Below, piece by piece: positions 1-64,000 of a DNA stretch of 64,000 nt. Made by a program: the position numbers and the translations under genes. Each line of letters starts with the position of its first letter. The stretch's first letter is position 1. This DNA is from Candidatus Bathyarchaeota archaeon (GTDB lineage: Archaea > Thermoproteota > Bathyarchaeia > Bathyarchaeales > Bathycorpusculaceae). The stretch is taken from assembly GCA_026014745.1 (NCBI GenBank), contig JAOZHS010000001.1, positions 372,001 through 436,000 of the forward strand. The letters run 5' to 3'. The notes below the pieces were generated by a model that searched no databases, had not been told where the DNA came from, and saw only the letters and a program-made list of their open reading frames with translations.

Positions 1-531
1 GGGACCCTCGGTGATGTAGTAGCCGCTGTCTATAGCTTTGGCGAGCACGGTCATAGGATAACTAAACCAGTGGAGCAGCACCCGTTTGAGGTTGTATGAG
101 GGTAGCATATCTACGATTTTGTCGGTTGTGCCTCTTGAATGGATTATGACTGGCAGATTGAGGGTTTCGGCGAGGTGCAGCATGCGGTCAAACACCATGG
201 TTTGTTTTTCCCAGATGGTTTCATATTTGTTGTCTAAGCCGATTTCTCCTATTGCCCGAATTTTTCCTTTATTTTTTAGGATGAACTCAACGGTGTCTTC
301 AAGTTCGTTTTCTTGAAGAACATTCACATTCCAGGGGTGGATGCCCATTGCTGGATAAACTAAGTCAGGATATTGTTCGGCTAGTTTGAGGTCGTTTTGG
401 CAGCTTTTGAGGTCCAACGAGTTGGTTACTAGGGCTACTAACCCAGCTTCTTTTGCGTCTGCTATTACCTCTTCAATATGGCCTGCGTATCCTGCGTCTG
501 AGAGATGGATATGTGCGTCTACAAGTTTCAT
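1..531 (-). CDS. TatD-like metal-dependent hydrolase (3' end cut by window edge)
   Basis: This is the N-terminal 177 residues of a TatD-type amidohydrolase, expected to be a metal-dependent nuclease or phosphoesterase. Reading the minus strand from the ATG at 531 gives MKLVDAHIHLSD, with the HxH metal pair at residues 7 and 9. Further on come GIHPWN, GEIGLD and PVIIHSRG, all typical TatD strand-end motifs of a TIM barrel. The frame is open to base 1, so the C-terminal third lies outside the window. It is divergent from the histone gene, with about 150 bp between them. The family assignment is firm. The substrate is unknown. Confidence 0.85.
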   Translation of the reverse strand, partial: MKLVDAHIHLSDAGYAGHIEEVIADAKEAGLVALVTNSLDLKSCQNDLKLAEQYPDLVYPAMGIHPWNVNVLQENELEDTVEFILKNKGKIRAIGEIGLDNKYETIWEKQTMVFDRMLHLAETLNLPVIIHSRGTTDKIVDMLPSYNLKRVLLHWFSYPMTVLAKAIDSGYYITEGP

Positions 532-684
532 TTCTTTTCAGCGCTATATTCACGGTTTCGGGTTTTAAAAATTTTCTTAGTTTACCCGTGCTAGGTTTTA
601 GGTTAAACTCTATTTTAACGTAAAAACAGATAACAAAGGTTAAATATTGCCTTAAAGAGAAAAAGAAGCTAAAGAGATGTCGAT

Positions 685-906
685 ATGACAGAATTAGAAA
701 TAGCTGTAGCCCCCATGCACAGATTATGCAAGAAAGCAGGCGCTGACAGAGTAAGCGAAGCAGCAGCAAAAGAACTAGCAAAGGCACTTGAGGAAATCGG
801 CGTAAAAGTAGCTAAAGAGGCACTTGATTTTGCGATGCACGCCGGAAGAAAAACAATCAAAGCCGAAGACATAGAGATTGCTGCAAAAAAAGTCATGGGC
901 AAATAA
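685..906 (+). CDS. Archaeal histone (HMf family)
   Basis: A 73-residue single histone fold that should dimerise and wrap DNA as archaeal nucleosomes or hypernucleosomes. The family signature [12 protein letters not shown] is at residues 52-63 and MGK closes the protein, so it has no eukaryote-like tail. The ATG is 8-9 nt after a weak GAGATG Shine-Dalgarno. An AT-rich element (TTAAATAT, about 640-647) lies at a TATA-box distance upstream. A Cys at residue 15 is unusual. Together with the two Alba genes in the window, this indicates a chromatin made of both histone and Alba. The identification is secure. Confidence 0.97.
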
Positions 907-923
907 TTCAAAGTAACCTCGCG

Positions 924-947
924 TTTCTCTCTTCTTTTTTCTTTTTC
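924..947 (+). terminator. T-rich terminator after histone gene
   Basis: A run of T-rich sequence with T6 and T5 tracts starts about 18 bp after the histone stop. This is the usual oligo-T signal for archaeal RNA polymerase. There is no obvious hairpin. Confidence 0.5.
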
Positions 948-961
948 TCGTTGCGGGGCGG

Positions 962-1714
962 CTATGTAGTTGCGGAGCTATCCCAAAGGAACTGGAAATA
1001 CTCGCGTGCAAACCCCACTAAGCCAACATGATTACTCCATATAACAAGGCTAGGCTTATCCTCACCCAAAAACAGCATGGCTTCTTTGCCGTCCGCGATT
1101 ATGCCGCCGCCAAACATGTGATCCCTAATACGCATCTCGCTTAGGCCGCTGAATTTTTTGATGAAACTCCAGTCTTCTTTGCTGCCTGCTGCCATCAGCT
1201 TTACCTTTACGGTCTTTTTTAATCCGTTGCCTAAGAGAGGTTCAGCCATAGCGATTAGGGGTTTGGCGAATTCGGGGGCTGCTATGACTATTTCAATGGT
1301 GGCTTTGCTGACGACTTCTTTGACTTTTCCCAGTGTCGCTTGTTGTCCTCGCAGAATTAGCATGTCAGGGCGTTCGACTAGTTCTCGTTTCTCATAGAGT
1401 GGTTGAAGTGTGTCAGCGAGGGTGTTTTCCCATCCTGCATATTTGTCTTCTAGGCGTAGTTTGGTTATGCGGGTGGCTTCTAGCGGGGGAACGGGGTAAT
1501 ATTTGAAGGGGCGGTCTTCGCTGCTTTTTATCCAGCCTTTCTGTTTTAGCTCGTTGAGGACTTCGTAGATTTTGCTGTAGGGCACGTTGGCTTGTTGGCT
1601 GATTTCCATAGCTGTCATTTGGCCGCCTTCTAGAAGTGCAAGGTACGTGTCGATTTCGTAGGCGTTTAACCCCATTTCGCGTAGTGCAGAACGGGTTTCG
1701 TCGTTTACTGCCAT
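962..1714 (-). CDS. TrmB family transcriptional regulator
   Basis: A 250-residue one-component regulator. Residues about 5-75 form the TrmB winged helix (LREMGLNAYEIDTYLALLEG, then VPYSKIYEVLNEL as recognition helix). The rest is the PLD-like TrmB effector domain, which in characterised relatives binds sugars or other small ligands. The ATG at 1714 is preferred over the GTG at 1732 because GAGGGG stands 5 nt before it. It is divergent from the tetraether lipid synthase gene across about 100 bp, so it may control that gene. This is inferred from position only. The ligand cannot be predicted. Confidence 0.9.
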   Translation of the reverse strand: MAVNDETRSALREMGLNAYEIDTYLALLEGGQMTAMEISQQANVPYSKIYEVLNELKQKGWIKSSEDRPFKYYPVPPLEATRITKLRLEDKYAGWENTLADTLQPLYEKRELVERPDMLILRGQQATLGKVKEVVSKATIEIVIAAPEFAKPLIAMAEPLLGNGLKKTVKVKLMAAGSKEDWSFIKKFSGLSEMRIRDHMFGGGIIADGKEAMLFLGEDKPSLVIWSNHVGLVGFAREYFQFLWDSSATT

Positions 1715-1820
1715 GTTTTTCCCCTCAATCACCTTAGGAAACGTTTGGAAACCTTATTATCGTGTTTTCTGCTCTTAAGCCCTTCGTCATTAACGCTTAC
1801 ACGTTAGAAGGCAAATTTCG

Positions 1821-3311
1821 ATGAAAGATATTAAACCGACTAAAAGTCTCTGTCCTGAATGCCTCAAACCTATCGATGCTACTATCTTTGAAGATGAAGG
1901 AAAAGTTTTCATCAAAAAAGATTGTCCCCAGCATGGTCATTTTCAGGAACTTTACTGGTCAGACTACGACCAATATGTACGCGCCGAAAAATTCCGCAGT
2001 GAAGGAACAGGTGTAGAAAATCCGCGAACCGAGAAGAAGCTTGGTTGCCCTAGTGACTGTGGCATCTGCCCAGAACACAAATCCCACACTGCCCTAGCAA
2101 TCATTGACATAACCAACCGCTGCAACCTCAAATGCCCCGTCTGTTTTGCTAACGCAAACTACGCAGGCTACGTTTACGAGCCCACTATGGAGCAGGTTGT
2201 TGGCATGCTGGAGAACCTGCGTGCAACTAAACCTGTACCAGCACAGGCCTTGCAGTTCAGCGGTGGAGAACCAACCATCCGCAAAGAACTCCCAACTATG
2301 GTCCGTAAAGCCAAGGAATTAGGCTTTAACCACGTTGAAGTTAACACTAACGGCTTACGTCTCAGCCAAGACGTGGAATTCTGCAAGGAACTCAAAGAAG
2401 CAGGCGTCAGCACAATCTATCTCCAGTTTGATGGCTTAACCTCAGATGTATACAAGTACATCCGTGGCGTCGACTTGCTTGACATAAAGATGAAAGCCCT
2501 CGAGAACCTTAGCGCCGCCGGCTGGAACAGCGTCGTGCTGGTTGTTACCCTAGTTAAGGGCGTTAACGACAGTCAACTAGGTGACATCGTAAGGTTTGCA
2601 GCTAAAAACTGTGACGTCGTACGGTGCATTAACGTTCAGCCAGTTTCACTCTGTGGTCGTTTGCCGCCTGATGAACGCGAAAAGATGCGTATCACTATCC
2701 CTGACTTCATGAAAAAAGTCGAGGAACAAACTGAAGGTGTGATTAAAACCAGCGACTTTTACCCTGTTCCCGTGGTCGTTCCCGTCTCGAAAGCGGTTGG
2801 CGCCATCAAAGACAAACGCTACGTCGAATTCACATCGCACCCCCACTGCGGCATGGCAACGTTTGTCTTCATTGAAGACGGTAAAATTACGCCAATCACC
2901 CGATACGGCAACATTGACAAATTCGTCGCGACCCTTCAAAGCGTCTATGACGATGCAGCCAAAGGCAACAAGAGCAAAGCTAAACTCCGCCTTGTCGGTG
3001 CCGGTCGCCACATCAAATTCGGATTCCTACGCAAATACGTGCTCAAAGTGCTGGTTAACGGAGACTACAAGTCGCTTGGCGACTTTGCGCGCTCTGCAGT
3101 TCTGATTTCCTCGATGCACTTCATGGATCCCTATAACTTTGACCTTGAACGTGTTCAGCGCTGTGTCATTCACTATGCAGTTCCCGACGGCAGAATCATA
3201 CCTTTCTGTACAATGAACTCTATTCACCGTGCTGATGTAGAAAAGAAACTTGGTGTGCCAATCAAAGAGTGGCAAAACAAACATAAGGTTGAAATAAGTC
3301 AGACAATTTAA
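1821..3311 (+). CDS. tes: Tetraether lipid synthase (Tes), radical SAM
   Basis: This 496-residue radical SAM enzyme should join the phytanyl chain ends of archaeal diether lipids to give macrocyclic archaeol and GDGT tetraethers. It shows the Tes architecture. An N-terminal rubredoxin-like Cys set is at residues 11-14 (CPEC) and 35-39 (CPQHG). A second Cys-rich knot, CPSDCGICPEH, is at 76-86. The radical SAM core has CNLKCPVCFANA from residue 101 and FSGGEPT near 146. A Cys-containing C-terminal extension follows. These multiple cluster sites match what is known of the MJ0619-type enzyme. It stands alone, divergent from a TrmB regulator, with eS25 34 bp downstream. The family is recognised with confidence. 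The exact product (GDGT or macrocycle) is inference. Confidence 0.88.
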   Translation: MKDIKPTKSLCPECLKPIDATIFEDEGKVFIKKDCPQHGHFQELYWSDYDQYVRAEKFRSEGTGVENPRTEKKLGCPSDCGICPEHKSHTALAIIDITNRCNLKCPVCFANANYAGYVYEPTMEQVVGMLENLRATKPVPAQALQFSGGEPTIRKELPTMVRKAKELGFNHVEVNTNGLRLSQDVEFCKELKEAGVSTIYLQFDGLTSDVYKYIRGVDLLDIKMKALENLSAAGWNSVVLVVTLVKGVNDSQLGDIVRFAAKNCDVVRCINVQPVSLCGRLPPDEREKMRITIPDFMKKVEEQTEGVIKTSDFYPVPVVVPVSKAVGAIKDKRYVEFTSHPHCGMATFVFIEDGKITPITRYGNIDKFVATLQSVYDDAAKGNKSKAKLRLVGAGRHIKFGFLRKYVLKVLVNGDYKSLGDFARSAVLISSMHFMDPYNFDLERVQRCVIHYAVPDGRIIPFCTMNSIHRADVEKKLGVPIKEWQNKHKVEISQTI

Positions 3312-3345
3312 TTGTTGAGATATCAACATTTGGCAAGGTGAAAAC

Positions 3346-3672
3346 ATGGGTGGAAAAAAGAAGCTTGGCATAAAGCAGATGGAAAAGCAGCAGGTAAAAA
3401 CTGACGAAGACAAAGAAGCGAAGAAGAAAGATAAACCGTCAGGTCCGCCACAGAAGAAAATTACTGTGGGCATTATGACTCCAGACGTTAAAGACGCTAA
3501 GGTCATTGCTGAAGCTAAAAAGATGGGTGTGTTAACTCCCTACTCAATAGCGACTCGCTACGGTATACGCATCAGTGCAGCAAAGGACTTCCTAGAGCAG
3601 CTAGAAGCCAACGGCGCTATACAGTTAGTCTCTAGTAGCCATAATCTGAAAATCTACAAGTCAGCAGCTTAA
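3346..3672 (+). CDS. rps25e: 30S ribosomal protein eS25
   Basis: A 108-residue small-subunit protein of the eS25 family. It has a Lys-rich N-terminal tail of about 35 residues and then the winged-helix core (VLTPYSIATRYGIRISAAKD ... AIQLVSSSHNLKIYK). GGTGA lies 5 nt before the ATG. In archaea this protein is found in TACK/Asgard lineages, so it is one of the taxonomic markers in this window. The Tes gene ends 34 bp upstream and the two may share a transcript. Confidence 0.95.
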   Translation: MGGKKKLGIKQMEKQQVKTDEDKEAKKKDKPSGPPQKKITVGIMTPDVKDAKVIAEAKKMGVLTPYSIATRYGIRISAAKDFLEQLEANGAIQLVSSSHNLKIYKSAA

Positions 3673-3714
3673 ACTGCTACTAATCTTTATTTTAACATAA
3701 ATGGAGTTCTGGAT

Positions 3715-4194
3715 TTGAGTTTCCCCGAAAGAGTATACACTCTTGAAGAAGTAAAAAATGCTAAAATGTTAGTTGACCAAGGGTACAAACACACCATAAC
3801 AGTAGAGGGTGCTCCAGGATTCACGGAAAAAGTCAATCAAGCCCTTGAATTAATCAAAGTGGCAGGTTACTTTGAGTTCCTGCAAACTTTCATAAGGAAA
3901 ATCCAAGAAATCGACGGCATAACCCAACTTAGAGAAACTGAAGTTTCGATTTGGGCAAACAAATTCGCCGTAGAAAACCCCGTGGACGCAGCCAGCCTCT
4001 TTGTGCAAAAAGCGCTCAGCATGAAAGAGTACCTTGAAGGCGAACTCTACTATGGCGGCAACGCTGAAAAACGCTCAGTCACCAAACGTATAGAGTTTCT
4101 TGAAGTGCTCAAGGAGAAAACTGCTGATGCTTCTGTGAAAGAAGAATGCGGACGGCTTCTTGACCTTTGGAAAGAAAGTTCTTGGTCCTTTTAA
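3715..4194 (+). CDS. Conserved hypothetical protein, all-alpha
   Basis: A 159-residue acidic soluble protein with no signal peptide or membrane segment. It looks predominantly helical, with several amphipathic stretches (EKVNQALELIKVAGYFEF, SLFVQKALSMKEYLEGEL). I do not recognise a family. The start is TTG at 3715, with GGAG 8-9 nt upstream. It follows eS25 by about 40 bp on the same strand and converges on the cyclophilin-like gene with a 4-bp stop overlap. The coding pattern and the placement behind a ribosomal gene support a real gene. Confidence 0.75.
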   Translation: MSFPERVYTLEEVKNAKMLVDQGYKHTITVEGAPGFTEKVNQALELIKVAGYFEFLQTFIRKIQEIDGITQLRETEVSIWANKFAVENPVDAASLFVQKALSMKEYLEGELYYGGNAEKRSVTKRIEFLEVLKEKTADASVKEECGRLLDLWKESSWSF

Positions 4195-4577
4195 GTTGAG
4201 GCTAACTGTGCTCTGATTGTTAAGCCGCTTTTTATTTGCTTAAATATTTCTAGGTTTCCCGTAATTTTGCCTAAAACGTTTACTGGACTGTAGGGTTGAG
4301 ATTTTCCATAGAACACGCACAAAGCGCTGCCCATAGGCCAAAACGCTATAGTGCCAGCTTCTACGGTGGCTTTGGATTTTTCTTCCCCCATTTTTATGGG
4401 AATTTCAAAATAGACTTCTTCTTTCCAAAGAGCTGCCCGTCCCTCTACAGGGAATTTTCGGACAATAGCGTCGATAGTTCGTGGCGCTAAGAAACGAACA
4501 AGTTCCCCCTCTGCTTCCCCTAACCCCTCGATGAGAAACTTTATTTTTATCCGCGAAACGCCTTCGTCATTACTCAA
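4191..4577 (-). CDS. Cyclophilin-like fold protein (DUF369/PF04126 type)
   Basis: A 128-residue protein resembling the archaeal and bacterial cyclophilin-like family PF04126. The C-terminal half has the family pattern FWPMGSALCVFYGKSQ followed by PYSPVNVLGKI. The N-terminal half contains ELVRFLAPRTIDAIVRKFPV. Members have a cyclophilin-like barrel but their biochemical role is not established, and no peptidyl-prolyl isomerase activity should be assumed. The start appears to be TTG at 4577. Convergent with the upstream gene. Confidence 0.75.
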   Translation of the reverse strand: MSNDEGVSRIKIKFLIEGLGEAEGELVRFLAPRTIDAIVRKFPVEGRAALWKEEVYFEIPIKMGEEKSKATVEAGTIAFWPMGSALCVFYGKSQPYSPVNVLGKITGNLEIFKQIKSGLTIRAQLAST

Positions 4578-4689
4578 CTATACATGCCCCTCTAAGAAAT
4601 CCAATAAGGTGCAGACTCTGAGGGTATATTGCGCGAAGTGTAATTTTAACTTTACACTTGCCTGTATCCTCAAAAGAATAGAGAGAAAA

Positions 4690-5796
4690 TTATAGGAGAC
4701 TCAAAACTGTTTTCCCAATGAACTCTACCTGTTCATCGCTTACTCCGGGGTGAATGGGCAGCGAAAGCACTTGTTTGGCTGCTTTCTCAGTTTCAGGTAG
4801 TGCCTTGGCGCCGTAAGTCTCTCGATAAAACGGCATTTGATGAACTGGGTTAGTGTAGTATGCCTCTGCGCCGATGCCGACTTTTTTGAGTTCTGCCATA
4901 AGCTTGTTGCGTTGTTCTTCAGTAGCGTCTTTTATTCTTGCCGTATAGAGGTACCAGCTATGCAGCCTGTCTTTGGATTCAGTGGGCAAAACTAGTTTGT
5001 TGTTCTTCTCCAAGATGCTGGTTAACAACTGAGCGTTTCGGCGACGTTTAGCCACAAAATCAGGCAGCCTTTTTAGCTGTACATTGCCTATGGCGGCTTG
5101 CATCTCTGACATGCGGTAGTTGGTTCCCAAAATAATCGAAGTATACTTGACCTTGTTTTCGCCGTGAGTGCGAATCATCCTCAAGGTTTCCTCTAATTTA
5201 TCATCGTTTGTGGTTGCGACGCCGCCTTCGCCAGTCATGATGTTTTTGCTTGCATACATACTCCAGCAGGCAATGTCACTGACGGCGCCTGCAGGTTTAC
5301 CCTCATAAGTTAAACCATGTGCTTGTGCTGCGTCTTCCACAAGGGCTAAGCCGTGTTTGTCGGCGATTTCCCGAAGCGGCTTCATATCCGCAGAGTAACC
5401 ATACAAATCCACAGGCAAAATGGCCTTGGTTTTAGGTGTCAATGCTTTTTCTACTGCAGATGGCGCGAGGTTGTAGGTTTGCGGGTCTATGTCGGCGAAA
5501 ACAGGTTTGCCGCCTGCCAACGCCACAGCTTCCGCAGTGGCAACAAAGGTGAAACTTGGTAAGATAACTTCGTCTCCATGTTTTACACCAACAGCCATGA
5601 TGGCGGCGTGTAGGGCTGCGGTACCAGTGTTAACGGCGATTGCATGCTTAGCGTTTGCCATTTCTGCAAAGCCACGTTCAAACTCGGTAACTGCGGCTCC
5701 AGCACCTAATCCGCTGGTTAACATGCCGCTACGCATCACTTTCTCAACTGCTTGAATTTCTTCTTCGCCGATTTTTGGGAGATTAATATATATCAC
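4690..5796 (-). CDS. DegT/DnrJ/EryC1/StrS family aminotransferase
   Basis: A 368-residue PLP-dependent sugar aminotransferase, full length for the family. The PLP-anchoring Lys is K184 in YASKNIMTGEGG, preceded by VEDAAQAHG at about 153-161. The N-terminal NTGTAALHAAI loop binds PLP phosphate. Such enzymes transfer an amino group to keto-sugar nucleotides for surface glycans. No sugar-nucleotide partner genes are adjacent, so the substrate is unknown. It may feed the glycosylation genes at 53-62 kb, but that is only inference. Confidence 0.92.
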   Translation of the reverse strand: MIYINLPKIGEEEIQAVEKVMRSGMLTSGLGAGAAVTEFERGFAEMANAKHAIAVNTGTAALHAAIMAVGVKHGDEVILPSFTFVATAEAVALAGGKPVFADIDPQTYNLAPSAVEKALTPKTKAILPVDLYGYSADMKPLREIADKHGLALVEDAAQAHGLTYEGKPAGAVSDIACWSMYASKNIMTGEGGVATTNDDKLEETLRMIRTHGENKVKYTSIILGTNYRMSEMQAAIGNVQLKRLPDFVAKRRRNAQLLTSILEKNNKLVLPTESKDRLHSWYLYTARIKDATEEQRNKLMAELKKVGIGAEAYYTNPVHQMPFYRETYGAKALPETEKAAKQVLSLPIHPGVSDEQVEFIGKTVLSLL

Positions 5797-5861
5797 GATT
5801 TCTGCCTCGCTTGTTAGAGTAAAGTACGTTTTGCATATTTTAATTTACTCAGACGCAAGAG

Positions 5862-6989
5862 CTATTCGATTGCCATTTCCTGCGTCGTCTTATAATCCGT
5901 AATAACCCTGATGCCGCGTTGCCTAACCTCCTCATCCAAACCCGAATCTCCTGTGTCAGCTCGCAAACTCACAAGCCTATCCAACTTGCTTTTAGTGGCA
6001 ATTACGGTGATGTTGTCAACGCCGACTTTGCGGATGACTTTTGCGCTGATTTGCTGATTACCCCTGCCAAAAATAAAGCCCTGCCCACCAATAGGAGTCA
6101 CCACAATACGTGAGGCTTTGCCTTCGAGGGCTTGGAGGGTCTGTTTTTCGTTAACGTCTTTTTGGATGATTTTTTTGTTCCAAAACAAGTCCACGCCCAG
6201 CAACGTTTTTTTCTGGTCCAAAAGGTCTGCGACGGTGCGGGTGGTGGTTCCTGGACCCACAATGTAGAGCACGTCGGGCTGCATTTCCTCGATGAGGTAG
6301 AGGGCGATGGCGGCTTGGTTTTCCACCTCGTTTATTGTTGTGGGGCTTTCCATTTTGTTGCCTTGAATCAGATGCGGCTCAAAGGGGCTGAGCATGTACC
6401 CGTAGAGTTCCGCGGAGAGGTGTCCTTGGCGAAATTCCTGTTCATCTATATCCATGACCTCTGCTTCCCGTAGCGGTAGCCCATACCACAAGTAAGTTAT
6501 GGCTACTCTTGCCGCCGCTTGGGGACTCACCGCAAATAATGCACTATGCATCTTAACCCCTGTCGGAACACCCAGCACGGGGACTTTGAGTTCCACGATT
6601 TTTTGGATGTCGCGGGTGGTTCCGTCGCCGCCACAATAAACCAGCAAGTCTACTCCTGCTTCTATGATGGCTTTGGCGATGGCTTGAGTGTCCTCAGAGG
6701 AGGTTTCTGTTTTTGCTTCTCCTACAACTTGGATGTTGAAGCCCAACTTTTTTGCTTTACTCTCTCCCATGTCGCCTGCACCGACAACTAGTTTTAGGTG
6801 CTCTTTGGCGGCTGATAGTTCGGTTAAAAATGTTTGAGCGCGTTGTGTAGCGATGGGTTTGGCGCCAAGCTGGATGGCTTGTTGGAGGATGGCTTTGCCG
6901 TCTGTGCCTTTAAGTCCGACGGCTCCGCCCATGCCTGCGACTGGGTTTACTATGAAGCCCACGGTTTTTGTTGGGATAGCCTGTGTCAT
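5862..6989 (-). CDS. ATP-NAD kinase family protein (COG3199 type)
   Basis: A 375-residue protein of the NAD kinase / diacylglycerol-kinase-like fold. The N-terminus GFIVNPVAGMGG (residues 11-22) and the nucleotide motif GGDGTTRD (120-127) are diagnostic. The C-terminal half has GPGTTTRT and VVTPIGGQGFIFGRGNQQIS. This long archaeal and bacterial branch is distinct from canonical NAD kinase and its natural substrate is not settled, so a role in NADP formation is plausible but unproven. ATG start in good context. It stands alone on its strand between DegT and small membrane-protein genes. Confidence 0.88.
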   Translation of the reverse strand: MTQAIPTKTVGFIVNPVAGMGGAVGLKGTDGKAILQQAIQLGAKPIATQRAQTFLTELSAAKEHLKLVVGAGDMGESKAKKLGFNIQVVGEAKTETSSEDTQAIAKAIIEAGVDLLVYCGGDGTTRDIQKIVELKVPVLGVPTGVKMHSALFAVSPQAAARVAITYLWYGLPLREAEVMDIDEQEFRQGHLSAELYGYMLSPFEPHLIQGNKMESPTTINEVENQAAIALYLIEEMQPDVLYIVGPGTTTRTVADLLDQKKTLLGVDLFWNKKIIQKDVNEKQTLQALEGKASRIVVTPIGGQGFIFGRGNQQISAKVIRKVGVDNITVIATKSKLDRLVSLRADTGDSGLDEEVRQRGIRVITDYKTTQEMAIE

Positions 6990-7132
6990 TGGTTGTTAAC
7001 CTGTGTAGTAATAGGGCATGTGGGGTTAATAAAAAGTAGAAATTGATTTGTTCTAAAGATAATTTTGATAGCTTGAATATGTCACCATTCAACGCGATTC
7101 CTCTTTTTTGCGTTAAAAAAATGGGGTATGGT

Positions 7133-7690
7133 TCATCGGCGGCTTATCCACCAGATGAACCCTATTATTGCGGGTATTGCGACTATGGCCGCTATCCAGA
7201 TCAGTATCGTTACCATTGAGCCAACTACGTAATCAACGGTGAAGCTTGCAATCGCTGTGTTCCAGTATCCGTCCACGTAGACTTTGATGGCGAACGCGAT
7301 GAAGAGTAGCGGAGAGATTGCGCCTCCAGCTCGGGAACCCTTTTTTGAGCCTTTGCCGCCGAGGTTGTATTGGGTTTTTTCTGCTTCGGGGAGCCGTTTC
7401 CACCATTGCCAGCCGATGACTGCGCCGATGCCTGCCGGGATGCCGATTAGTACCAGTTCCCAGAAGATGGCGTGGAGAATGAACAACACCAGATTATTCA
7501 TTGACCACAGGTTCAGGGTAGCTGGAACCAAATCTACTGTTTGTGCGTTACCCGTAAACCATACGAAGACGTATACTGCGCCTGCAACCGCCAAAACTGC
7601 AGCGGCAGTAAACGCCGTGAATGCAGCTTTGTGGTTTTTTATGAATCGTCTCCAGTCTGATTCGTTTGGTGTTTGGGGTTGTTGGGTCAT
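7133..7690 (-). CDS. Four-helix membrane protein, unknown function
   Basis: A 185-residue integral membrane protein. After a polar N-terminus (to about residue 25) there are four predicted membrane helices: AAFTAFTAAAVLAVAGAVYVF, LVLFILHAIFWELVLIGI..., the ISPLLFIAFAIKVYV segment and a C-terminal helix ending in WWISRR. A Gly/Lys-rich loop (NLGGKGSKKGSRAGG) separates helices 2 and 3. It lies 18 bp downstream of the DUF996 gene on the same strand, so the two are probably one operon. I do not recognise a family beyond this. Confidence 0.75.
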   Translation of the reverse strand: MTQQPQTPNESDWRRFIKNHKAAFTAFTAAAVLAVAGAVYVFVWFTGNAQTVDLVPATLNLWSMNNLVLFILHAIFWELVLIGIPAGIGAVIGWQWWKRLPEAEKTQYNLGGKGSKKGSRAGGAISPLLFIAFAIKVYVDGYWNTAIASFTVDYVVGSMVTILIWIAAIVAIPAIIGFIWWISRR

Positions 7691-7708
7691 GCTTTGTCCC
7701 TCTGCTGT

Positions 7709-8350
7709 TTATGCTTTTGAGGTTTGTGTAGGCTGGAAGGGCTGTGCTGGTTGTTGGGGTGGAGTGTAGCCGTAGGGTTGGGCAGTGTATTGTGGGGTTG
7801 ATTGGTTCTTCATGCTGAAGAAGCCTATGGCGGCGAATATCCAGGCGATGAAGATTAGCACTAAGCCGACGAGGATTATGGTTAGTATGGAGCCGACCCA
7901 GAGTAGGGTGCCTGCGGTTGCAAATGTTTGGTCGCCTGATTTTTCTGCGAGGATGTTGAAGGTTGTTTTTAGGTGTGTTGCGGCAAGCACGTAGAAGACA
8001 AATGCGGTAACGAGGCCTGCGATTAATGCGATTAAGCCGACGCCAAAGCCTGCGGTGAATGCGAATGAGCCTGTTAAGCCAAAGCCTATTGCTGATGCGA
8101 AGCCGATGACCATTGCTGTTACTGCTACGGTTGCTGCGACTAAAGCAACGATGTAGTATTTGATGCCCGTCCAAGAGTTCTGGTAGATGCGTTCATCTTG
8201 ATATTGTGCTGAGAACTCCTTCATGCTTTTGAGGAGCAGCACGATGCCAATTATACCTAGGACCCATCCAACATATGGGATTATGCTGAGCAGAAGCAGT
8301 ATTGATGCTTCGCCAGCTAGTTTTTTGTTATTTTCAAAGTTCATGTTCAT
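7709..8350 (-). CDS. DUF996 family membrane protein
   Basis: A 213-residue membrane protein with the DUF996 opening NFENNKKLAGEASILLLLS. About five or six membrane helices follow, then a Pro/Gln-rich cytosolic tail (QPYGYTPPQQPAQPFQPTQ). The ATG at 8350 is chosen over the longer frame from 8410 because GGAGG sits 9 nt before it and the conserved domain begins right there. Function is unknown. It shares an operon with the four-helix protein downstream (18 bp gap). Confidence 0.85.
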   Translation of the reverse strand: MNMNFENNKKLAGEASILLLLSIIPYVGWVLGIIGIVLLLKSMKEFSAQYQDERIYQNSWTGIKYYIVALVAATVAVTAMVIGFASAIGFGLTGSFAFTAGFGVGLIALIAGLVTAFVFYVLAATHLKTTFNILAEKSGDQTFATAGTLLWVGSILTIILVGLVLIFIAWIFAAIGFFSMKNQSTPQYTAQPYGYTPPQQPAQPFQPTQTSKA

Positions 8351-8598
8351 TTTTTTTAGCCTCCGAATTCTGGATTTGCCTATGTCTGGTTCGCGATATA
8401 GCCCTAACATTTAGAAGATAATTGGTTGGGGAGTACTGGGGTTTAGAATTTGGGGCTCTAAGGGTTAGAGTTCACTCTTTGCGGGCCTAAAAAACCGTGA
8501 TTCGATTCGTTTGAACAGAATTTGGGGTTAAACTGGATTAGGGTCAGAAAACAAAAAGGAAAAATAGAAAGAGACGCAGTTTGCGTCTAACTATTTTT

Positions 8599-10008
8599 TT
8601 AGCCGATGTATTGTTTGGAGACTTCGCTTAGCCATGGGTAGAGTTTGCGGAGTTTCTCCATGGATTCGGCGACTTTTTCGGCTGGATACTCGTAGGGTTG
8701 AAGGTGTCCATTGAAGTATTCATCGTAGGCGGACATGTCAAAGAATCCGTGACCCGTCAAGGCGAACAACAAAGTTTTTTGTGTGTTGGTTTTTGCGCAT
8801 GCTCGGGCTTCGTCGCAGACTGCTTTGATGGCGTGGGTGGATTCTGGTGAGGGGATGATGCCTTCGCTTCGGATGAAGATTTTTGCTGCGTCAAACGCCT
8901 CAACTTGGTTGACGGCTAGGGTGCTGATTTGTTTTTCTTTGGCTAGCACGCTGATGGTTGGGGCGATGCCGTGGTATCGGAGTCCTCCCGCGTGGATTGG
9001 GGCTGGCATGAAGTCGTGACCAAGGGTGTGCATGGGGACAAGTGGAGTTAGTTTGGCGGTGTCGCCGTGGTCATAGGTGTAGTAGCCGCGTGTGACCTTG
9101 GGGCATGCTGTTGGTTCAACTGCGATGAATTTGGTTTCTTTAGGTGCCTTCTTGGAGGTTTTGTCGTAGTAGAATGGCCAGAACAGACCTGAGAAGCTGC
9201 TGCCTCCACCGATGCAGCCGTAAATCGCGTCAGGGTAGTCCTCTACCATTGCCAACTGCTTTTGGGCTTCTAGGCCAGCGACGGTTTGGTGCATGCAGAC
9301 GTGGTTGAAGACGCTGCCGATGGTATAGTTGGCTTTCTTGCTGGTCTTCTCGCTTTCTAATGAGTCCTCGACGGCTTCGCTGATGGCTATGCCGAGGCTG
9401 CCTCTGCTGTCGGGGTCTTCGGCGAGGATTTTTCTGCCTGCCGCGGTTCTGTTGCTTGGGCTGGCGACGCATTCGGCGCCGAAAGCATTCATCATGGCTT
9501 TGCGGTAGGGCTTCTGGTCGAAGCTTGCGCGGACCATGTAGACTGTGGCTTCTAAGCCGAATTTGTTAGCTGCAAAGCTGAGTGCGCTACCCCATTGTCC
9601 TGCGCCTGTTTCGGTTGTGACGCGGGTGATGCCTTCTTTCATGTTGTAATAGGCTTGGGGTACGGCGCTGTTGGTTTTGTGGCTTCCCGAGGGGGAGACA
9701 CCTTCGTACTTGTAGTAAATTTTAGCTGGTGTCTTGAGCGCTTTCTCGAGGCTGAAGGCGCGGAAGAGGGGGCTGGGTCTCCAGATGCGGTAGACTTCTC
9801 GGACGTCTTCTGGGATGTCTATCCAGCGGTCTTGGCTGATTTCTTGTCCGATGATTGCTTTGGGGAAAATTCTAGGGACGATGCCGACGCCTGGTTTTCC
9901 GGTTTCCGCTTCTATGAAGGGCGGAAGGGGATGGGGCAGGTCGGGCACGATGTTGTACCATTGTTTTGGTATGTCTTCTTCTTTGAGTAGGATTTTTTTG
10001 TCTGGCAA
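8599..10008 (-). CDS. trpB2: Tryptophan synthase beta chain, TrpB2 type
   Basis: A 469-residue PLP enzyme of the long TrpB2 branch, making tryptophan from serine and indole, or acting as an indole-salvage enzyme. TrpB2 features are the N-terminal PKQWYNIVPDLPHPLPP and the insert WRPSPLFRAFSLEKAL. The PLP Lys is K111 in GSHKTNSA. The phosphate loop is GCIGGGSSFSGL. No trpA or other trp gene is nearby, which fits the stand-alone TrpB2 role. TTG start at 10008 with AGGCGA about 7-8 nt before. It is divergent from an ACT-domain regulator. Confidence 0.95.
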   Translation of the reverse strand: MPDKKILLKEEDIPKQWYNIVPDLPHPLPPFIEAETGKPGVGIVPRIFPKAIIGQEISQDRWIDIPEDVREVYRIWRPSPLFRAFSLEKALKTPAKIYYKYEGVSPSGSHKTNSAVPQAYYNMKEGITRVTTETGAGQWGSALSFAANKFGLEATVYMVRASFDQKPYRKAMMNAFGAECVASPSNRTAAGRKILAEDPDSRGSLGIAISEAVEDSLESEKTSKKANYTIGSVFNHVCMHQTVAGLEAQKQLAMVEDYPDAIYGCIGGGSSFSGLFWPFYYDKTSKKAPKETKFIAVEPTACPKVTRGYYTYDHGDTAKLTPLVPMHTLGHDFMPAPIHAGGLRYHGIAPTISVLAKEKQISTLAVNQVEAFDAAKIFIRSEGIIPSPESTHAIKAVCDEARACAKTNTQKTLLFALTGHGFFDMSAYDEYFNGHLQPYEYPAEKVAESMEKLRKLYPWLSEVSKQYIG

Positions 10009-10105
10009 GATTCTTCGCCTTTGGGTAGAGAACTGTTCTTTGAGGATTTATTTAAGGCTTTTGTGAACATAAACGTACATGACTGTATAGGTTTTGGACA
10101 ACACA

Positions 10106-10111
10106 TTTATA
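10106..10111 (+). promoter_or_regulatory. TATA box for ACT-domain gene
   Basis: TTTATA is centred about 35 bp before the ATG at 10144. Transcription would therefore begin near 10134 and leave a leader of about 10 nt with no Shine-Dalgarno. Confidence 0.5.
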
Positions 10112-10143
10112 CCCAAACAAACAACCATACCAGCGACCACCAC

Positions 10144-10647
10144 ATGTGGAACAAAATCAAAACCCAACTCGACGACTACCCCGAACGCCTAAAAGTCGCA
10201 CGCGTACTCATAGAAAACGGCTTATCCGCCCAAGACGACAAAATCTACCTCAACCAAATCGAAATCCCCCCCATCCGCATCGCACGCGTCGCAGGCGTCG
10301 ACCGACGAACCGTCAACGAAACCCTCACAACAATCCACGACAACCCCGAACTTCGCATGATATTTGAAGAAATCCGCCCCGCAGGCCACAGCCTAAAAGA
10401 AATCGCCAAACACCTAAACCTCGGCGTGCTTGAAATCACCCCCACCAGCGCTGGCACACGAGGCATACTTGCCAACACAGCCATGGCTCTTAGCAAAGCC
10501 GGACTGGGTATTCGGCAAGCCATTGTAGATGACCCTGAACTCTCACCTGAACCAAAACTTACACTCATTGTGGAGAAAAAAATCCCCGGCGAACTCATTC
10601 CTGAGTTGCTAAAGATTCCGGGCGTTGCAAAAGTATCTGTCTACTGA
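10144..10647 (+). CDS. ACT-domain regulator of amino-acid metabolism (COG2150 type)
   Basis: A 167-residue protein with an N-terminal helical/HTH-like part and a C-terminal ACT domain. The N-terminal part contains RIARVAGVDRRTVNETLTTI, which looks like a recognition helix. The ACT domain begins at GILANTAMALSKAGLGIRQ and ends at KIPGVAKVSVY. ACT domains bind amino acids, so this is probably an amino-acid-responsive regulator. The ATG at 10144 is preferred because upstream codons lack conservation signs and the TATA box gives a nearly leaderless transcript there. Its divergent partner is trpB2, so an aromatic amino acid is a reasonable but unproven ligand. Confidence 0.85.
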   Translation: MWNKIKTQLDDYPERLKVARVLIENGLSAQDDKIYLNQIEIPPIRIARVAGVDRRTVNETLTTIHDNPELRMIFEEIRPAGHSLKEIAKHLNLGVLEITPTSAGTRGILANTAMALSKAGLGIRQAIVDDPELSPEPKLTLIVEKKIPGELIPELLKIPGVAKVSVY

Positions 10648-10701
10648 CAAAAGCCGAGGCACCCCTACGGATAGGGGAGTTATGCTTGGTCTGGTCAGAC
10701 C

Positions 10702-11031
10702 TTATACCTCTTTGGGTTTGATTGCCTTCTGCAGCACTTCAACCAATTTATCGATTGAGGGTAACCCCCCATAGAGCGCCAACTCCTCATTGACAAATAG
10801 AGCCGGCAGTGCATCCATCCCGTATCTGTCAAAGAGGGGTCTGAGTTTGCTCATGTCACCGATTTTTTTACCATAATATGCTTCGGTTGCAGTCACAACC
10901 TCAATCTCCGCATGAGTGTTTACGGTGCCAAGGGCTTGTTTGACTCTTTTTGTATATTGCTCATCCATCGGTTTGAGTGCTGGGTTACAGCAGGAGGCTG
11001 TAAGAATCGTGACTTTCAGATTACTGTCCAT
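10702..11031 (-). CDS. Thioredoxin-like small protein with vicinal Cys pair
   Basis: A 109-residue thioredoxin-fold protein. The first strand runs into TASCCNPALKPMDEQY, which has a Cys-Cys pair (residues 14-15) where thioredoxins carry CxxC. The cis-Pro strand is DALPALFVNEEL, followed by YGGLPSIDKL. It overlaps the 3' end of the Get3/ArsA-type ATPase gene by 11 bp, so the two are translated together. In arsenic operons the partner of ArsA is the thiol metallochaperone ArsD, also a small thioredoxin-like protein. A chaperone or electron-transfer role for the ATPase is therefore the best guess. It lacks ArsD's usual Cys arrangement. Confidence 0.75.
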   Translation of the reverse strand: MDSNLKVTILTASCCNPALKPMDEQYTKRVKQALGTVNTHAEIEVVTATEAYYGKKIGDMSKLRPLFDRYGMDALPALFVNEELALYGGLPSIDKLVEVLQKAIKPKEV

Positions 11032-11938
11032 AGAGTTGCTTCCCTACCTTTCTGAGGCTTTCGATGCCATAGATGTCGGTTTCAAAGAGGGGAACCTCTC
11101 TTCTTAGGAGCCCTTCAAATCGGGTTTCTATTTCTTTAAAGTATTTTTCTTGTGTAGCTCGCCTTTTCTCCAGAAACCAGTTGCCATTAAGAACGTTGGT
11201 TGGGATAACTTCGTTAACAATCAATGAGGCGACGTTTATGCCAAACTTGGATAGGTCCTCGACGGCACGAGCGGTCTCCTCAATTGGCAACTTTTCAGGC
11301 AGTAGTACGAGGTTGAAGGCGGAGGTTGTTTCGTCTGAGAGGCTTTTTACGGCTTGGTCATAGCGGTTCTTCTCCTGTTTTAGCCCTTCTATTGTGTTTT
11401 CGTCTACGCCGCCTAAGGCTTCGGAGAGTTCTTTTCGATTTTTGATTTGGTTAGTCATGTAGCTTGACCAGTCAAAGGGCATTGATAGTTCTCTTAGGGT
11501 GTGTCCTGTGGGGGCGGTGTCGAATACGACGTGGTCGTAGTTTTTGTCGCCTAAGTAGGTGACGAACTGGTCGAAGGCTGCCGTTTCTTCTGCGCATGGG
11601 GTGCTGATGGCGTCTTTTCCGAGGATTTGGTCAAAATTCTGCATCATGCCTTGGAGGCGGTTTTGGAAGACGCCTGTAGCTTTTTTGGGGTTGATGTTTA
11701 AGCCGCAGAGATTTTCGATTTTGTCTATTTTTGTGGTTTCGGTTTCTCCGATTTTTTGTTCGTAGGTTGCGGAGAGGCTGACTGTGGGGTCGGTTGCTAC
11801 GATTAGTGTGTTGTATCCTTGGTCGGCTAGCCATGTGGCTGTTGCGGCTGCCATGGTTGTTTTTCCGACGCCGCCTTTGCCGCCGAAGAATAGGAATTTT
11901 CTTTTTTCTATGATTTTTTTGATGTTGGATTCATTCAT
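11021..11938 (-). CDS. Get3/TRC40/ArsA family ATPase
   Basis: A 305-residue single-domain member of the ArsA/Get3 family of SIMIBI ATPases. It has the deviant Walker A FFGGKGGVGKTT, the switch segment VATDPTVSLSA in place of the common DTDPAHS, and the family signature DTAPTGHTLRELSMPF. One ATPase domain of this length fits Get3-like homodimers as well as archaeal ArsA homologues. No arsenite permease gene is in the window. The ATG at 11938 has GGAG 9 nt upstream; the longer frame would run into the opposite gene's promoter. Role: membrane-protein targeting or metalloid handling, not decided by sequence. Confidence 0.9.
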   Translation of the reverse strand: MNESNIKKIIEKRKFLFFGGKGGVGKTTMAAATATWLADQGYNTLIVATDPTVSLSATYEQKIGETETTKIDKIENLCGLNINPKKATGVFQNRLQGMMQNFDQILGKDAISTPCAEETAAFDQFVTYLGDKNYDHVVFDTAPTGHTLRELSMPFDWSSYMTNQIKNRKELSEALGGVDENTIEGLKQEKNRYDQAVKSLSDETTSAFNLVLLPEKLPIEETARAVEDLSKFGINVASLIVNEVIPTNVLNGNWFLEKRRATQEKYFKEIETRFEGLLRREVPLFETDIYGIESLRKVGKQLYGQ

Positions 11939-11953
11939 TGTTGGTATCTCCAA

Positions 11954-11970
11954 TATCGGATTTACCGATA
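11954..11970. promoter_or_regulatory. Inverted repeat, candidate operator 1
   Basis: TATCGG-attta-CCGATA, perfect 6-bp arms. It lies between the shared TATA box and the expected transcription start of the ATPase gene, where a bound repressor would block initiation. Confidence 0.55.
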
Positions 11971-11973
11971 ATG

Positions 11974-11979
11974 TTATAA
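11974..11979. promoter_or_regulatory. Shared symmetric TATA box
   Basis: TTATAA is itself palindromic and is the only good TATA element in the 77 bp between two divergent start codons. It is at a proper distance (about 26 bp) from likely start sites on both sides, so it may serve both directions. Confidence 0.5.
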
Positions 11980-11991
11980 GATTTCGTGTTG

Positions 11992-12002
11992 GTATCCGAT
12001 AC
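11992..12002. promoter_or_regulatory. Palindrome, candidate operator 2
   Basis: GTATC-C-GATAC, a perfect palindrome around one central base. It contains the same CCGATA word as operator 1 and covers the predicted transcription start of the PadR-type gene, which suggests autoregulation. Confidence 0.5.
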
Positions 12003-12015
12003 TGGAGAACCCCAA

Positions 12016-12756
12016 ATGCAGCCACCCCAACCCAACATTTCAGGCAATCTACAAGCTAAAATAATGATGCTCCTAAGAGAAGAAGAGCTATGCGGAATCG
12101 ATATAATGAAACGCCTGCGATTAAAAAGCCCCGGCACAATCTACCCCGTATTAGAAAACCTGCGAACAAAAGGGTTAATTGACTACAAAACCGAAACAAA
12201 CGGTGCAACACGTAAAAAGATCTATTTCCTCACCGAAACTGGCACAAAAAAGATGCATGACCACCTTACCAGTTCTATGAAATTTTGCTGTGACACATCC
12301 AACTATGTTAACAAGATTTTAGGAAACATACAGGGTCTAATAGAAATTAATCGTCACGAAAAAGTGCTCTCCACATTAGACCATAATGAGCTCAAACGTT
12401 TTCTGAAGGGTGCCGATATAACGTATTCAAGTGACCTAAAAGTTCCAGCTGATACGTTTGATACTGCGCTGAGCTTTATAGGCGTAGGTTGCTTAATTGG
12501 AAATACCGACTCCGATATTACTGACTGCTTAAGGAAGCTCCATGCAAGTTTGAAGAAAGGCGGGCATCTTTTAGCTATCGAAACAGAAAAAACCGATAAC
12601 ATGTTTAGCCAAATCCTCTTTGAAGACGTTTTCGGGTTAAATAAGCCGCCGGGGCTGTGTCGGGATGAATTGAAACAAATTTTGGAGAAGACAGGGTTTA
12701 GGGATATTGTAGTTACCGCCAAGATGGGTTTGCTATATGCAACTGCCCAAAAATAA
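12016..12756 (+). CDS. PadR-like regulator fused to methyltransferase-like domain
   Basis: A 246-residue two-part protein. Residues about 5-85 form a PadR-type winged helix (CGIDIMKRLRLKSPGTIYPV, ENLRTKGLIDYKTE, YFLTETGTKKM). The C-terminal part resembles the later half of a class I SAM methyltransferase (LRKLHASLKKGGHLLAIET, then a LKQILEKTGFRDIVVTAKMG strand pair). The usual glycine-rich SAM loop is replaced by a GVGCLIGN-like strand, so catalysis is doubtful and the domain may be a sensor. A vicinal pair, KFCCDTSNY, sits at the domain junction. GGAG is 8 nt before the ATG at 12016. Divergent from the Get3/ArsA ATPase; probably its regulator. Confidence 0.75.
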   Translation: MQPPQPNISGNLQAKIMMLLREEELCGIDIMKRLRLKSPGTIYPVLENLRTKGLIDYKTETNGATRKKIYFLTETGTKKMHDHLTSSMKFCCDTSNYVNKILGNIQGLIEINRHEKVLSTLDHNELKRFLKGADITYSSDLKVPADTFDTALSFIGVGCLIGNTDSDITDCLRKLHASLKKGGHLLAIETEKTDNMFSQILFEDVFGLNKPPGLCRDELKQILEKTGFRDIVVTAKMGLLYATAQK

Positions 12757-12934
12757 TTGATTATAGCGAAAAAAGATGCGGCAAACTCATGCCCGAATTG
12801 TTAAAGTTTCCCCGAGTAGCTAAAGTCTAATATATTAACCCACTTTTTTTAGAGTCTCCAAATTCTTACCCATAATTTATTAAACAAAAAGAGTTACTAG
12901 CAGCACATCGCTAACTTCATAGCCCCGTGAAAAG

Positions 12935-14337
12935 GTGAAAAGCTTGAAATATTGTCCTAATTGCGGTACCCCTCTTGTAGAACCAAACCCAAAATTTTGC
13001 TCTGAATGTGGCGGGAAATTGAATGTGGAGCAAATTTCAAGCAAGGTTGTTACCTTACCTATGCCCTCTATGTCTGAAGAAGACATTGGGCCTGTTAAGT
13101 TAAACACTTACAACCTTGGAGTTGCTTTAGAAAATACAACTGCATCCATTTTGGAGAAAATGGGTTACTCAGTAGAAAAAAGAAAACGTCTACCCACAAA
13201 AAGTGGTGCAACAGCTGAAATTGACCTTTTGCTGACTAGAGGTAATAGGCGTAGACTTGTTGAGTGTAAAAATTATGACCCCTCACGGAGTGTGCCCGTA
13301 TCTGACATGAGAATATTCAAAGATAAGGTGACGGACACGGCATTCTTTCAGGTTTATTTGTAACTAATACGGTTTTCTCAGAAGACGCGGTAAAATGTGC
13401 TGATTCAGTCGGAATCGAGCTCTGGGACGGCGATGAACATAAGGAAAAGTTTTACGCCTATTCGATTGGTCGAATTAGAAATCCCAGCTTGATCAATGAA
13501 CCGATTTTGCCTATTAATCTGGATTTTTCGGCTGCATCAGCCCTTAATCTCAAAAATAGCAATGTCGTACGCTTATTTTCTTCCGTTTTGCTCTTTCATC
13601 CTTACATAATGGTAAAGTTCAGGCTCCAAGCTAAACGCGCGGACCCAACTGGGAAAGTACATACCTTTTCGGATAATGGTGTCTATTACGTGGATGCTCT
13701 CGATGGAGATATCATAAACTTGGAAAAAAATGTGGTAGACAATGTTTTAGGGTTACTAAAAAGTAAAGAAGAAAAAGTTAGGTCAAAAGAGGATAAGTTA
13801 GTCTCTGAAGATTTGGATAATATTCTTCCTGTTTCCAAGCCTGTCCTGTTAAACTCTGATTATAACGTTTCCCCTGCTGAACCCGAAATCACAGAAGAAG
13901 ACGCTACAAAGATTGTTAAATACCATTTAATTGAAAAAAACAAGCAAGAAGTGTCTTATCAAGTTAAGAAACGAGGCGAAATTGAGACTCATTACTTTTC
14001 TTTCGTACCCCGATTGAAGGAAATAAGCATTAGAGGGGTAAGAATGGTGTATGTTCCAAAATGGAATCTTGAGTATGAATCTGGTGACTATAGCTTCTCA
14101 AGGAGGTTGTTGGCCTCTTCTGGTCAAATAATAGAAGATGATTTAACCAAATGCCGTAAGTGTACGCTATTACGGAAGGATAGCGTTGCGGTTTGTGAAA
14201 AGTGTGGAATTCCACTTTGCGAGAAGCACTTCTATCAAGAAAGCGGTTTGCTATGTGAGGACCATATCTCAGAAACACTCCGGCAAGAAATCAAAGGCAA
14301 TAGTATGCTTTCAACTTTAAAACGGAAGTTCTTCTGA
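12935..14337 (+). pseudogene. Mrr-like restriction endonuclease with zinc ribbons, frameshifted
   Basis: Two reading frames together make one protein of about 467 residues. The first (12935-13363) has a zinc ribbon (C7, C10, C22, C25) and the start of a PD-(D/E)xK nuclease: D97 in AEIDLLL and E110-x-K112 in LVECKNY. It stops at 13361-13363. The nuclease continues in the -1 frame as GLFVTNTVFSEDAVKCADSVG and runs on to 14337. Adding one T to the TTT at about 13344-13346 would restore the frame. The C-terminal part has a treble-clef-like Cys set (CRKC ... CEKCGIPLCEKHF). An alternative start, TTG at 12944, has GGTGA 6 nt upstream. The cause may be a true mutation, programmed -1 slippage or a sequence error. 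Confidence 0.8.
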
Positions 14338-14491
14338 CACTTTTTCCCTTTTTGTACTTTATATACGGGGGTAGATTTCTGAGGTCTCCTATCGGGGCTT
14401 CAAAGCCAACAAGTAGCCGCTAAAAAAGCTGTGGGTTTATGTTAAAGTGGCTTGTTAGTTGCTTTTGTCTTTGTATTGTTGCTAGAAAAAC

Positions 14492-14498
14492 TTATATT
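14492..14498 (+). promoter_or_regulatory. TATA box of thermosome gene
   Basis: TTATATT is placed about 26 bp before a likely start site near 14521, giving a 25-nt leader that contains GGAGG at 14531-14535. Confidence 0.45.
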
Positions 14499-14545
14499 GT
14501 TAGGGGTCTCATTGTGTTGTTCGCATTAATGGAGGATATCTTGAT

Positions 14546-16228
14546 TTGTCAGCAGCATCATCACAAGCAGGCGGTATTCCTATAATGGTCCTTAGGGAAG
14601 GTTCGAATAGGAGCCGTGGCAGAGAAGCCCAGCATAGTAACATTATGGCTGCTAAAGTTGTCGCGGAAAGCGTCCGAAGCGCGTTAGGTCCACGCGGTAT
14701 GGATAAGATGTTGGTGGACAACTTCGGAGACGTCACAGTCACAAGCGACGGCCGCACCATCCTTGACGAAATGGATGTACAGCACCCCGCCGCGAAAATG
14801 CTCGTCGAAGTCTCCAAAACCCAAGACAAAGAAGCAGGCGACGGCACCACCTCCGTGGTCATCATCGCTGGCGAACTCCTCAGCCGCGCAGAAGAACTCA
14901 TAGACAAAAACATTCACCCAACCATAATCATCGACGGCTACCTCAAAGCAGCCGACAAAGCGCTTGAGGTGCTTGACAAAATCGCCCTACCCGTTGATTT
15001 AAAATCAGGCGAACTCCTCAAAAAGGCAGCTGCAACTTCGATGGGCAGCAAACTTGTAGCCGAACACAAAGATTACCTTGCAGAGTTGGCAGTTAAAGCC
15101 ATGCAAGCAGTCGCCGACAAACAACCCGACGGCAGCATCCACGCCGACGTCGATGACGTAAAAGTCGAAAAGAAAACTGGCGAATCCCTCCGCGATACCA
15201 CACTAATCAACGGCATTGTGCTTGACAAAGAAATCGTCCACTCTGGTATGCCTAAACGCGTCGAAAACGCCAAAATTGCCTTACTTGATACATCGTTAGA
15301 AAATGAGAAGCCCGAGATGGATGCCAAACTAAACATCGAAACCCCCGAGCAGATCGAATCCTTCCTTAAACAAGAAGAAATCATGCTAAGAGCTTTAGTT
15401 GACAAAATCGTTGCCTCCGGCGCAAACGTGGTTATCTGCCAAAAAGGCATTGATGACATGGTTCAGCATTTCTTGGCGCGCAAAGGCATTATAGCTGTGC
15501 GACGTGCCAAAAAATCTGACATGGAAAAACTTTCCCGCGCGACTGGCGGCAAAATTATCAGCAGTCTCGACGCTTTAGCCGCAGCTGATTTAGGTTGTGC
15601 AGCTTTGGTTGAGGAGCGTCGTACGGGTGATGATAAGATGACTTATGTTGAGGGATGCAAAAACCCCCGTTCCGTAACGTTGCTTATTCGAGGCGGCACT
15701 CAGCGCATGATTGCTGAGGCTGAACGCAGTATCCACGACGCACTCTGTGTCGTCAAAGACCTGCTTGAAGAACCTCGAGTGGTGGCTGGCGGAAGCGCAC
15801 CTGAAACCGAAATCGCATCGGTTCTGCGCAAATATGCTCAAACCCTTGCGGGTCGGGAGCAGTTGGCAGTGCAGGTTTACGCGGACTCGCTGGAATCCAT
15901 CGCGACGACTTTGGCGGAGAATGCGGGGTTGGATCCTGTGGATATTTTATCTCAGTTACGTGCGGCGCATGAGGCTGGTCAGGTTTGGGCTGGCATCAAC
16001 ATTGCCGAGGGCAAAGTCGTTGATATCACCAAGCTGGAGGTTTATGAGCCGCTCGCAGTCAAAAAGCAAATAATCAAATCCGCAACGGATGCAGCAACTA
16101 TGATTCTAAAAATCGACGATGTGATTTCGTCGGCTAAGATGAAGTCTCCTCCTATGCCACCTGGAGGAGGTATGCCTGGCGGCGGTATGGGCATGGGCGG
16201 TATGGGTGGATATCCAGGCATGGAGTAA
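14546..16228 (+). CDS. Thermosome subunit (group II chaperonin)
   Basis: A 560-residue group II chaperonin subunit that assembles a double-ring ATP-driven folding chamber in the cytosol. Signatures are [14 protein letters not shown] near residues 46-59, [12 protein letters not shown], and the catalytic [13 protein letters not shown]. The C-terminus is the chamber-facing Gly/Met tail ([16 protein letters not shown]). TTG start at 14546 with GGAGG 10 nt upstream. rpoK starts 5 bp after the stop and uses a Shine-Dalgarno made by the last thermosome codons, so the two are cotranscribed. Only one subunit gene is seen here. Confidence 0.98.
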
Positions 16229-16232
16229 AATT

Positions 16233-16472
16233 ATGTCACAAAAAATTAGTGTAGGACCCCCAAAAATTACTCGCTTCGAGAAAGCCCGCATCGTAGGCGC
16301 ACGGGCATTGCAAATCTCGATGGGAGCACCAATCCTCGTAGACGCAGAAGAAAACACCAACCCAATCGACATCGCACTGTCCGAATTGGACGCAGGCATC
16401 TTGCCCATCACCATCCGACGAACACTGCCCGACGGCACATTCCAAGACATTCCCCTCAAATGGCTCGCCTAA
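16233..16472 (+). CDS. rpoK: DNA-directed RNA polymerase subunit K (Rpb6/omega)
   Basis: A 79-residue RpoK, the Rpb6/omega homologue that stabilises the large-subunit assembly. The core [20 protein letters not shown] is diagnostic, followed by [21 protein letters not shown]. The ATG at 16233 is chosen because GGAG, located inside the thermosome stop region, is 7 nt upstream and the conserved region begins just after it. The coupling with a thermosome gene is notable but probably just shared housekeeping expression. Confidence 0.93.
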
Positions 16473-16835
16473 AAGCCAACTCTTTCCTTTTCTAACCTAT
16501 TTCTACTCAACAGCTTGTTTGCAGGGTAGCGATAGCTCAGAAGCCCTAACCCCAATCCTGTTTAAAGCTGGGATTTCTACTGGTTTTCAACATGCTAATG
16601 AGCTTGTTTTCAGCCAATAGTGACCTACCCCTCTCAGGTTTCTACATAGAACCACTAATAGGATCCAAATATGCCTGCTGTGCTCCCTCCCCCTCTATCG
16701 TTTTCTGCATGGGTTGGATATTAGGATCCAAATAGACGCCAAATCATGTAGCCACCGAGTTGACTTTACTGGGCTTTTTAGGTTTGCAGCTTTTGCGTTT
16801 CTAAATCGAAGATTTCGCCACACTGAATGCGTAGG
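16473..16835. other. Intergenic region, no gene seen
   Basis: This is 363 bp between rpoK and the convergent Mut7-C gene. I find no plausible ORF or tRNA. The only structure noted is a 13-bp direct repeat TAGGATCCAAATA at 16659-16671 and 16722-16734 (63 bp apart). Confidence 0.4.
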
Positions 16836-17291
16836 TTAGAGTTTTTGTTGTGTTTGTTTTAGGATTCTCTGGATTTGTTTCCAGTGTGAGCCTTGCCAAT
16901 AGACTTGTTTGCAGTGGGGGCATTGCCAGAATTGGTTGTAGTTGTTGTAGGTGCCTTTTTGGAGTCGGTCGGCGAGTTGCTCTTTAGGTGCTGACTCGAG
17001 GGGCGTGTTGCATAGGGGGCAGTTGGCTTGGTTCATGTTTACGTTGAGAGGTACGCCGTAGCGTTTTGCCACAACTGTCAATCGTCCCGATTCGGTTTGG
17101 TCGTCCACGTAGAAGGTGTCTAGTCCTCGGCTGTTGGCGCGTTTGTAGAGTTCCAAATCCCTCGTCAATAGCGCCCGCTGTTCTTTTTTGGCTAATTCTA
17201 AAAGTTCATTATCGCTTAACTGAGTAGAGTAAACTACGTCTTGCCCTAACATGCGTAGCCAACGTGCTAATCCTCCGAGCATTCCATCCAA
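16836..17291 (-). CDS. Mut7-C RNase domain protein with zinc ribbon
   Basis: About 151 residues. The N-terminal part is the Mut7-C/PIN-like nuclease (DGMLGGLARWLRMLGQDVVY, then ALLTRDLELYKRA). The C-terminal part is a zinc ribbon (CPLC ... CPHC). Family members usually begin M(K/R)FLLDGMLG, and here LRFLLDGMLG is encoded, but the codon at the family start position is CTG (17303-17301). That CTG overlaps the pyrC stop as CTGA and has GGGGAGGGG just upstream. The given start is the first normal codon, TTG at 17291. Likely translationally coupled to pyrC. The RNA target is unknown. Confidence 0.88.
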   Translation of the reverse strand: MDGMLGGLARWLRMLGQDVVYSTQLSDNELLELAKKEQRALLTRDLELYKRANSRGLDTFYVDDQTESGRLTVVAKRYGVPLNVNMNQANCPLCNTPLESAPKEQLADRLQKGTYNNYNQFWQCPHCKQVYWQGSHWKQIQRILKQTQQKL

Positions 17292-17299
17292 AAGAAATC

Positions 17300-18646
17300 T
17301 CAGGTTGCCCCTCCCCGAATCACGCTGCCGCTTCCGGGTTTCGCGACGATTTGTCCATCCTCAAACACAACTTGCCCTGCCACGATGGTTTTGAGGACTT
17401 TGCCGTTGGCGTCCCAGCCGTTGTAGGGGCTGAATTTGGCTTTAGATTTGAATTTGGAGGCGTCAATTTTGAATTGGCAACCAAAGTCCACGATGACTAA
17501 GTCGGCGGCTTTGCCTTGTTCGAGTACGCCGCGGTCGGTTAGGTTGAAGGTTTGGGCTGGTTTTTCTGCTAACAGCTTTCCAACTTGGCTAAAGGTTAGC
17601 TTGTTTTTCCGTACCATCGTTAGCATCAATGGCAGGGTGGTTTCGAGCCCGGGTACGCCGACTTTGATGTCCCAAACGCTGCTAGCATTCTTCTCATCAA
17701 TCGTGTGGGGAGCGTGGTCAGAGCCTATCGCATCTACGGTGCCTTCGGCTATACCTTTCCAGAGGGCATCCACTTGAACCTTATCACGGACGGGCGGCGC
17801 CATAATTGCTAAGCCTCTGTAACTGTTCAAGTCGTCGGTGGTTAACATAAGGTGGTTGGGGGTGACTTCACAAGTTACCGTTCGCTCTGCCTTTTTGGCT
17901 TGGGCGATGGCTTCTAAGCCGTCTTTGGTGGAGACGTGGCAAAACTGCAAACGCACATCCGTGCCCTCGCTGAGTCTAAGCATTCTTTGAATAGCTGTTA
18001 CCTCAACGTTTTCCAGATGAGCACGTGAGAAATCGGCAAGCGCAGTCTTCTTGGCTTGCTTAAGCTTCGCCTCGTTTGTTGCCAACATTATCCTGTCTTC
18101 AGCGTGAACCGCCAAGGGAACCTTTGATTCGCCCACGGCTTTGCATGCTTCCCTTAGCGCCTCGTCGTCGTCCACGTTTACGCCGCCTGTTTGGTTGCCC
18201 ATAAACAGCTTAAACCCAACTGCCCCCTCTGAAACGATGGTTTTGACTTCGGCAAGGTTGGTGGGGAACTCAGAGTAGAAGCCCACGTTAACTAGGATTT
18301 TGTGTTTGGCAAGCTCCATGCGGTTGCGTAGGGTTCGGGTGCTCATGGTTATGGGGTCATTGTTGGGCATATCCAGTACGGTGGTGAAGCCGCCTGCTGC
18401 CGCTGCTGCGGTGCCTGTGTTGAAGTCTTCTTTGTAGGCTCTGCCCTCATCTCGTAGATGTACATGCTCATCAATCAGCCCCGGCAACACCAGATGGTTG
18501 TGGAGGTCGATTTTTTGGTCGGCGTTGGGCATGTGGGTTTCTTTGCCGATTTTTTGTATTTTGCCTTCTTCGAGTGCGAGGCTGCAGTCTACGATGTCTC
18601 CGTGGAGGAGGGCTTTGGCGTTAGTGAAGACAGAATCAACAATCAC
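17300..18646 (-). CDS. pyrC: Dihydroorotase
   Basis: A 448-residue amidohydrolase of the class I dihydroorotase type, closing the ring of carbamoyl-aspartate in pyrimidine synthesis. Metal ligands are visible as HVHLRDEG (H61, H63), the carbamylated lysine K146 in GFKLFMG, FCHVST, and IGSDHAPH. The substrate Arg is R65. Allantoinase is the main alternative, but HLRDEG and the FKLFMG lysine favour dihydroorotase. No other pyr gene is adjacent. It is followed with overlap by the Mut7-C RNase gene. Confidence 0.92.
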   Translation of the reverse strand: MIVDSVFTNAKALLHGDIVDCSLALEEGKIQKIGKETHMPNADQKIDLHNHLVLPGLIDEHVHLRDEGRAYKEDFNTGTAAAAAGGFTTVLDMPNNDPITMSTRTLRNRMELAKHKILVNVGFYSEFPTNLAEVKTIVSEGAVGFKLFMGNQTGGVNVDDDEALREACKAVGESKVPLAVHAEDRIMLATNEAKLKQAKKTALADFSRAHLENVEVTAIQRMLRLSEGTDVRLQFCHVSTKDGLEAIAQAKKAERTVTCEVTPNHLMLTTDDLNSYRGLAIMAPPVRDKVQVDALWKGIAEGTVDAIGSDHAPHTIDEKNASSVWDIKVGVPGLETTLPLMLTMVRKNKLTFSQVGKLLAEKPAQTFNLTDRGVLEQGKAADLVIVDFGCQFKIDASKFKSKAKFSPYNGWDANGKVLKTIVAGQVVFEDGQIVAKPGSGSVIRGGAT

Positions 18647-18702
18647 AACTGTTCACGGTTAGCAATAGCGGTTGGTTTGTTAATTAAAGTTTATCAAGTG
18701 TG

Positions 18703-18984
18703 TTAGCCGAATTTTTCTAGGACTTGTCTTCCGAAGTCTGTTATCATAGTCGCGTAGAACTCGTAGGGGGGACGGTTCATGGAAGCGGTTGATATGTCTA
18801 TCAACAGCGATTTTGCCAACACTTTGACTGAGTAGTTGATGTCTTCTGGGGTTAAGCCCGTTTTAATGTGGATTTCTTCACCTTTGACAAAAATTCCTTT
18901 GTTGGTTTCTGCGAGGGCTTCGAGAACTTTTTTGGCTGTCATATCAATCATGTTAAAATCTTCTAAGTCAAACGTTTCAGACAA
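18703..18984 (-). CDS. Small winged-helix-like hypothetical protein
   Basis: A 93-residue soluble protein. The pattern TAKKVLEALAETNKGIFVKGEEIHIKTGL-like helix-helix followed by EDINYSVKVLAKSLLID suggests a winged-helix domain of the DNA-binding or protein-interaction type. Start is TTG at 18984, or ATG 12 codons later. It lies about 60 bp before pyrC on the same strand. I do not recognise a named family. Confidence 0.65.
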   Translation of the reverse strand: MSETFDLEDFNMIDMTAKKVLEALAETNKGIFVKGEEIHIKTGLTPEDINYSVKVLAKSLLIDISTASMNRPPYEFYATMITDFGRQVLEKFG

Positions 18985-19083
18985 CTCAAAACCTCAACTA
19001 AAACTATGAGTGCATTGCCATAAAAACCATTTCAAACGGGTCATCTGGGTTTTTCTGTGCCTCGGGCAACAGAGCGGGAATTG

Positions 19084-20907
19084 TTAAATTACTTCTGTCA
19101 AGCCAGATGATTTAGCCGAGTTTAACGGTTTGCATTGCTTGGCTATCAGGCTTTCTTCAGCGATGGTTTTGGATAATCCCAACGCTAAGCTATCCGCGAT
19201 TCTTTCCCACATTTCGATTTTCTCAAGCGTAAACATGCCCCTACGTTTATCGTTTAGCTGCAAAAGCCCCAACCGATTACTTCCAACCCGCAGCGCAATC
19301 AATGCAACTGATTCGTATCCTTCACCGTTGCAGCGGTTGCGTGTTCGGGTTTGACGGTCCTTATCGGTTGTGGAGGAGAGGAGTTCGCTTGTGCCATTTG
19401 TCCAGAAGCTTCCTTTCTTGGTGAAAAACCCTTTTGTGGGGTCAAATCGGCCGCATATGACGTTTCCACACATGCATTCAAGAATGGGGTCGCCTTTTGT
19501 GTCGCGGACAAGGCAGCCTGCTTCATCTCTAGTGCAGAGGTGATTTTCTAATAGAATATGTTCTGGGGGAAAACCGCGTGTCTCATAATAAGGGTAATCC
19601 TCTCCTTGTTTTAGCCTGATGCCCACCGCGTCGCAGCCCGACTGCTTTTGGAAGAAATCCACGGTTAACCTGATTAATTCCTGTGTGTCGGAGGTTTGGT
19701 TGGCGAATTTTAAGAATTCAATCATTAACTGTTGTTCTGCTTCATACTTCTTGCGATCAGAGATGTCTTCATATAACATTGCAAGATAGCCTTTTCTGGG
19801 CGTATAAACCGAAACGTGAAGCCATCGGTTACGCGATTTAAAGAAGCCTTCAAAGTCCTCGGCTTTTCCAGTGCGAGCAACTCTTGAGTATACTTTTAGA
19901 AATTCAGGGTTAATTCCCTCAATGTTCGGGATAGCTTTTGTGACTCTTTTTCCAATTACTGTTTCGCGTTTTAGTCCCATTATTTTTTCGTAGGCTTCGT
20001 TAACTTGGAGGATCACTAAATCTGTCAGTTCGCCATTTTGGAAGACGATTTTGCTATAGCAAAAACCGTTTAGCATGTGTTTAAAGAGCTGGTCAAATTG
20101 TGTTTTGGTTCGCTTAAATGATAGTGCAGTTGGTTCTATTGCCGCGGACCATGCTTCGTTGAAGTAGCTCTGTGATAGTTCAACAAAACTTGGATTATTC
20201 GAGTACACCGCGTGTGCTTTGTTATCTTCAGTTTGCATGTTTGTTAGCAGGAGGCTTTCTTTTTGGTCAAAAGTCAACAACGAAAAGGGCGGCAGGATGT
20301 TGATCCCTCGACATTCAATAAGGGAATTTTTCTGCAACTCAAGCATCTGTTTAGATAAGGAGTTGGGTTTAGACTTCTCCACTACAACCTTGATTTGTAC
20401 TTCTTTGTTCAAGTTTTTTTCAGCTATTAAGTCAATAAATTGTGTGAGGGTTTTTTGATTAGAAATTATGCAGATCGATTGCTTGGCTTTTTGTATAAGC
20501 TTTCCTAGCCTGTTGGAGAACGCTACTCCATCAGGCACTAAAATAAGCTGGCTCGAATCTAAGGGCTGCTTGTCTGTTAGATACTTATCGTACTCTCTGA
20601 TAAGATGTTGTGTGGCTTCTTTTATTTCTCGGTTTTCAGCTTCCCGATGCTCCATCAAAAGCGATACAACTTTGGGCAATGGAAGAAGTTCATATTTTGT
20701 AGGTGTAGAGAGAATCTTTTCAACTATGCCTTTTGCTTCAAGCTCAAGCACTACCCGATAGGTGTCTGGGCGCGCTATGCCTGAAACCTGAGCAATCTCG
20801 CTGATAGTACAGGAACCAAGTTGTGCAAGTATTAGGCAAATTTTTGCTTGCGTGCCGCTGAGTCCCAGACTCACTAAAGCCTTAATCCCGTCTTCTGTGA
20901 CATGCAT
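19084..20907 (-). CDS. TrmB-PAS-GAF sensory transcription regulator
   Basis: A 607-residue regulator with four parts in order. There is a TrmB winged helix (about 1-80; LGLSGTQAKICLILAQLG, GIARPDTYRVVLELEAKGIV), a TrmB PLD-like domain (about 110-260), a PAS domain (about 275-385; ending LAMLYEDISDRKKYEAE) and a GAF domain (about 395-585). The GAF part is the Cys-rich type seen in some histidine kinases: LCTRDEAGC, ECMCGNVICGRFD, GGSFWTNGT-like and RNRCNGEGYESVALI. No kinase domain follows. The signal is probably passed straight to the DNA-binding head, making this a one-component redox or ligand sensor. It is divergent from the 949-residue surface protein, its likely target. Confidence 0.88.
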   Translation of the reverse strand: MHVTEDGIKALVSLGLSGTQAKICLILAQLGSCTISEIAQVSGIARPDTYRVVLELEAKGIVEKILSTPTKYELLPLPKVVSLLMEHREAENREIKEATQHLIREYDKYLTDKQPLDSSQLILVPDGVAFSNRLGKLIQKAKQSICIISNQKTLTQFIDLIAEKNLNKEVQIKVVVEKSKPNSLSKQMLELQKNSLIECRGINILPPFSLLTFDQKESLLLTNMQTEDNKAHAVYSNNPSFVELSQSYFNEAWSAAIEPTALSFKRTKTQFDQLFKHMLNGFCYSKIVFQNGELTDLVILQVNEAYEKIMGLKRETVIGKRVTKAIPNIEGINPEFLKVYSRVARTGKAEDFEGFFKSRNRWLHVSVYTPRKGYLAMLYEDISDRKKYEAEQQLMIEFLKFANQTSDTQELIRLTVDFFQKQSGCDAVGIRLKQGEDYPYYETRGFPPEHILLENHLCTRDEAGCLVRDTKGDPILECMCGNVICGRFDPTKGFFTKKGSFWTNGTSELLSSTTDKDRQTRTRNRCNGEGYESVALIALRVGSNRLGLLQLNDKRRGMFTLEKIEMWERIADSLALGLSKTIAEESLIAKQCKPLNSAKSSGLTEVI

Positions 20908-20991
20908 ACGGGTCGTGTGATTGTGGATGGTTCTCTTATTTATTGTTTTTCAGATTACGAAGATTTCTCAAATAATGTTTCTTTGAGCTGT

Positions 20992-21008
20992 TGTTGGCGT
21001 CTCCAACA
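20992..21008. promoter_or_regulatory. Inverted repeat in divergent promoter
   Basis: TGTTGG-cgtct-CCAACA, perfect 6-bp arms with a 5-bp spacer. It sits in the 179-bp region between the TrmB-PAS-GAF gene and the surface-protein gene and is a candidate regulator site. Confidence 0.4.
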
Positions 21009-21048
21009 GCAAGAACTTAAAACATTTTTGCAGCGCATAGGCTGGATG

Positions 21049-21063
21049 GGAGGTATATCCTCC
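21049..21063 (+). promoter_or_regulatory. GGAGG-TATAT-CCTCC element
   Basis: A short perfect inverted repeat ends 23 bp before the ATG at 21087. It contains both a Shine-Dalgarno-like GGAGG and its complement, and the spacer TATAT could be a TATA box for a short-leader transcript. Which role applies cannot be decided. Confidence 0.3.
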
Positions 21064-21086
21064 TAAAAATAAAGGAAAAAAAACAA

Positions 21087-23936
21087 ATGTCAAACATTTA
21101 TAGCAAAAAAAGATTTTCTCTAAACAAATCCGCAATCACTTCTGCCGCATTGATTCTGCTACTTGCCCTGAGCACTTTAGCCATGACAATACCCCAAATC
21201 AACGGACAATCAGTCACTCCAACAATGACCGTACCCCAATGGACCTACATTAACGCTTTTCCATCACCAGTCGGCGTCGGCCAAACCATCAGCATTCTAG
21301 TCTGGACCGCAAACTTGCCCCCCACAGGAAGCGGCGCATACGGCGACCGCTGGTCCCAGAAAGTGGTAATAACAGACCCCTCCGGACAGAACACAACAAT
21401 CGGACCCCAGTGGTCTGACTCAGTAGGCGACATCTTCGTAACCTTCACTCCAACCGTTGCAGGCAACTACACTTTCCAAGGCTTCACTGAAGGCAAACTA
21501 ATTGATGAAACACCCAACGGTGTTGACCCCGTAGCAGTCGCAAACCTCTCTCCATCCCAACAAGCTGCTGCTCAAACCTATGCAACAGCCAACGGAGTAT
21601 CGCTTGCTGAAGGTCAAAAATCTGTTATTGCAGGCGCAAACTGGCACAGATACTATAGCGCAAGCCAGTCTGACCCCGTTACAGTCACTGTTTCAGAACA
21701 GCAAATTCCACAACAGATAAGCTACCCCTTACCATCCGATTACTGGACTCAACCCGTCAGTCAAGCTGGTCACCAGAGCTGGGCTTACCTCACTGGCGAC
21801 TGGCTAGGTCAAGGTATCGCCCCTAACTACTTCGGCACTCAGATGCCCCAAAACAACATCGGCGGCATCATCAACGATTACATGCAGCCCCCAACCACTG
21901 CCCACATTGCATGGAGTAAACCCATTAACTTCGGCGGAGTCGCAGGCAACCCACAGCAACTAATCAACGGCGGAGACAACTACTATGGCTACCAATCATA
22001 CGAAACCATGTTCGCAAACTGCATTATTATGAACGGCTTCCTCTACTACAACACCCCCAACCCACCAGAATACGGTTTCAAATGCGTCGACCTAAACACA
22101 GGACAAGACGTATGGTACCAAAACGGAACCAACGCATGGACAGGAACAGTCAACATGGGCAGCGGAGCAAGCCTAAACCCGATTCAAATAGGCAGCTTCA
22201 ACAAGAACTACTACCCGCAACTATCTTTCGGACAAGAAATGGACTTTGAATCACCCAACCAACACGGAACCATCGACACTCTCTGGTCAATTTGGACAGC
22301 AAACAACGGATCAAGCGTCTGGTCAGCATTTGACCCCTTCACCGGCAACTGGATATGTAACCTATGGAACGTTCCCAGCTACTCAACCACATTTGGCTCT
22401 CCAGCCTTAACCACCGACCAAAACGGTAACATGATCATCTACAGCGTCAACAACTCTACTAAACAATTAACCGTCTGGAACAGCACTGCCGTCTTCGTTA
22501 ACCAATACGAAACAGCTGCACTAATCAGAAATGGCAGCGTCAACTATGGCAGCTCCTCTAACAGCTACTGGTTCTATAGACCCGCATTAGGTGCCCAAAT
22601 TGACGCGAGAATCGGCGGCATCAAAACCTACAACCTCACTGGAACCATTCCCAACACACCAAGCAGTCCATTCCTCTTCGCTGTTGACCAAGCCGACGGT
22701 ATCCTCATCTACAGCACCCTGCCAAACACCCTTGGCACAGCATCCTACCCAACACCAGCCAACTACGTCCAATACGCAATCGGCATCGGCCAAGACAACA
22801 TCGGTCAGGTTGTATGGTCAGTGACAGCTCCACGTCCAGGCAACTTAACCATGTGGTTTAACCAGAACAACTTAGGCAACGGAGTCTTTGCAATGATGCA
22901 AAAAGAAACCCGCATATGGATGGGTTTCAGCACCAAGACAGGTCAACAAATCTGGAGCACAAAAGAAGCAGAAACCTCTAACCACATGTATGGCATAAGC
23001 GGCGGCATCTACAACGGTACTCTATACAGCGGTGACGCAAGCGGCACAGGCGGAAAAGTATACGCATACGGTGTCAAAGACGGCTCATTAAAGTTCGTTT
23101 ACAATTCAGCCCCAATGGGATATGACGGTTACTGGGCATATGCACCAGCTTCAATCTCAGCCTTCTCATCAAACAACATCTTCACCAGCAGCGCTGAACA
23201 CAGCCCCGGACCCAACCTTGAAGCAGCCGAATACCTCCAAGACATTGACGCTATAACAGGTCAACAAATCTGGAACATCACCTTCTTCAAAGGAGGAACA
23301 CTAGCGCTCGCCAGCGGCTATCTTGTATCATTAAACGAATTCGACAACCAAATCTACGCTTTCGGTAAAGGACCAACTCAGACAACACTACAAACACCCT
23401 TAAGCGGAGTAATTAACGGACAAAGCTTGCTTATACAAGGAACAGTCATGGACATTTCCCCCGGCACAAAGCAGTCCCAAATCGCCCTACGATTCCCAGG
23501 CGGCGTACCAGCAGTCAGCGACTCAAGCCAAACAGGATGGATGGAATACGTCTACTACCAGAACCCCGAGCCAACCAACGCAGTCGGTGTCGACGTCTCC
23601 GTGATGGTATTTGACCCCAACGGAAACATGATTGATGCAGGCACAACTCACAGCGACGCAAGCGGCAATTACGCTCTAGAAATCACCCCCGAAATGACCG
23701 CTGCAGGCCCCGGAATGTACACCGTCGTCTCATCATTCGAAGGTTCAGGCGCTTACTATCCATCACAAGCAGAATCATCCTTCGTAGTTAACGCTGAAGC
23801 ATCAACCCCCACACCAACCACTGCACCTCCAACACTAAACGCCAGCGACCTAATGATGTACCTCGCAATCAGCGTCGTAGCAATAATCATCGCCATCGCA
23901 ATAGCAACAGTTCTCATCCTAAGAAAACACCCATAA
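21087..23936 (+). CDS. Large surface protein: PQQ-like beta-propeller with C-terminal anchor
   Basis: A 949-residue secreted protein. A signal peptide (hydrophobic AALILLLALSTLAMTIP) ends near NGQSVT, about residue 40. An Ig-like domain follows (PSPVGVGQTISILVWT ... VTFTPTVAGNYTFQGF). The middle is a long aromatic-rich beta-propeller with quinoprotein-like W motifs (DLNTGQDVWYQNGT, SAFDPFTGNWICNLW, DAITGQQIWNITFF). A second Ig-like domain then leads into a Thr/Pro stalk (STPTPTTAPPT). One membrane helix and RKHP close the protein. Many NxS/T sites suggest glycosylation. It should be displayed outside the cell, perhaps binding polymer or ligand; PQQ binding itself is not shown. Paralog of the protein at 26099. 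Confidence 0.9.
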   Translation: MSNIYSKKRFSLNKSAITSAALILLLALSTLAMTIPQINGQSVTPTMTVPQWTYINAFPSPVGVGQTISILVWTANLPPTGSGAYGDRWSQKVVITDPSGQNTTIGPQWSDSVGDIFVTFTPTVAGNYTFQGFTEGKLIDETPNGVDPVAVANLSPSQQAAAQTYATANGVSLAEGQKSVIAGANWHRYYSASQSDPVTVTVSEQQIPQQISYPLPSDYWTQPVSQAGHQSWAYLTGDWLGQGIAPNYFGTQMPQNNIGGIINDYMQPPTTAHIAWSKPINFGGVAGNPQQLINGGDNYYGYQSYETMFANCIIMNGFLYYNTPNPPEYGFKCVDLNTGQDVWYQNGTNAWTGTVNMGSGASLNPIQIGSFNKNYYPQLSFGQEMDFESPNQHGTIDTLWSIWTANNGSSVWSAFDPFTGNWICNLWNVPSYSTTFGSPALTTDQNGNMIIYSVNNSTKQLTVWNSTAVFVNQYETAALIRNGSVNYGSSSNSYWFYRPALGAQIDARIGGIKTYNLTGTIPNTPSSPFLFAVDQADGILIYSTLPNTLGTASYPTPANYVQYAIGIGQDNIGQVVWSVTAPRPGNLTMWFNQNNLGNGVFAMMQKETRIWMGFSTKTGQQIWSTKEAETSNHMYGISGGIYNGTLYSGDASGTGGKVYAYGVKDGSLKFVYNSAPMGYDGYWAYAPASISAFSSNNIFTSSAEHSPGPNLEAAEYLQDIDAITGQQIWNITFFKGGTLALASGYLVSLNEFDNQIYAFGKGPTQTTLQTPLSGVINGQSLLIQGTVMDISPGTKQSQIALRFPGGVPAVSDSSQTGWMEYVYYQNPEPTNAVGVDVSVMVFDPNGNMIDAGTTHSDASGNYALEITPEMTAAGPGMYTVVSSFEGSGAYYPSQAESSFVVNAEASTPTPTTAPPTLNASDLMMYLAISVVAIIIAIAIATVLILRKHP

Positions 23937-23958
23937 ACCAAAAAAAATCCCCTCATCC

Positions 23959-23978
23959 TTTCTCTTTTTTTGTTTTGT
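23959..23978 (+). terminator. T-rich terminator
   Basis: T-tracts including T7 and T4 begin about 22 bp after the surface-protein stop and precede the next gene's start at 24033. Confidence 0.45.
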
Positions 23979-24032
23979 CTTCTGGAAAGAAAATACCTTT
24001 AAGCTTAGAACACCCGAAAATAACATAGACCA

Positions 24033-25910
24033 ATGAAAAGAACAGCAATCTGCCAAATTTTGATAACTTTCATAATATTTTTTTGCGTTTTAGCAAGCGT
24101 TGCCTTTGCGGCGCAAACCCCCGAGGCTTGGCCCATGTTTCACGCTGACCTTAGCCATACAGGCTACTCCGCATCTTCGGCGCCAAAGAGTAATCAGACT
24201 TTGTGGGCGTTTAACACGGGGGGACAGATGGGTTCCCCTACCGTCGTCGACGGAGTAGTGTTTGTGGGTTCTTATGACCACAAAATCTACGCTTTCAACG
24301 CCTCCAACGGAGCAGTTATCTGGAGCTACCTAACGGGTGGAATAGTAATTTCCCAGCCCGCTGTTGTCGCGGGGGTGGTTTATGTGGGTTCTGAGGACCA
24401 CAACCTCTATGCCCTCCGCGTCCAAGACGGAACCAAAATCTGGAACTATACAACTGGCTACTATGTGGACTGCGACCCCCTCGTAGCAAACGGCGTCGTC
24501 TATTTTGGTTCAGAGGACAACCACATTTACGCCCTCAACGCAGACACCGGTGCCTACATCTGGAGTTACCAAACAGGCGACAAAATTATGCTCTCCTCAC
24601 CCGCCCTATGCGACGGTGTCCTCTTCATCGGTTCTCAAGACGGCAACTCTACGCGCTAAACGCCACCGACGGCACACAAGTCTGGAGTTACCAAACAAGC
24701 CATCAGGTGGTGTCCTCTCCAGCCTGTAGCGGCGGCTTGGTGTTTGTGGCTTCAGCGGATGGCTCCCTCTACGCTTTAGACGCCTCAAATGGCACCTCAG
24801 TTTGGAACTACATTACAGGCGGACCCATCTATTCTTCGCCCACCGTAACTGACGGGTTAGTCTATTTTGGATCCCAAGACGGTGCCCTCTACGCCTTAAA
24901 CTTGTCCGATGGGGCAGAAGCTTGGAGTTACCCAACTGGCGGTGCGGTTGCATCTGCCCCCACAGTGGCTGGCGGCTTGGTTTATTTTGGTTCCCAAAAC
25001 AATAATCTCTACTCACTTGACGCTTCAACTGGCGCTTTGCAGTGGACTTACAGGGTATGCGACATAGTGATTAGCCGCCCAGCAGTTGCTGACGGCGTCG
25101 TGTTTTTTGGTTCATTTGACGGCAGCTTCTACGCGTTAAACGCCAACGATGGGGGGGTACCTTTGGAGCTACGCTACAGGCAGCAAAATCGACTCTTCCC
25201 CTACAGTTGTGGGTGGCGTGGTGTTTTTCGGTTCGCATGATGGCAAAGTGGATGCCCTGAATGCTTCGACGGGGCTAATGATTGATACGGAGTTGCATGG
25301 GCAACTGGTTTGGAGCTACCAAACGCAGGATATGATTATGTTTTCGGCGCCAGCAGTGGTTGACGGCGTGGTTTATGTGGGCTCCTACGATGACAACGTT
25401 TATGCGCTTAACGCCACCGACGGAAGCTACCTCTGGAGTTACCGCACGGGTGACCCTGTTGTGTCTTCGCCTGCCGTTGTGGATGGCGTGGTTTATGTGG
25501 GTTCAGATGACCACAAAGTCTATGCGATAGACGCCTCCAACGGCGGGCTCATCTGGTCTTATTTGACAGGCGGCGAAGTCGCTTCTTCACCTGCTGTGGC
25601 AGACGGAGCCGTCTATTTTGGTTCCTATGACGGTAACATGTATGCGCTTGACGCTTCCCTTGGTGACTGCCTCTGGCTCTACGAGACGGGTGGTATGATT
25701 GTGTCTTCGCCTGCAGTAGCCGACGGCAGGATTTTTGTGGGCTCCTACAATCACGTACTATACGCGTTTGGCTCGTTAGCTGACCAGCAATCCTCTGTCT
25801 TGCCTTTTACAACGTTAGCGGTTGCTATTGTTGTGGGCGTTGTCTTTTTGGGGCTTGTTTGGCTGGTTCTGTCACGGAAAAAATCTGAAGCGACATCCGC
25901 TGTTAGTTAA
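24033..25910 (+). pseudogene. PQQ-like beta-propeller repeat protein, two compensating frameshifts
   Basis: The full span is 1878 bp, a multiple of three, and would encode about 625 residues. These comprise a signal peptide, 13 tandem repeats of about 40 residues on the pattern WSYxTGxxVxSSPxVxDGVVYVGSxDxxVYALNAxxG, and a C-terminal membrane helix with RKKSEA. The frame breaks twice. At about 24647 one base is missing (a C is expected to read DGNLYALNA), producing an immediate TAA at 24657-24659. At 25151-25157 a G7 run has one G too many, where G6 would read NDGGYLWSY. The segment between lies in another frame and the ends share one frame. This may be a pseudogene, an unresolved assembly error or a phase-variable repeat gene. 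Confidence 0.85.
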
Positions 25911-25987
25911 ACCTGAATTTCTGGTTTAGGGTCTCTTAATTTTCTCGCAAGTTCCTCTTTTTTATAAATATTTCCTTTCTAATTCAA

Positions 25988-25999
25988 AAGTGCGCACTT
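25988..25999. promoter_or_regulatory. Perfect 12-bp palindrome upstream of surface gene
   Basis: AAGTGCGCACTT is exactly self-complementary. It lies just upstream of a TTTATAG element (about 26012-26018) that could be the TATA box for the gene at 26099. The position fits an activator site or a site that interferes with TFB/TBP loading. Confidence 0.4.
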
Positions 26000-26098
26000 G
26001 CAAACAGGTGCTTTATAGTTAATTCGTTAAACAAGGTAGCGGCAAAAGCAAATTCTCATCGAGAAATTGTTTTTGTACGAAAATTGGAAAGGAAAAAA

Positions 26099-28696
26099 AT
26101 GAATAAACACCCTAAAACCTTGATTTTTGCTTTGACTTTGATGTTCCTGATGGCATTGTCCCTTTTTGCTCTGCCTGAAGTGAACGCTCATGACCCTCCG
26201 TGGACAAAAAATACTTGGATGTACGTTGCAGTCTCTCCTAGCCCAGTTGGTGTTGGTCAACAGGTCCTCATTACCTGGTGGACTGACCTCCTACCGCAAA
26301 CAGCAGTCGGTGCATACGGTGACAGATGGAAAGGCGTAACAATAACAGTAACAGCCCCTGACGGTACCAATCAAACTCTTGGTCCATTCACCTCTGACCC
26401 TGTCGGAGGCGGATACGTAACCTTCACGCCAAACGAAGCTGGCGTGTATAAAATACAAAGCCACTTCCCTGGACATACCTATACTGGCGAACCCGCACCT
26501 CCTCCACCTCAAGCGCCCCGCGGCACTGCATATATAGGCGACATTTTATTACCCAGCGACAGTGAAGTAGTCGACCTCGAAGTACAAGAGGCACCCTTAT
26601 CATTTCTACCCGACACACCACTGCCAACTGACTACTGGCAAAGACCAATAAACGCTGAAAACCGCCAATGGAACGCAATAGCTGGTAATTGGGTCGGCGG
26701 CAGTGCATATGCAAACAACCCAACAATGCCCAGCACTAACATTAACTATTACAGCACTGGACCTGAAACTGCCCACATCATATGGACTAAGCCATGGGTA
26801 TTCGGCGGCATCGTTGACGGACAGTTTAGTACAAACAGCTACTACGACGGCTTATCATACGAACGGCTATGGGTTAACCCCCTGATTATCCAAGGCAACC
26901 TCTACGTTAACCAAATGCAACCACCCCGATACGGCTGGTACTGCTATGACCTGCAAACAGGCGAAGAAAAATGGTTCCAAAACAGCACAGGCCCTCTGTT
27001 ACCCAATATTGGACCCTCAGGGACATCTCACGTACCTTCCGGTGCATACCCCTACCTGTCATTTGGTCAAATCTACGCCTATGATTCACCCAACCAACAC
27101 GGCGCATTAGCATATCTGTGGTCAACTTACACTGACCCTAACAACGGCACTAACATTTGGCAGATGTATGATGCTTGGACAGGAAACTGGATACTCAACA
27201 TGAATGGCGTACCTTCATCCGGTGTTGCATTTGCACCCTCTACACAAATCACAGCAGCAGACGGAAGCCTCCTCATATACAACTACAACTCTCAAGCTGG
27301 CTGGCTAACTCTTTGGAACTCCAGTAAAGTAATCACATACAAACCCGTTTACACTGCAAACGAAGACTGGATGTGGCGACCTGCTCTTGGCGCAACTTAC
27401 AACGCAACCATTGGATACGAATGGAACGTAACAGCACCTAAAGGACTCGGCAGCATCAACTACGTCTTTGAAGACCGCGTCATCGGCACCTATGGGCAAT
27501 CATCCTTCGCATACGGCACTACCTCTTACGGTTACTGGTCAATGAGCCTCGAACCCGGAAGAGAAGGCACACTGAACTGGCGAAAAGACTACACCTCACC
27601 TCCAATCCAAAACGCCACAATGTATCTGGGACCCGCCAGCTTAGAAGATGGTATCTTTACTGAATGGGTCAAAGAAACAAGAACATGGACAGGCTACGAC
27701 CTTGACACAGGCAACAAAGTCTGGGGCCCCACAGAATCTGAAGACCCCTACAACATGTATGGTCGAGGCACCAACAACGCAGTAATCTACAACCACAAAC
27801 TCTTAACTTACGGATATGATGGCATCTTACGTTGCTACGACGTTCTTACTGGCGACTTACTCTGGGATGAACCGACTGAAAGCGGCGGAATTGATTCCTA
27901 CTTTGACCACGGACGCTACCCACTCTCATTAGGCGCTGTTGCAGACGACAAAATCTACCTCTTCTCTAGCGAGCACTCGCCAAGCAAGCCTCTATGGAAA
28001 GGCTCCAAGCTACGCTGCGTTGACATCGAATCCGGAGAAACACTCTGGGCTGCTGACCACTGGGGCAACGTTCCAATAATCGCTGACGGTATCCTAGTCG
28101 ACCTAAACAACTATGATGGACAGATAACTGCTTACAGCAAAGGACCCACCGAGACAACCATTACCGCTTCACCAAAGGTTTCAACCTATGGCGATAGCGT
28201 GTTAATCGAGGGCACCATAACTGACATATCCGCTGGCACATCACAAAATGAACAAGCCAAACGGTTCCCGCAAGGCGTCCCCGCAATGTCTGATGAATCC
28301 ATGACTGAATGGATGGCATATGTTTACCACCAACAACCGATGCCTACAAACCTGACTGGCGTTGAAGTTAAACTTGAAACTGTAGATCCCAACGGTAACT
28401 TCTATCAAATCGGCACAACCACAAGCGACGCAGACGGTATGTTCAAGTACCTATTCACACCCGAAGTCCCCGGCGAATACACTCTCATCGCAAGCTTCGA
28501 CGGTTCAAAAGCCTACTACAGTTCATACTCGCAAACCGCAATTGGCGTAACTGATGCTCCATCACCCACACCTGAACCAGCTGTCGCTGCGCCATCTATG
28601 GCTGACCTATACCTGATTCCGGGCATAGTCATCATCGTCGTCGCAATCGCTGTCGTCGGCGCTTTGATACTGATTTCGCTGAGAAAAAGACCCTAA
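26099..28696 (+). CDS. Large surface protein: PQQ-like beta-propeller with C-terminal anchor (paralog)
   Basis: From ATG 26099 (AAAGG 6-7 nt upstream) this is an 865-866-residue protein. It has the same plan as the one at 21087: signal peptide (FALTLMFLMALSLFALPEVNA), Ig-like domain (PSPVGVGQQVLITWWT ... VTFTPNEAGVYKIQ), propeller core, second Ig-like domain, Pro-rich stalk (SPTPEPAVAAPS) and one membrane helix ending RKRP. Matching blocks such as PTDYWQRPI, SPNQHGALAYLWST and TWTGYDLDTGNKVWG show that the two genes arose by duplication. It should be a surface-anchored binding or structural protein. It is followed 29 bp later by a TrmB regulator gene. Confidence 0.9.
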   Translation: MNKHPKTLIFALTLMFLMALSLFALPEVNAHDPPWTKNTWMYVAVSPSPVGVGQQVLITWWTDLLPQTAVGAYGDRWKGVTITVTAPDGTNQTLGPFTSDPVGGGYVTFTPNEAGVYKIQSHFPGHTYTGEPAPPPPQAPRGTAYIGDILLPSDSEVVDLEVQEAPLSFLPDTPLPTDYWQRPINAENRQWNAIAGNWVGGSAYANNPTMPSTNINYYSTGPETAHIIWTKPWVFGGIVDGQFSTNSYYDGLSYERLWVNPLIIQGNLYVNQMQPPRYGWYCYDLQTGEEKWFQNSTGPLLPNIGPSGTSHVPSGAYPYLSFGQIYAYDSPNQHGALAYLWSTYTDPNNGTNIWQMYDAWTGNWILNMNGVPSSGVAFAPSTQITAADGSLLIYNYNSQAGWLTLWNSSKVITYKPVYTANEDWMWRPALGATYNATIGYEWNVTAPKGLGSINYVFEDRVIGTYGQSSFAYGTTSYGYWSMSLEPGREGTLNWRKDYTSPPIQNATMYLGPASLEDGIFTEWVKETRTWTGYDLDTGNKVWGPTESEDPYNMYGRGTNNAVIYNHKLLTYGYDGILRCYDVLTGDLLWDEPTESGGIDSYFDHGRYPLSLGAVADDKIYLFSSEHSPSKPLWKGSKLRCVDIESGETLWAADHWGNVPIIADGILVDLNNYDGQITAYSKGPTETTITASPKVSTYGDSVLIEGTITDISAGTSQNEQAKRFPQGVPAMSDESMTEWMAYVYHQQPMPTNLTGVEVKLETVDPNGNFYQIGTTTSDADGMFKYLFTPEVPGEYTLIASFDGSKAYYSSYSQTAIGVTDAPSPTPEPAVAAPSMADLYLIPGIVIIVVAIAVVGALILISLRKRP

Positions 28697-28698
28697 AC

Positions 28699-28722
28699 TT
28701 TTCTCTCCCCTTTTATTTTTTT
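28699..28722 (+). terminator. T-rich terminator between surface gene and TrmB gene
   Basis: A pyrimidine-rich run ending in T7 lies directly after the stop at 28696 and just before AAGGTG of the next gene. Termination here is probably partial. Confidence 0.4.
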
Positions 28723-28725
28723 AAG

Positions 28726-29685
28726 GTGCAATTGGAAAAAATATTAAAAGCAAATTCTACACTAATTAATTGTTTATATTTGGCACTTCTCGTAAATGGG
28801 GGTTTCGGGCTGAGAGAAAATATAGTAGAAGCGTTAACTGCCTTTGGGCTTTCCCTCAACCAAGCGAAGGTATACTTGAGTATTTTGCAGATGCCAGGGG
28901 CAAGCATAAATGCTATTTCCCAAGACACGAAAATACACAAGCAAGACATCTACATGATATTGCCTAAACTGGAGAAGATGGGTTTAATCACAAAAACTCT
29001 TGAACGCCCCGTTTACATCAGAGCTGTCCCACCCGATAAAGCGCTATCATATGTTATCAGTACGGAAGAGGCAAAAACTCTCAAAAAAATCAAGCACCTT
29101 AAAGAAACAGTCAACTGTTTAACTGAAGAATTGAAGCTACTAGAGCATAGTCGTCAAAGAATCACAGAAATTCTAGATGTACAAGTTGTTTATTTCTCAG
29201 CGGATACTGCAATCAACCATCGACTTGACGAAGCCTACGCGGCTGCAAAGAAGCATTGTAATTTGGTTATCAATTTTGATTTAATGCGGCAACGGGCTGC
29301 CCTTTTGGAGAATCGCTTCCTCATCTTAGCCGCAAACAAAGTCAAAACCCGAATAATAATAGATAACATCAAAATGGTTGAGGACGCTAAAAAAATTCTT
29401 GGACAAGTCATCCCTCATAGTGGCGATTTCTCGATTAAACAATCTGGCAAAGTCACAATCAAACCCTACATATTGATTGATGACCGAGAAGTCTTAATCG
29501 CTACCCAAAAGTTATCTCCCGGAGGTTACCCCTGTTGCCTGTGGACAAACTCACGAAACGTAATTACGATTTATCGTGACAATTTTGAAAAAGCTTGGGA
29601 AAACAGTCACCCAATTATTTACTCATCCGCAACCCAAAGAAAACCCGCTGAGGCAAAAATGCGGCTCCCCCCAGTTATCTATTAA
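28726..29685 (+). CDS. TrmB family transcriptional regulator
   Basis: About 300-319 residues. The TrmB winged helix (ALTAFGLSLNQAKVYLSILQ, IHKQDIYMILPKLEKMGLI) begins about 35 residues into the frame. A coiled linker (LKKIKHLKETVNCLTEELKLLEH) and the PLD-like effector domain (VKTRIIIDNIKMVEDAKKIL ... LIDDREVLIATQ) follow. The start given is GTG at 28726; a start nearer the conserved helix cannot be excluded. It is located right behind a surface beta-propeller gene and, with the TrmB-PAS-GAF gene at 19084, brackets the surface locus. It may control that locus. Confidence 0.88.
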   Translation: MQLEKILKANSTLINCLYLALLVNGGFGLRENIVEALTAFGLSLNQAKVYLSILQMPGASINAISQDTKIHKQDIYMILPKLEKMGLITKTLERPVYIRAVPPDKALSYVISTEEAKTLKKIKHLKETVNCLTEELKLLEHSRQRITEILDVQVVYFSADTAINHRLDEAYAAAKKHCNLVINFDLMRQRAALLENRFLILAANKVKTRIIIDNIKMVEDAKKILGQVIPHSGDFSIKQSGKVTIKPYILIDDREVLIATQKLSPGGYPCCLWTNSRNVITIYRDNFEKAWENSHPIIYSSATQRKPAEAKMRLPPVIY

Positions 29686-29730
29686 AAATAAATTAAAATT
29701 CGCCCGAAACAAAACGGACGGTTAGAGAGC

Positions 29731-30309
29731 TTACTTTTCTTGTTCGAGTTCGATGCGGCATTCGTCGCAGATGTTTTGTCCGTTGCGTTCCTTGAGGTTC
29801 TCGGAGTAGGCGTTGCAGCGGTCGCAGTAGCCTGAAAGCGGAACTTCAAGGTTTTCTTCGGAGTGTGATTGACCTTCGATTCGGACGCGTTCCTGCATGA
29901 TTTCGAGGAGTTCAGGCATGACGCCTAAGATGTCTTTGCTTGAAACAATGCCGACAAGGTTGCCTTTGTAGATGACGCCTAATCGTCTGATGTCTAGTCG
30001 GGTCATGCGTCGGGCAGCGTCACTTATGGTGGCTTCGGGTTCTATAGTCACCAGTGGGGTAGTCATGACTTCTTTGGCTTTTACAGTGTCAGGTTTGAGG
30101 TTTTTGGCGACGACGCGTATGACGAGGTCGCGTTCGGTTATGATGCCGATGGATTTGGCTGCTTTGTTTTGGACTATGACTGCGCCTAACTCGTTCATGT
30201 CCATGCTTGCGGCGGCTTTGTTGGCGGTTTCGTCTTCGTCCATGGTTACAACGGGGCTGCTCATTATATCTTTGACCAGCATCTTGGTTCTTAACCCAAT
30301 TTCAGACAT
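29731..30309 (-). CDS. CBS-domain pair protein with zinc ribbon
   Basis: A 192-residue soluble protein with two CBS motifs (about 10-70 and 78-135; VKDIMSSPVVTMDEDETANKA and AKEVMTTPLVTIEPEATISD). These normally form a Bateman module binding adenosine nucleotides. The C-terminal 30 residues carry a zinc ribbon, CDRCNAYS ... ICDECR. This small CBS-zinc-ribbon type is common in archaea and its output is unknown. ATG at 30309. Divergent from the DUF4438 gene. Confidence 0.9.
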   Translation of the reverse strand: MSEIGLRTKMLVKDIMSSPVVTMDEDETANKAAASMDMNELGAVIVQNKAAKSIGIITERDLVIRVVAKNLKPDTVKAKEVMTTPLVTIEPEATISDAARRMTRLDIRRLGVIYKGNLVGIVSSKDILGVMPELLEIMQERVRIEGQSHSEENLEVPLSGYCDRCNAYSENLKERNGQNICDECRIELEQEK

Positions 30310-30468
30310 TGCAGATACACTCTTAGTATAACTTAGAGGCTCAAGCCTTCCTAATGGAACTATAAAAAGGGGCGCATAATTTAAGAGTTACCTATTGAAA
30401 GAAAACACACCGTGAAGTTTTATATTAGACTCCACCTCTAAAGCAGATGCCCACGAGGAACAAAAAAA

Positions 30469-31356
30469 GTGCTCAAAATCAACGCTGATAAACTCATAAA
30501 AATCTCTGTAATCGGCGAAGTCGCTAGCCCCACTATTCGCAACGTCTACAACGTTTCCGCCACTGGCAAACCCGTTGTGTACCCTGGCGTAGGTGGAGTA
30601 ACCTATAACCTGCGCGTCGGCGACCCAGCTTGCGGTTGGGAAGCAGACCACGTAGAACCCGCTGCAAGCATAGAAAACAAAGAAAACGACGCCCGCTTCG
30701 GACAAGCCCCCAACACCGCCCTAAACGTGCTCTCATGCGTCGGCAACCAAGCCACCGTAATCAGCGGCGAAGCCAAAGGCGCCAAAGGCACCGTTACTGG
30801 CAAACATGGCGGCATTGAGCATGTGTTGGTTGATTTTCCTTTAGAAACTTTGGAGTTGCTTGCGCCTGGCGATAAGGTTTTGGTGAAAGCTTATGGTACA
30901 GGTCTAAAACTGTTAGATTACCCCAACATTAAGGTTCTCAACATGGACCCCGCTTTATTGGCTGCTTGGAATCCTGCCTCAAACGGTGACAAGTTGATGG
31001 TGCCAGTGACACATATTGTTCCCGCTGCCATCATGGGCTCCGGGTTAGGAGCTAACCAAGTTAACTCAGGCGATTACGATATTCAACTCTTCGACGAAGG
31101 CGTGGTGGAGCAGTATGAGTTGGGAAATCTGCGGCTTGGCGATCTGGTTGCCATCATTGATGCTGACCATTCCTATGGTAGGATCTTCCGTACGGGCGCT
31201 GTCTCAGTCGGAGTGGTTGTCCATACAAACTGTGTCTCGGCAGGCCACGGACCCGGCGTTACAACACTGATGACATCTGCTGATGGTAAAATTGTTCCTC
31301 AATTAAATAGAGCAGCAAACATTGCTTCTCTACTTAAATTAAGGGCAGATATATAA
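30469..31356 (+). CDS. DUF4438 family protein
   Basis: A 295-residue soluble protein matching DUF4438: VYNVSATGKPVVYPGVGGV near the N-terminus, GAKGTVTGKHGGIEHVLVDF in the middle, and a C-terminal part with LGDLVAIIDADHSYGR and HGPGVTTLMTS. No catalytic role is established for the family. Conserved D, H and G positions hint at an enzyme, but that is speculation. GTG start at 30469 with GAGG 10 nt upstream. It is followed by eS26 with a 48-bp gap. Confidence 0.85.
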   Translation: MLKINADKLIKISVIGEVASPTIRNVYNVSATGKPVVYPGVGGVTYNLRVGDPACGWEADHVEPAASIENKENDARFGQAPNTALNVLSCVGNQATVISGEAKGAKGTVTGKHGGIEHVLVDFPLETLELLAPGDKVLVKAYGTGLKLLDYPNIKVLNMDPALLAAWNPASNGDKLMVPVTHIVPAAIMGSGLGANQVNSGDYDIQLFDEGVVEQYELGNLRLGDLVAIIDADHSYGRIFRTGAVSVGVVVHTNCVSAGHGPGVTTLMTSADGKIVPQLNRAANIASLLKLRADI

Positions 31357-31404
31357 GATAGTTAATTCAATAAATGAAGAAAAAAGGAATAGAGGTTAAA
31401 ATTA

Positions 31405-31698
31405 TTGCCATCTAAGCGTAAAAGCCGAGGAAGATCAAAAGGTAGCAAAGGAAGTAGCAGTCTTGTTCAATGTGTAAACTGTGGGGCAATGGTGCCGCGT
31501 GATAAGGCAAAGCGATCTACTAGGCGGGTTTCATTTGTTGAACCTCAATTAGCAAAGGAGCTTAGACAAAAAGGTACATTCTTAGCTTCTTGGGTAGACA
31601 CAAAATACTATTGCATATCTTGTGCTGTGCACCGTGGTATCGTTAACGTCCGAGCCGAAAGCGAACGTCACTCACGAGCCCCCCGAAGAAGATATTAG
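31405..31698 (+). CDS. rps26e: 30S ribosomal protein eS26
   Basis: A 97-residue eS26, located near the mRNA exit channel of the small subunit. It has the basic N-terminal tail (KRKSRGRSKGSKG), the first zinc half CVNCGAMVPRDKAKR, the second zinc half CISCAVHRGIVNVR and the basic C-terminus SRAPRRRY. TTG start with GAGGT 8-9 nt upstream. In archaea it is limited to TACK/Asgard lineages, which helps place the organism. It converges on the AIP synthase gene with a 4-bp stop overlap. Confidence 0.96.
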   Translation: MPSKRKSRGRSKGSKGSSSLVQCVNCGAMVPRDKAKRSTRRVSFVEPQLAKELRQKGTFLASWVDTKYYCISCAVHRGIVNVRAESERHSRAPRRRY

Positions 31699-32309
31699 TT
31701 TATTCGGGCTTTTTCTTTCTTTAACACATTATAAACATGTACAACTCTTTGTATTACAGTAAAGTTTGCAAGTATTGCTAAGATGATTATGCCGTAGCCT
31801 AACGCTGGCAGCCACCAAAACGCCACAATGGAAGCTACCGCCAAAATCAGCATTCGTTCTGCACGCTCAGCAAAACCAACCGACTCCATTTTAATACCGG
31901 CCGCTTCTGCACGTGCACGGGTGTAACTAACCAACACTGAGCCTGCCAACGCTGCTAAGCCCCAGACAGGGTCGCATAGTCCCGCGATTATTATGCCCGC
32001 GTAGACGGCTGCATCTGCGTATCTGTCAAGGACAGAGTCAAAGAAGCCACCGAACACAGAGACTTGCCCAAAGGTTCTTGCAACGATGCCGTCGAGGGTG
32101 TCGCAGAATCCTGAGGCTAACAGAAACAGGGTTGCTAAGAGCAGTAGCCAGTTGGGCTGGTTGGGGGTAACTGCGTAGGTGATTGCTGAGGCAAATGCTA
32201 AGATGAAGCCGACGACGCTTATGCGGTTGGGTGTGAGTCCTATTTTATGTGCGATTGTTGCTTCGGTGGTGAGCATTTGTTGTATTTTTTTCTTAAGTTT
32301 GGTTAGCAA
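31695..32309 (-). CDS. CDP-alcohol phosphatidyltransferase, likely archaetidylinositol phosphate synthase
   Basis: A 204-residue membrane enzyme with about six helices. It carries the CDP-alcohol phosphotransferase signature DTLDGIVARTFGQ-x-GGFFDSVLDRYAD, in which four Asp bind two metals. In archaea, enzymes of this size and sequence style usually join CDP-archaeol and inositol phosphate, the first step to inositol lipids. Another polar head group is possible. Start is TTG at 32309. It functionally complements the tetraether lipid synthase gene in this window, though the two are not linked. Confidence 0.88.
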   Translation of the reverse strand: MLTKLKKKIQQMLTTEATIAHKIGLTPNRISVVGFILAFASAITYAVTPNQPNWLLLLATLFLLASGFCDTLDGIVARTFGQVSVFGGFFDSVLDRYADAAVYAGIIIAGLCDPVWGLAALAGSVLVSYTRARAEAAGIKMESVGFAERAERMLILAVASIVAFWWLPALGYGIIILAILANFTVIQRVVHVYNVLKKEKARIN

Positions 32310-32420
32310 GTGGCATTCAACTGGTTAGAGTGTACTGCAATAGGGGGGTAGGTGTAGAAAAGCCTTTTCTTTATTGACCTGCTGAACAATTGTTTATGCT
32401 ACTTGGGTTCCTCAATGGAC

Positions 32421-32492
32421 TTATAAGGAAGTTTATCTATATTTGACCAGTAACGTTCTGTAGCTCAACAGAGCGCAAAGCAGCAACGTTAC
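32421..32492 (+). promoter_or_regulatory. Promoter and structured leader of Alba 1
   Basis: A TATA box, TTATAA (32421-32426), predicts a start near 32449-32450. Exactly there a hairpin begins: GTAACGTT (32450-32457) pairs perfectly with AACGTTAC (32485-32492). Inside the 27-nt loop is a smaller GCTC-aaca-GAGC hairpin. Ribosome site AAGGAG and the ATG at 32521 follow. The 70-nt leader therefore opens with a two-tier stem. Confidence 0.5.
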
Positions 32493-32520
32493 ACAAAGCA
32501 TACATTAAGGAGAATACAAA

Positions 32521-32811
32521 ATGACTGAAAATGCAGACGTAATCTTCGTCGGAAACAAACCCCCAATGAGCTATGTTCTGGCTATCATAACAAGCCTCTC
32601 CTCAGGCAACCTAAAAGAAATTACCCTCAAAGCAAGAGGCCAGGCAATCACAACCGCTGTTGACGTCGCCGAGATCGCAAGAAACCGGTTTATTAAAGAC
32701 CTCAAAGTAAGCAAAATCGCTATTGGAACAGCCGAGATGCCACCTCGTGAGGGCGAGAACAAGTCCAGAATGGTTTCCACGATGGAGATAACATTAAGCA
32801 AGAAAGCTTAA
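32521..32811 (+). CDS. alba: DNA/RNA-binding protein Alba (paralog 1)
   Basis: A 96-residue Alba, an abundant chromatin and RNA-binding protein that forms dimers. Family motifs are VGNKPPMSYVLAIITSL, KARGQAITTAVDVAEIARNRF and the C-terminal STMEITLSKK strand. The double Lys of classical Alba (K16-K17 in Sulfolobus) is Asn12-Lys13 here, so the best-known acetylation site is absent. A second Alba gene at 40405 keeps both lysines. AAGGAG is 8-9 nt before the ATG. The mRNA leader is structured. Confidence 0.95.
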   Translation: MTENADVIFVGNKPPMSYVLAIITSLSSGNLKEITLKARGQAITTAVDVAEIARNRFIKDLKVSKIAIGTAEMPPREGENKSRMVSTMEITLSKKA

Positions 32812-33032
32812 ACTCGTCATAAAGAAACCTGACAGACAATTTTTCACCCTTCTTCTATTTTTTGCCTTTACATTTCCAATAAAATTGACAAAAACATTAA
32901 CCGTTCTCTTCCTTTTCTAAATCTCGCTTGTACGTGTGTAAAGCAACCCCTGTTTTATGGAAAAAAATTTTCAGCCCCATCAAATATCTTATAAGACTAA
33001 ACAGAGGAGGCATAGACGTTTGAGGGTGTACC

Positions 33033-34313
33033 ATGGCTCTAGACTCAGTGCTGACTGCTATCGTAACCATCTGTATACTGGTTTTCTCAGCAAAGGTGCT
33101 CGGCGAAATCTTTTCTTGGAGAAAAATCCCCTCCGTGCTCGGCGAATTATTCGCGGGCATACTGCTTGGACCCTACGCCCTCGGCTCCTTATTGGTCATA
33201 AACGGGACGCCGCTCATCCAAATTAACGAAATCGTTCGCGCATTCGGCGAGATCGGCGGCATACTTATCCTCTTTATTGCTGGTTTAGAGATGACTTTCC
33301 GTGATTTCCGCAAAGTCGGCACCGCTGGCTTTGTCATCGGCACCGTCGGCGTAGTTGTCCCCTTCGTTATGGGGTATGGCGTGTGTGTGCTGTTGGGCTT
33401 GAATACCATATCGGCAATGGTTGTCGGGGCCGCCTTAGTTGCCACCAGCATCTCCATAACGGCTCTGGTTCTCCAAGAACTTAACCGCTGCCAAACTAAG
33501 GAGGCGCATATGATGATAAGCGCCGCCGTGGTAGATGACGTGCTGGGCTTAGCCATTTTGGGTCTGCTTGTTTCATTCATTTCCTCTTCCACCCCGATAA
33601 CTCCTTTGAATGTCACGTTTATGATTGGTACCTCTCTTGCGTTATGGTTAGGCATGACAGTATTTTCTGCTATGGTTCTGCCCCGTGTCATAAACTTAAC
33701 CGCTAAAGGCTCAGAGGGCACCATGGAAGCCGCTGCAACTGCCTCCTGCTTTGGTGCATCCGCATTAGCCGCCGCTTTGGGTCTGTCCCCAATTGTGGGC
33801 GCCTTCGCTGCGGGTATGGCTGTCGCCAGCTCTAATGCCATCGAGAAAATTCGTGACTACACCCGAAAAATAAGTGTCGTCTTCTCACCTGTGTTTTTTG
33901 CGTTGGCAGGTGCCCAATTTGACGTAAGTAGTTTCCTCACCACGGACTTGTTCTTCTATGGCTTCTTCATAACCATAGTTGTGGTTGCAATTATCAGCAA
34001 AGTAGTTGGCTGCGGATTGCCCGCCGCGTTCTTCCTTAAGAACCGTTCTAAAGGCGCCAAGGTGGGTTACGGCATGATTTCTCGCGGTGAAGTAGGCTTA
34101 ATTGTTGCTGGTGTGGCAATTTCTGCAGGTGCTATAACTCAGAGTACTTACGCTGCGATTTTGGGTATGATTATGATTACTACGATTTTGGCGCCGCTTT
34201 TGCTACGTCGCAGCTACGATAAGGAGCCGCCTGAAGAGGAAACTTGCAAATCAGACGACCCCACTAGTCGACCCGACTATATCCCAACCTACCCCTTAGA
34301 CTTCCACGAGTAG
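33033..34313 (+). CDS. CPA2-family cation/proton antiporter
   Basis: A 426-residue membrane protein with about 12-13 helices of the NapA/KefB group, exchanging Na+ or K+ for protons. Features include the conserved FIAGLEMTFRDFRKVG region after helix 3 and the paired acidic residues in AAVVDDVLGLAILGL, typical for electrogenic Na+/H+ antiporters. A SRGEVGLIVAGVAISAG segment is near the C-terminus. No TrkA/RCK domain follows the membrane part. ATG at 33033 with GAGGGTG upstream. Single gene, no obvious operon partner. Confidence 0.92.
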   Translation: MALDSVLTAIVTICILVFSAKVLGEIFSWRKIPSVLGELFAGILLGPYALGSLLVINGTPLIQINEIVRAFGEIGGILILFIAGLEMTFRDFRKVGTAGFVIGTVGVVVPFVMGYGVCVLLGLNTISAMVVGAALVATSISITALVLQELNRCQTKEAHMMISAAVVDDVLGLAILGLLVSFISSSTPITPLNVTFMIGTSLALWLGMTVFSAMVLPRVINLTAKGSEGTMEAAATASCFGASALAAALGLSPIVGAFAAGMAVASSNAIEKIRDYTRKISVVFSPVFFALAGAQFDVSSFLTTDLFFYGFFITIVVVAIISKVVGCGLPAAFFLKNRSKGAKVGYGMISRGEVGLIVAGVAISAGAITQSTYAAILGMIMITTILAPLLLRRSYDKEPPEEETCKSDDPTSRPDYIPTYPLDFHE

Positions 34314-34385
34314 CCCTCGGCTTTGGGGTATCGTAAAGTTAAAATGCTCAGTTAGTCTGTAGAGAATTACCTCTGTGTGAACCAA

Positions 34386-35675
34386 ATGTTAGACATCAAG
34401 CTCATACGCGACAACCCCGAAATGGTCAAGCAAAATTTGGCAAAACGCAACAACCCCCAATGCCTCCAAATGCTCGACGACCTAATTAGCCTCGACAAGG
34501 ACTGGCGAGGCAACCTAACCCAACTAAACGATTTACGTCACGACCGCAAACAAGTCACCATCGAAATCGCTAAACTCAAAAAAGCCCGCCAAGACGCCGC
34601 CTATGAAGTCGCGAAGGCGCAGGGTATTGATCAAAAAATCACTGCGATGGAGAAGCAGGTTGCGGAGCAGGAGCAGAAAACGCGTGATTATCTGTTGCGA
34701 CTACCGAACTTACTGGAGGACAGTGTACCCATCGGTGTAGACGACCACGGCAACGTTGAGGTTAAAAAGTGGGGTGTTATTCCACAGTTTGATTTTCCAA
34801 TTAAAAATCATATTGATTTAGCACTTGAGCTTGACCAAATCGACATGGAACGCGCAGGCAAAGTCAGCGGAGCACGGTTCTTTTACCTCAAAAACGAGGT
34901 GGCGATGCTTGATATGGCATTGATGTGTTTCGCGGTTGAGGAGCTTGCGGGTAAGGGTTACACGGCGGTTGTGCCGCCTTACATGATGAAGCGGGACGCC
35001 TACGAGGGTGTGACTGCTTTGGGCGATTTTGAGGAGGTTCTCTACAAAATCCAAGAAGAAGACCTCTACATGATAGCTACCTCTGAGCATCCCATGGCGG
35101 CTATGTACATGAACGAAACCCTCCTCGAAGCGGACATGCCCATAAAACTCGCGGGAATCAGTACCTGTTTCCGTAAGGAAGCTGGCGCGCACGGCAAAGA
35201 TACCCGTGGCATTTTCCGAACGCATCAATTCAACAAAATCGAGCAATTCATATTCTGCAAACCCGAAGATTCCCCGCAGTTGCATGAGGAGCTTTTGGCT
35301 AATGCGGAGGGTATTTTGCAGAAGCTTGGCTTAGCCTACCGTGTCGTGAACGTCTGCACTGGAGATATCGGTACGGTTGCGGCGAAGAAGTATGATATTG
35401 AGGCGTGGATGCCCGCGCAGAACGGTTACCGCGAAGTGGTTTCGTGCAGTAACTGTACTGATTATCAGGGTCGCCGTTTGGGCGTTAAGTACCGTGAAAA
35501 ACCTGGTGCGCCCCCCAAAGGTGTAGTGCATACGCTTAATTCCACTGCGGTGGCGACTGGGCGGACCATTGTGGCTATTCTTGAGAATAACCAGAATGCA
35601 GATGGTTCGATAAATATTCCTCAACCGCTACAGAAATACATGGGGAACAGACAAAAAATTCAGAGGAAACGGTAA
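34386..35675 (+). CDS. serS: Seryl-tRNA synthetase
   Basis: A 429-residue canonical (type I) class II seryl-tRNA synthetase. The N-terminal half has the long coiled-coil tRNA-binding arm (DLRHDRKQVTIEIAKLKKAR ... ITAMEKQVAEQEQK). Motif 2 appears as TCFRKEAGAHGKDTRGIFRTHQF and motif 3 as STAVATGRTIVAILEN. The ATG at 34386 matches the usual MLDIKLIRDNPE start. The GTG three codons earlier is less likely. It follows the antiporter by 72 bp. Confidence 0.97.
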   Translation: MLDIKLIRDNPEMVKQNLAKRNNPQCLQMLDDLISLDKDWRGNLTQLNDLRHDRKQVTIEIAKLKKARQDAAYEVAKAQGIDQKITAMEKQVAEQEQKTRDYLLRLPNLLEDSVPIGVDDHGNVEVKKWGVIPQFDFPIKNHIDLALELDQIDMERAGKVSGARFFYLKNEVAMLDMALMCFAVEELAGKGYTAVVPPYMMKRDAYEGVTALGDFEEVLYKIQEEDLYMIATSEHPMAAMYMNETLLEADMPIKLAGISTCFRKEAGAHGKDTRGIFRTHQFNKIEQFIFCKPEDSPQLHEELLANAEGILQKLGLAYRVVNVCTGDIGTVAAKKYDIEAWMPAQNGYREVVSCSNCTDYQGRRLGVKYREKPGAPPKGVVHTLNSTAVATGRTIVAILENNQNADGSINIPQPLQKYMGNRQKIQRKR

Positions 35676-35724
35676 ACATTTTAATATGTCCTTGAGAATC
35701 TTGTGAAGGCTTGGAGAAATAAGC

Positions 35725-36420
35725 TTGTCGACAAAACCAGCAGCAAAAACCACAAAATCTGCGAAGCACATACGTGATAAGTGGCGTGGCAAATCATGGT
35801 ACATGGTAGTTGCGCCATCGTTCTTCGGTAACATAGAGTTAGGTGCGATACCTGCGCAAGAAGAACAAATGTTAATCGGCAGAGTCGTCGAAGCCACCCT
35901 CTATGACATAACAGGCGACTTCTCACATCATTACCTTAAAATGTTCTTCCAAATTATCGAGATTGACGGTAAAAGCGCAAAAACAGTCTTCAAAGGCCAT
36001 GAGTACTCTCGTGACTTCCTCCGAAGCTTAGTTAGGCGCCGAACCACCAAGGTTGACGGGTTATTCAACATCGTCACCAAAGACGGCTACAAACTCCGTG
36101 TATCCGTCTCTGCTCTTACGCTGTCTCGAATAAAGACTTCACAGGAAAAAATTATCCGCGACATGATGGAGAAAACCATCAACGAAAAGGCAGCAGCCTT
36201 AACTCTCGACCAATTCGTTCAAGAAATGGTTCTAGGCAAAATTGCATCCGACATCTACAACCAAGCAAAACTCGTTGCTCCTCTACGACACGTCGGTATA
36301 CGCAAATCAAAACTAGTCGCCTCCCCAGCAGCTCCAACTCAACGTGGAGCACCCGCATCTGCACCTGCACCCGAACCAGAGCCTGAACCTGAACCAGAAG
36401 AAGAATCCGTGGAAGCTTAA
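35725..36420 (+). CDS. rps3ae: 30S ribosomal protein eS1 (S3Ae)
   Basis: A 231-residue eS1/S3Ae. The core has DKWRGKSWYMVVAPSFFG at the N-terminus, a conserved RDFLRSLVRRRTTKVDG and MVLGKIASDIYNQAKLVAPL. The protein ends in a Pro/Glu-rich acidic tail (PEPEPEPEPEEESVEA) that probably lies at the ribosome surface. TTG start at 35725 with GGAG upstream. It comes 49 bp after serS, in line with a translation gene group. Confidence 0.96.
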   Translation: MSTKPAAKTTKSAKHIRDKWRGKSWYMVVAPSFFGNIELGAIPAQEEQMLIGRVVEATLYDITGDFSHHYLKMFFQIIEIDGKSAKTVFKGHEYSRDFLRSLVRRRTTKVDGLFNIVTKDGYKLRVSVSALTLSRIKTSQEKIIRDMMEKTINEKAAALTLDQFVQEMVLGKIASDIYNQAKLVAPLRHVGIRKSKLVASPAAPTQRGAPASAPAPEPEPEPEPEEESVEA

Positions 36421-36509
36421 CCACAACTTTTTCTTTCTTTTAATTTCTCTTGTACCGTAAACAGTTAAAGAGAGCGCATTCTATTTTCCTCCCGTAGGAG
36501 ACAGCACTT

Positions 36510-36968
36510 TTGACTGATGCAGGTGTACATGAGAAAGGAACTTTTAGCGTACAAGACACAATCGACAAAATCAAAAAAGACCCCAACTACGCTAAAGCCG
36601 GCGCAATCTGCTTGTTTGTGGGGGTAGTCCGCCGCAACACGCTTGAGCAGGAACCCGTAGAGAAACTCACCATCGAAGCCTACGAGGAAAAAGCCAATGA
36701 GGTTCTCCAAAAAATCAGCACCGAACTCACCGAGAAACCGGGCATCGTCAACGTCCAACTTCACCATCTCCTTGGCGAATTCAAAGTAGGCGACGACTTA
36801 GTCTACGTTGCAGTTGCAGGTTCACACCGTGACCAAGTGTTTCCTGTGCTTCGCGAAGCGGTGGAACGCTACAAATCTGAAGTACCCATCTTCAAAAAAG
36901 AGCATTTAACCTCGCCTGAAGGAGCCAAAAAAGCTTATTGGGTTTCAGAGAAAGAGCATCATCGGTGA
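36510..36968 (+). CDS. moaE: Molybdopterin synthase catalytic subunit MoaE
   Basis: A 152-residue MoaE, which inserts sulfur from the MoaD thiocarboxylate into precursor Z to form molybdopterin. Recognisable parts are CLFVGVVRRNTLEQEPVEKL, LTIEAYEEKANEVL and the active-site region HRDQVFPVLREAVERYKS followed by PIFKKEHL. No moaD is adjacent. TTG start with GGAGA 8-9 nt upstream. Its stop overlaps the start of cofD by 4 nt (GTGA), giving translational coupling of molybdenum-cofactor and F420 synthesis. Confidence 0.92.
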   Translation: MTDAGVHEKGTFSVQDTIDKIKKDPNYAKAGAICLFVGVVRRNTLEQEPVEKLTIEAYEEKANEVLQKISTELTEKPGIVNVQLHHLLGEFKVGDDLVYVAVAGSHRDQVFPVLREAVERYKSEVPIFKKEHLTSPEGAKKAYWVSEKEHHR

Positions 36969-37909
36969 AAACGTTGATTGTGGCTCTCGCAGGCGGAGTA
37001 GGCGCAGCCCGATTCCTAACTGGCCTAACCCAGCATATTCAACCCAAAGACCTAACTGTGATAGCTAACACAGGAGATGACATCAAACTCTTCGGTTTGC
37101 ACATCAGCCCCGACGTTGACATCGTCACCTACACCTTAGCAGGCATTGTTGATGAGACAAAGGGCTGGGGCATCCGCGGCGACACCTTCAACTGTCTTGG
37201 AATGCTCAAAAAACAGGGTGCCGATACATGGTTCAACCTCGGCGACCAAGACCTCGCCACACATATTTACCGCACAAACCGCCTCCGCCAAGGCGCCTCC
37301 CTAACTGACGTAACCTCCGAGGTGTGCAATGCGTACGGTGTGTCGGTTAAGGTTCTGCCGATGAGCAATGACAAATTCGAAACCCACGTAACCACGCCTC
37401 AGGGTTCGATGCATTTTGAAGAATACTTTGTAAAACACCAATGCAGTCCCGAAATCCTGAGCATAGATTTTGTAGGTGCAGTTACCGCTAAGCCTTCTCC
37501 AGGCGTGTTAGAGTCGATATTGGAGGCGGATACGGTGATTGTATGTCCCAGCAACCCCATCGTAAGCATAGGCACGATTCTTTCGGTTGTTGGTGTACGT
37601 GACGCCTTGCAGCGTACCAACGCCAAAGTGGTAGGGGTAAGCCCAATCGTTGCCGGTTTACCAATTAAGGGTCCCGCAGATAAGATGCTGCGTGGCTTGG
37701 GGCTGGAGGTTTCTGCGTTTGGCGTCGCCCAGTATTACTCTGATTTTCTTGACGGCTTTGTTATTGACCAACGAGATGCAAATTTGCAGAGTCGAATCGA
37801 AAAGTTGGGCATCAAAGTGGCAGTAACTAACACCATAATGGCTAGTTTGCAGGATAAGGCAACGTTAGCCAAAACGGTACTTGCTCTCCGAGACTCTTTG
37901 GGCAACTAA
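36965..37909 (+). CDS. cofD: 2-phospho-L-lactate transferase (F420 biosynthesis)
   Basis: A 314-residue CofD, transferring the phospholactyl (or related) group onto Fo to give F420-0. The N-terminus VALAGGVGAARFLTGL and the NTGDDIKLFGLHISPDVD-like segment are family hallmarks. LGDQDLATHIYRTNRL and SNPIVSIGTIL are also typical. The start is GTG at 36965, inside the moaE stop (4-nt overlap); the longer frame only reads moaE in another phase. Shows that the organism makes coenzyme F420. Confidence 0.95.
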   Translation: MKTLIVALAGGVGAARFLTGLTQHIQPKDLTVIANTGDDIKLFGLHISPDVDIVTYTLAGIVDETKGWGIRGDTFNCLGMLKKQGADTWFNLGDQDLATHIYRTNRLRQGASLTDVTSEVCNAYGVSVKVLPMSNDKFETHVTTPQGSMHFEEYFVKHQCSPEILSIDFVGAVTAKPSPGVLESILEADTVIVCPSNPIVSIGTILSVVGVRDALQRTNAKVVGVSPIVAGLPIKGPADKMLRGLGLEVSAFGVAQYYSDFLDGFVIDQRDANLQSRIEKLGIKVAVTNTIMASLQDKATLAKTVLALRDSLGN

Positions 37910-38281
37910 ATATTTTCTATATATTATTTGGACATTCTAAATAAGCCCTAACCGACAAAATGGCATTCAGCGCAGGGCGAACTAACAATTGAATAAACAG
38001 AAAAAGAAGAGCGCAAAACTTGAAGTGCCATGGTTCTTCAGCAATGTCTAAAAGTTGTTTGAGGTGAGAGCAGATAGAAAAAATGGCAGTAGGCAATAGA
38101 GGGAAAGCAAAAGCTAGACGAGCCGACCTTATCGACTGGCTCTTGGCAATTGATGCTTGCATGCCTTAAAATGCCTAGAAATCTTGCGGTTAGGTTCCCT
38201 GTTAGTTGACAGTATAGAACCTGACACGATAAGGGTTATATCTGCAAAGTTAGAATTAGTTTCCCAAGGAGTGCACGTGTT
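37910..38281. other. Intergenic region with promoter of DUF47 gene
   Basis: 372 bp with no clear gene. TTATAT at 38236-38241 is a probable TATA box for the DUF47 gene, and AAGGAG (38266-38271) its ribosome site. A 28-codon frame from ATG 38083 to TAA 38169 has GAGGTG 14 nt upstream. It could be a small peptide gene, but there is no other support. Confidence 0.4.
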
Positions 38282-38950
38282 ATGGAGAAAAAAAGTTACG
38301 ATTGGTTCGAGCAACGCCGCAAAACCCGTGGCTTAGAATTAGCTCATGATCAAATATCAAAAGCATTTGACACGGTAACGTGGCTGCATAAAGCAACCAA
38401 AAGCTTCTCAGAAAAGAACTATGTTGAAGCCAAAAAATATATTCAAAACCTCTACAAAGCCGAAGAGGAAGTAGATGCACTCCGAACAGAAACATTCATG
38501 GAGTTATCCAAAGGCGCCGCCTTAGTCTCTGACTACCGCGAAGACCTCTTGCACCTTGTTAAACGCTTAGACACCTTAGCAGATCACACTAAGGACGCAG
38601 CTCGATGTCTCGAAATGTTAGGCGACGTCGAGATGCCTGCAGAGCTCCTTAAGAAAACAGTTTTCATGACTTCCAAACTGGTGGAGACTGCACAGACCCT
38701 GCGGGGCAGCATCGAGAAAATCTCATCTAACCCCAGTGACGCCATAAAAGAAGCCAAAGCCGTCGGCGACATCGAGCATGCAATCGACGAAGAATACCTA
38801 AACGCCAAAGGCTTATTCGTTAAGTATGGCGCCAACATGAACTGCGGTGCAATGGTTATTTTTGATGACCTCATCGAGTTCATCGAGCAAGCAGCCGACA
38901 TGTGTGCAGACACAGCCGACTACATTGAGGTTCTCTCCAGCAGAGAGTAA
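38282..38950 (+). CDS. DUF47 / PhoU-like protein
   Basis: A 222-residue all-helical protein of the DUF47 (PhoU-divergent) family. Helices carry acidic E/D-rich motifs such as EEEVDALRTETFMEL, DIEHAIDEEYLNAK and LIEFIEQAADMCADTADYIEVL, which in relatives bind metal clusters. Members usually pair with a PiT phosphate transporter and regulate it. No transporter is adjacent here, so a phosphate link is from family knowledge only. ATG with AAGGAG 10 nt upstream. Confidence 0.9.
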   Translation: MEKKSYDWFEQRRKTRGLELAHDQISKAFDTVTWLHKATKSFSEKNYVEAKKYIQNLYKAEEEVDALRTETFMELSKGAALVSDYREDLLHLVKRLDTLADHTKDAARCLEMLGDVEMPAELLKKTVFMTSKLVETAQTLRGSIEKISSNPSDAIKEAKAVGDIEHAIDEEYLNAKGLFVKYGANMNCGAMVIFDDLIEFIEQAADMCADTADYIEVLSSRE

Positions 38951-39009
38951 CCCTCTTCTTCTTTTTTACTTAGCATTGATAAGCAAAGCTTATAATGCAA
39001 ATTCTATCA

Positions 39010-39231
39010 ATGGGTGTATCGGATGATACTTTGACGACCACAAAGACTCCCCAAAAGGCTAAGCTAAAAAAATTTTACCGAACAGGCGAAAAATGCCCCG
39101 CCTCTGGGTTATGGGCGCATTATTGTAGAGATAAACGTGCCAGAGTCAATATTCCGCTTTCTAAAACCGAGACTTTCCCGCCCTGTCGCACCTGCGGTTC
39201 AGTTAGATGGTCCCTCACGTTGGCTGCCTAA
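39010..39231 (+). CDS. Small zinc-binding hypothetical protein
   Basis: A 73-residue basic protein with Cys at GEKCPASGLWAHYC and TFPPCRTCG, a probable zinc knuckle. The middle, VNIPLSKTETFPPC, recalls small bacterial and archaeal zinc proteins with a GEKCPxSGxW motif, but I cannot name the family. Start may be ATG 39010 or TTG 39031. A TATA-like TTATAAT (38990-38996) lies close upstream. Confidence 0.6.
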   Translation: MGVSDDTLTTTKTPQKAKLKKFYRTGEKCPASGLWAHYCRDKRARVNIPLSKTETFPPCRTCGSVRWSLTLAA

Positions 39232-39382
39232 ATCTTGGCGGTCCACCTTTTTTGAAGCAACTTACTTTTATTGGCTAAACCTGCTGGGGATTAACCGCTT
39301 ACATTACAAAAGGGGCATTAAACAAAAGAGCACTGCGAACAGTGCTTGATTTTAAAAAGCAAAGTAAAGAAAGAATTAGTGT

Positions 39383-39544
39383 TTACTTTACTATTTCGCG
39401 TTTCTTCCAGCGCAGGTTTTTGCCTTTGCATTTACGGCATTTCAACGCTGTTTCAGCGTTTCGTGCGCCGCAGTCTCGGCAGATTTTCATGTATAAGCGG
39501 TGCTTCTGCGCGATGGTTTTCTTTACGGGGTCTAATATTGGCAT
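39383..39544 (-). CDS. rpl40e: 50S ribosomal protein eL40
   Basis: A 53-residue protein. Reading the minus strand from ATG 39544 gives MPILDPVKKTIAQKHRLYMK, then CRDCGARNAETALKCRKC and a basic end GKNLRWKKREIVK. This is the ubiquitin-free archaeal eL40 with a four-Cys zinc finger. Too short for most gene callers and easily missed. GAAGGT lies about 10 nt before the ATG and TATATTTG about 45 bp upstream is a likely TATA box. Confidence 0.93.
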   Translation of the reverse strand: MPILDPVKKTIAQKHRLYMKICRDCGARNAETALKCRKCKGKNLRWKKREIVK

Positions 39545-39640
39545 CTTAGTGTCTTACCTTCTATTTTGGCTAAGTCTTTGATGGTTAAGTATCAAATATA
39601 CCTTTTGTCTTAACCATGCCTGTCTTATGCGACGTTTTGT

Positions 39641-40099
39641 CTACTTGATTTCTTCAATGGTGACGTAGCTGCGGGTGTCTTCGATACCGTCGATGGTGTA
39701 GAGTTTCTTTAGAATTTCATCGAGGTTTTCACGTTCCACAATGATTAGGGCGTCGACTTCTCCGGCGATGCGAAAAGCCCTAGAAACCGCCAACTGATGG
39801 ATTTGTTCGTAGACGTGGATGCGTTTGATGGGGGAAACTTTGAGCAGAATGAATGCGGGGGTGGTGGAGACGCCTAAGGCGTTGAGGCCTTTTTCGGTTA
39901 CGTCTATGAAGCCTCGGCCAGTGCGGATGTAGCCGCGGTTTTTGAGTTTACGCAGGTGCACGTTGAGGGCTTGGCGGCTGACGCCGAGTTGCCCTGATAA
40001 TTCGTCTTGTTTGACGCGGAGTGTGTAGGTATTGGTTGATTTTCCTTTTTCGTAGAGGGTTTTTAAGAGTTGAATTGAGCGTTTAGTTAATGGTTCCAA
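39641..40099 (-). CDS. HTH regulator with Lrp/AsnC-type ligand domain
   Basis: A 152-residue regulator. The N-terminal winged helix (KQDELSGQLGVSRQALNVHL, KLKNRGYIRTGRGFIDVTEKG) is followed by an AsnC/RAM-type alpha-beta domain (FILLKVSPIKRIHVYEQIHQ ... GEVDALIIVERENLDEIL) ending DTRSYVTIEEIK. Lrp-like proteins bind amino acids and form octamers. This one has a slightly unusual, ArsR-like HTH. No target is implied, apart from possible autoregulation. Confidence 0.88.
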   Translation of the reverse strand: MEPLTKRSIQLLKTLYEKGKSTNTYTLRVKQDELSGQLGVSRQALNVHLRKLKNRGYIRTGRGFIDVTEKGLNALGVSTTPAFILLKVSPIKRIHVYEQIHQLAVSRAFRIAGEVDALIIVERENLDEILKKLYTIDGIEDTRSYVTIEEIK

Positions 40100-40404
40100 A
40101 CTGGTCCCTTAGCTGTTGATTTGTTAAGTTAAACCTTTACAATAGTAGCATACTTATTTAAGAATTTGACTGCTAAACCCCCTGCCTTGACACTCTGCCT
40201 AAACACCCTTTCCACTCAGACGCATTTTATGAGCTATGGACGCCCGCAAAACTGCAACACAAGGCACCCTAAATCATGGCGCAACCGCCAAAAACGGCGT
40301 TTTTTGCTCCGCTGAGAACACAAACAAAACACCACAATGTATTTATTATGAAAAAAAGCTTTACTGAAGCCACTTAAAAAGTAAACTAGGAGTGAAGCGC
40401 AACC

Positions 40405-40704
40405 GTGACGGAAACCGCCAACGCAGTCTTGATAGGCAAAAAACCCATAATGAACTACGTCCTTGCTTGCATCACCTTCTTCCACGGCGGAGCTAAAGAA
40501 GTCAGCATCAAAGCACGCGGCAAATCCATCAGCCGAGCCATCGACGTCGCTGAAGTAGTTAGACATCGTTTCCTACCCGACGTCAAGATCAAACGCATCG
40601 GCATCGGCACAGACCAATTCCAGCCCCAAGACCACGATGAAGACGACGAATCAAGCCACGGCGCAACAAACGTTAGCACCATCGAGATAACCTTGATGAG
40701 GTAA
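40405..40704 (+). CDS. alba: DNA/RNA-binding protein Alba (paralog 2)
   Basis: A 99-residue Alba with the classical [18 protein letters not shown] segment, including both lysines of the acetylation site. [24 protein letters not shown] and STIEITLMR complete the fold. A His/Asp/Glu-rich loop ([14 protein letters not shown]) in the beta hairpin is longer and more acidic than in paralog 1. GTG start at 40405 with AGGAG upstream. It starts a probable operon with the KH protein and aspS. Confidence 0.95.
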
Positions 40705-40753
40705 CTCACGCGCATAGCGAAAACTCCTTCTTTGCAGGAACCGACGAACTCCA

Positions 40754-41263
40754 ATGAAAACTGAACTATGCAGCTTCTGCCTAAAAAGCGGCATTCTATG
40801 CCAAAAGTGCTCAGCTAAAGTTAAAGCTGGCGAAATAAGTGACCTAGACCTCAAGATCGCACGTTTATTGCTTGGTCTAGAAGATAAGTATCCTTCCCTG
40901 CAAAACGTCTGCTTCTACAAAGCCGTTGACGTAGAGAAAACTCTAGCCATCCTCGTCGGACACGGCGATGTTCCTAAACTTTTAGGTTACGGCGGCAAAA
41001 TAGTCAAAACCATAGGCGACGAAACAGGCAAAAACGTCCGTGTACTTGAATATGGCGTTGACGACCGCAAATTCCTCGAAGACCTCTTCATACCCTTCAG
41101 CATCCTAACCATTAACACGATATGGCTTCCGGACGGAACCACCGAAACCCGCGTTATCCTCAAACGCAAACGTGGCGCTCAGTTGCCCATGGATCTTAAG
41201 GCGTTAAAGGAGATCGCGAGTAAAGTGCGTAAGATGTCGCTTCGGGTAGAAATTGCAGATTAA
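40754..41263 (+). CDS. NusA-like KH-domain protein with zinc motif
   Basis: A 169-residue protein. An N-terminal CSFCLKSGILCQKC zinc motif is followed by a KH-like domain with GHGDVPKLLGYGGKIVKTIG (GxxG-type loop) and a C-terminal alpha-beta extension (TTETRVILKRKRGAQLPMD). Related archaeal proteins are annotated as transcription elongation factor NusA-like. RNA binding is likely but elongation activity is unproven. It lies between Alba and aspS on the same strand (49 and 14 bp gaps). Confidence 0.82.
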   Translation: MKTELCSFCLKSGILCQKCSAKVKAGEISDLDLKIARLLLGLEDKYPSLQNVCFYKAVDVEKTLAILVGHGDVPKLLGYGGKIVKTIGDETGKNVRVLEYGVDDRKFLEDLFIPFSILTINTIWLPDGTTETRVILKRKRGAQLPMDLKALKEIASKVRKMSLRVEIAD

Positions 41264-41277
41264 CGGGTTGGTTAACT

Positions 41278-42597
41278 ATGGATCTGGACTGTTTAGGTGA
41301 CTGGATTAGGACTCATTATACCAGCCAAGTTTCACCTGACCTTGATGGGCAAGAAGTCACGCTGTTTGGCTGGATCCAAGACATCCGCGACTTAGGCGGC
41401 ATCCGCTTCTTGATTTTCCAGGACCGCGAAGGCACCCTTCAGCTTACCATACCCAAGAAACGTGTTGGTCCCGAGGTGCTTGCTAAATCGAATTTGCTAC
41501 AGAAACGGTTTAGCGTTGCAGTTTGGGGTACGGTGAAGAAAACTAACATGACGCCCCGCGGCATCGAAGTCATCCCCACACAAATCAAAATCCTAAGCAC
41601 CGCCACGGAACAGTTACCCATAGACATCACGGGCAAAACCCCCGCCAACATCGAAGCCCGCCTTGACGCCCGCGCCCTTGATTTAACCTTAGAGAAGAAC
41701 CTTGCGGCATTCAAAATCCAACACACGGCGCTCTCAGCGATTCGCAGTTACCTCTTTGACAACGGCTTCCTCGAAGTCCACACCCCCCGCATCATCGCCT
41801 CCGCGACTGAAGGCGGCGCAGAACTCTTCAGCGTTGACTACTTCGAGCAGAAAGCGTATCTTGCCCAGTCACCGCAGCTCTACAAGGAAGAGTTGACGCT
41901 TAGCTTCGAGAAAGTGTTTGAGGTGGGACCGTTTTTCCGTGCTGAAGAATCCCACACCCGACGGCACCTAAGTGAATTCACCTCCGTCGACATAGAGCAG
42001 GCTTTTGCCAACGCCAAAGACGTCATGTCGCTACTCGAGCAGGTTATTCATCACGCTTGCAAGACGGTTAAAGAGAAATGCGCTAACGAACTCCACACCT
42101 TGGGCTATCATGTTGATGTGCCCGAGTTGCCTTTCAAACGCTTCACCTACACCGAGGTGCTTGAGACCCTTGCAGAGCATGGTGTAGAGATTCCATGGGG
42201 CGAAGACATCCCCACCGAAGCTTTTCGCGAACTTGGCAAACTCTACCCCTTCTTCTACTTCGTCACCGACTGGCCCACCCACGCCAAAGCCTTCTACATC
42301 CAACCCAGCGCCGAAGACCCCAAAATCTGTGAGGGCTTTGATTTGATGTGGCGCTACATCGAACTCGTATCAGGTGGCACCCGCATATCTGACAAAAACC
42401 TCCTCATCCAACGGCTGCAAGAGAAAGGCCTCAAACCCGACTCTTTCAAAAATCACCTGCAAGCCTACGACTACGGCATGCCCCCCCACGCAGGCTGGGC
42501 AATCGGCTTGGAGCGGTTGACGATGATTTTGACGGGTAAAAAGAACATCCGCGAAGTCACTCTCTACCCACGCGACAGAGTACGACTAACTCCTTAG
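41278..42597 (+). CDS. aspS: Aspartyl-tRNA synthetase (archaeal type)
   Basis: A 439-residue class IIb synthetase. The OB-fold anticodon domain (VTLFGWIQDIRDLGGIRFLI) is at residues about 20-105. The catalytic domain contains FRAEESHTRRHLSEF (motif 2) and PPHAGWAIGLERLTMIL (motif 3). It is the short archaeal/eukaryotic type without the bacterial insertion. Whether it also charges tRNA-Asn cannot be judged here. It starts 14 bp after the KH gene, so the two are probably cotranscribed. Confidence 0.96.
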   Translation: MDLDCLGDWIRTHYTSQVSPDLDGQEVTLFGWIQDIRDLGGIRFLIFQDREGTLQLTIPKKRVGPEVLAKSNLLQKRFSVAVWGTVKKTNMTPRGIEVIPTQIKILSTATEQLPIDITGKTPANIEARLDARALDLTLEKNLAAFKIQHTALSAIRSYLFDNGFLEVHTPRIIASATEGGAELFSVDYFEQKAYLAQSPQLYKEELTLSFEKVFEVGPFFRAEESHTRRHLSEFTSVDIEQAFANAKDVMSLLEQVIHHACKTVKEKCANELHTLGYHVDVPELPFKRFTYTEVLETLAEHGVEIPWGEDIPTEAFRELGKLYPFFYFVTDWPTHAKAFYIQPSAEDPKICEGFDLMWRYIELVSGGTRISDKNLLIQRLQEKGLKPDSFKNHLQAYDYGMPPHAGWAIGLERLTMILTGKKNIREVTLYPRDRVRLTP

Positions 42598-42850
42598 ACG
42601 ATAGGTGACCCCAGAGACCTACCTCCTTTGTATAAGGTATAAAAAGCATTGAGGCTCAACAGGACAAAGCCTTGCTGGGGCTAAAGCGTCTAACTGCAAA
42701 AACCAAGTGGTCAATTTTTACTCGATAATAATCGCGTGACTATTTAGCATATGGTCAAAGTATGGTCAAGAAACCTTGCCTTGTGTCAGTCAAGAGACGT
42801 TGATGAAAAAGCTTTAATTGCCAACTAAGACCTTGAAACCTGTTGATAAT

Positions 42851-43780
42851 ATGCGCAAACTAGCATTGCTGCTGTTGCTCTTTGTTCTTATACTGCCTAC
42901 CTTTGCCTCGTTTTCATCAGTTACGGGCCAACCCCCCTGCACGATTTATGAAGTGCCTTTTCCGCAAGGTCCTTTCATTAGCCCTTCGACCATAGTAATA
43001 ATCTCTCCGCAAGCAAACGCATCCTATTCTAATGGAACAGTCCCTTTATGCTTTAAGGCAACTGGACCTAATTACTTGAACGCAACCAATTATTCCTCCT
43101 ATATCAAAGAAATTCAATACTCGGGCGACTGGTTGACACAACCAATAATCTGTTTTTCACAAAACACTTCTGACATTGCTAACGCCAATTTTTCTGAAGC
43201 TTCACCTTACCACTTTAGGGATTTCAATTTTACCCTCACGGGTATACCTTCTGGGAAGCATAGTCTTAACATTACTGTGACAGGGGCATTTTACAGAGCG
43301 TTCTATCAAAATTTTTGGGCATACGAGTATTCATATAAGGAATTTTACGTTTTCCCGTTGATGAGCAATTCAAAAAGCGTCAACTTTACTGTGCGGACAA
43401 ACCCTAACCTCACATATTCACAAAATGCTACTTTTAACGATTCAAATTTCGCGCTAACCTTCACAGTTGACCACCCCGTCTCAGAACTATCCTACAGTCT
43501 AGATGGGCAAGAGTTAGTGCAAATCACAGGAAATACGACTCTGACGGGCTTGCCTAACGGTCAACATAATGTTACAGTTTACGCAACCGATTCTTTCGGA
43601 ATCACTGACATATCAGATCCTCTCTTTTTCAACATAGAAGCGCCTCCAGTTGTGCCTCTCACGGTTGCCCTTGTCCTCGCTATTTTGGCTATTGTTGGTT
43701 CTGTAGTCTACTCAAGAGCACGCGAAAAATACGTAAACAAGCAAAAAGGTTTGAGTAGTAAACCCGACGGATCAGGGTAG
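42851..43780 (+). CDS. Secreted, C-terminally anchored protein
   Basis: About 309 residues from ATG 42851; a TTG at 42818 is the alternative. The signal peptide is RKLALLLLLFVLILPTFASF. The outer part is rich in Asn-x-Ser/Thr sites, and residues about 205-270 look Ig-like (FTVDHPVSELSYSLDGQELV, LPNGQHNVTVYATDS). One membrane helix (VPLTVALVLAILAIVGSVVY) and a basic tail close the protein. No enzyme motif is seen. This style of Asn-rich anchored protein is common in Bathyarchaeia-like genomes. Confidence 0.75.
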   Translation: MRKLALLLLLFVLILPTFASFSSVTGQPPCTIYEVPFPQGPFISPSTIVIISPQANASYSNGTVPLCFKATGPNYLNATNYSSYIKEIQYSGDWLTQPIICFSQNTSDIANANFSEASPYHFRDFNFTLTGIPSGKHSLNITVTGAFYRAFYQNFWAYEYSYKEFYVFPLMSNSKSVNFTVRTNPNLTYSQNATFNDSNFALTFTVDHPVSELSYSLDGQELVQITGNTTLTGLPNGQHNVTVYATDSFGITDISDPLFFNIEAPPVVPLTVALVLAILAIVGSVVYSRAREKYVNKQKGLSSKPDGSG

Positions 43781-43782
43781 CA

Positions 43783-45231
43783 TTAAGCTGCTTTTTGGTT
43801 GTGGAATAATTCGCCTATGTATTCGCCGACGGTTTTGTTATGTTCTCTGGCTATGCGTTTGATGGAGTTGTTTATGCCTGTGCTGTACTGGACCGCTTTT
43901 TTTGGTTTATCCGCTACCGAGGGGGGCATGCCAAGGTTAGATGCGACTTTTCGAAGCACCAGTTTACGCAGGGTGTCAGGTTTGGGTTCAATCTTGCAAC
44001 TCAGAGGTAACGACAACGCATACTCCGCAACATCGTAGCATCCGAAGGGCAAACGCAACTCCACGTCAAAGTAACTGGTGATTTTTAGGTCGCGTTCAAG
44101 GTTGCTTTGATGAATGTTAACGACGTCGCCAAACATGGTTTTGCGGACTGCTTCAGCTCCATCTTTGCAGTACTCGTTAACGTAGCGTTGATAACCGCCA
44201 AATAACTCGTCGGCGCCCTGCCCAGCCAACACCACCTTAAACCCTGCCTCTGCTGCCTGTTGCGCTGTCCAGTAAAAAGGCACGCCGATGGCGGCTTTGA
44301 TGGGGTCTGGTTCTTCGATAAGCTCTACCACATGCGGTAGCGTCTTCTCGACATCAGAATCCTTGAACAGGTGTATCTGCATGGGCAAATCCAGTGCCTC
44401 AGCCGCGTCGATGGCTTCCTCCGTTTCTGGTTCGTTTTCCATACTCACATGCAACAGCTGTACTTTAACGCCGAGTTTGTTGGCTAAAAAGGCTACGACG
44501 CTGCTGTCTAAGCCGCCTGAAAACGCAACCGCCGCCTCCTTCAACCCGCGAGTTCTCCGCTTCAACGACTCCTCAACCAGCATCTGCAGCCTAACCGCGG
44601 CGTCGTCAAGGGTTACCTGTTGGGGTTCGTTGAATGTGAGGGTTTTTATGGGTTTGAATTTGAAGCCTGTCTTCTCGGCGACGCCTAAGCTGCCTGGCGG
44701 GAAGGATAGGGGGTTTTCGATGCCGAGTTCCCAGAGGACTCGGCGGTTAGTAGCGTAGGCAGCGATTGTTTGGTTTTCGCCGTAGTAGAGGGGTTGTACG
44801 CCGACTGGGTCACGCGCTGCGGCTATGGCGCCTTCTTTGAGGAGCCAAAACGCGTAGTCGCCATCGGCTTGCGAGATTAGGGTTTCTAGGAGGGTTTCGC
44901 AGTGCTGGGGTTCTTTGGATAGTTGTTCAGAGACTGCTGCTGGAGGAATTGGCGCGTAGACTCTGCCCTCAAACAGTACCGAGGCATCCTCTAACTGTAG
45001 ATGGTCGTATCCTGCGGTGGTTCGGGCTTGGGTGCATGCAAATCCTGCCGCTACGGTTGATTCGGCGCTTTGTTTGCTAAGTAACGCGGGGTTCTTGTCA
45101 AACATTCCCCGCTTGGGCGTCATGAGTCCCAAATGAAGCGGCTGCCCCACATCCACGCTTCTTAGAACATCAAGCACGGATTCAATAACGCTCTCGCCTT
45201 CCTTACTCAAAACCGCAACAGTAACCTTCAT
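43783..45231 (-). CDS. Asparagine synthase-like protein lacking N-terminal Cys
   Basis: A 482-residue AsnB-type protein. The synthetase half has the PP-loop SGGLDSS at 228-234 and GQGADELFGGYQRYV further on. It should activate aspartate (or another carboxylate) with ATP. The N-terminal glutaminase-like half keeps the fold (SQADGDYAFWLLKEG, ARDPVGVQPLYYG) but begins MKVTVAVLSK, with no Cys at position 2 where Ntn glutaminases have their nucleophile. Ammonia, not glutamine, is therefore the probable nitrogen donor. No upstream Met-Cys start exists. Located alone between two surface-protein genes. Confidence 0.88.
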   Translation of the reverse strand: MKVTVAVLSKEGESVIESVLDVLRSVDVGQPLHLGLMTPKRGMFDKNPALLSKQSAESTVAAGFACTQARTTAGYDHLQLEDASVLFEGRVYAPIPPAAVSEQLSKEPQHCETLLETLISQADGDYAFWLLKEGAIAAARDPVGVQPLYYGENQTIAAYATNRRVLWELGIENPLSFPPGSLGVAEKTGFKFKPIKTLTFNEPQQVTLDDAAVRLQMLVEESLKRRTRGLKEAAVAFSGGLDSSVVAFLANKLGVKVQLLHVSMENEPETEEAIDAAEALDLPMQIHLFKDSDVEKTLPHVVELIEEPDPIKAAIGVPFYWTAQQAAEAGFKVVLAGQGADELFGGYQRYVNEYCKDGAEAVRKTMFGDVVNIHQSNLERDLKITSYFDVELRLPFGCYDVAEYALSLPLSCKIEPKPDTLRKLVLRKVASNLGMPPSVADKPKKAVQYSTGINNSIKRIAREHNKTVGEYIGELFHNQKAA

Positions 45232-45364
45232 GTCAATTACACCTGTATTTGCTTACGCATCGCTAAGACATTAACGTTTTAGTTGATGCCCTATGGATTG
45301 TTATAGGAACTAGGTAGCCACATTTCTTTAAACAAGACTCCGCGCCTTAACCTTTGGAAGTAGA

Positions 45365-45868
45365 ATGAAACCCTACAAAATAGTAACAGGCTTTCTAGTC
45401 ATTGCAACTGCAATAGCCTCCCTATGCGCTGTCGACGCACAATCCTACCAAACCATAACCACAGTTACTGGAAGCAATGGTCAAACAACCGATTACTTCT
45501 ATATTCCTGCAACCCAGTGGCGTATAACTTGGAGTTATGTACCTGATCCTGCTTATCCTGATTACGCTGTTTTTTCAGTGTTCATTTATCCCAAAGGCGA
45601 AACCACAATGTTTACCGAGACGATGACCAAAGTTGGCGCTAACGAAACAAGCGGAGTAACCTACATTGGCGAGGGACAAAAAGACTACTACATCCAAGTT
45701 ATCTGCGCCAACCTAAACAAGTATACCATAACCGTAGAAGCCCAAGTCTCCCCCACGCCTTCCATCCCCGAGTTTTCCTTATCTGCCTTTGCATTAATCA
45801 CAATGGTTCTGGTAGTAACCGCCACTTTAGTTATCTCCAAACGCAAACATCACCTGAACCAACAATAA
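45365..45868 (+). CDS. Small secreted protein with PEF-like C-terminal signal
   Basis: A 167-residue protein with a signal peptide (MKPYKIVTGFLVIATAIASL, cleaved near VDAQS). A small beta-rich outer domain (WRITWSYVPDPAYPDYAVF, then DYYIQVICANLNKYTITVEA) follows. The tail is PSIPEFSLSAFA, a membrane helix and KRKHH. The PEF motif followed by a helix and basic end resembles archaeosortase (PEF-CTERM) sorting signals. No archaeosortase gene lies in the window, so processing is inference. Confidence 0.75.
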   Translation: MKPYKIVTGFLVIATAIASLCAVDAQSYQTITTVTGSNGQTTDYFYIPATQWRITWSYVPDPAYPDYAVFSVFIYPKGETTMFTETMTKVGANETSGVTYIGEGQKDYYIQVICANLNKYTITVEAQVSPTPSIPEFSLSAFALITMVLVVTATLVISKRKHHLNQQ

Positions 45869-45965
45869 CCACCCTTGGGCAAGCGCCAAACCAAACTATA
45901 CCGCTTTTCATCGACAAAACATTAATCTTTAATTGCTATAACCTTGTGTCTGAGGAATCAGTCTC

Positions 45966-47300
45966 TTGCCAATCACCCCTATAGATACAGGCCGTTATGG
46001 CACCCCTGAGATGCTCAAAATCTTCGAAGAAGAAGCCCGCGTCCAAAAACTGCTCGACGTAGAAGCAGCCTTAGCGTTGGCGCATGCAGAAGTAGGCAAC
46101 ATCCCCGACAAGGACGCCCAAAAAATCGCCGAGATGGCAAACACCAAATACGTCAAGGTAGAACGCGTCAAAGCGATTGAGAAAGAAATCAAACACGACA
46201 TCGCATCCCTTGTCCGCGCGCTATCTGAACAATGTGGCGAAAGCGGCGCGTATGTGCACCTCGGCGCAACCAGCTATGACATCGTCGACACAGCCAACGC
46301 GTTGCAACTCCGAGACGCAACCACGGTGCTTTGGAGAAGACTTTTTGAGTTCAAAAAAATCCTCCAACAACAAGCAGGACAATACAAAGACACAGTTATG
46401 ATTGGACGCACCCATGGCCAACATGCTTTGCCTATCACGTTGGGTTTCAAATTTGCCGTCTGGGGCTACGAAGTTAACCGCCACTTAGACCGACTAAATG
46501 AATGCAAAAAACGTGCGTTAGTTGGCAAAGTCAGCGGCGCAGTCGGCACCCAAGCAGGTCTAGGCGAACATGCAGCGGAAATTCAAGAAATCGTCATGAA
46601 ACGCCTCGGCATACCCGCGGCTGAGATATCCACCCAGATTGTCCAGCGGGACCGTTACGCTGAACTCGTTGGCATATACGCCATGATTGCCACGTCACTG
46701 GAGCATTTCGCCACCGAAATCCGTGAACTCCAACGCCCCGAAATCGCTGAGGTCTTTGAGTCCTTCGAGGCAAAGAAACAGGTCGGCAGCTCCACGATGC
46801 CTCATAAGCAAAATCCCGAAACCTGCGAACGCGTCTGCGGCTTAGCCCGCATCGTACGCAGCCTTAACACCCCCGCATTGGAGGATATGGTTACTTGGCA
46901 TGAACGTGACTTAACCCAATCCTCCGCGGAACGATTCATCTTGCCCGAAGCAAGCATTCTGCTCGACTATATCCTCAACTTAATGTGCAACATCGTGGCT
47001 AACCTCCGCGTTGATAGCGACCGTATGCTGCAAAATCTCTCCATCACGCAGGGACGCGCAATGTCTGAATCCGTTATGATGACCCTTGTCAAGAAGGGTG
47101 TTAACCGCCAAGAAGCCCACGAGCTCCTACGGCAGTTAACCATCAAAAGCGCCGTGGAGAACAAACACTTCCAACAAATCCTATCCGAGGACCCGCTTGT
47201 GGGCAGCAAACTTAGCCTCGCAGAAATCGAGCATGCCCTTGATCCAAAAAGCTACCTTGGCACCGCAGTCCAGCAGGCGGAACGCTTCGCAACGTCTTAG
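45966..47300 (+). CDS. purB: Adenylosuccinate lyase
   Basis: A 444-residue fumarase/aspartase superfamily enzyme that acts twice in purine synthesis (SAICAR and adenylosuccinate cleavage). The signature loop SSTMPHKQNPETCERV is present, with TSYDIVDTANALQLRD and GRTHGQHALPITLG giving the other active-site segments. TTG start at 45966. Converges with the Hel308 gene; the stops overlap by 4 bp. No other pur gene is adjacent. Confidence 0.95.
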   Translation: MPITPIDTGRYGTPEMLKIFEEEARVQKLLDVEAALALAHAEVGNIPDKDAQKIAEMANTKYVKVERVKAIEKEIKHDIASLVRALSEQCGESGAYVHLGATSYDIVDTANALQLRDATTVLWRRLFEFKKILQQQAGQYKDTVMIGRTHGQHALPITLGFKFAVWGYEVNRHLDRLNECKKRALVGKVSGAVGTQAGLGEHAAEIQEIVMKRLGIPAAEISTQIVQRDRYAELVGIYAMIATSLEHFATEIRELQRPEIAEVFESFEAKKQVGSSTMPHKQNPETCERVCGLARIVRSLNTPALEDMVTWHERDLTQSSAERFILPEASILLDYILNLMCNIVANLRVDSDRMLQNLSITQGRAMSESVMMTLVKKGVNRQEAHELLRQLTIKSAVENKHFQQILSEDPLVGSKLSLAEIEHALDPKSYLGTAVQQAERFATS

Positions 47301-49585
47301 AAGTCAAAGAGCCCTTTTTGTTGGGCTTCTTCGGGGGCTTTGGCGAAGTTGTCCCACGTTTCCTTTTTCACAAACCCGCCGACTTGTTCCTTAATTTTCT
47401 TAGCTAATCGCGGACCAACCATAGGTAACGCCTCGAGCTCTTCGATGCTGGCATGTTTGAGGTCCTCGATGGTTCGGTAACCCGCGTTGAATATGATGCG
47501 TCCGCGGACTCTGCCCAACCCCTCCAACGCCACAATGGGTAGCAACTCACGTTTAATGCCCTTCTCAACTCGCTCCACCAACTCATGACTCAAAGCGGTT
47601 ACGTCTTTGTTTTTGCACACCACAGGCGAGAGTTCATCAATCGCGTGTAGTAGCCACTTTGAGGTTTCGATAGTGCGGTAGAGGTCGCCGGGTTGCACAC
47701 TAAACCGTTCCATAATCTTGTCTTCGGGGAGTTCCTCAATCCAGTTGTTGAGCACCATTGCGGTTTTCACTTCGCCCAGAAACTCGGCGTAGCCCACGTG
47801 GTCGCTCCACTGGTCAGGGGGGTCAATGAAGAATTCCTGTTTATGATCATCAGTTTTCACGGCTAGCACATCCATTTCGCGTTGGTAGGGTCGCATGATG
47901 GGGCCCATATCAGGCGTGTGGGCGATAAGGTGGAGGAGGCTAAACTCGGTGAGCAGCGGCGGCTTAGCTTGAAGCGCGTCTCGGATGATAACGCCCGACA
48001 GTGGGTCGATGTAGAGTTCGCTTATGCGGCGGCCATAGGGGGTGGCTAAGAGGCGGCTGCCGGCGACGCAGATCATGTCTTCTGAATCGAGGAAACGCAG
48101 GATTTTGTCGATGACGCTTTTGATTGCTTTCACATCAAACTGGTATGCATAGAAGGTTTTGCCAAAGAACTCGTAGATGCCCTGCTCGGTGTCCGCGTAA
48201 CCCGATGCTATGGTGGCTAGCACGTGAGTGCGGATGATTCTCTCAACGGCGAGTCGTGACCAGATTTTCTCGGTTTTTGCCAAAACATAGTTTTCCATAA
48301 GGAAGTCGGCTTCGTCGGCGGTTTTGGAGATAAGCACGGATTCACCGAACTTGTCATACTTCGGTCTGCCCGCGCGTCCCGCCATCTGCTTATAGTCCAA
48401 CACGCTGATGGGGTAATTGCCCAATCCAGCTTCGAAACGGCGATAATCCTGAATGATGACTGCTCGGGCGGGTAAGTTGACGCCCCAAGCCAACGTCGGC
48501 GTGGCGGTGAGGACTTTAATTGTGCGGGCTTTAAAGGCGTCTTCGATGATTTTTCGATGTGCCCCTGAGAGTCCCGCGTGGTGGTAGGCGACGCCGCAAC
48601 GCACCAACTCAGCTAACTCGTCGCTTAAGCCTGTGCGTTCGCCTGCTTCTTGGATTTTTTTTGCTTCATCATCAAGGGTTTTACGCACTTTTTCCTCTAA
48701 GGTTTTTTTGATCAGTTTAGACCCCGACTGTGGGAACAACGCCTTGTCCATATGGGGCGCGACGGTTTTCGCCGCTGAAACCGCGTTTCGTCTGGTTGAA
48801 GCAAAAATTAGTGCTTGCCCGCCGCCTTTGAGCGTGTCGAGCACGATGTTTATGACTGTTTGGCGGGTGGGCTGCTCGATTTGGCGTGAGCCGCCGTCGC
48901 GGTATTGGATTTCGTTTTGTAAGATGACGCCTTCCTTGAGGTTTATGGGGCGCCACTCAGTGACGATATATTTGGCGTTTAGCCACCCTGCGATTTCGTC
49001 GACGTTGTTTATGGTGGCGGACAGCGCGAGGATTTGGATGTGGGGGTTAACCTGCATGAGCCGTGCCAACACGATTTCGAGTGTGGGTCCTCGGTCGGCT
49101 TCGTTTAGCAGATGCACTTCGTCGGCGATGACTAGCGAGATGCTATCCATCCATTTCGAGCGGTGCCGCAGTAGGGAGTCGGCTTTTTCGTTGGTGGTTA
49201 CGATGATGTCGTAGCGTTCGAGCCAGTTGTCGGCGCTGTCAAAGTCGCCTGTGGAGATGCCGACGCTGACTTTTCGTCCGTCGGGTTTTTGGATTTTAGT
49301 GTATTTTTGGAACTCCTCAAACTTCTCGCTGGCTAAGGCGCGTAGGGGCGAGAGATAAATCACTTTGCCATCGTTGCAGAGTACATGTTTGAGGGCGCAG
49401 AGTTCGGCGATTAGGGTTTTGCCCGATGCTGTGGGGCTGGCAAGGACAATGTTTTGTCCGTCTAGGGCGCCTGCTTTTATGGTGTCGGCTTGGGGCGGGA
49501 ACAACTCAGTGATGCCTAAACCTGTGAGTACCTCTTTAACTGAATCGGGGATGGATAACTCTGCGATTTTCAATGGCTGCGCCAC
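47297..49585 (-). CDS. hel308: Hel308-like superfamily 2 DNA helicase
   Basis: A 762-residue Ski2-like helicase that acts on stalled replication forks in archaea. The Walker A loop is ASPTASGKT (about 49-57) and the DEVH box is LVIADEVHLL. Motif IV/VI parts are ALIFASTRRNA and QMAGRAGRPKYDKFG, and a helix-hairpin-helix-like ratchet end is LPMVGPRLAKKIKEQVG. The final residues, QQKGLFDF, fit a PCNA-interacting peptide (Q-x-x-L-x-x-F). The start is GTG at 49585. A family branch of general Ski2 helicases is the only alternative. Confidence 0.92.
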   Translation of the reverse strand: MAQPLKIAELSIPDSVKEVLTGLGITELFPPQADTIKAGALDGQNIVLASPTASGKTLIAELCALKHVLCNDGKVIYLSPLRALASEKFEEFQKYTKIQKPDGRKVSVGISTGDFDSADNWLERYDIIVTTNEKADSLLRHRSKWMDSISLVIADEVHLLNEADRGPTLEIVLARLMQVNPHIQILALSATINNVDEIAGWLNAKYIVTEWRPINLKEGVILQNEIQYRDGGSRQIEQPTRQTVINIVLDTLKGGGQALIFASTRRNAVSAAKTVAPHMDKALFPQSGSKLIKKTLEEKVRKTLDDEAKKIQEAGERTGLSDELAELVRCGVAYHHAGLSGAHRKIIEDAFKARTIKVLTATPTLAWGVNLPARAVIIQDYRRFEAGLGNYPISVLDYKQMAGRAGRPKYDKFGESVLISKTADEADFLMENYVLAKTEKIWSRLAVERIIRTHVLATIASGYADTEQGIYEFFGKTFYAYQFDVKAIKSVIDKILRFLDSEDMICVAGSRLLATPYGRRISELYIDPLSGVIIRDALQAKPPLLTEFSLLHLIAHTPDMGPIMRPYQREMDVLAVKTDDHKQEFFIDPPDQWSDHVGYAEFLGEVKTAMVLNNWIEELPEDKIMERFSVQPGDLYRTIETSKWLLHAIDELSPVVCKNKDVTALSHELVERVEKGIKRELLPIVALEGLGRVRGRIIFNAGYRTIEDLKHASIEELEALPMVGPRLAKKIKEQVGGFVKKETWDNFAKAPEEAQQKGLFDF

Positions 49586-49818
49586 AATTTGGTTTGTTCC
49601 TTGTGTATGTTTAGGTGGGGTTATTAGAGTTTTTAGTTTGCTTCCTGCGTTTGTTGCCTGTTATTTACTTTAGCTGGTTTTGGCGGCGGTCCTTTTTTGT
49701 TTTCAGCCCTTGCTGCCCAAGCGAGGGGTCGAAGCCGTTTTGTGGTTAGGTTTTTTTAGTTGATGTTGCATATCCACTTTGGCAAGTTATCCATCTTAAT
49801 TATTGGCAGGGATTCAGT

Positions 49819-51042
49819 ATGGTTGAAAACGTAAAGGAACTCCTAAAACTTCACGAAGGCATCACGCACGAAGTCTACTTAGACAACGAGAACAGCAGCA
49901 TTGTTCCCCAAGAAGTCATTGACGCCATGCTTCCCTACTGGAACAAGATAGCCTACGGCAACCCCACCTTAACTCACAAACCCGGATGGGAAGCCTTCGA
50001 GGCAATCATGAACTGCTTTGGCAAAATCAGCCGCTTCATGGGCGCCAAAAACCTCGAAGAAATCACATTTACCCCCAGCGAAACTGAAGCCAACAACGAA
50101 GCCATCATGGGCGGATGTTTCGCTCAGAAGGGCAAGGGCAAAAAAATCGTCATCTCCGAAATTGAACCCATAAACGTTTTGCAAGTTGCCGATATGATGA
50201 GTAAATATGGTTTTGTCACCCAGAAAATCCCCGTTGACCATGAAGGCTTTATCAACCTTGAAAAACTCAAACAAGCCGTGGATAAAGACACCATACTTGT
50301 AAGCATCTCCAGCGTAAACAACGAACTGGGCACAATCCAACCCATAAAAGAAGCAGTTGACATCGCCAAAACTCAAAACCCCCATGTGCTTTTTCACACT
50401 GACGCCTCCGACGCCTACGGACGCATACCCCTAAACGTCGAGAACCTCGGCGTGGATATGGCTACTGTTAGCAGCTCCAAAATCCAAGGCCCCCGCGGCA
50501 TGGGCGCCCTCTACGTTAAAGACGGCGTAAACCTCGAACGCATCCTTGAAGGACAAATTGGCACCCAGCGGCTTTGGCCCGGCGTCGAAAACACCCCACT
50601 GATTGTTGGTTTCACTAAGGCTTCCGAGTTGGCATTTGACAATTTTGAAGGCAACACCACAAAAATGCGTATGCTTCGCGACAAACTTGTCGATGGCATC
50701 TTTACTGAACTCTCGGATTTACGGTTTAACGGTCCCAAAGGCGCCAAACGCAGCCCCGACAACGCAAACATCAGCATCCTACGCGCGGAAGGCGAAGCCC
50801 TCACAATCGAGCTCAGCCTAAAAGGCGTCTATGTCTCCAGCGGCTCTGCCTGCAGCCGTAGACTTCTCCAACCCAGCCACGTTCTCATTGCTATTGGACG
50901 CATTTTTGAGGAAGCTCATGGTAGCATCTTGATGAAGACTACTCGGAGTCAAACAGAAGAAGATATATCCTATGTTCTGAGTGTTTTACCCCCAGCAGTT
51001 AATCGTATTCGTGGGATAGTCGGCACAACAGGAGTGCACTAA
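49819..51042 (+). CDS. Divergent cysteine desulfurase-like PLP enzyme (IscS-like)
   Basis: A 407-residue class V aminotransferase fold protein. PLP Lys is K221 in SSSKIQGPRGMGALY and the mobile-loop Cys is C345 in SGSACSRR, so sulfur chemistry is possible. However, residues that hold PLP in IscS differ. The stacking His is replaced within EIEPINV (P117 region), the Gln of DATQ is D198 in TDASDAYG, and the His before the PLP Lys is S220. The opening is LDNENSS instead of LDNAATT. It leads an operon with iscU and sufS (1-bp gap). It may be a specialised desulfurase or act on a related substrate. Confidence 0.85.
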   Translation: MVENVKELLKLHEGITHEVYLDNENSSIVPQEVIDAMLPYWNKIAYGNPTLTHKPGWEAFEAIMNCFGKISRFMGAKNLEEITFTPSETEANNEAIMGGCFAQKGKGKKIVISEIEPINVLQVADMMSKYGFVTQKIPVDHEGFINLEKLKQAVDKDTILVSISSVNNELGTIQPIKEAVDIAKTQNPHVLFHTDASDAYGRIPLNVENLGVDMATVSSSKIQGPRGMGALYVKDGVNLERILEGQIGTQRLWPGVENTPLIVGFTKASELAFDNFEGNTTKMRMLRDKLVDGIFTELSDLRFNGPKGAKRSPDNANISILRAEGEALTIELSLKGVYVSSGSACSRRLLQPSHVLIAIGRIFEEAHGSILMKTTRSQTEEDISYVLSVLPPAVNRIRGIVGTTGVH

Positions 51043-51043
51043 C

Positions 51044-51553
51044 ATGTCTCGTATACCTCTACCTTACAACCCTAAAGTCATGGATTTGTTCCGTAACCCC
51101 AAGAACTTGGGCAAAATGGAAGATGCAACCGTAGTCGCCGTAGCAGGGAACCCTGCATGCGGAGACATGATTACTTTCTACCTTAAAATCGACGAAGCCA
51201 AACAGGTCATCGAGCGTGCCCAGTTTGAAAGCTACGGCTGCGCCGCCAACATCGCGACCAGCAGCATTGTAACCGAAATGATAAAAGGCCTAACCCTTGA
51301 GGATGCTTGGAATAATATCACTTGGAAAAAAGTCACCGAGGAAATCGGCGGGTTACCCAGCGTCAAATTCCACTGCGGCGTTTTAGCTGTTGGCGCACTC
51401 AAACGTGCTATCCGTCAATACTTCACTCAGAAAGGCGTAGAAGCCCCCAGTTGGTTACCTAAGGACCACACTTATGAAGAGAAACAGGCGCTTGAAGAAG
51501 AGGAACTGGCAAAGACACTCTCTAAGCGGCTAAAACCTGAGGCAGAAAAGTAA
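51044..51553 (+). CDS. iscU: IscU/NifU-type Fe-S scaffold
   Basis: A 169-residue scaffold on which Fe-S clusters are assembled. All three cluster Cys are present: C39 in GNPACGD (with D41), C66 in SYGCAAN and C111 in KFHCGVL. The C-terminal 45 residues are a charged helical extension (TYEEKQALEEEELAKTLSKRL) not found in E. coli IscU. It starts one base after the stop of the IscS-like gene and is followed at 1 bp by sufS, so the three are translated as a unit. Confidence 0.95.
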   Translation: MSRIPLPYNPKVMDLFRNPKNLGKMEDATVVAVAGNPACGDMITFYLKIDEAKQVIERAQFESYGCAANIATSSIVTEMIKGLTLEDAWNNITWKKVTEEIGGLPSVKFHCGVLAVGALKRAIRQYFTQKGVEAPSWLPKDHTYEEKQALEEEELAKTLSKRLKPEAEK

Positions 51554-51554
51554 C

Positions 51555-52787
51555 GTGGACACAGAAGCGATTCGCCGAGATTTCCCTATTTTGGGGCGAA
51601 AAATCAACGGCCAACCCCTCATTTACTTTGATAATGCTGCAACTACTCAGAAACCCCGCCAAGTCATCGACGCAATAACAGATTACTACCAAAACCACAA
51701 CGGCAACGTCCACCGCGCGGTTCATGCCCTTTCCGTGGAAGCAACCGACCTCTACGAGAAGGCACGAGAAAGCGTCGCAGAATTCATTAACGCAAAATCC
51801 CCAAGCGAAATCGTGTTCCTAAGGGGCACCACAGAAGCCATCAATTTAGTGGCGTATTCTTTGGGACTCAACACGCTGGGAGTAGGCGACGAAGTCTTAG
51901 TTTCTTTGCTGGAACATCACAGCGATATTGTGCCATGGGAAATCGTCTCAAAAATCAGAGGCTTCACCCTCAAATACGTCAACGTCCATTCCGATGGTAC
52001 GTTGGACTACGACGATTTTGAAGCTAAACTCTCCAACAAAACCAAAATCGCCTGCCTAAGCCACGTCTCCAACGTAACAGGCATAATAAACGATGTCAAA
52101 CGCGCCACCAAAGCCGCACATGACCACGGTGCACTCATGCTTATCGACGGCGCCCAGAGCGTCCCACACATGAAAACAGACGTGCAAGACATCGGCATGG
52201 ATTTCTTAGCGTTCTCAGGTCACAAGATGCTTGGACCCACAGGCATAGGCGGCTTATACGGCAAAAAAGCGGTGCTTGAGAAGATGTCGCCGTTTATGGG
52301 GGGCGGCGAGATGATACAGGATGTTTCTTATAATCAGGTTAAGGGGCGTTGTGCGGTTTCTTGGAATAATGTACCCTATAAATTTGAAGCTGGCACCCCA
52401 AACATCGCTGGTGCCGTCGGGTTAGGCGCCGCAGTAAAATACCTCCAAGACATCGGCATGGAAAACGTGCTTTGCCACGAGCGGGAACTCTCCCAATACG
52501 CTACAGAACGCCTTCAAGAAGTCAAAAAAGTCACCGTTTACGGTACTCATGATGCATCCAAAAAACTCGGCATCATACCCTTCGGCGTCAAAGGCTTCTC
52601 CTCACATGACGTGGCGCTCTTCTGCGACACTTATGGCATAACCCTGCGAAGCGGCTACCACTGCGCCCAGCCCCTGCATGAAGCCTTCAAACTCGAATCC
52701 TCCGCACGCGCCAGCTTCTACCTCTACAACACCAAAACCGAAGTCGACCGATTCATAGAAGTCCTCAAGGAGTTTGATAAACTCTAA
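51555..52787 (+). CDS. sufS: Cysteine desulfurase SufS
   Basis: A 410-residue SufS/CsdA-type desulfurase with every expected residue: H121-H122 in LEHHSDIVPW, D198 and Q201 in DGAQSV, H223-K224 in SGHKMLGPTG and the persulfide Cys C370 in RSGYHCAQP. It probably provides sulfur to the IscU protein encoded just before it. GTG start at 51555. Its stop overlaps the next ATG (TAATG). It is the canonical counterpart of the divergent paralog two genes upstream. Confidence 0.96.
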   Translation: MDTEAIRRDFPILGRKINGQPLIYFDNAATTQKPRQVIDAITDYYQNHNGNVHRAVHALSVEATDLYEKARESVAEFINAKSPSEIVFLRGTTEAINLVAYSLGLNTLGVGDEVLVSLLEHHSDIVPWEIVSKIRGFTLKYVNVHSDGTLDYDDFEAKLSNKTKIACLSHVSNVTGIINDVKRATKAAHDHGALMLIDGAQSVPHMKTDVQDIGMDFLAFSGHKMLGPTGIGGLYGKKAVLEKMSPFMGGGEMIQDVSYNQVKGRCAVSWNNVPYKFEAGTPNIAGAVGLGAAVKYLQDIGMENVLCHERELSQYATERLQEVKKVTVYGTHDASKKLGIIPFGVKGFSSHDVALFCDTYGITLRSGYHCAQPLHEAFKLESSARASFYLYNTKTEVDRFIEVLKEFDKL

Positions 52788-53056
52788 TGTCAACCGTCGC
52801 TGACTACGTTGCACGCATCGAAGGCACCTGCGGCGCAGAAAGCGACGTGATTGTCATTTTTAAGTACGAAAAAAAAGACGAAATCATAGCTTACATCCTC
52901 AAACGCGCCCAACAAAAAAACAATTTAGCAGGCGTAATTTTCGAGTTAAACTTCCAAGGCGTATCTTTTCGGCTCTACACAAGCGGCAAAGCCATCTTCC
53001 GCGGTTTTAAAACCAAGATGGAACTGATGGATTTTCTGACTAAGCTGCTCCTTTAA
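52787..53056 (+). CDS. Small protein coupled to SufS, possible TBP-like fold
   Basis: An 89-residue protein whose ATG shares one base with the SufS stop. The second half, FELNFQGVSFRLYTSGKAIF then RGFKTKMELMDFL, follows the strand-strand-helix pattern of one TBP-like half (FR-x-SGKxxxTGxKS). It is too short for a TATA-binding protein. It could be an Fe-S operon accessory protein or a nucleic-acid-binding regulator. The fold guess is inference. Stop overlaps the convergent gene by 4 bp. Confidence 0.72.
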   Translation: MSTVADYVARIEGTCGAESDVIVIFKYEKKDEIIAYILKRAQQKNNLAGVIFELNFQGVSFRLYTSGKAIFRGFKTKMELMDFLTKLLL

Positions 53057-54561
53057 CGTTTCAGCGCCATTTTCACTTTTACTTTGGTGCGGCTAACCCA
53101 ATTCAACGCGGGTATAAGCGGATATTTTATGGCGTCGGGCAGGGCGTCTTTTAGTTCACGATGCATGCCTAATCGTATGGCGGTTTTGCCTCGACCCGTG
53201 AGAGGCACATAGAAGCGGTTGATGGGGAACTTTTGGAATCCGTTGTTATCCTTAAACTTGTCCAGCGAGGGGTGGTTGCCGATGCGACCATACATAAGCC
53301 ACCGCTCACCCCGTGCTGCACAGACCTCCACCGCTTTAGCTAATAGGGCGTTGTTGAGGGATTTGTCCCAATGCTTCTGCATGGCTAAGATGTTTGAGAT
53401 GATGGCTATGCGGTCGCCGTAGAGGAGTTGGATGAAACCCACGATTTCTCCCTCAAGTACCGCGGTGATAAACGTGTTGTTTTGGCTGGCATACATGTTG
53501 CCGCGTACTGTGTCGAGGGATTCGCCATAGTGGGGAAATGCGCGTTCTTGACGGATAGGCGTCTCGTTGTAGATTTTCCAGATTCCCAAGGCTAATTCTT
53601 CGCTGGGTTCGGCAACGGTGACGGTTACGCCGCTTTTTTCTGCTTTACGCACCATGTTTCGGGTTTTTTTGCCGATGTCATTCCACCATTTCTCGTAGTC
53701 GGTGATTTCTAGCAATCCAACGTTGTCTTCTTCGCGGACCCAGTCAGACGGTGGATTGTTGATGGGGTTGCACCATCGGCGGTCCATAAAGGTGAGGATG
53801 TCAACATCGCGGGCACGCAGCTTCTCCATCAGCCCCTCTGTTACGTTGAGGTCGTATTGGTATTCTTTGATGTTGCGTGCCACTCGAGAGAAGAATCGCT
53901 TGTGGATGTGTATGTCTTGGAATCCTTCATCCACTTCTAAGATGCTCTTTAACACGTCGTAGTAGGGTTCTCGGTGGCCCTTCTTTTGGAACAACCATTC
54001 AGGATGAATAGACAGTATATGGTTATGGTTTATCCATTTCTTAACTTCGTTTATGGTGCCCTCAACATCATGGCTGCCCCTTAACGCATCAATACTGTAT
54101 GTTTTGCCCACCTTAGACTCATCATGAAAAGAGGTAAGTGGAAAATCAGGGGGGATTTTAGCTTGGCTCTCGCCGAGATTACGTCCCCACAACATCCGCA
54201 TAACTACGCGTTTGGTGCCATGGATAGTGTAGTACTGGATGGTTCGGTTGGTTTGGTTCTCTAGGATTTTCCATTCTTCAAAGGGGCGATTGGCAACGTG
54301 TAAAGCTACCGTGTGCCTCTCGGGATTAAGCAAATCCAGCAGGCGCTGGTCGGGGATGGTGTAGGGGGTGAAGAACCAGTATGCATGCACTTTCTTTTTG
54401 GATTCGTTAATCATGGTGGCTATGACGCGGGCGTTTAGCAGGTAGGCTGGGTTGGTTTTGTTTTTTCGTCGGAGCGCTACCGCTAAGAAGCTTTTAGGAC
54501 GGGACGCATAGGGGTAATCAACATCTATGCGGATTCGTATCGGTGCCTGCTGTTCTGTCAC
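53053..54561 (-). CDS. Polysaccharide-deacetylase-like / FemAB-like acyltransferase fusion
   Basis: A 502-residue soluble protein in two parts. Residues about 1-235 look like a deacetylase-type barrel (RIRIDVDYPYASR at the first strand, HTVALHVANRPFEEW, ILSIHPEWLF). Residues about 265-490 look like a FemAB/GNAT-type acyltransferase (KKTRNMVRKAEKSGVTV, FITAVLEGEIVGFIQLLYG, YGRIGNHPSLDKFKDNNGF). FemAB-like enzymes add amino acids or acyl groups to surface sugars or peptides. It begins the envelope-glycan region, so modification of a surface glycan is a fair inference. GTG start at 54561. Confidence 0.78.
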   Translation of the reverse strand: MTEQQAPIRIRIDVDYPYASRPKSFLAVALRRKNKTNPAYLLNARVIATMINESKKKVHAYWFFTPYTIPDQRLLDLLNPERHTVALHVANRPFEEWKILENQTNRTIQYYTIHGTKRVVMRMLWGRNLGESQAKIPPDFPLTSFHDESKVGKTYSIDALRGSHDVEGTINEVKKWINHNHILSIHPEWLFQKKGHREPYYDVLKSILEVDEGFQDIHIHKRFFSRVARNIKEYQYDLNVTEGLMEKLRARDVDILTFMDRRWCNPINNPPSDWVREEDNVGLLEITDYEKWWNDIGKKTRNMVRKAEKSGVTVTVAEPSEELALGIWKIYNETPIRQERAFPHYGESLDTVRGNMYASQNNTFITAVLEGEIVGFIQLLYGDRIAIISNILAMQKHWDKSLNNALLAKAVEVCAARGERWLMYGRIGNHPSLDKFKDNNGFQKFPINRFYVPLTGRGKTAIRLGMHRELKDALPDAIKYPLIPALNWVSRTKVKVKMALKR

Positions 54562-54694
54562 GCGAAGAAATCTCCAAGTGGAAGCGCTTTGAATTTAATT
54601 ATATGTTCTTACATGAAAATCTATCTATTCCCCCATGATTTCTCCGCTATAGGGTGCCGATGAGTGTTGATTGGTGTAAAAGTTAATTAACCTG

Positions 54695-54745
54695 AAATAA
54701 AAATACAATAAATTTTATTAAGCTAAAATAAACACACAATAAATT
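54695..54745. repeat. Two-copy 20-bp AT-rich direct repeat
   Basis: AAATAAAAATACAATAAATT (54695-54714) recurs with two changes at 54726-54745, a 31-bp period or about three helix turns. It lies in the AT-rich region upstream of the GT2 gene and may be a binding site for tandem regulator dimers. Confidence 0.45.
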
Positions 54746-54789
54746 AATTGTTATTCGTCAATTTCCGAAACTGAAATGAGGCGATAGGG

Positions 54790-55875
54790 ATTTCAAAAGT
54801 ATTTACTGTTCATAGCAACTTTGTTCAGTCAACCGACTTAAGCATTGTTGTTACTTTTCCAAGTTTTCCAAGTGACTACGTAAATGCCCTAGTTGATTCA
54901 ACAAGTCACTTGTCAATGAAATATGAGTTAATCCTGCTAACAGAATCAGTTGATTCATCAACAGATGTTAATCAAGTCCTCTCTGAAATGACCCGCGACA
55001 AACAGAACTTAATCAAAACAAGACTCGTGCTGATGGACCCGCAGCATGGCAAAGGTCTTGCATTTGGACGAAACCTTGGTAGTATGCTATCTGATTCTTC
55101 CATTTTGTTGTTTGTTGATGATGACACGTTGATTTTAGACGACATCTCTTCTTTGATTACTCTCCTTCATACTGGCAAATGTTATGGTGTTCAACCTTTA
55201 CTTGTTAACTTTGACTTGCAGACTGTCGATTCGATGGGTGATTACATAAAAAAAGTAGACGAATACCGCTACACTCCATATTGCCGGCGTCAAGGCGAAA
55301 ACATTAGAGCGCTTTCAAAAATGGAGGCAGACGAGATCCCATACCTGAGGGGAGCATTTATGCTCATCAGAAAGGACGCGCTTATGAATATCGGTGGGTT
55401 TGATGAAACTTTTGCATTTGATTACGATGACGTCGATTTCGGCTTTAGAATGGTTTGTGCTGGTTACAAATTAATTTTTTCGCCCCAAGTTAACGCGGCG
55501 CATAAGGGGGGCCGAACCAGTCAAAAGATGGATGACAAACAAATCAGGCTTAGCGTGTTGAACACTCATTCTATGTACCTAAAGATTGCGCCGTATTCTT
55601 TTTGGCCCTACATTGTTTTCGCTTACTTTGAGCGTAGCCTACTCAGATACGAGATAAGTCGTGTTAAGCAAAAGGATAGTGTTCATTCTGTTACATGGGA
55701 TTTTTTTGTGATGCATAAACATTTTATTGGTCGCATAAGGAAAGCTCGGCAGCACCGTGAAATTTTAAAGAAACTGGGGATCGTTGGTCGCCACAAACTC
55801 GATGCCATGGCTAGTGGCAAAAAGTTCCCCTTTTCAGATTTCATAGGGTTTAGCGATGATTGGAACTCAAAATAA
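54790..55875 (+). CDS. Glycosyltransferase family 2 (non-canonical start likely)
   Basis: A GT-A fold glycosyltransferase, about 361 residues. LLFVDDDTLIL holds the DxD motif, and RGAFMLIRKDALMNIGGFDE and YDDVDFGFRM are typical GT2 acceptor-site segments. The first normal start codon is TTG at 54910 but it has no ribosome site. The same frame upstream encodes LSIVVTFPSFPSDYVNALVDS, which is the conserved first strand and helix of GT2. The frame is open back to TGA at 54772 with no ATG, GTG or TTG. ATT at 54790 has GAGG 8 nt before it and is the likely start. It should add sugars to a lipid- or protein-linked glycan. Confidence 0.82.
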   Translation: MSKVFTVHSNFVQSTDLSIVVTFPSFPSDYVNALVDSTSHLSMKYELILLTESVDSSTDVNQVLSEMTRDKQNLIKTRLVLMDPQHGKGLAFGRNLGSMLSDSSILLFVDDDTLILDDISSLITLLHTGKCYGVQPLLVNFDLQTVDSMGDYIKKVDEYRYTPYCRRQGENIRALSKMEADEIPYLRGAFMLIRKDALMNIGGFDETFAFDYDDVDFGFRMVCAGYKLIFSPQVNAAHKGGRTSQKMDDKQIRLSVLNTHSMYLKIAPYSFWPYIVFAYFERSLLRYEISRVKQKDSVHSVTWDFFVMHKHFIGRIRKARQHREILKKLGIVGRHKLDAMASGKKFPFSDFIGFSDDWNSK

Positions 55876-55943
55876 ATCAAATGCTCATCTTTATCCACGT
55901 TTCTGATTTTCCCAAGTTGGTTTCGACGACTCGTCCATATCGC

Positions 55944-57074
55944 TTATTTTTGCTGAAGCATGTGTTCAATGTTAGTCCAGGTGTTGTTTTGGAAATTCTC
56001 TGGTGATAATTCGGCGATTTTGCGCCATAGCTCAGGGCGTTTCACATTCCAGCTTTCTTGGCTGTCTATCGACTGAACGATTTTTTGCTTCAAGTCCTCG
56101 TACGTGTTCCATCTGTATTCTTCGGGGATGAATTCCTTCATGCCGCCACTGTTATGCACCAGCGTTAAACATCCAGACGCCAATCCCTCAACAGGAGCAA
56201 TTCCAAAGTGTTCGCCTTCCATCAGATGCACATACATGCGGGAATCCTGAAGCGTCTCAACGAGGTCGGCGCCGGGTAAATTAGCCTTCACGGTGTAGTT
56301 TGGCGGTATATCCTTTTGGAACGCTTCTAACCATGGTTTGTCGCCTTCAATGACGCCTCCAATGCTTACGAACTCAACGTCGGGCAAATCTGATGCTAGC
56401 CGTTTGAGGATTTCGTGGCGTTTAGCTGGAATAAAGCGTGCAACGTACGCTACTCGGCGTCGCCGCTTCGATAGTGGTTTTTCGCACCAAAACTTATCCA
56501 GATTCACAGGAGGATACACCACAACGGGTTCTTTCACTCCATGGCTTTTCCAGTACTGCGTTATGGCTTCTTTGGTGTAATTGCTGTTACAGAGCACCAT
56601 GTCAAGTTTGTCAATGCCTTCTTCGACCCAACGCTTAAACAGCCACAGGTACAGTCTGCGTTTGAGGTTTGAATGGGCGTAGTCGTAGTGGATTTCTGGG
56701 AAATGCACGTAGGCGATGTTTTTTTTGGCTTTATTGAGAAATACAGGTTCAAACGGTGAGCTGGATTGAGTGGAGAAGAGGTAATCGTAGTCTAGTTGGT
56801 TGCGGTATTTTTTTAGGAGTGCCACAAAGTTGCGGTGACGTTTATAGATGGTAAAGGGCGGCTTAACTTTGATACGTTCCCCCAACGAATGGACCACTAC
56901 TGATTTGGGGACGTCTTCGCTGACGATGTCACGGTATTTAGCATGGTCAAAATCAAAAGTCAACAACTCCACGTCTTGGCCGTGGTTGACGAGGGTTTTT
57001 ATGACGTTGTGACAGACGCGTTCGCCGCCGCCGTAAATGTCAAGGTAGGGGTGCACCACAAGGAACTTTGCCAA
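55944..57074 (-). CDS. Glycosyltransferase family 4 (ALG11-like)
   Basis: A 376-residue GT-B enzyme. The N-terminal VVHPYLDIYGGGERVCHNV is the sugar-acceptor loop seen in ALG11-type mannosyltransferases. The C-terminal half has VAYVARFIPAKRHEIL and the nucleotide-sugar site GEHFGIAPVEGLASGC. Highly similar in layout to the protein at 60362, so the two are paralogs. Likely builds the N-glycan or another surface glycan. Start is the TTG at 57072-57074. Confidence 0.92.
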   Translation of the reverse strand: MAKFLVVHPYLDIYGGGERVCHNVIKTLVNHGQDVELLTFDFDHAKYRDIVSEDVPKSVVVHSLGERIKVKPPFTIYKRHRNFVALLKKYRNQLDYDYLFSTQSSSPFEPVFLNKAKKNIAYVHFPEIHYDYAHSNLKRRLYLWLFKRWVEEGIDKLDMVLCNSNYTKEAITQYWKSHGVKEPVVVYPPVNLDKFWCEKPLSKRRRRVAYVARFIPAKRHEILKRLASDLPDVEFVSIGGVIEGDKPWLEAFQKDIPPNYTVKANLPGADLVETLQDSRMYVHLMEGEHFGIAPVEGLASGCLTLVHNSGGMKEFIPEEYRWNTYEDLKQKIVQSIDSQESWNVKRPELWRKIAELSPENFQNNTWTNIEHMLQQK

Positions 57075-57164
57075 CGGAATCCAGCCTCAAGATGGTTAAG
57101 CGTATTTCGCCTCTAACTTAATGAAGGTTTACTTGAAAGCCGCTATTCGGAGGCTGGAAAAAAA

Positions 57165-59054
57165 TTAAAAAAAGGAAAGGTGGGGTTTTTTGTGTTTGAC
57201 TGCTTGTATTGTGGCGAGTGCTGCAAATCCCGCGAGAATTGTCAGCAGGGTGCCTAGTAGGCTTTCAGGAACTGGGAATGCGGGTGTAATGAGTACTTGT
57301 TGGCTGGTTGTGTCTGTGTTGCCTAAGCTGTCGGTTACGCGCAAAGTGATGGTGTATGTTCCGGGTGCCGTGTATGCGTGGGTTTCTATGCTGGGTGTAG
57401 CGGTGGTGGTGTCGTATGTACCGTCGCTTGTCCAGTCCCATTCAAATTGGACGATTGAGTTTATGCCCGAACTGCTGCTGGGGTCGAAGCTGATTGGGTT
57501 GTTAATTTCGGTGGTGGACTCGCTTTTTGTAAAGCTGGCTGTGAGTGAAGAGGGTATGGGGGTTAATCCAACGTTTAGGTCAAACACTGGCGGGGGCACG
57601 GTGACCATTGCGCTATCTGCGGGGTAGTAGCCATCTGCTTCAACATGCACTCGGTAGGAACCTGCAATGGTGTCCCATTGGTATTGCCCATTTTCGTTGG
57701 TGGTTAATGGGTTAGTGTCTGGAATCATTAATCCCAAACCTGTGGGAACGTTTTGCCAACCGCCGTTTCCGTTGCTACGTTGTAGCCAAACGGTTGCGCC
57801 TTCAATTCGAGCGCCTGTTGTCGCGTCATACACGTAACCTGCTGGGTCAATGTATATGTTGTATTGGATTGGGATTGGTGTGGGTTCGCTGGGTCGATGA
57901 GGGTAATATGTCACTGTTGCTTCACCATGTCTGGGGTAGAAAGTTGTGGTGTATGTCCAGACGCCTGTTGATGAAGGTCCGCTCATGGCTTCAAAGATGT
58001 CTGGTTCGCCATCGTCAACGTGAATGTTAATGTCCACTGAAGTTGCCTGTTCGGTGGTTCCAAAAAGTGGGTCCGTATAGGTAAAGACGGTTGGAGTACC
58101 CCAATATAATGTAGGTGTGGTGCCTGAGGTTCCTGTTAAAGGTCCTACATGTGCACTTGGGGGCAAGTTAGTTCCAGTGACTGTGGTTGAGGCTGAGGCT
58201 TGGTTGTCGTCATAGGATGTTTCTGTTGTGGTTGTGCTTATGCTTGCAGTGGATGTTATTATGCTACATACTTCGGTTGTTTCAGGTATGTTAACGGTTA
58301 CTGCCACTAATCCTTGGCCATCTGGGAAGGATGCGGAAGTGCCGATGTTCCATGTTACCTTGCTTGTTGCTGAATCAAAGGTGCCTCCGTTGGTCGCTGA
58401 CTCAAAAACCACATACGGTGATAATGTGGCTTCTAAAACAACATTTGAGGCGTCTTCACCGCCAAAGTTGTTGTAGAATAAACTGTAAGTCATTGATTCA
58501 CCTCTATCCATTTGGTTTGGGCCCATCATTGACAGATACATGTTTGTGCCGCTAACAGCAGGGACAGTGCTATCCCAGTATAATGTGAACTCGTACCATT
58601 CGGCACCCCATCTATTGTCATCGTTGAGGAGGATTTTTGCTGTATAACCGTTGCTGCTTGAGGGTTGCTCAGCTATGGAGATTTCCTCTCTGGCTTGGTC
58701 AATGTCTAGAGAGGTTATAGTCCAGTCAGCGGTTGGATGTGGTGCGGGACTGTAATATTTGTCTGAATAAGGGTAATTTGTCCAGTCTGGCGTCCAAGTG
58801 TCGCCGTCAATGTAGGTGAATTCGTGGTGACCATCCCATAACCCTGGAAGGTCATAGTTTCGGTGTTCGTACCAGATGATTGCGCCGCCAAATTGGATAT
58901 ACATAAAGTCGCTGCCGTCTATGAATGCTCTAACATGGGTGGACCCCGAATACGGTGAGCCAGCCACGGTCATAGCTTGGGTTGTAGTTAAAATTGAAGA
59001 TGACAATAATATTATCGATATTATCGTTAGGGCTATTTCGGTTTTTCGTTGCAT
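57165..59054 (-). CDS. Secreted multidomain surface protein with PKD domain
   Basis: About 629 residues from ATG 59054 (GGAG 8 nt upstream). Order: signal peptide (IALTIISIILLSSSILTTT), a beta-rich domain, a DUF11-like stretch (NFGGEDASNVVLEATLSPYV), a carboxypeptidase-regulatory-like domain (GYVYDATTGARIEGATVWLQ), a PKD domain (FEWDWTSDGTYDTTTATPS, AYTAPGTYTITLRVTD) and a C-terminal VPESLLG-helix-KHKKP anchor. It is an adhesin- or S-layer-like protein and a probable target of the neighbouring glycosyltransferases. It lies between two GT4 genes on the same strand. Confidence 0.85.
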   Translation of the reverse strand: MQRKTEIALTIISIILLSSSILTTTQAMTVAGSPYSGSTHVRAFIDGSDFMYIQFGGAIIWYEHRNYDLPGLWDGHHEFTYIDGDTWTPDWTNYPYSDKYYSPAPHPTADWTITSLDIDQAREEISIAEQPSSSNGYTAKILLNDDNRWGAEWYEFTLYWDSTVPAVSGTNMYLSMMGPNQMDRGESMTYSLFYNNFGGEDASNVVLEATLSPYVVFESATNGGTFDSATSKVTWNIGTSASFPDGQGLVAVTVNIPETTEVCSIITSTASISTTTTETSYDDNQASASTTVTGTNLPPSAHVGPLTGTSGTTPTLYWGTPTVFTYTDPLFGTTEQATSVDINIHVDDGEPDIFEAMSGPSSTGVWTYTTTFYPRHGEATVTYYPHRPSEPTPIPIQYNIYIDPAGYVYDATTGARIEGATVWLQRSNGNGGWQNVPTGLGLMIPDTNPLTTNENGQYQWDTIAGSYRVHVEADGYYPADSAMVTVPPPVFDLNVGLTPIPSSLTASFTKSESTTEINNPISFDPSSSSGINSIVQFEWDWTSDGTYDTTTATPSIETHAYTAPGTYTITLRVTDSLGNTDTTSQQVLITPAFPVPESLLGTLLTILAGFAALATIQAVKHKKPHLSFF

Positions 59055-59153
59055 TCTGCCTTCTCCCGCTAAGTTGAATGTCAAGCTAGTTAGCTATAAG
59101 TCTTTACAAGACGTATATGTTAACATAAAATAGATAAGTCGGTTGCCTTTGTA

Positions 59154-60365
59154 TCAAATTTTAATTCTATCGTAGGCTTGATGTTCCTCCCGGGCAACGC
59201 TGTCCCACGAAAATTTAGCGGCAAGCGCTAATCCTTTTTCTGAGGCACTGTGCCGTAAAGATGCATCATGTAGCAGTCTTTGGGCTTCTTGCGCCATAAT
59301 CTTCCAGTTGCCCACAGGCACCCTTTTAACGGCGCCAGGGAAATTCAGACGCATCGCCGCAATGTCATATGCAACCACTGGTGTCCCCGCTGTCAAAGCT
59401 TCCAGCACTACCAACGAAAACGAATCATATAGACTAGGATAAATTAGCACCTTAGCTGATTTCAAATAAGAAAACAGCGTCTGCTTATCGATGAATCCCT
59501 TGTAAACCAAATTTTTGCCAACTCCGCACTCCTTGACGGCTTGTCTGAAGCGGTTTTCGATAATTGGCGAATCAAACTTGCCTGCAACAACTACTCTTAC
59601 ACTGGGGTCAGATTGTGCTAGTTCAGCGGCGATTTTGGGCAAATCAAATATGCCCTTTTCAGGTGCCAATCTTGAAAAGAAAAACACATCAATTTTTTCT
59701 TCTGACGCCTCAATCGGGTTGATATCTGTTGCTTTAATGCCATTACCTGGCTGTAGCACCAGCATTTTTCCTCTCCAGTCGGGAAAATATTTTTTGGTTT
59801 CAGGCTCAATCGCAGGGCTCACCGCCAGAAATGTGGTGGTTTTCGCGGCTTTTTTGATTAACCCGTAAAGCGGTGCGTAGAGCGCCCGTAGGTAGGTTTT
59901 GCGGATGCTGCGGATGGGGCGCCACTCGGTGGACGCATAGGGTGGAAGCAGGGGCAATTGAAACACGCATGTCCAGGGTAAGTGAAGCTGTTTGGCGGCT
60001 AGGTAGGCTTCAAGGAGAAAATCGATTTTTTCATGGTGCGAAACGATGAGGTCCACTTTTTCTTGCTTAGCGATTTGGGCGATTTGGCGGGCGCTTTGGT
60101 GGATGGAGTAGTAGTCGAGGGCGGCGCGGCTGGCGCTTTTGAAGCGGCGGTCATAGATGACGTTGGGGCGGCGGAGACTGTAGATTTTTTGTTGGGGGCT
60201 AAACTGGGTTTGCTGGTTCTGTTTCATTTTTTGCCAAATAAACTCGTCTACTACAATTACGGGTTCCACGCCGAGGCTGCCGATGCGTTTTAGGACTTCA
60301 AAGCTTCGCCTGTCGCCGCCTGTACTGGATTGTAGCGGGTTAGCCAAATAGAGGATTCTCATCAA
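59154..60365 (-). CDS. Glycosyltransferase family 4
   Basis: A 403-residue GT-B enzyme. The N-terminus (ILYLANPLQSSTGGDRRSFE) is the acceptor half. The C-terminal half has DVFFFSRLAPEKGIFDL, then VYKGFIDKQTLFSYLKSAKV and the donor site LYDSFSLVVLEALTAGTPVV. It overlaps the stop of the upstream GT4 gene by 4 bp, so the two are one operon. Donor and acceptor sugars are unknown. Confidence 0.93.
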   Translation of the reverse strand: MMRILYLANPLQSSTGGDRRSFEVLKRIGSLGVEPVIVVDEFIWQKMKQNQQTQFSPQQKIYSLRRPNVIYDRRFKSASRAALDYYSIHQSARQIAQIAKQEKVDLIVSHHEKIDFLLEAYLAAKQLHLPWTCVFQLPLLPPYASTEWRPIRSIRKTYLRALYAPLYGLIKKAAKTTTFLAVSPAIEPETKKYFPDWRGKMLVLQPGNGIKATDINPIEASEEKIDVFFFSRLAPEKGIFDLPKIAAELAQSDPSVRVVVAGKFDSPIIENRFRQAVKECGVGKNLVYKGFIDKQTLFSYLKSAKVLIYPSLYDSFSLVVLEALTAGTPVVAYDIAAMRLNFPGAVKRVPVGNWKIMAQEAQRLLHDASLRHSASEKGLALAAKFSWDSVAREEHQAYDRIKI

Positions 60366-61534
60366 CCGACATTTGCGTGTTCTTGATAGTTATCGTTTTC
60401 TGTTTGCCCCATTAACGTATCTACGTGTGCCCAAATTTTTTCTTGGAATTTTTTGGGTTTTAGAAAACTGATTTTGTCCCATAGCCCCTGTTTTTGTGTG
60501 TCCCAAAACTGGTCAGGGTCAGACAAAGCTGTGAGTTGCCCAAGTTTTTCTTTAAGGTCGCTGATGGTGTTCCAGCGGAGGCTCTGGGGGATAAGTTCGC
60601 CGCTTCCGCCGCTGTTATGCACCAAGGTGATGCATCCGCTTGCCAACGCCGACATGGGGGCGATGCCGAAGTGTTCGCCTTCCATGAGGTGCACATAGAT
60701 GCGGGAGTCTTGGAGGGTCTCGATAAGCTGGGTTTCGGGGAGGTTGGGTTTTACTTTGTAGTTGGCGGGGAGGTCGCGTGAGAAATCCTTAAACCATGCT
60801 TCCTCGGTGTCGCGTAGTAGCCCCACGCTTACGAATTCGTATGTTGGGAATTGGGTGGCTAATTGTTTGAGGATTTCGTGGCGTTTTTTGGGGATGAAGC
60901 GGGCGATGTAGACGACTCGTTTGGTTCTTTGCTGCAGTGGCTTGTTGCTCCAGTAGCGTTCCTCTACAGGCGGATATGCCACGACGGGTTCGGGCGCGCC
61001 TAGTTTGCTCCAGTACTTCTGCGTCATGGCTTGAGTGTAGCTGCTGTTACAGAACACTAACCCCAACTTGCCAATGTCGCATTCCAGCCAATGCCTATAG
61101 AACCACAGATACATTCTTGCTTTGAAGCTTGAATGTGCATAGTCGTAGTGGATTTCGGGGAAATGCACGTAGGCGATGTTGTTTTTTGCTTTGTCGAAGA
61201 GTTCAGTTTCAAACGCGGATATGGTCTGCGTGGAAAACGTGTAATCGTAGGTGACGGTTTGTTTGAATGCTCGGATTGCTTGGATGATTTTTTTGCGGCG
61301 TTTATACACCGAAAACGGGGGTTCGGCTTCGATGCGTTTGCCTATCATGTGGACTTTGACTTTTTTTGGGAAGGGTTCGCCCATGATTTCTTGGTAGCGT
61401 TCCATGTCAAAGTCGTAGCTCAACAGCTCAACCGTCTGCTTATGGGCTAGGAGGGTTTGGAGGATATGGTGGCAGACGCGTTCGCCTCCCCCGTAGATAT
61501 CCATGTTAGGGTGTACGATAAGGAATTTTGCCAT
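60362..61534 (-). CDS. Glycosyltransferase family 4 (ALG11-like paralog)
   Basis: A 390-residue GT-B enzyme. IYGGGERVCHHILQTL, VYIARFIPKKRHEIL and GEHFGIAPMSALASGC line up with the gene at 55944, as do FPEIHYDYAHS and YVHLMEGEHFGIAP. This indicates an internal duplication in the glycan locus. ATG start at 61534. The first gene of the GT operon. The differing acceptor loops suggest successive, not identical, transfer steps, which is inference. Confidence 0.93.
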   Translation of the reverse strand: MAKFLIVHPNMDIYGGGERVCHHILQTLLAHKQTVELLSYDFDMERYQEIMGEPFPKKVKVHMIGKRIEAEPPFSVYKRRKKIIQAIRAFKQTVTYDYTFSTQTISAFETELFDKAKNNIAYVHFPEIHYDYAHSSFKARMYLWFYRHWLECDIGKLGLVFCNSSYTQAMTQKYWSKLGAPEPVVAYPPVEERYWSNKPLQQRTKRVVYIARFIPKKRHEILKQLATQFPTYEFVSVGLLRDTEEAWFKDFSRDLPANYKVKPNLPETQLIETLQDSRIYVHLMEGEHFGIAPMSALASGCITLVHNSGGSGELIPQSLRWNTISDLKEKLGQLTALSDPDQFWDTQKQGLWDKISFLKPKKFQEKIWAHVDTLMGQTENDNYQEHANVG

Positions 61535-61634
61535 GCCGCGCTCCTCGTATGAGGAAAAATCGGTAAGTAGGCAATTTAAGACTATCTGTGCGTTTTTTCC
61601 GCTGTTGGCTTGTTTTTGGCTTTAGGTAGCAAGA

Positions 61635-61640
61635 TATATA
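61635..61640 (+). promoter_or_regulatory. TATA box for radical SAM gene (leaderless)
   Basis: TATATA is centred about 25 bp before GTG 61662. Transcription should therefore begin at or very near the start codon, producing a leaderless mRNA, in line with the absence of a Shine-Dalgarno. Confidence 0.5.
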
Positions 61641-61661
61641 CGATTGCATGGAAAGTGAGTA

Positions 61662-63074
61662 GTGGATGGCGTATCGGTGACCCCAAAAAATCCATCTCCC
61701 AAAAAACTAAAAGTTGTTTTCGCTGACCCCCCGTTTGGCAGAGAATCCAAAGGCGAAGCCGTAACCGAGTCACCGAATTTAGGCATACTCTACATAGTCG
61801 GCTACGCCAAACCCCGTTTGCCCGACGTGGAATTTTACTATCTTGAACCCTTCCTCTCTATGGAGGAGCATCTTGCCAAAGTCGCCGAAATCAAACCCGA
61901 CATCTATGCCATCTCTTTTACGACGCCTCGGCGTGACCTCTCCTTTGAAACCATAGCCAAAGTCAAAGCGTTGGGTTTGCCGATGCTTATGGCTGCTGGC
62001 GGCGCGCACCCGACTATTGATCCGCAGGATGTTCTCAAAAACACCGCTGTCGAGGTCTGCATTGTGGGTGAGGGCGAAGAAACCTGCACTGAGCTTATCA
62101 AAAAGGTCCAAGCTAAAGAGCCCATAAGCGACATAGCTGGTACGGTGAATCGCCAAAAAAACAACGGTCTCCGTCCCCTCCTCAAGGATATTGACTTTTT
62201 CCCCGCATGGGAACTGGTTGACTTCGAAAACTACGATATAGCGGTGAGCAAAAAACGGCGCATGGCTTATTTGCTGCCGATTCGTGGCTGTCCCAACTAC
62301 TGCACGTATTGCAGCAATCCCGTGTGGAAGCTTGAGAAGCCTTGGATTCGGATGCGTTCGCCCAAAAACATCGCCGACGAAGTCAACTACCTCTACGGAC
62401 GGGGCATCCGCGAAATCTACATCCGCTCCGACACGTTCAACGTGGATATCAAATGGTGCCTTGAAGTGCTGGGCGAAATCGAGAAGCTCAACCTCAAAGG
62501 CATGACCTTCCAATGCAACCTCCGCGCCGACAAACTCAACGATGAATTAGCCAAAAAACTCAGCGACATCCACGTCTGGCTGGTGCACATCGGTTTGGAA
62601 TCCGCCAACGACCGCGTGCTCAAAGGCATCGGCAAAAACGCGTCGCAAGCCGACAACGTCCACACTCTTGAGTTGCTCAAAAAGTACGGCGTTAAAGTGT
62701 ATGGGTTTTTGATGCTCTATAACGCTTGGGAAACCAACGGCAAACTCGAATATGAAACGCCTGAGGAAGTCGAAAACACCCTCAAGTTTGCCAAGGATTG
62801 CCTGCGCGACAACCTCATCGAATACATCTCATGGTCCATCACTAACCCCCTGATTGGCAGCAAACTCTACACCATCGCAGAACGCCACGGCATCGCAGCC
62901 TACAACGTCAAAATCGGCAACTGCATGCACCTCCCCGGCGTATCTGAGGAGCAGATGGTGGAACACGTCAAACAAGGCATGATACTACAACTCCTAAACG
63001 GCATCCAAAAAGGCATGATAACCAAAAACAACAAACGCGCCCAACAAAAAGCCAAAAAAATCCTAAACATGTAA
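61662..63074 (+). CDS. B12-binding-type radical SAM protein
   Basis: A 470-residue radical SAM protein with a Rossmann-like cobalamin-binding-type domain in front (about 15-160; ESPNLGILYIVGYAKPRLPDV-like, GGAHPTIDPQDVL, VGEGEETCTELI). The 4Fe-4S motif follows as C210-x3-C214-x2-C217 in RGCPNYCTYCSNP. HIGLESANDRVLKGIGK and MLYNAWETNG complete the barrel. Such proteins methylate or rearrange unactivated carbons. GDGT ring synthases (GrsA/B) belong to this superfamily, but so do many other enzymes. GTG at 61662 or 61677. Divergent from the GT operon. Confidence 0.85.
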   Translation: MDGVSVTPKNPSPKKLKVVFADPPFGRESKGEAVTESPNLGILYIVGYAKPRLPDVEFYYLEPFLSMEEHLAKVAEIKPDIYAISFTTPRRDLSFETIAKVKALGLPMLMAAGGAHPTIDPQDVLKNTAVEVCIVGEGEETCTELIKKVQAKEPISDIAGTVNRQKNNGLRPLLKDIDFFPAWELVDFENYDIAVSKKRRMAYLLPIRGCPNYCTYCSNPVWKLEKPWIRMRSPKNIADEVNYLYGRGIREIYIRSDTFNVDIKWCLEVLGEIEKLNLKGMTFQCNLRADKLNDELAKKLSDIHVWLVHIGLESANDRVLKGIGKNASQADNVHTLELLKKYGVKVYGFLMLYNAWETNGKLEYETPEEVENTLKFAKDCLRDNLIEYISWSITNPLIGSKLYTIAERHGIAAYNVKIGNCMHLPGVSEEQMVEHVKQGMILQLLNGIQKGMITKNNKRAQQKAKKILNM

Positions 63075-63170
63075 ACTCAGCAAATTTATTTCTCTTTTAT
63101 AGCAGTCGGTTTTGTCAATGAAAATGAATCGACCAAAAGAAAAGAGATTGGTTTTACGGACCCGCCTCGA

Positions 63171-64000
63171 CTAAGCTGTTATAGACTTACGCCTCTTTAA
63201 GAAAAAGATTAACAAGAGTAAGACTGTTGGAATGGTAATGGCAACGACAATTGCTCCTAAAAATTGAATGTCTCCCCCTACAGGTGCTGTGTCAGGCGAA
63301 GCAGCATTAACCTGCTTTATCAAGGGGTAATGGTCTATGTTGGCATCGTCAATGTAAAAACTTGTGTCCCAAACGTTTCTCTGCGTTTGTGAACTGTTGC
63401 TATATCTGGAATGGAAGTTGTCCCAGTAGTTGCCTTCCGCCCCGTTATCCCAGACGTTGCTTTCATATTCGGCGGGGGCATACCAGCGAGTTAAAACATG
63501 GGATTCTAAGGTGTTGTTGGCGAAGTTATTATGGAAGAGGGTGTTGTTGAAGGCATCGGATATTCGCAAAGCAGCACCTTTGTTGTCAGCAAAGGTATTT
63601 TTGGTGAATGAGTTATCGCTACTTTGAACAAGGTTAACTCCAAAATAATTTTCACGAAAGAGATTCTGCGTGATAGTGCTATTCCGGGAAACGGCAAAAT
63701 ACATTCCGGAGTCATTATTGGTAAAGTTGTTTTTGCGGATTAAGAGTTGTCTTGATCCGTCCCCACCAGAGTGGTTTTGGGTAATGCCTGACGGCGTTAA
63801 TCCATAACCACAGGAGTCGATATCATTCTCAGAGACAACGATATCGCTGCAATCCACCATGCCAATTCCTGCATATTGGTTTCTTGTAAGCTTATTCTCT
63901 GAAACGGTTATATTTTGGCTATATTTCAAGAAGATACCGTTTCCGCAGTTAGCCACCTGACTGCCTTCTATCTTTGAGTCATTTGTATTAATCAGTGTTA
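63171..64000 (-). CDS. NosD-like right-handed beta-helix surface protein (5' part outside window)
   Basis: At least 275 residues. The frame is open to the right edge, so the N-terminus is missing. Repeats of about 22 residues follow the pattern N-x-(I/F)-x-x-N-x-x-x-x-N (VSENKLTRNQYAGIGM, ITQNLFRENYFGVNLV, FTKNTFADNKGAALRI), which stack as a right-handed parallel beta-helix like NosD. HNNFANNTLESHVLT and GNYWDNFHSRYS are NosD-family C-terminal motifs. A membrane helix (FLGAIVVAITIPTVLLLLIF) and KRRKS anchor it outside the cell. Carbohydrate binding is plausible. Confidence 0.87.
   Translation of the reverse strand, partial: TLINTNDSKIEGSQVANCGNGIFLKYSQNITVSENKLTRNQYAGIGMVDCSDIVVSENDIDSCGYGLTPSGITQNHSGGDGSRQLLIRKNNFTNNDSGMYFAVSRNSTITQNLFRENYFGVNLVQSSDNSFTKNTFADNKGAALRISDAFNNTLFHNNFANNTLESHVLTRWYAPAEYESNVWDNGAEGNYWDNFHSRYSNSSQTQRNVWDTSFYIDDANIDHYPLIKQVNAASPDTAPVGGDIQFLGAIVVAITIPTVLLLLIFFLKRRKSITA

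What the first reader, a model, noticed from the sequence alone, without database searches (positions are those of the whole stretch)
11939..12015. Symmetric shared promoter with flanking TATCGG/CCGATA operators
Between two divergent start codons only 77 bp apart there is one TATA-like element, the palindrome TTATAA (11974-11979). It is about 26 bp from sensible start sites on both sides. On one side is the inverted repeat TATCGG-attta-CCGATA (11954-11970). On the other is GTATC-C-GATAC (11992-12002). Both carry the word CCGATA, seen three times. A single TBP site firing both ways, with one operator per direction, would be a very economical switch run by the PadR-type protein encoded beside it.
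Basis: partly seen in the sequence, partly recalled or inferred. Interest (0 to 1): 0.55.

Follow-up and report, generated by a model that had tools for sequence, protein, structure and literature searches.

The report
Archaeal PadR-type divergent promoter operator
A 77-base stretch between two archaeal genes that point away from each other very likely holds the binding sites through which the regulator encoded beside it controls itself and its neighbour; the layout is of a known kind, with an unusual binding word and an unusual fused regulator.

Summary
In detail: 77-bp gap, three CCGATA words, one central TTATAA. The palindromes alone are not striking (one IR with arms of 6 or more in 860 of 4000 shuffles). 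Relatives decide it. The one genus-mate with the locus (G015) keeps the gap at 77 bp and 66/77 identical, with no change in CCGATA x3, TTATAA or either GGAG; fourfold sites of the regulator are only 32/82 identical. A 35%-identical fused regulator in G468 has ATATCG-TTTAC-CGATAT before its start. Of 126 PadR genes, all 5 with recognition helix SPGTIYPVL carry TATCG-N-CGATA upstream; 0 of 121 others do. This differs from the canonical PadR word ATGT/ACAT and resembles operators beside bacterial NfeR/YqjI-like PadRs. Most likely it is an autoregulated divergent switch bound by its own PadR protein. Corrections: GTATC-C-GATAC is not conserved (CCGATA is); IR1 alone could block both directions; the 'methyltransferase' has the fold but no glycine-rich SAM motif. 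Shared TBP use is plausible but untested. The divergent gene is ArsA/Get3-like, followed by an ArsD-like thioredoxin gene; metalloid or thiol sensing is a guess.

The parts
11939..12015 (.). Divergent intergenic region, 77 bp, promoter and operators for both genes
   Evidence: same length and 66/77 identical in G015
11954..11970 (.). Operator 1 (IR1): TATCGG-ATTTA-CCGATA
   Evidence: exact TATCGG-N5-CCGATA occurs once in G000 and once in G015, at this locus in both, and in 0 of the 30 other genus genomes
11987..12001 (.).
11974..11979 (.). TTATAA, candidate TATA box read in both directions
   Evidence: only TATA-like site within 60 bp of the gap among 11 hexamers, overlapping words aside; unchanged in G015
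12004..12007 (+). GGAG, candidate Shine-Dalgarno of the regulator
   Evidence: unchanged in G015
11948..11951 (-). GGAG (CTCC on +), candidate Shine-Dalgarno of the ArsA-like gene
   Evidence: unchanged in G015
12016..12756 (+). Regulator: PadR winged helix (residues 16-81) plus methyltransferase-fold domain without a glycine-rich SAM motif
   Evidence: PF03551 41.8 bits, cut-off 27; AlphaFold model mean pLDDT 66.6; fold matches
12127..12153 (+). Codons for recognition helix SPGTIYPVL (residues 38-46)
12286..12291 (+). Cys91-Cys92 pair, candidate thiol or metalloid site (guess)
   Evidence: kept in G015, absent in G468 homologue
11021..11938 (-). ArsA/Get3-family ATPase, single domain, divergent target gene
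   Evidence: PF02374 268.9 bits; TIGR00345 259 bits over cut-off 135
10702..11031 (-). Small thioredoxin-fold protein with a CC pair, ArsD-like, overlapping the ArsA-like gene end
   Evidence: PF13192 25.8 bits over cut-off 24.8; ArsD models only below cut-off

Best explanation
This is the control region of an autoregulated divergent pair in an archaeon. The PadR-type regulator made from 12016-12756 binds TATCG/CGATA words in the gap, most likely as a dimer on IR1 and again at the right-hand CCGATA, and represses its own gene and the arsA-like/arsD-like pair until an unknown signal releases it. IR1 overlaps the predicted BRE of the regulator promoter and lies between TATA and start site of the arsA-like promoter, so it alone could shut both; the right-hand site overlies the predicted regulator start. 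Both promoters probably share TTATAA, so initiation in the two directions would compete. Shown: positions, conservation, helix-word association. Inferred: binding, repression, start sites, shared TBP use, dimer geometry, signal.
For: Gap 77 bp and 66/77 identical in G015; 0 of 11 changes fall in the 32 positions of three CCGATA, TTATAA and two GGAG (P 0.0015), against 32/82 identical fourfold sites in the regulator and 85/122 in the ArsA-like gene. Exact TATCGG-N5-CCGATA in 2 of 32 genus genomes, the two that hold the locus, once each and at this place. G468, with a homologue 35-36% identical, has a single TATCG-N5..7-CGATA in its whole assembly, directly upstream of that gene; a TATCG-N3..7-CGATA arose in 11 of 20000 shuffles of its upstream 100 bp. 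Helix SPGTIYPVL and the IR go together in 5 of 5 PadR genes against 0 of 121. A de novo search finds the canonical PadR word as ATGTC-N8-GACAT upstream of 44 of 123 PadR genes and downstream of 0, so PadR genes in this lineage do carry upstream operators.
Against: No binding or transcript data. Palindromes alone are near chance. Spacing between TATC and GATA varies (9 here, 8 in L088/L089, 7 in G468), awkward for one rigid dimer. Of the 5 helix cases, the window is the discovery case, G015 is its orthologue, and L088/L089 were known to carry the motif before the count, so Fisher 4e-9 overstates the case; only G468 was found by protein alone. Genome-wide TATCG-N5..7-CGATA is hardly above the reversed control (G000 6 v 4, G015 10 v 8, G468 1 v 4).
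Confidence: 0.72

Rival explanations
1. The words are operators, but each gene has its own start signals: TTATAA serves one direction only and the other promoter is weak or lies elsewhere.
For: In the window the regulator side has GATAAT just before TTATAA, a good BRE by recalled consensus, while the arsA-like side does not (sequence).
Against: No other of the 11 TATA-like hexamers within 60 bp of the gap apart from overlapping words; in G015 the core is more symmetric, TCTTATAAGA.
Confidence: 0.3
2. The regulator activates the arsA-like operon from the right-hand site, upstream of that promoter, and represses only itself.
For: The right-hand site lies upstream of the arsA-side BRE and over the regulator start.
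Against: IR1, the best conserved repeat, lies where it would block the arsA-like promoter; PadR proteins are mostly repressors (recalled).
Confidence: 0.15
3. The repeats are chance or a by-product of similar start regions (CCGATAYTGGAG before both ATGs), not operators.
For: 37 of 4000 shuffles have two disjoint IRs and a threefold hexamer; 860 of 4000 have one IR.
Against: The middle CCGATA is not at a start and is unchanged in G015; G468 and the helix association.
Confidence: 0.07

Closest known systems
NfeR (YqjI) / nfeF (yqjH) of Escherichia coli and alphaproteobacterial relatives
   Same: PadR regulator; in E. coli annotated divergent from nfeF; recognition helix SPGVIYPTL aligns with SPGTIYPVL; relatives on four alphaproteobacterial plasmids have TATC-N9-GATA upstream, the spacing of IR1. 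That NfeR represses both genes through sites in the intergenic region is recalled (Wang et al., J Bacteriol 2011, 2014; not held).
   Different: The E. coli gap holds GATATATC words, no TATC-N5..10-GATA; NfeR has a Cys/His-rich N-terminal tail and no methyltransferase-fold domain; bacterial promoters without TATA/BRE (recalled); target is a ferric reductase.
MsvR / fpaA of Methanothermobacter thermautotrophicus
   Same: Archaeal winged-helix regulator divergent from its target operon, several binding boxes in one intergenic region over BRE/TATA and start site, repression by blocking TBP/TFB, cysteine-bearing sensor domain (passages of PMC3729527). HTH resembles the MsvR model, E 1.2e-6, far below cut-off.
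   Different: Box TTCGTA-N4-TACGAA; V4R domain; MsvR is described as unique to methanoarchaea (abstract start).
Canonical PadR/LmrR autoregulators
   Same: PadR fold, autoregulation.
   Different: Operator ATGT/ACAT with 8-10 bp spacer (passages of PMC3506622); absent from this gap.
Bidirectional promoters from symmetric core elements
   Same: One near-symmetric core element firing both ways; reported for bacteria and archaea (Warman et al. 2021 seen only as a reference in PMC10268837; not held). acrAB/acrR is a bacterial case with an autorepressor (passages of PMC12825309).
   Different: Those passages concern -10 elements in bacteria; here a TATA box is inferred.

Membership tests
PadR family (Pfam PF03551) | PadR-like winged helix above the curated cut-off | tested here: met
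   41.8 bits, cut-off 27; G015 36.6, G468 31.0
PadR family, canonical operator | ATGT-N8..10-ACAT | tested here: not met
   No ATGT-N6..12-ACAT in the gap; the word is an attribute of characterised members, not the family definition
NfeR/YqjI | Helix SPGxIYPxL | tested here: met
NfeR/YqjI | Cys/His-rich N-terminal metal tail | tested here: not met
   Window regulator starts MQPPQPNISG; NfeR MSHHHEGCCKHEG
NfeR/YqjI | Divergent ferric-reductase target | tested here: not met
   Target is ArsA/Get3-like
MsvR (NF053755) | Model above cut-off, V4R domain | tested here: not met
   28.5 bits, cut-off 220, HTH only; no V4R in Pfam scan
Class I SAM methyltransferase, active | Methyltransferase fold | tested here: met
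   Predicted structure only, mean pLDDT 66.6, under 50 at residues 85-114; VIA-align Z 14.9 (2.0 A, 135 residues) to 7pd7
Class I SAM methyltransferase, active | Glycine-rich SAM motif I after strand 1 | tested here: not met
   VLSTLDHNELKRFLKG (window), VLCTLDYKPIKQWLQK (G468): no GxG in 3 of 3 full-length homologues; Pfam matches cover only the second half and stay below cut-off
Arsenical pump ATPase ArsA | ArsA/GET3/TRC40 family | tested here: met
   TIGR00345 259.3 bits, cut-off 135
Arsenical pump ATPase ArsA | Equivalog models arsen_driv_ArsA / ArsA_halo | tested here: not met
   203.9 of 650 and 235.1 of 800 bits; single domain
Bidirectional archaeal promoter | Two mapped starts from one TATA | not testable with these tools
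   needs 5'-end mapping

The most novel reading that the evidence does not exclude
A PadR subclass defined by helix SPGTIYPVL reads TATCG/CGATA instead of ATGT/ACAT, in archaea as in bacterial NfeR relatives, giving a readable helix-to-operator code; in this lineage one member was fused to a dead methyltransferase with a vicinal cysteine pair and became a metalloid or thiol sensor that, from one symmetric TATA, switches an ArsA/ArsD-like operon and itself in competition.
Probability: 0.25. Interest if true: 0.65.

Novelty: new variant of a known kind. Interest (0 to 1): 0.42.

Why it matters
The helix-word association suggests that operator specificity in PadR proteins, a large and little-studied family, can be predicted from nine residues and tested with short DNA fragments. 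It also offers a compact archaeal case for asking whether one TATA box really serves two genes under a single repressor. Otherwise it is an ordinary autoregulated divergent pair.

Tried and rejected
Palindrome statistics alone: not decisive. First AlphaFold model with 2 sequences: mean pLDDT 46, unusable; replaced by one with a 4-row alignment. Regulator relatives in genome contigs: two scans, no relative confirmed. Helix pattern in viral contigs: two scans, one chance hit in a non-PadR protein. Arsenic link through the pump: Acr3 matches in G000, G015 (below cut-off in G015) and G073, none beside this locus; in G015 acr3 sits with an ArsR-like and an ArsM-like gene and has no TATCG/CGATA word in the 300 bp upstream, in G000 there is one CGATA 46 bp before the match start, so no shared regulon was shown. 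Other TATCG-N5..7-CGATA places in G000 and G015, outside the PadR loci: of 6 looked at, 5 lie in open frames of 191 or more codons and 1 does not; four more (one in G000, three in G015) were not looked at. Regulator family in the phylum: 2 of 398 genomes with the C-terminal part and 2 of 398 with the 4-row profile; 9 of 256 in the class at E 0.01, of which only G000, G015 and G468 are strong; 1 of 41 in G468 and its relatives, namely G468 itself.

Literature: ten searches listed no paper that by its title or abstract start is on a TATCG/CGATA PadR operator or a PadR-methyltransferase fusion; the library lacks most subscription journals, so this is weak evidence of absence. Papers were seen as passages or listings only.

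Full report
Observation. The gap is 77 bp, the words CCGATA lie at 11954-11959 (minus), 11965-11970 and 11996-12001 (plus), and TTATAA at 11974-11979 is the only TATA candidate within 60 bp of the gap among 11 hexamers tested, overlapping words aside. Palindrome counts alone do not beat chance convincingly: 860 of 4000 shuffles have an IR with arms of 6 or more, and 37 of 4000 have two disjoint IRs plus a threefold hexamer; 2 of 831 real 77-bp tiles do.

Genes. Minus strand: an ArsA/Get3-family ATPase, single domain, then a small thioredoxin-like CC protein that matches ArsD models only below cut-off; the two frames overlap. Plus strand: a 246-aa protein with a PadR winged helix over cut-off and a C-terminal part with weak, half-length methyltransferase matches. 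An AlphaFold model from a 4-row alignment (mean pLDDT 66.6; under 50 at 1-10, 85-114, 121-126 and 129-133) shows a PadR fold and a methyltransferase fold; VIA-align gives 7pd7 Z 14.9 (2.0 A, 135 residues), PadR 5h20 Z 13.7 (2.8 A, 97 residues), and also anamorsin's methyltransferase-like domain 4m7r Z 12.5 (3.2 A, 132 residues). The glycine-rich SAM motif is missing in all 3 full-length homologues, so I read the domain as a sensor or protein-binding fold; this is inference.

Distribution. 50 of 61 genomes (own and relatives) have a match to the regulator, but apart from G000 and G015 these are weak and mostly to the HTH; the C-terminal part is in 2 of 398 phylum genomes and, within 256 class genomes, strongly only in G000, G015 and G468. 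The ArsA-like gene is in 2 of 32 genus genomes at E 1e-30 and 12 of 398 phylum genomes at E 1e-40. G073 has a 70%-identical ArsA-like gene followed by a CC thioredoxin-like gene, with no regulator among the ORFs of the 3.9 kb listed. Flanks of G073 and eight others were fetched but not analysed further.

Conservation. G015 keeps the gap at 77 bp with 11 differences. None falls in three CCGATA (18 positions, P 0.042), with TTATAA 24 positions (P 0.011), with both GGAG 32 positions (P 0.0015). The same genes are far more diverged at silent sites: fourfold identity 32/82 in the regulator and 85/122 in the ArsA-like gene. GTATC-C-GATAC is broken in G015. TATCGG-N5-CCGATA, exact, is found in 2 of 32 genus genomes, once each, at this place.

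A distant test. G468 carries a 35-36% identical fused regulator without the CC pair and without an ArsA-like ORF in the 3.4 kb listed. Directly before it lies ATATCG-TTTAC-CGATAT, and its TATCG-N5-CGATA core is the only TATCG-N5..7-CGATA in that 1.4-Mb assembly. A TATCG-N3..7-CGATA arose in 11 of 20000 shuffles of its 100-bp upstream stretch; a shared 10-mer with the window gap arose in 405, so that 10-mer is weaker evidence.

Helix and word. Pattern hits led to two plain PadR genes, in G000 (L089) and G015 (L088), with one and three such repeats upstream. I then took the PadR hits: 110 loci, 128 tblastn hits in 100 of them, 123 with distinct upstream stretches, plus the three fused regulators. 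SPGTIYPVL and TATCG-N3..8-CGATA coincide in 5 of 5; 0 of 121 others have it. 19 of the 126 could not be assigned a helix class and are counted among the 121. Ten of the 121 have two or more single TATCG/CGATA words. Helix RHGALYP goes with ATGT-N10-ACAT in 14 of 14 and FGPSTIYP in 25 of 39. The canonical PadR word is therefore present in related genomes, for other helices; PMC3506622 gives ATGT/ACAT with 8-10 bp spacer for characterised PadR proteins (passages).

Link to known bacteria. A plasmid search with L089 found 30 records, all under 60% identical. Of five fetched, four alphaproteobacterial ones have helix SPGVIYPTL and TATC-N9-GATA upstream; the fifth (Nonomuraea, SPGAVYPAL) has no TATCG/CGATA word. 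E. coli NfeR, divergent from nfeF, has SPGVIYPTL and GATATATC words but no TATC-N5..10-GATA. So the archaeal words look like a variant of the NfeR-type operator.

Mechanism. IR1 covers the predicted BRE of the regulator promoter and lies between TATA and the predicted start of the arsA-like promoter; the right-hand CCGATA lies at the predicted start of the regulator gene. One repressor could thus shut both directions. A comparable archaeal layout is MsvR/fpaA, with boxes over BRE/TATA and start in a shared intergenic region (passages of PMC3729527). The signal is unknown; arsenite is a guess from the ArsA/ArsD-like neighbours and Cys91-Cys92, and the acr3 genes gave no support.

Verdict. A real, conserved, very probably autoregulatory divergent operator region; new variant of a known kind.

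Noticed in passing
L100-L173 and L005-L032 (PadR hits): ATGTC-N8-GACAT palindromes upstream of 44 of 123 PadR genes and downstream of 0; often two PadR genes (FGPSTIYP and RHGALYP helices) in one locus.
   Followed up: partly
L088:1722-2344: In G015 a PadR gene with a C-terminal CC is divergent from a small ORF beginning MYDNEEMPCCGHMHGHH, with seven TATCG/CGATA words upstream of the PadR gene; the small ORF resembles the Cys/His-rich N-terminus of NfeR.
   Followed up: partly
L089:2072-3314: In G000 the second SPGTIYPVL PadR gene is divergent from a flavodoxin/ferredoxin-like gene (by eye).
   Followed up: no
window 12935-14337: Two ORFs (12935-13363 and 13489-14337) look like one gene broken by a frameshift, starting with a zinc-ribbon-like CPNCG motif.
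   Followed up: no
L099:1205-3361: G015 has ArsR-like, Acr3 and ArsM-like genes in a row (ArsR and ArsM by eye), away from this locus.
   Followed up: partly
L072:4055-4396: G468 has a second, contig-truncated copy of the regulator's C-terminal domain.
   Followed up: partly
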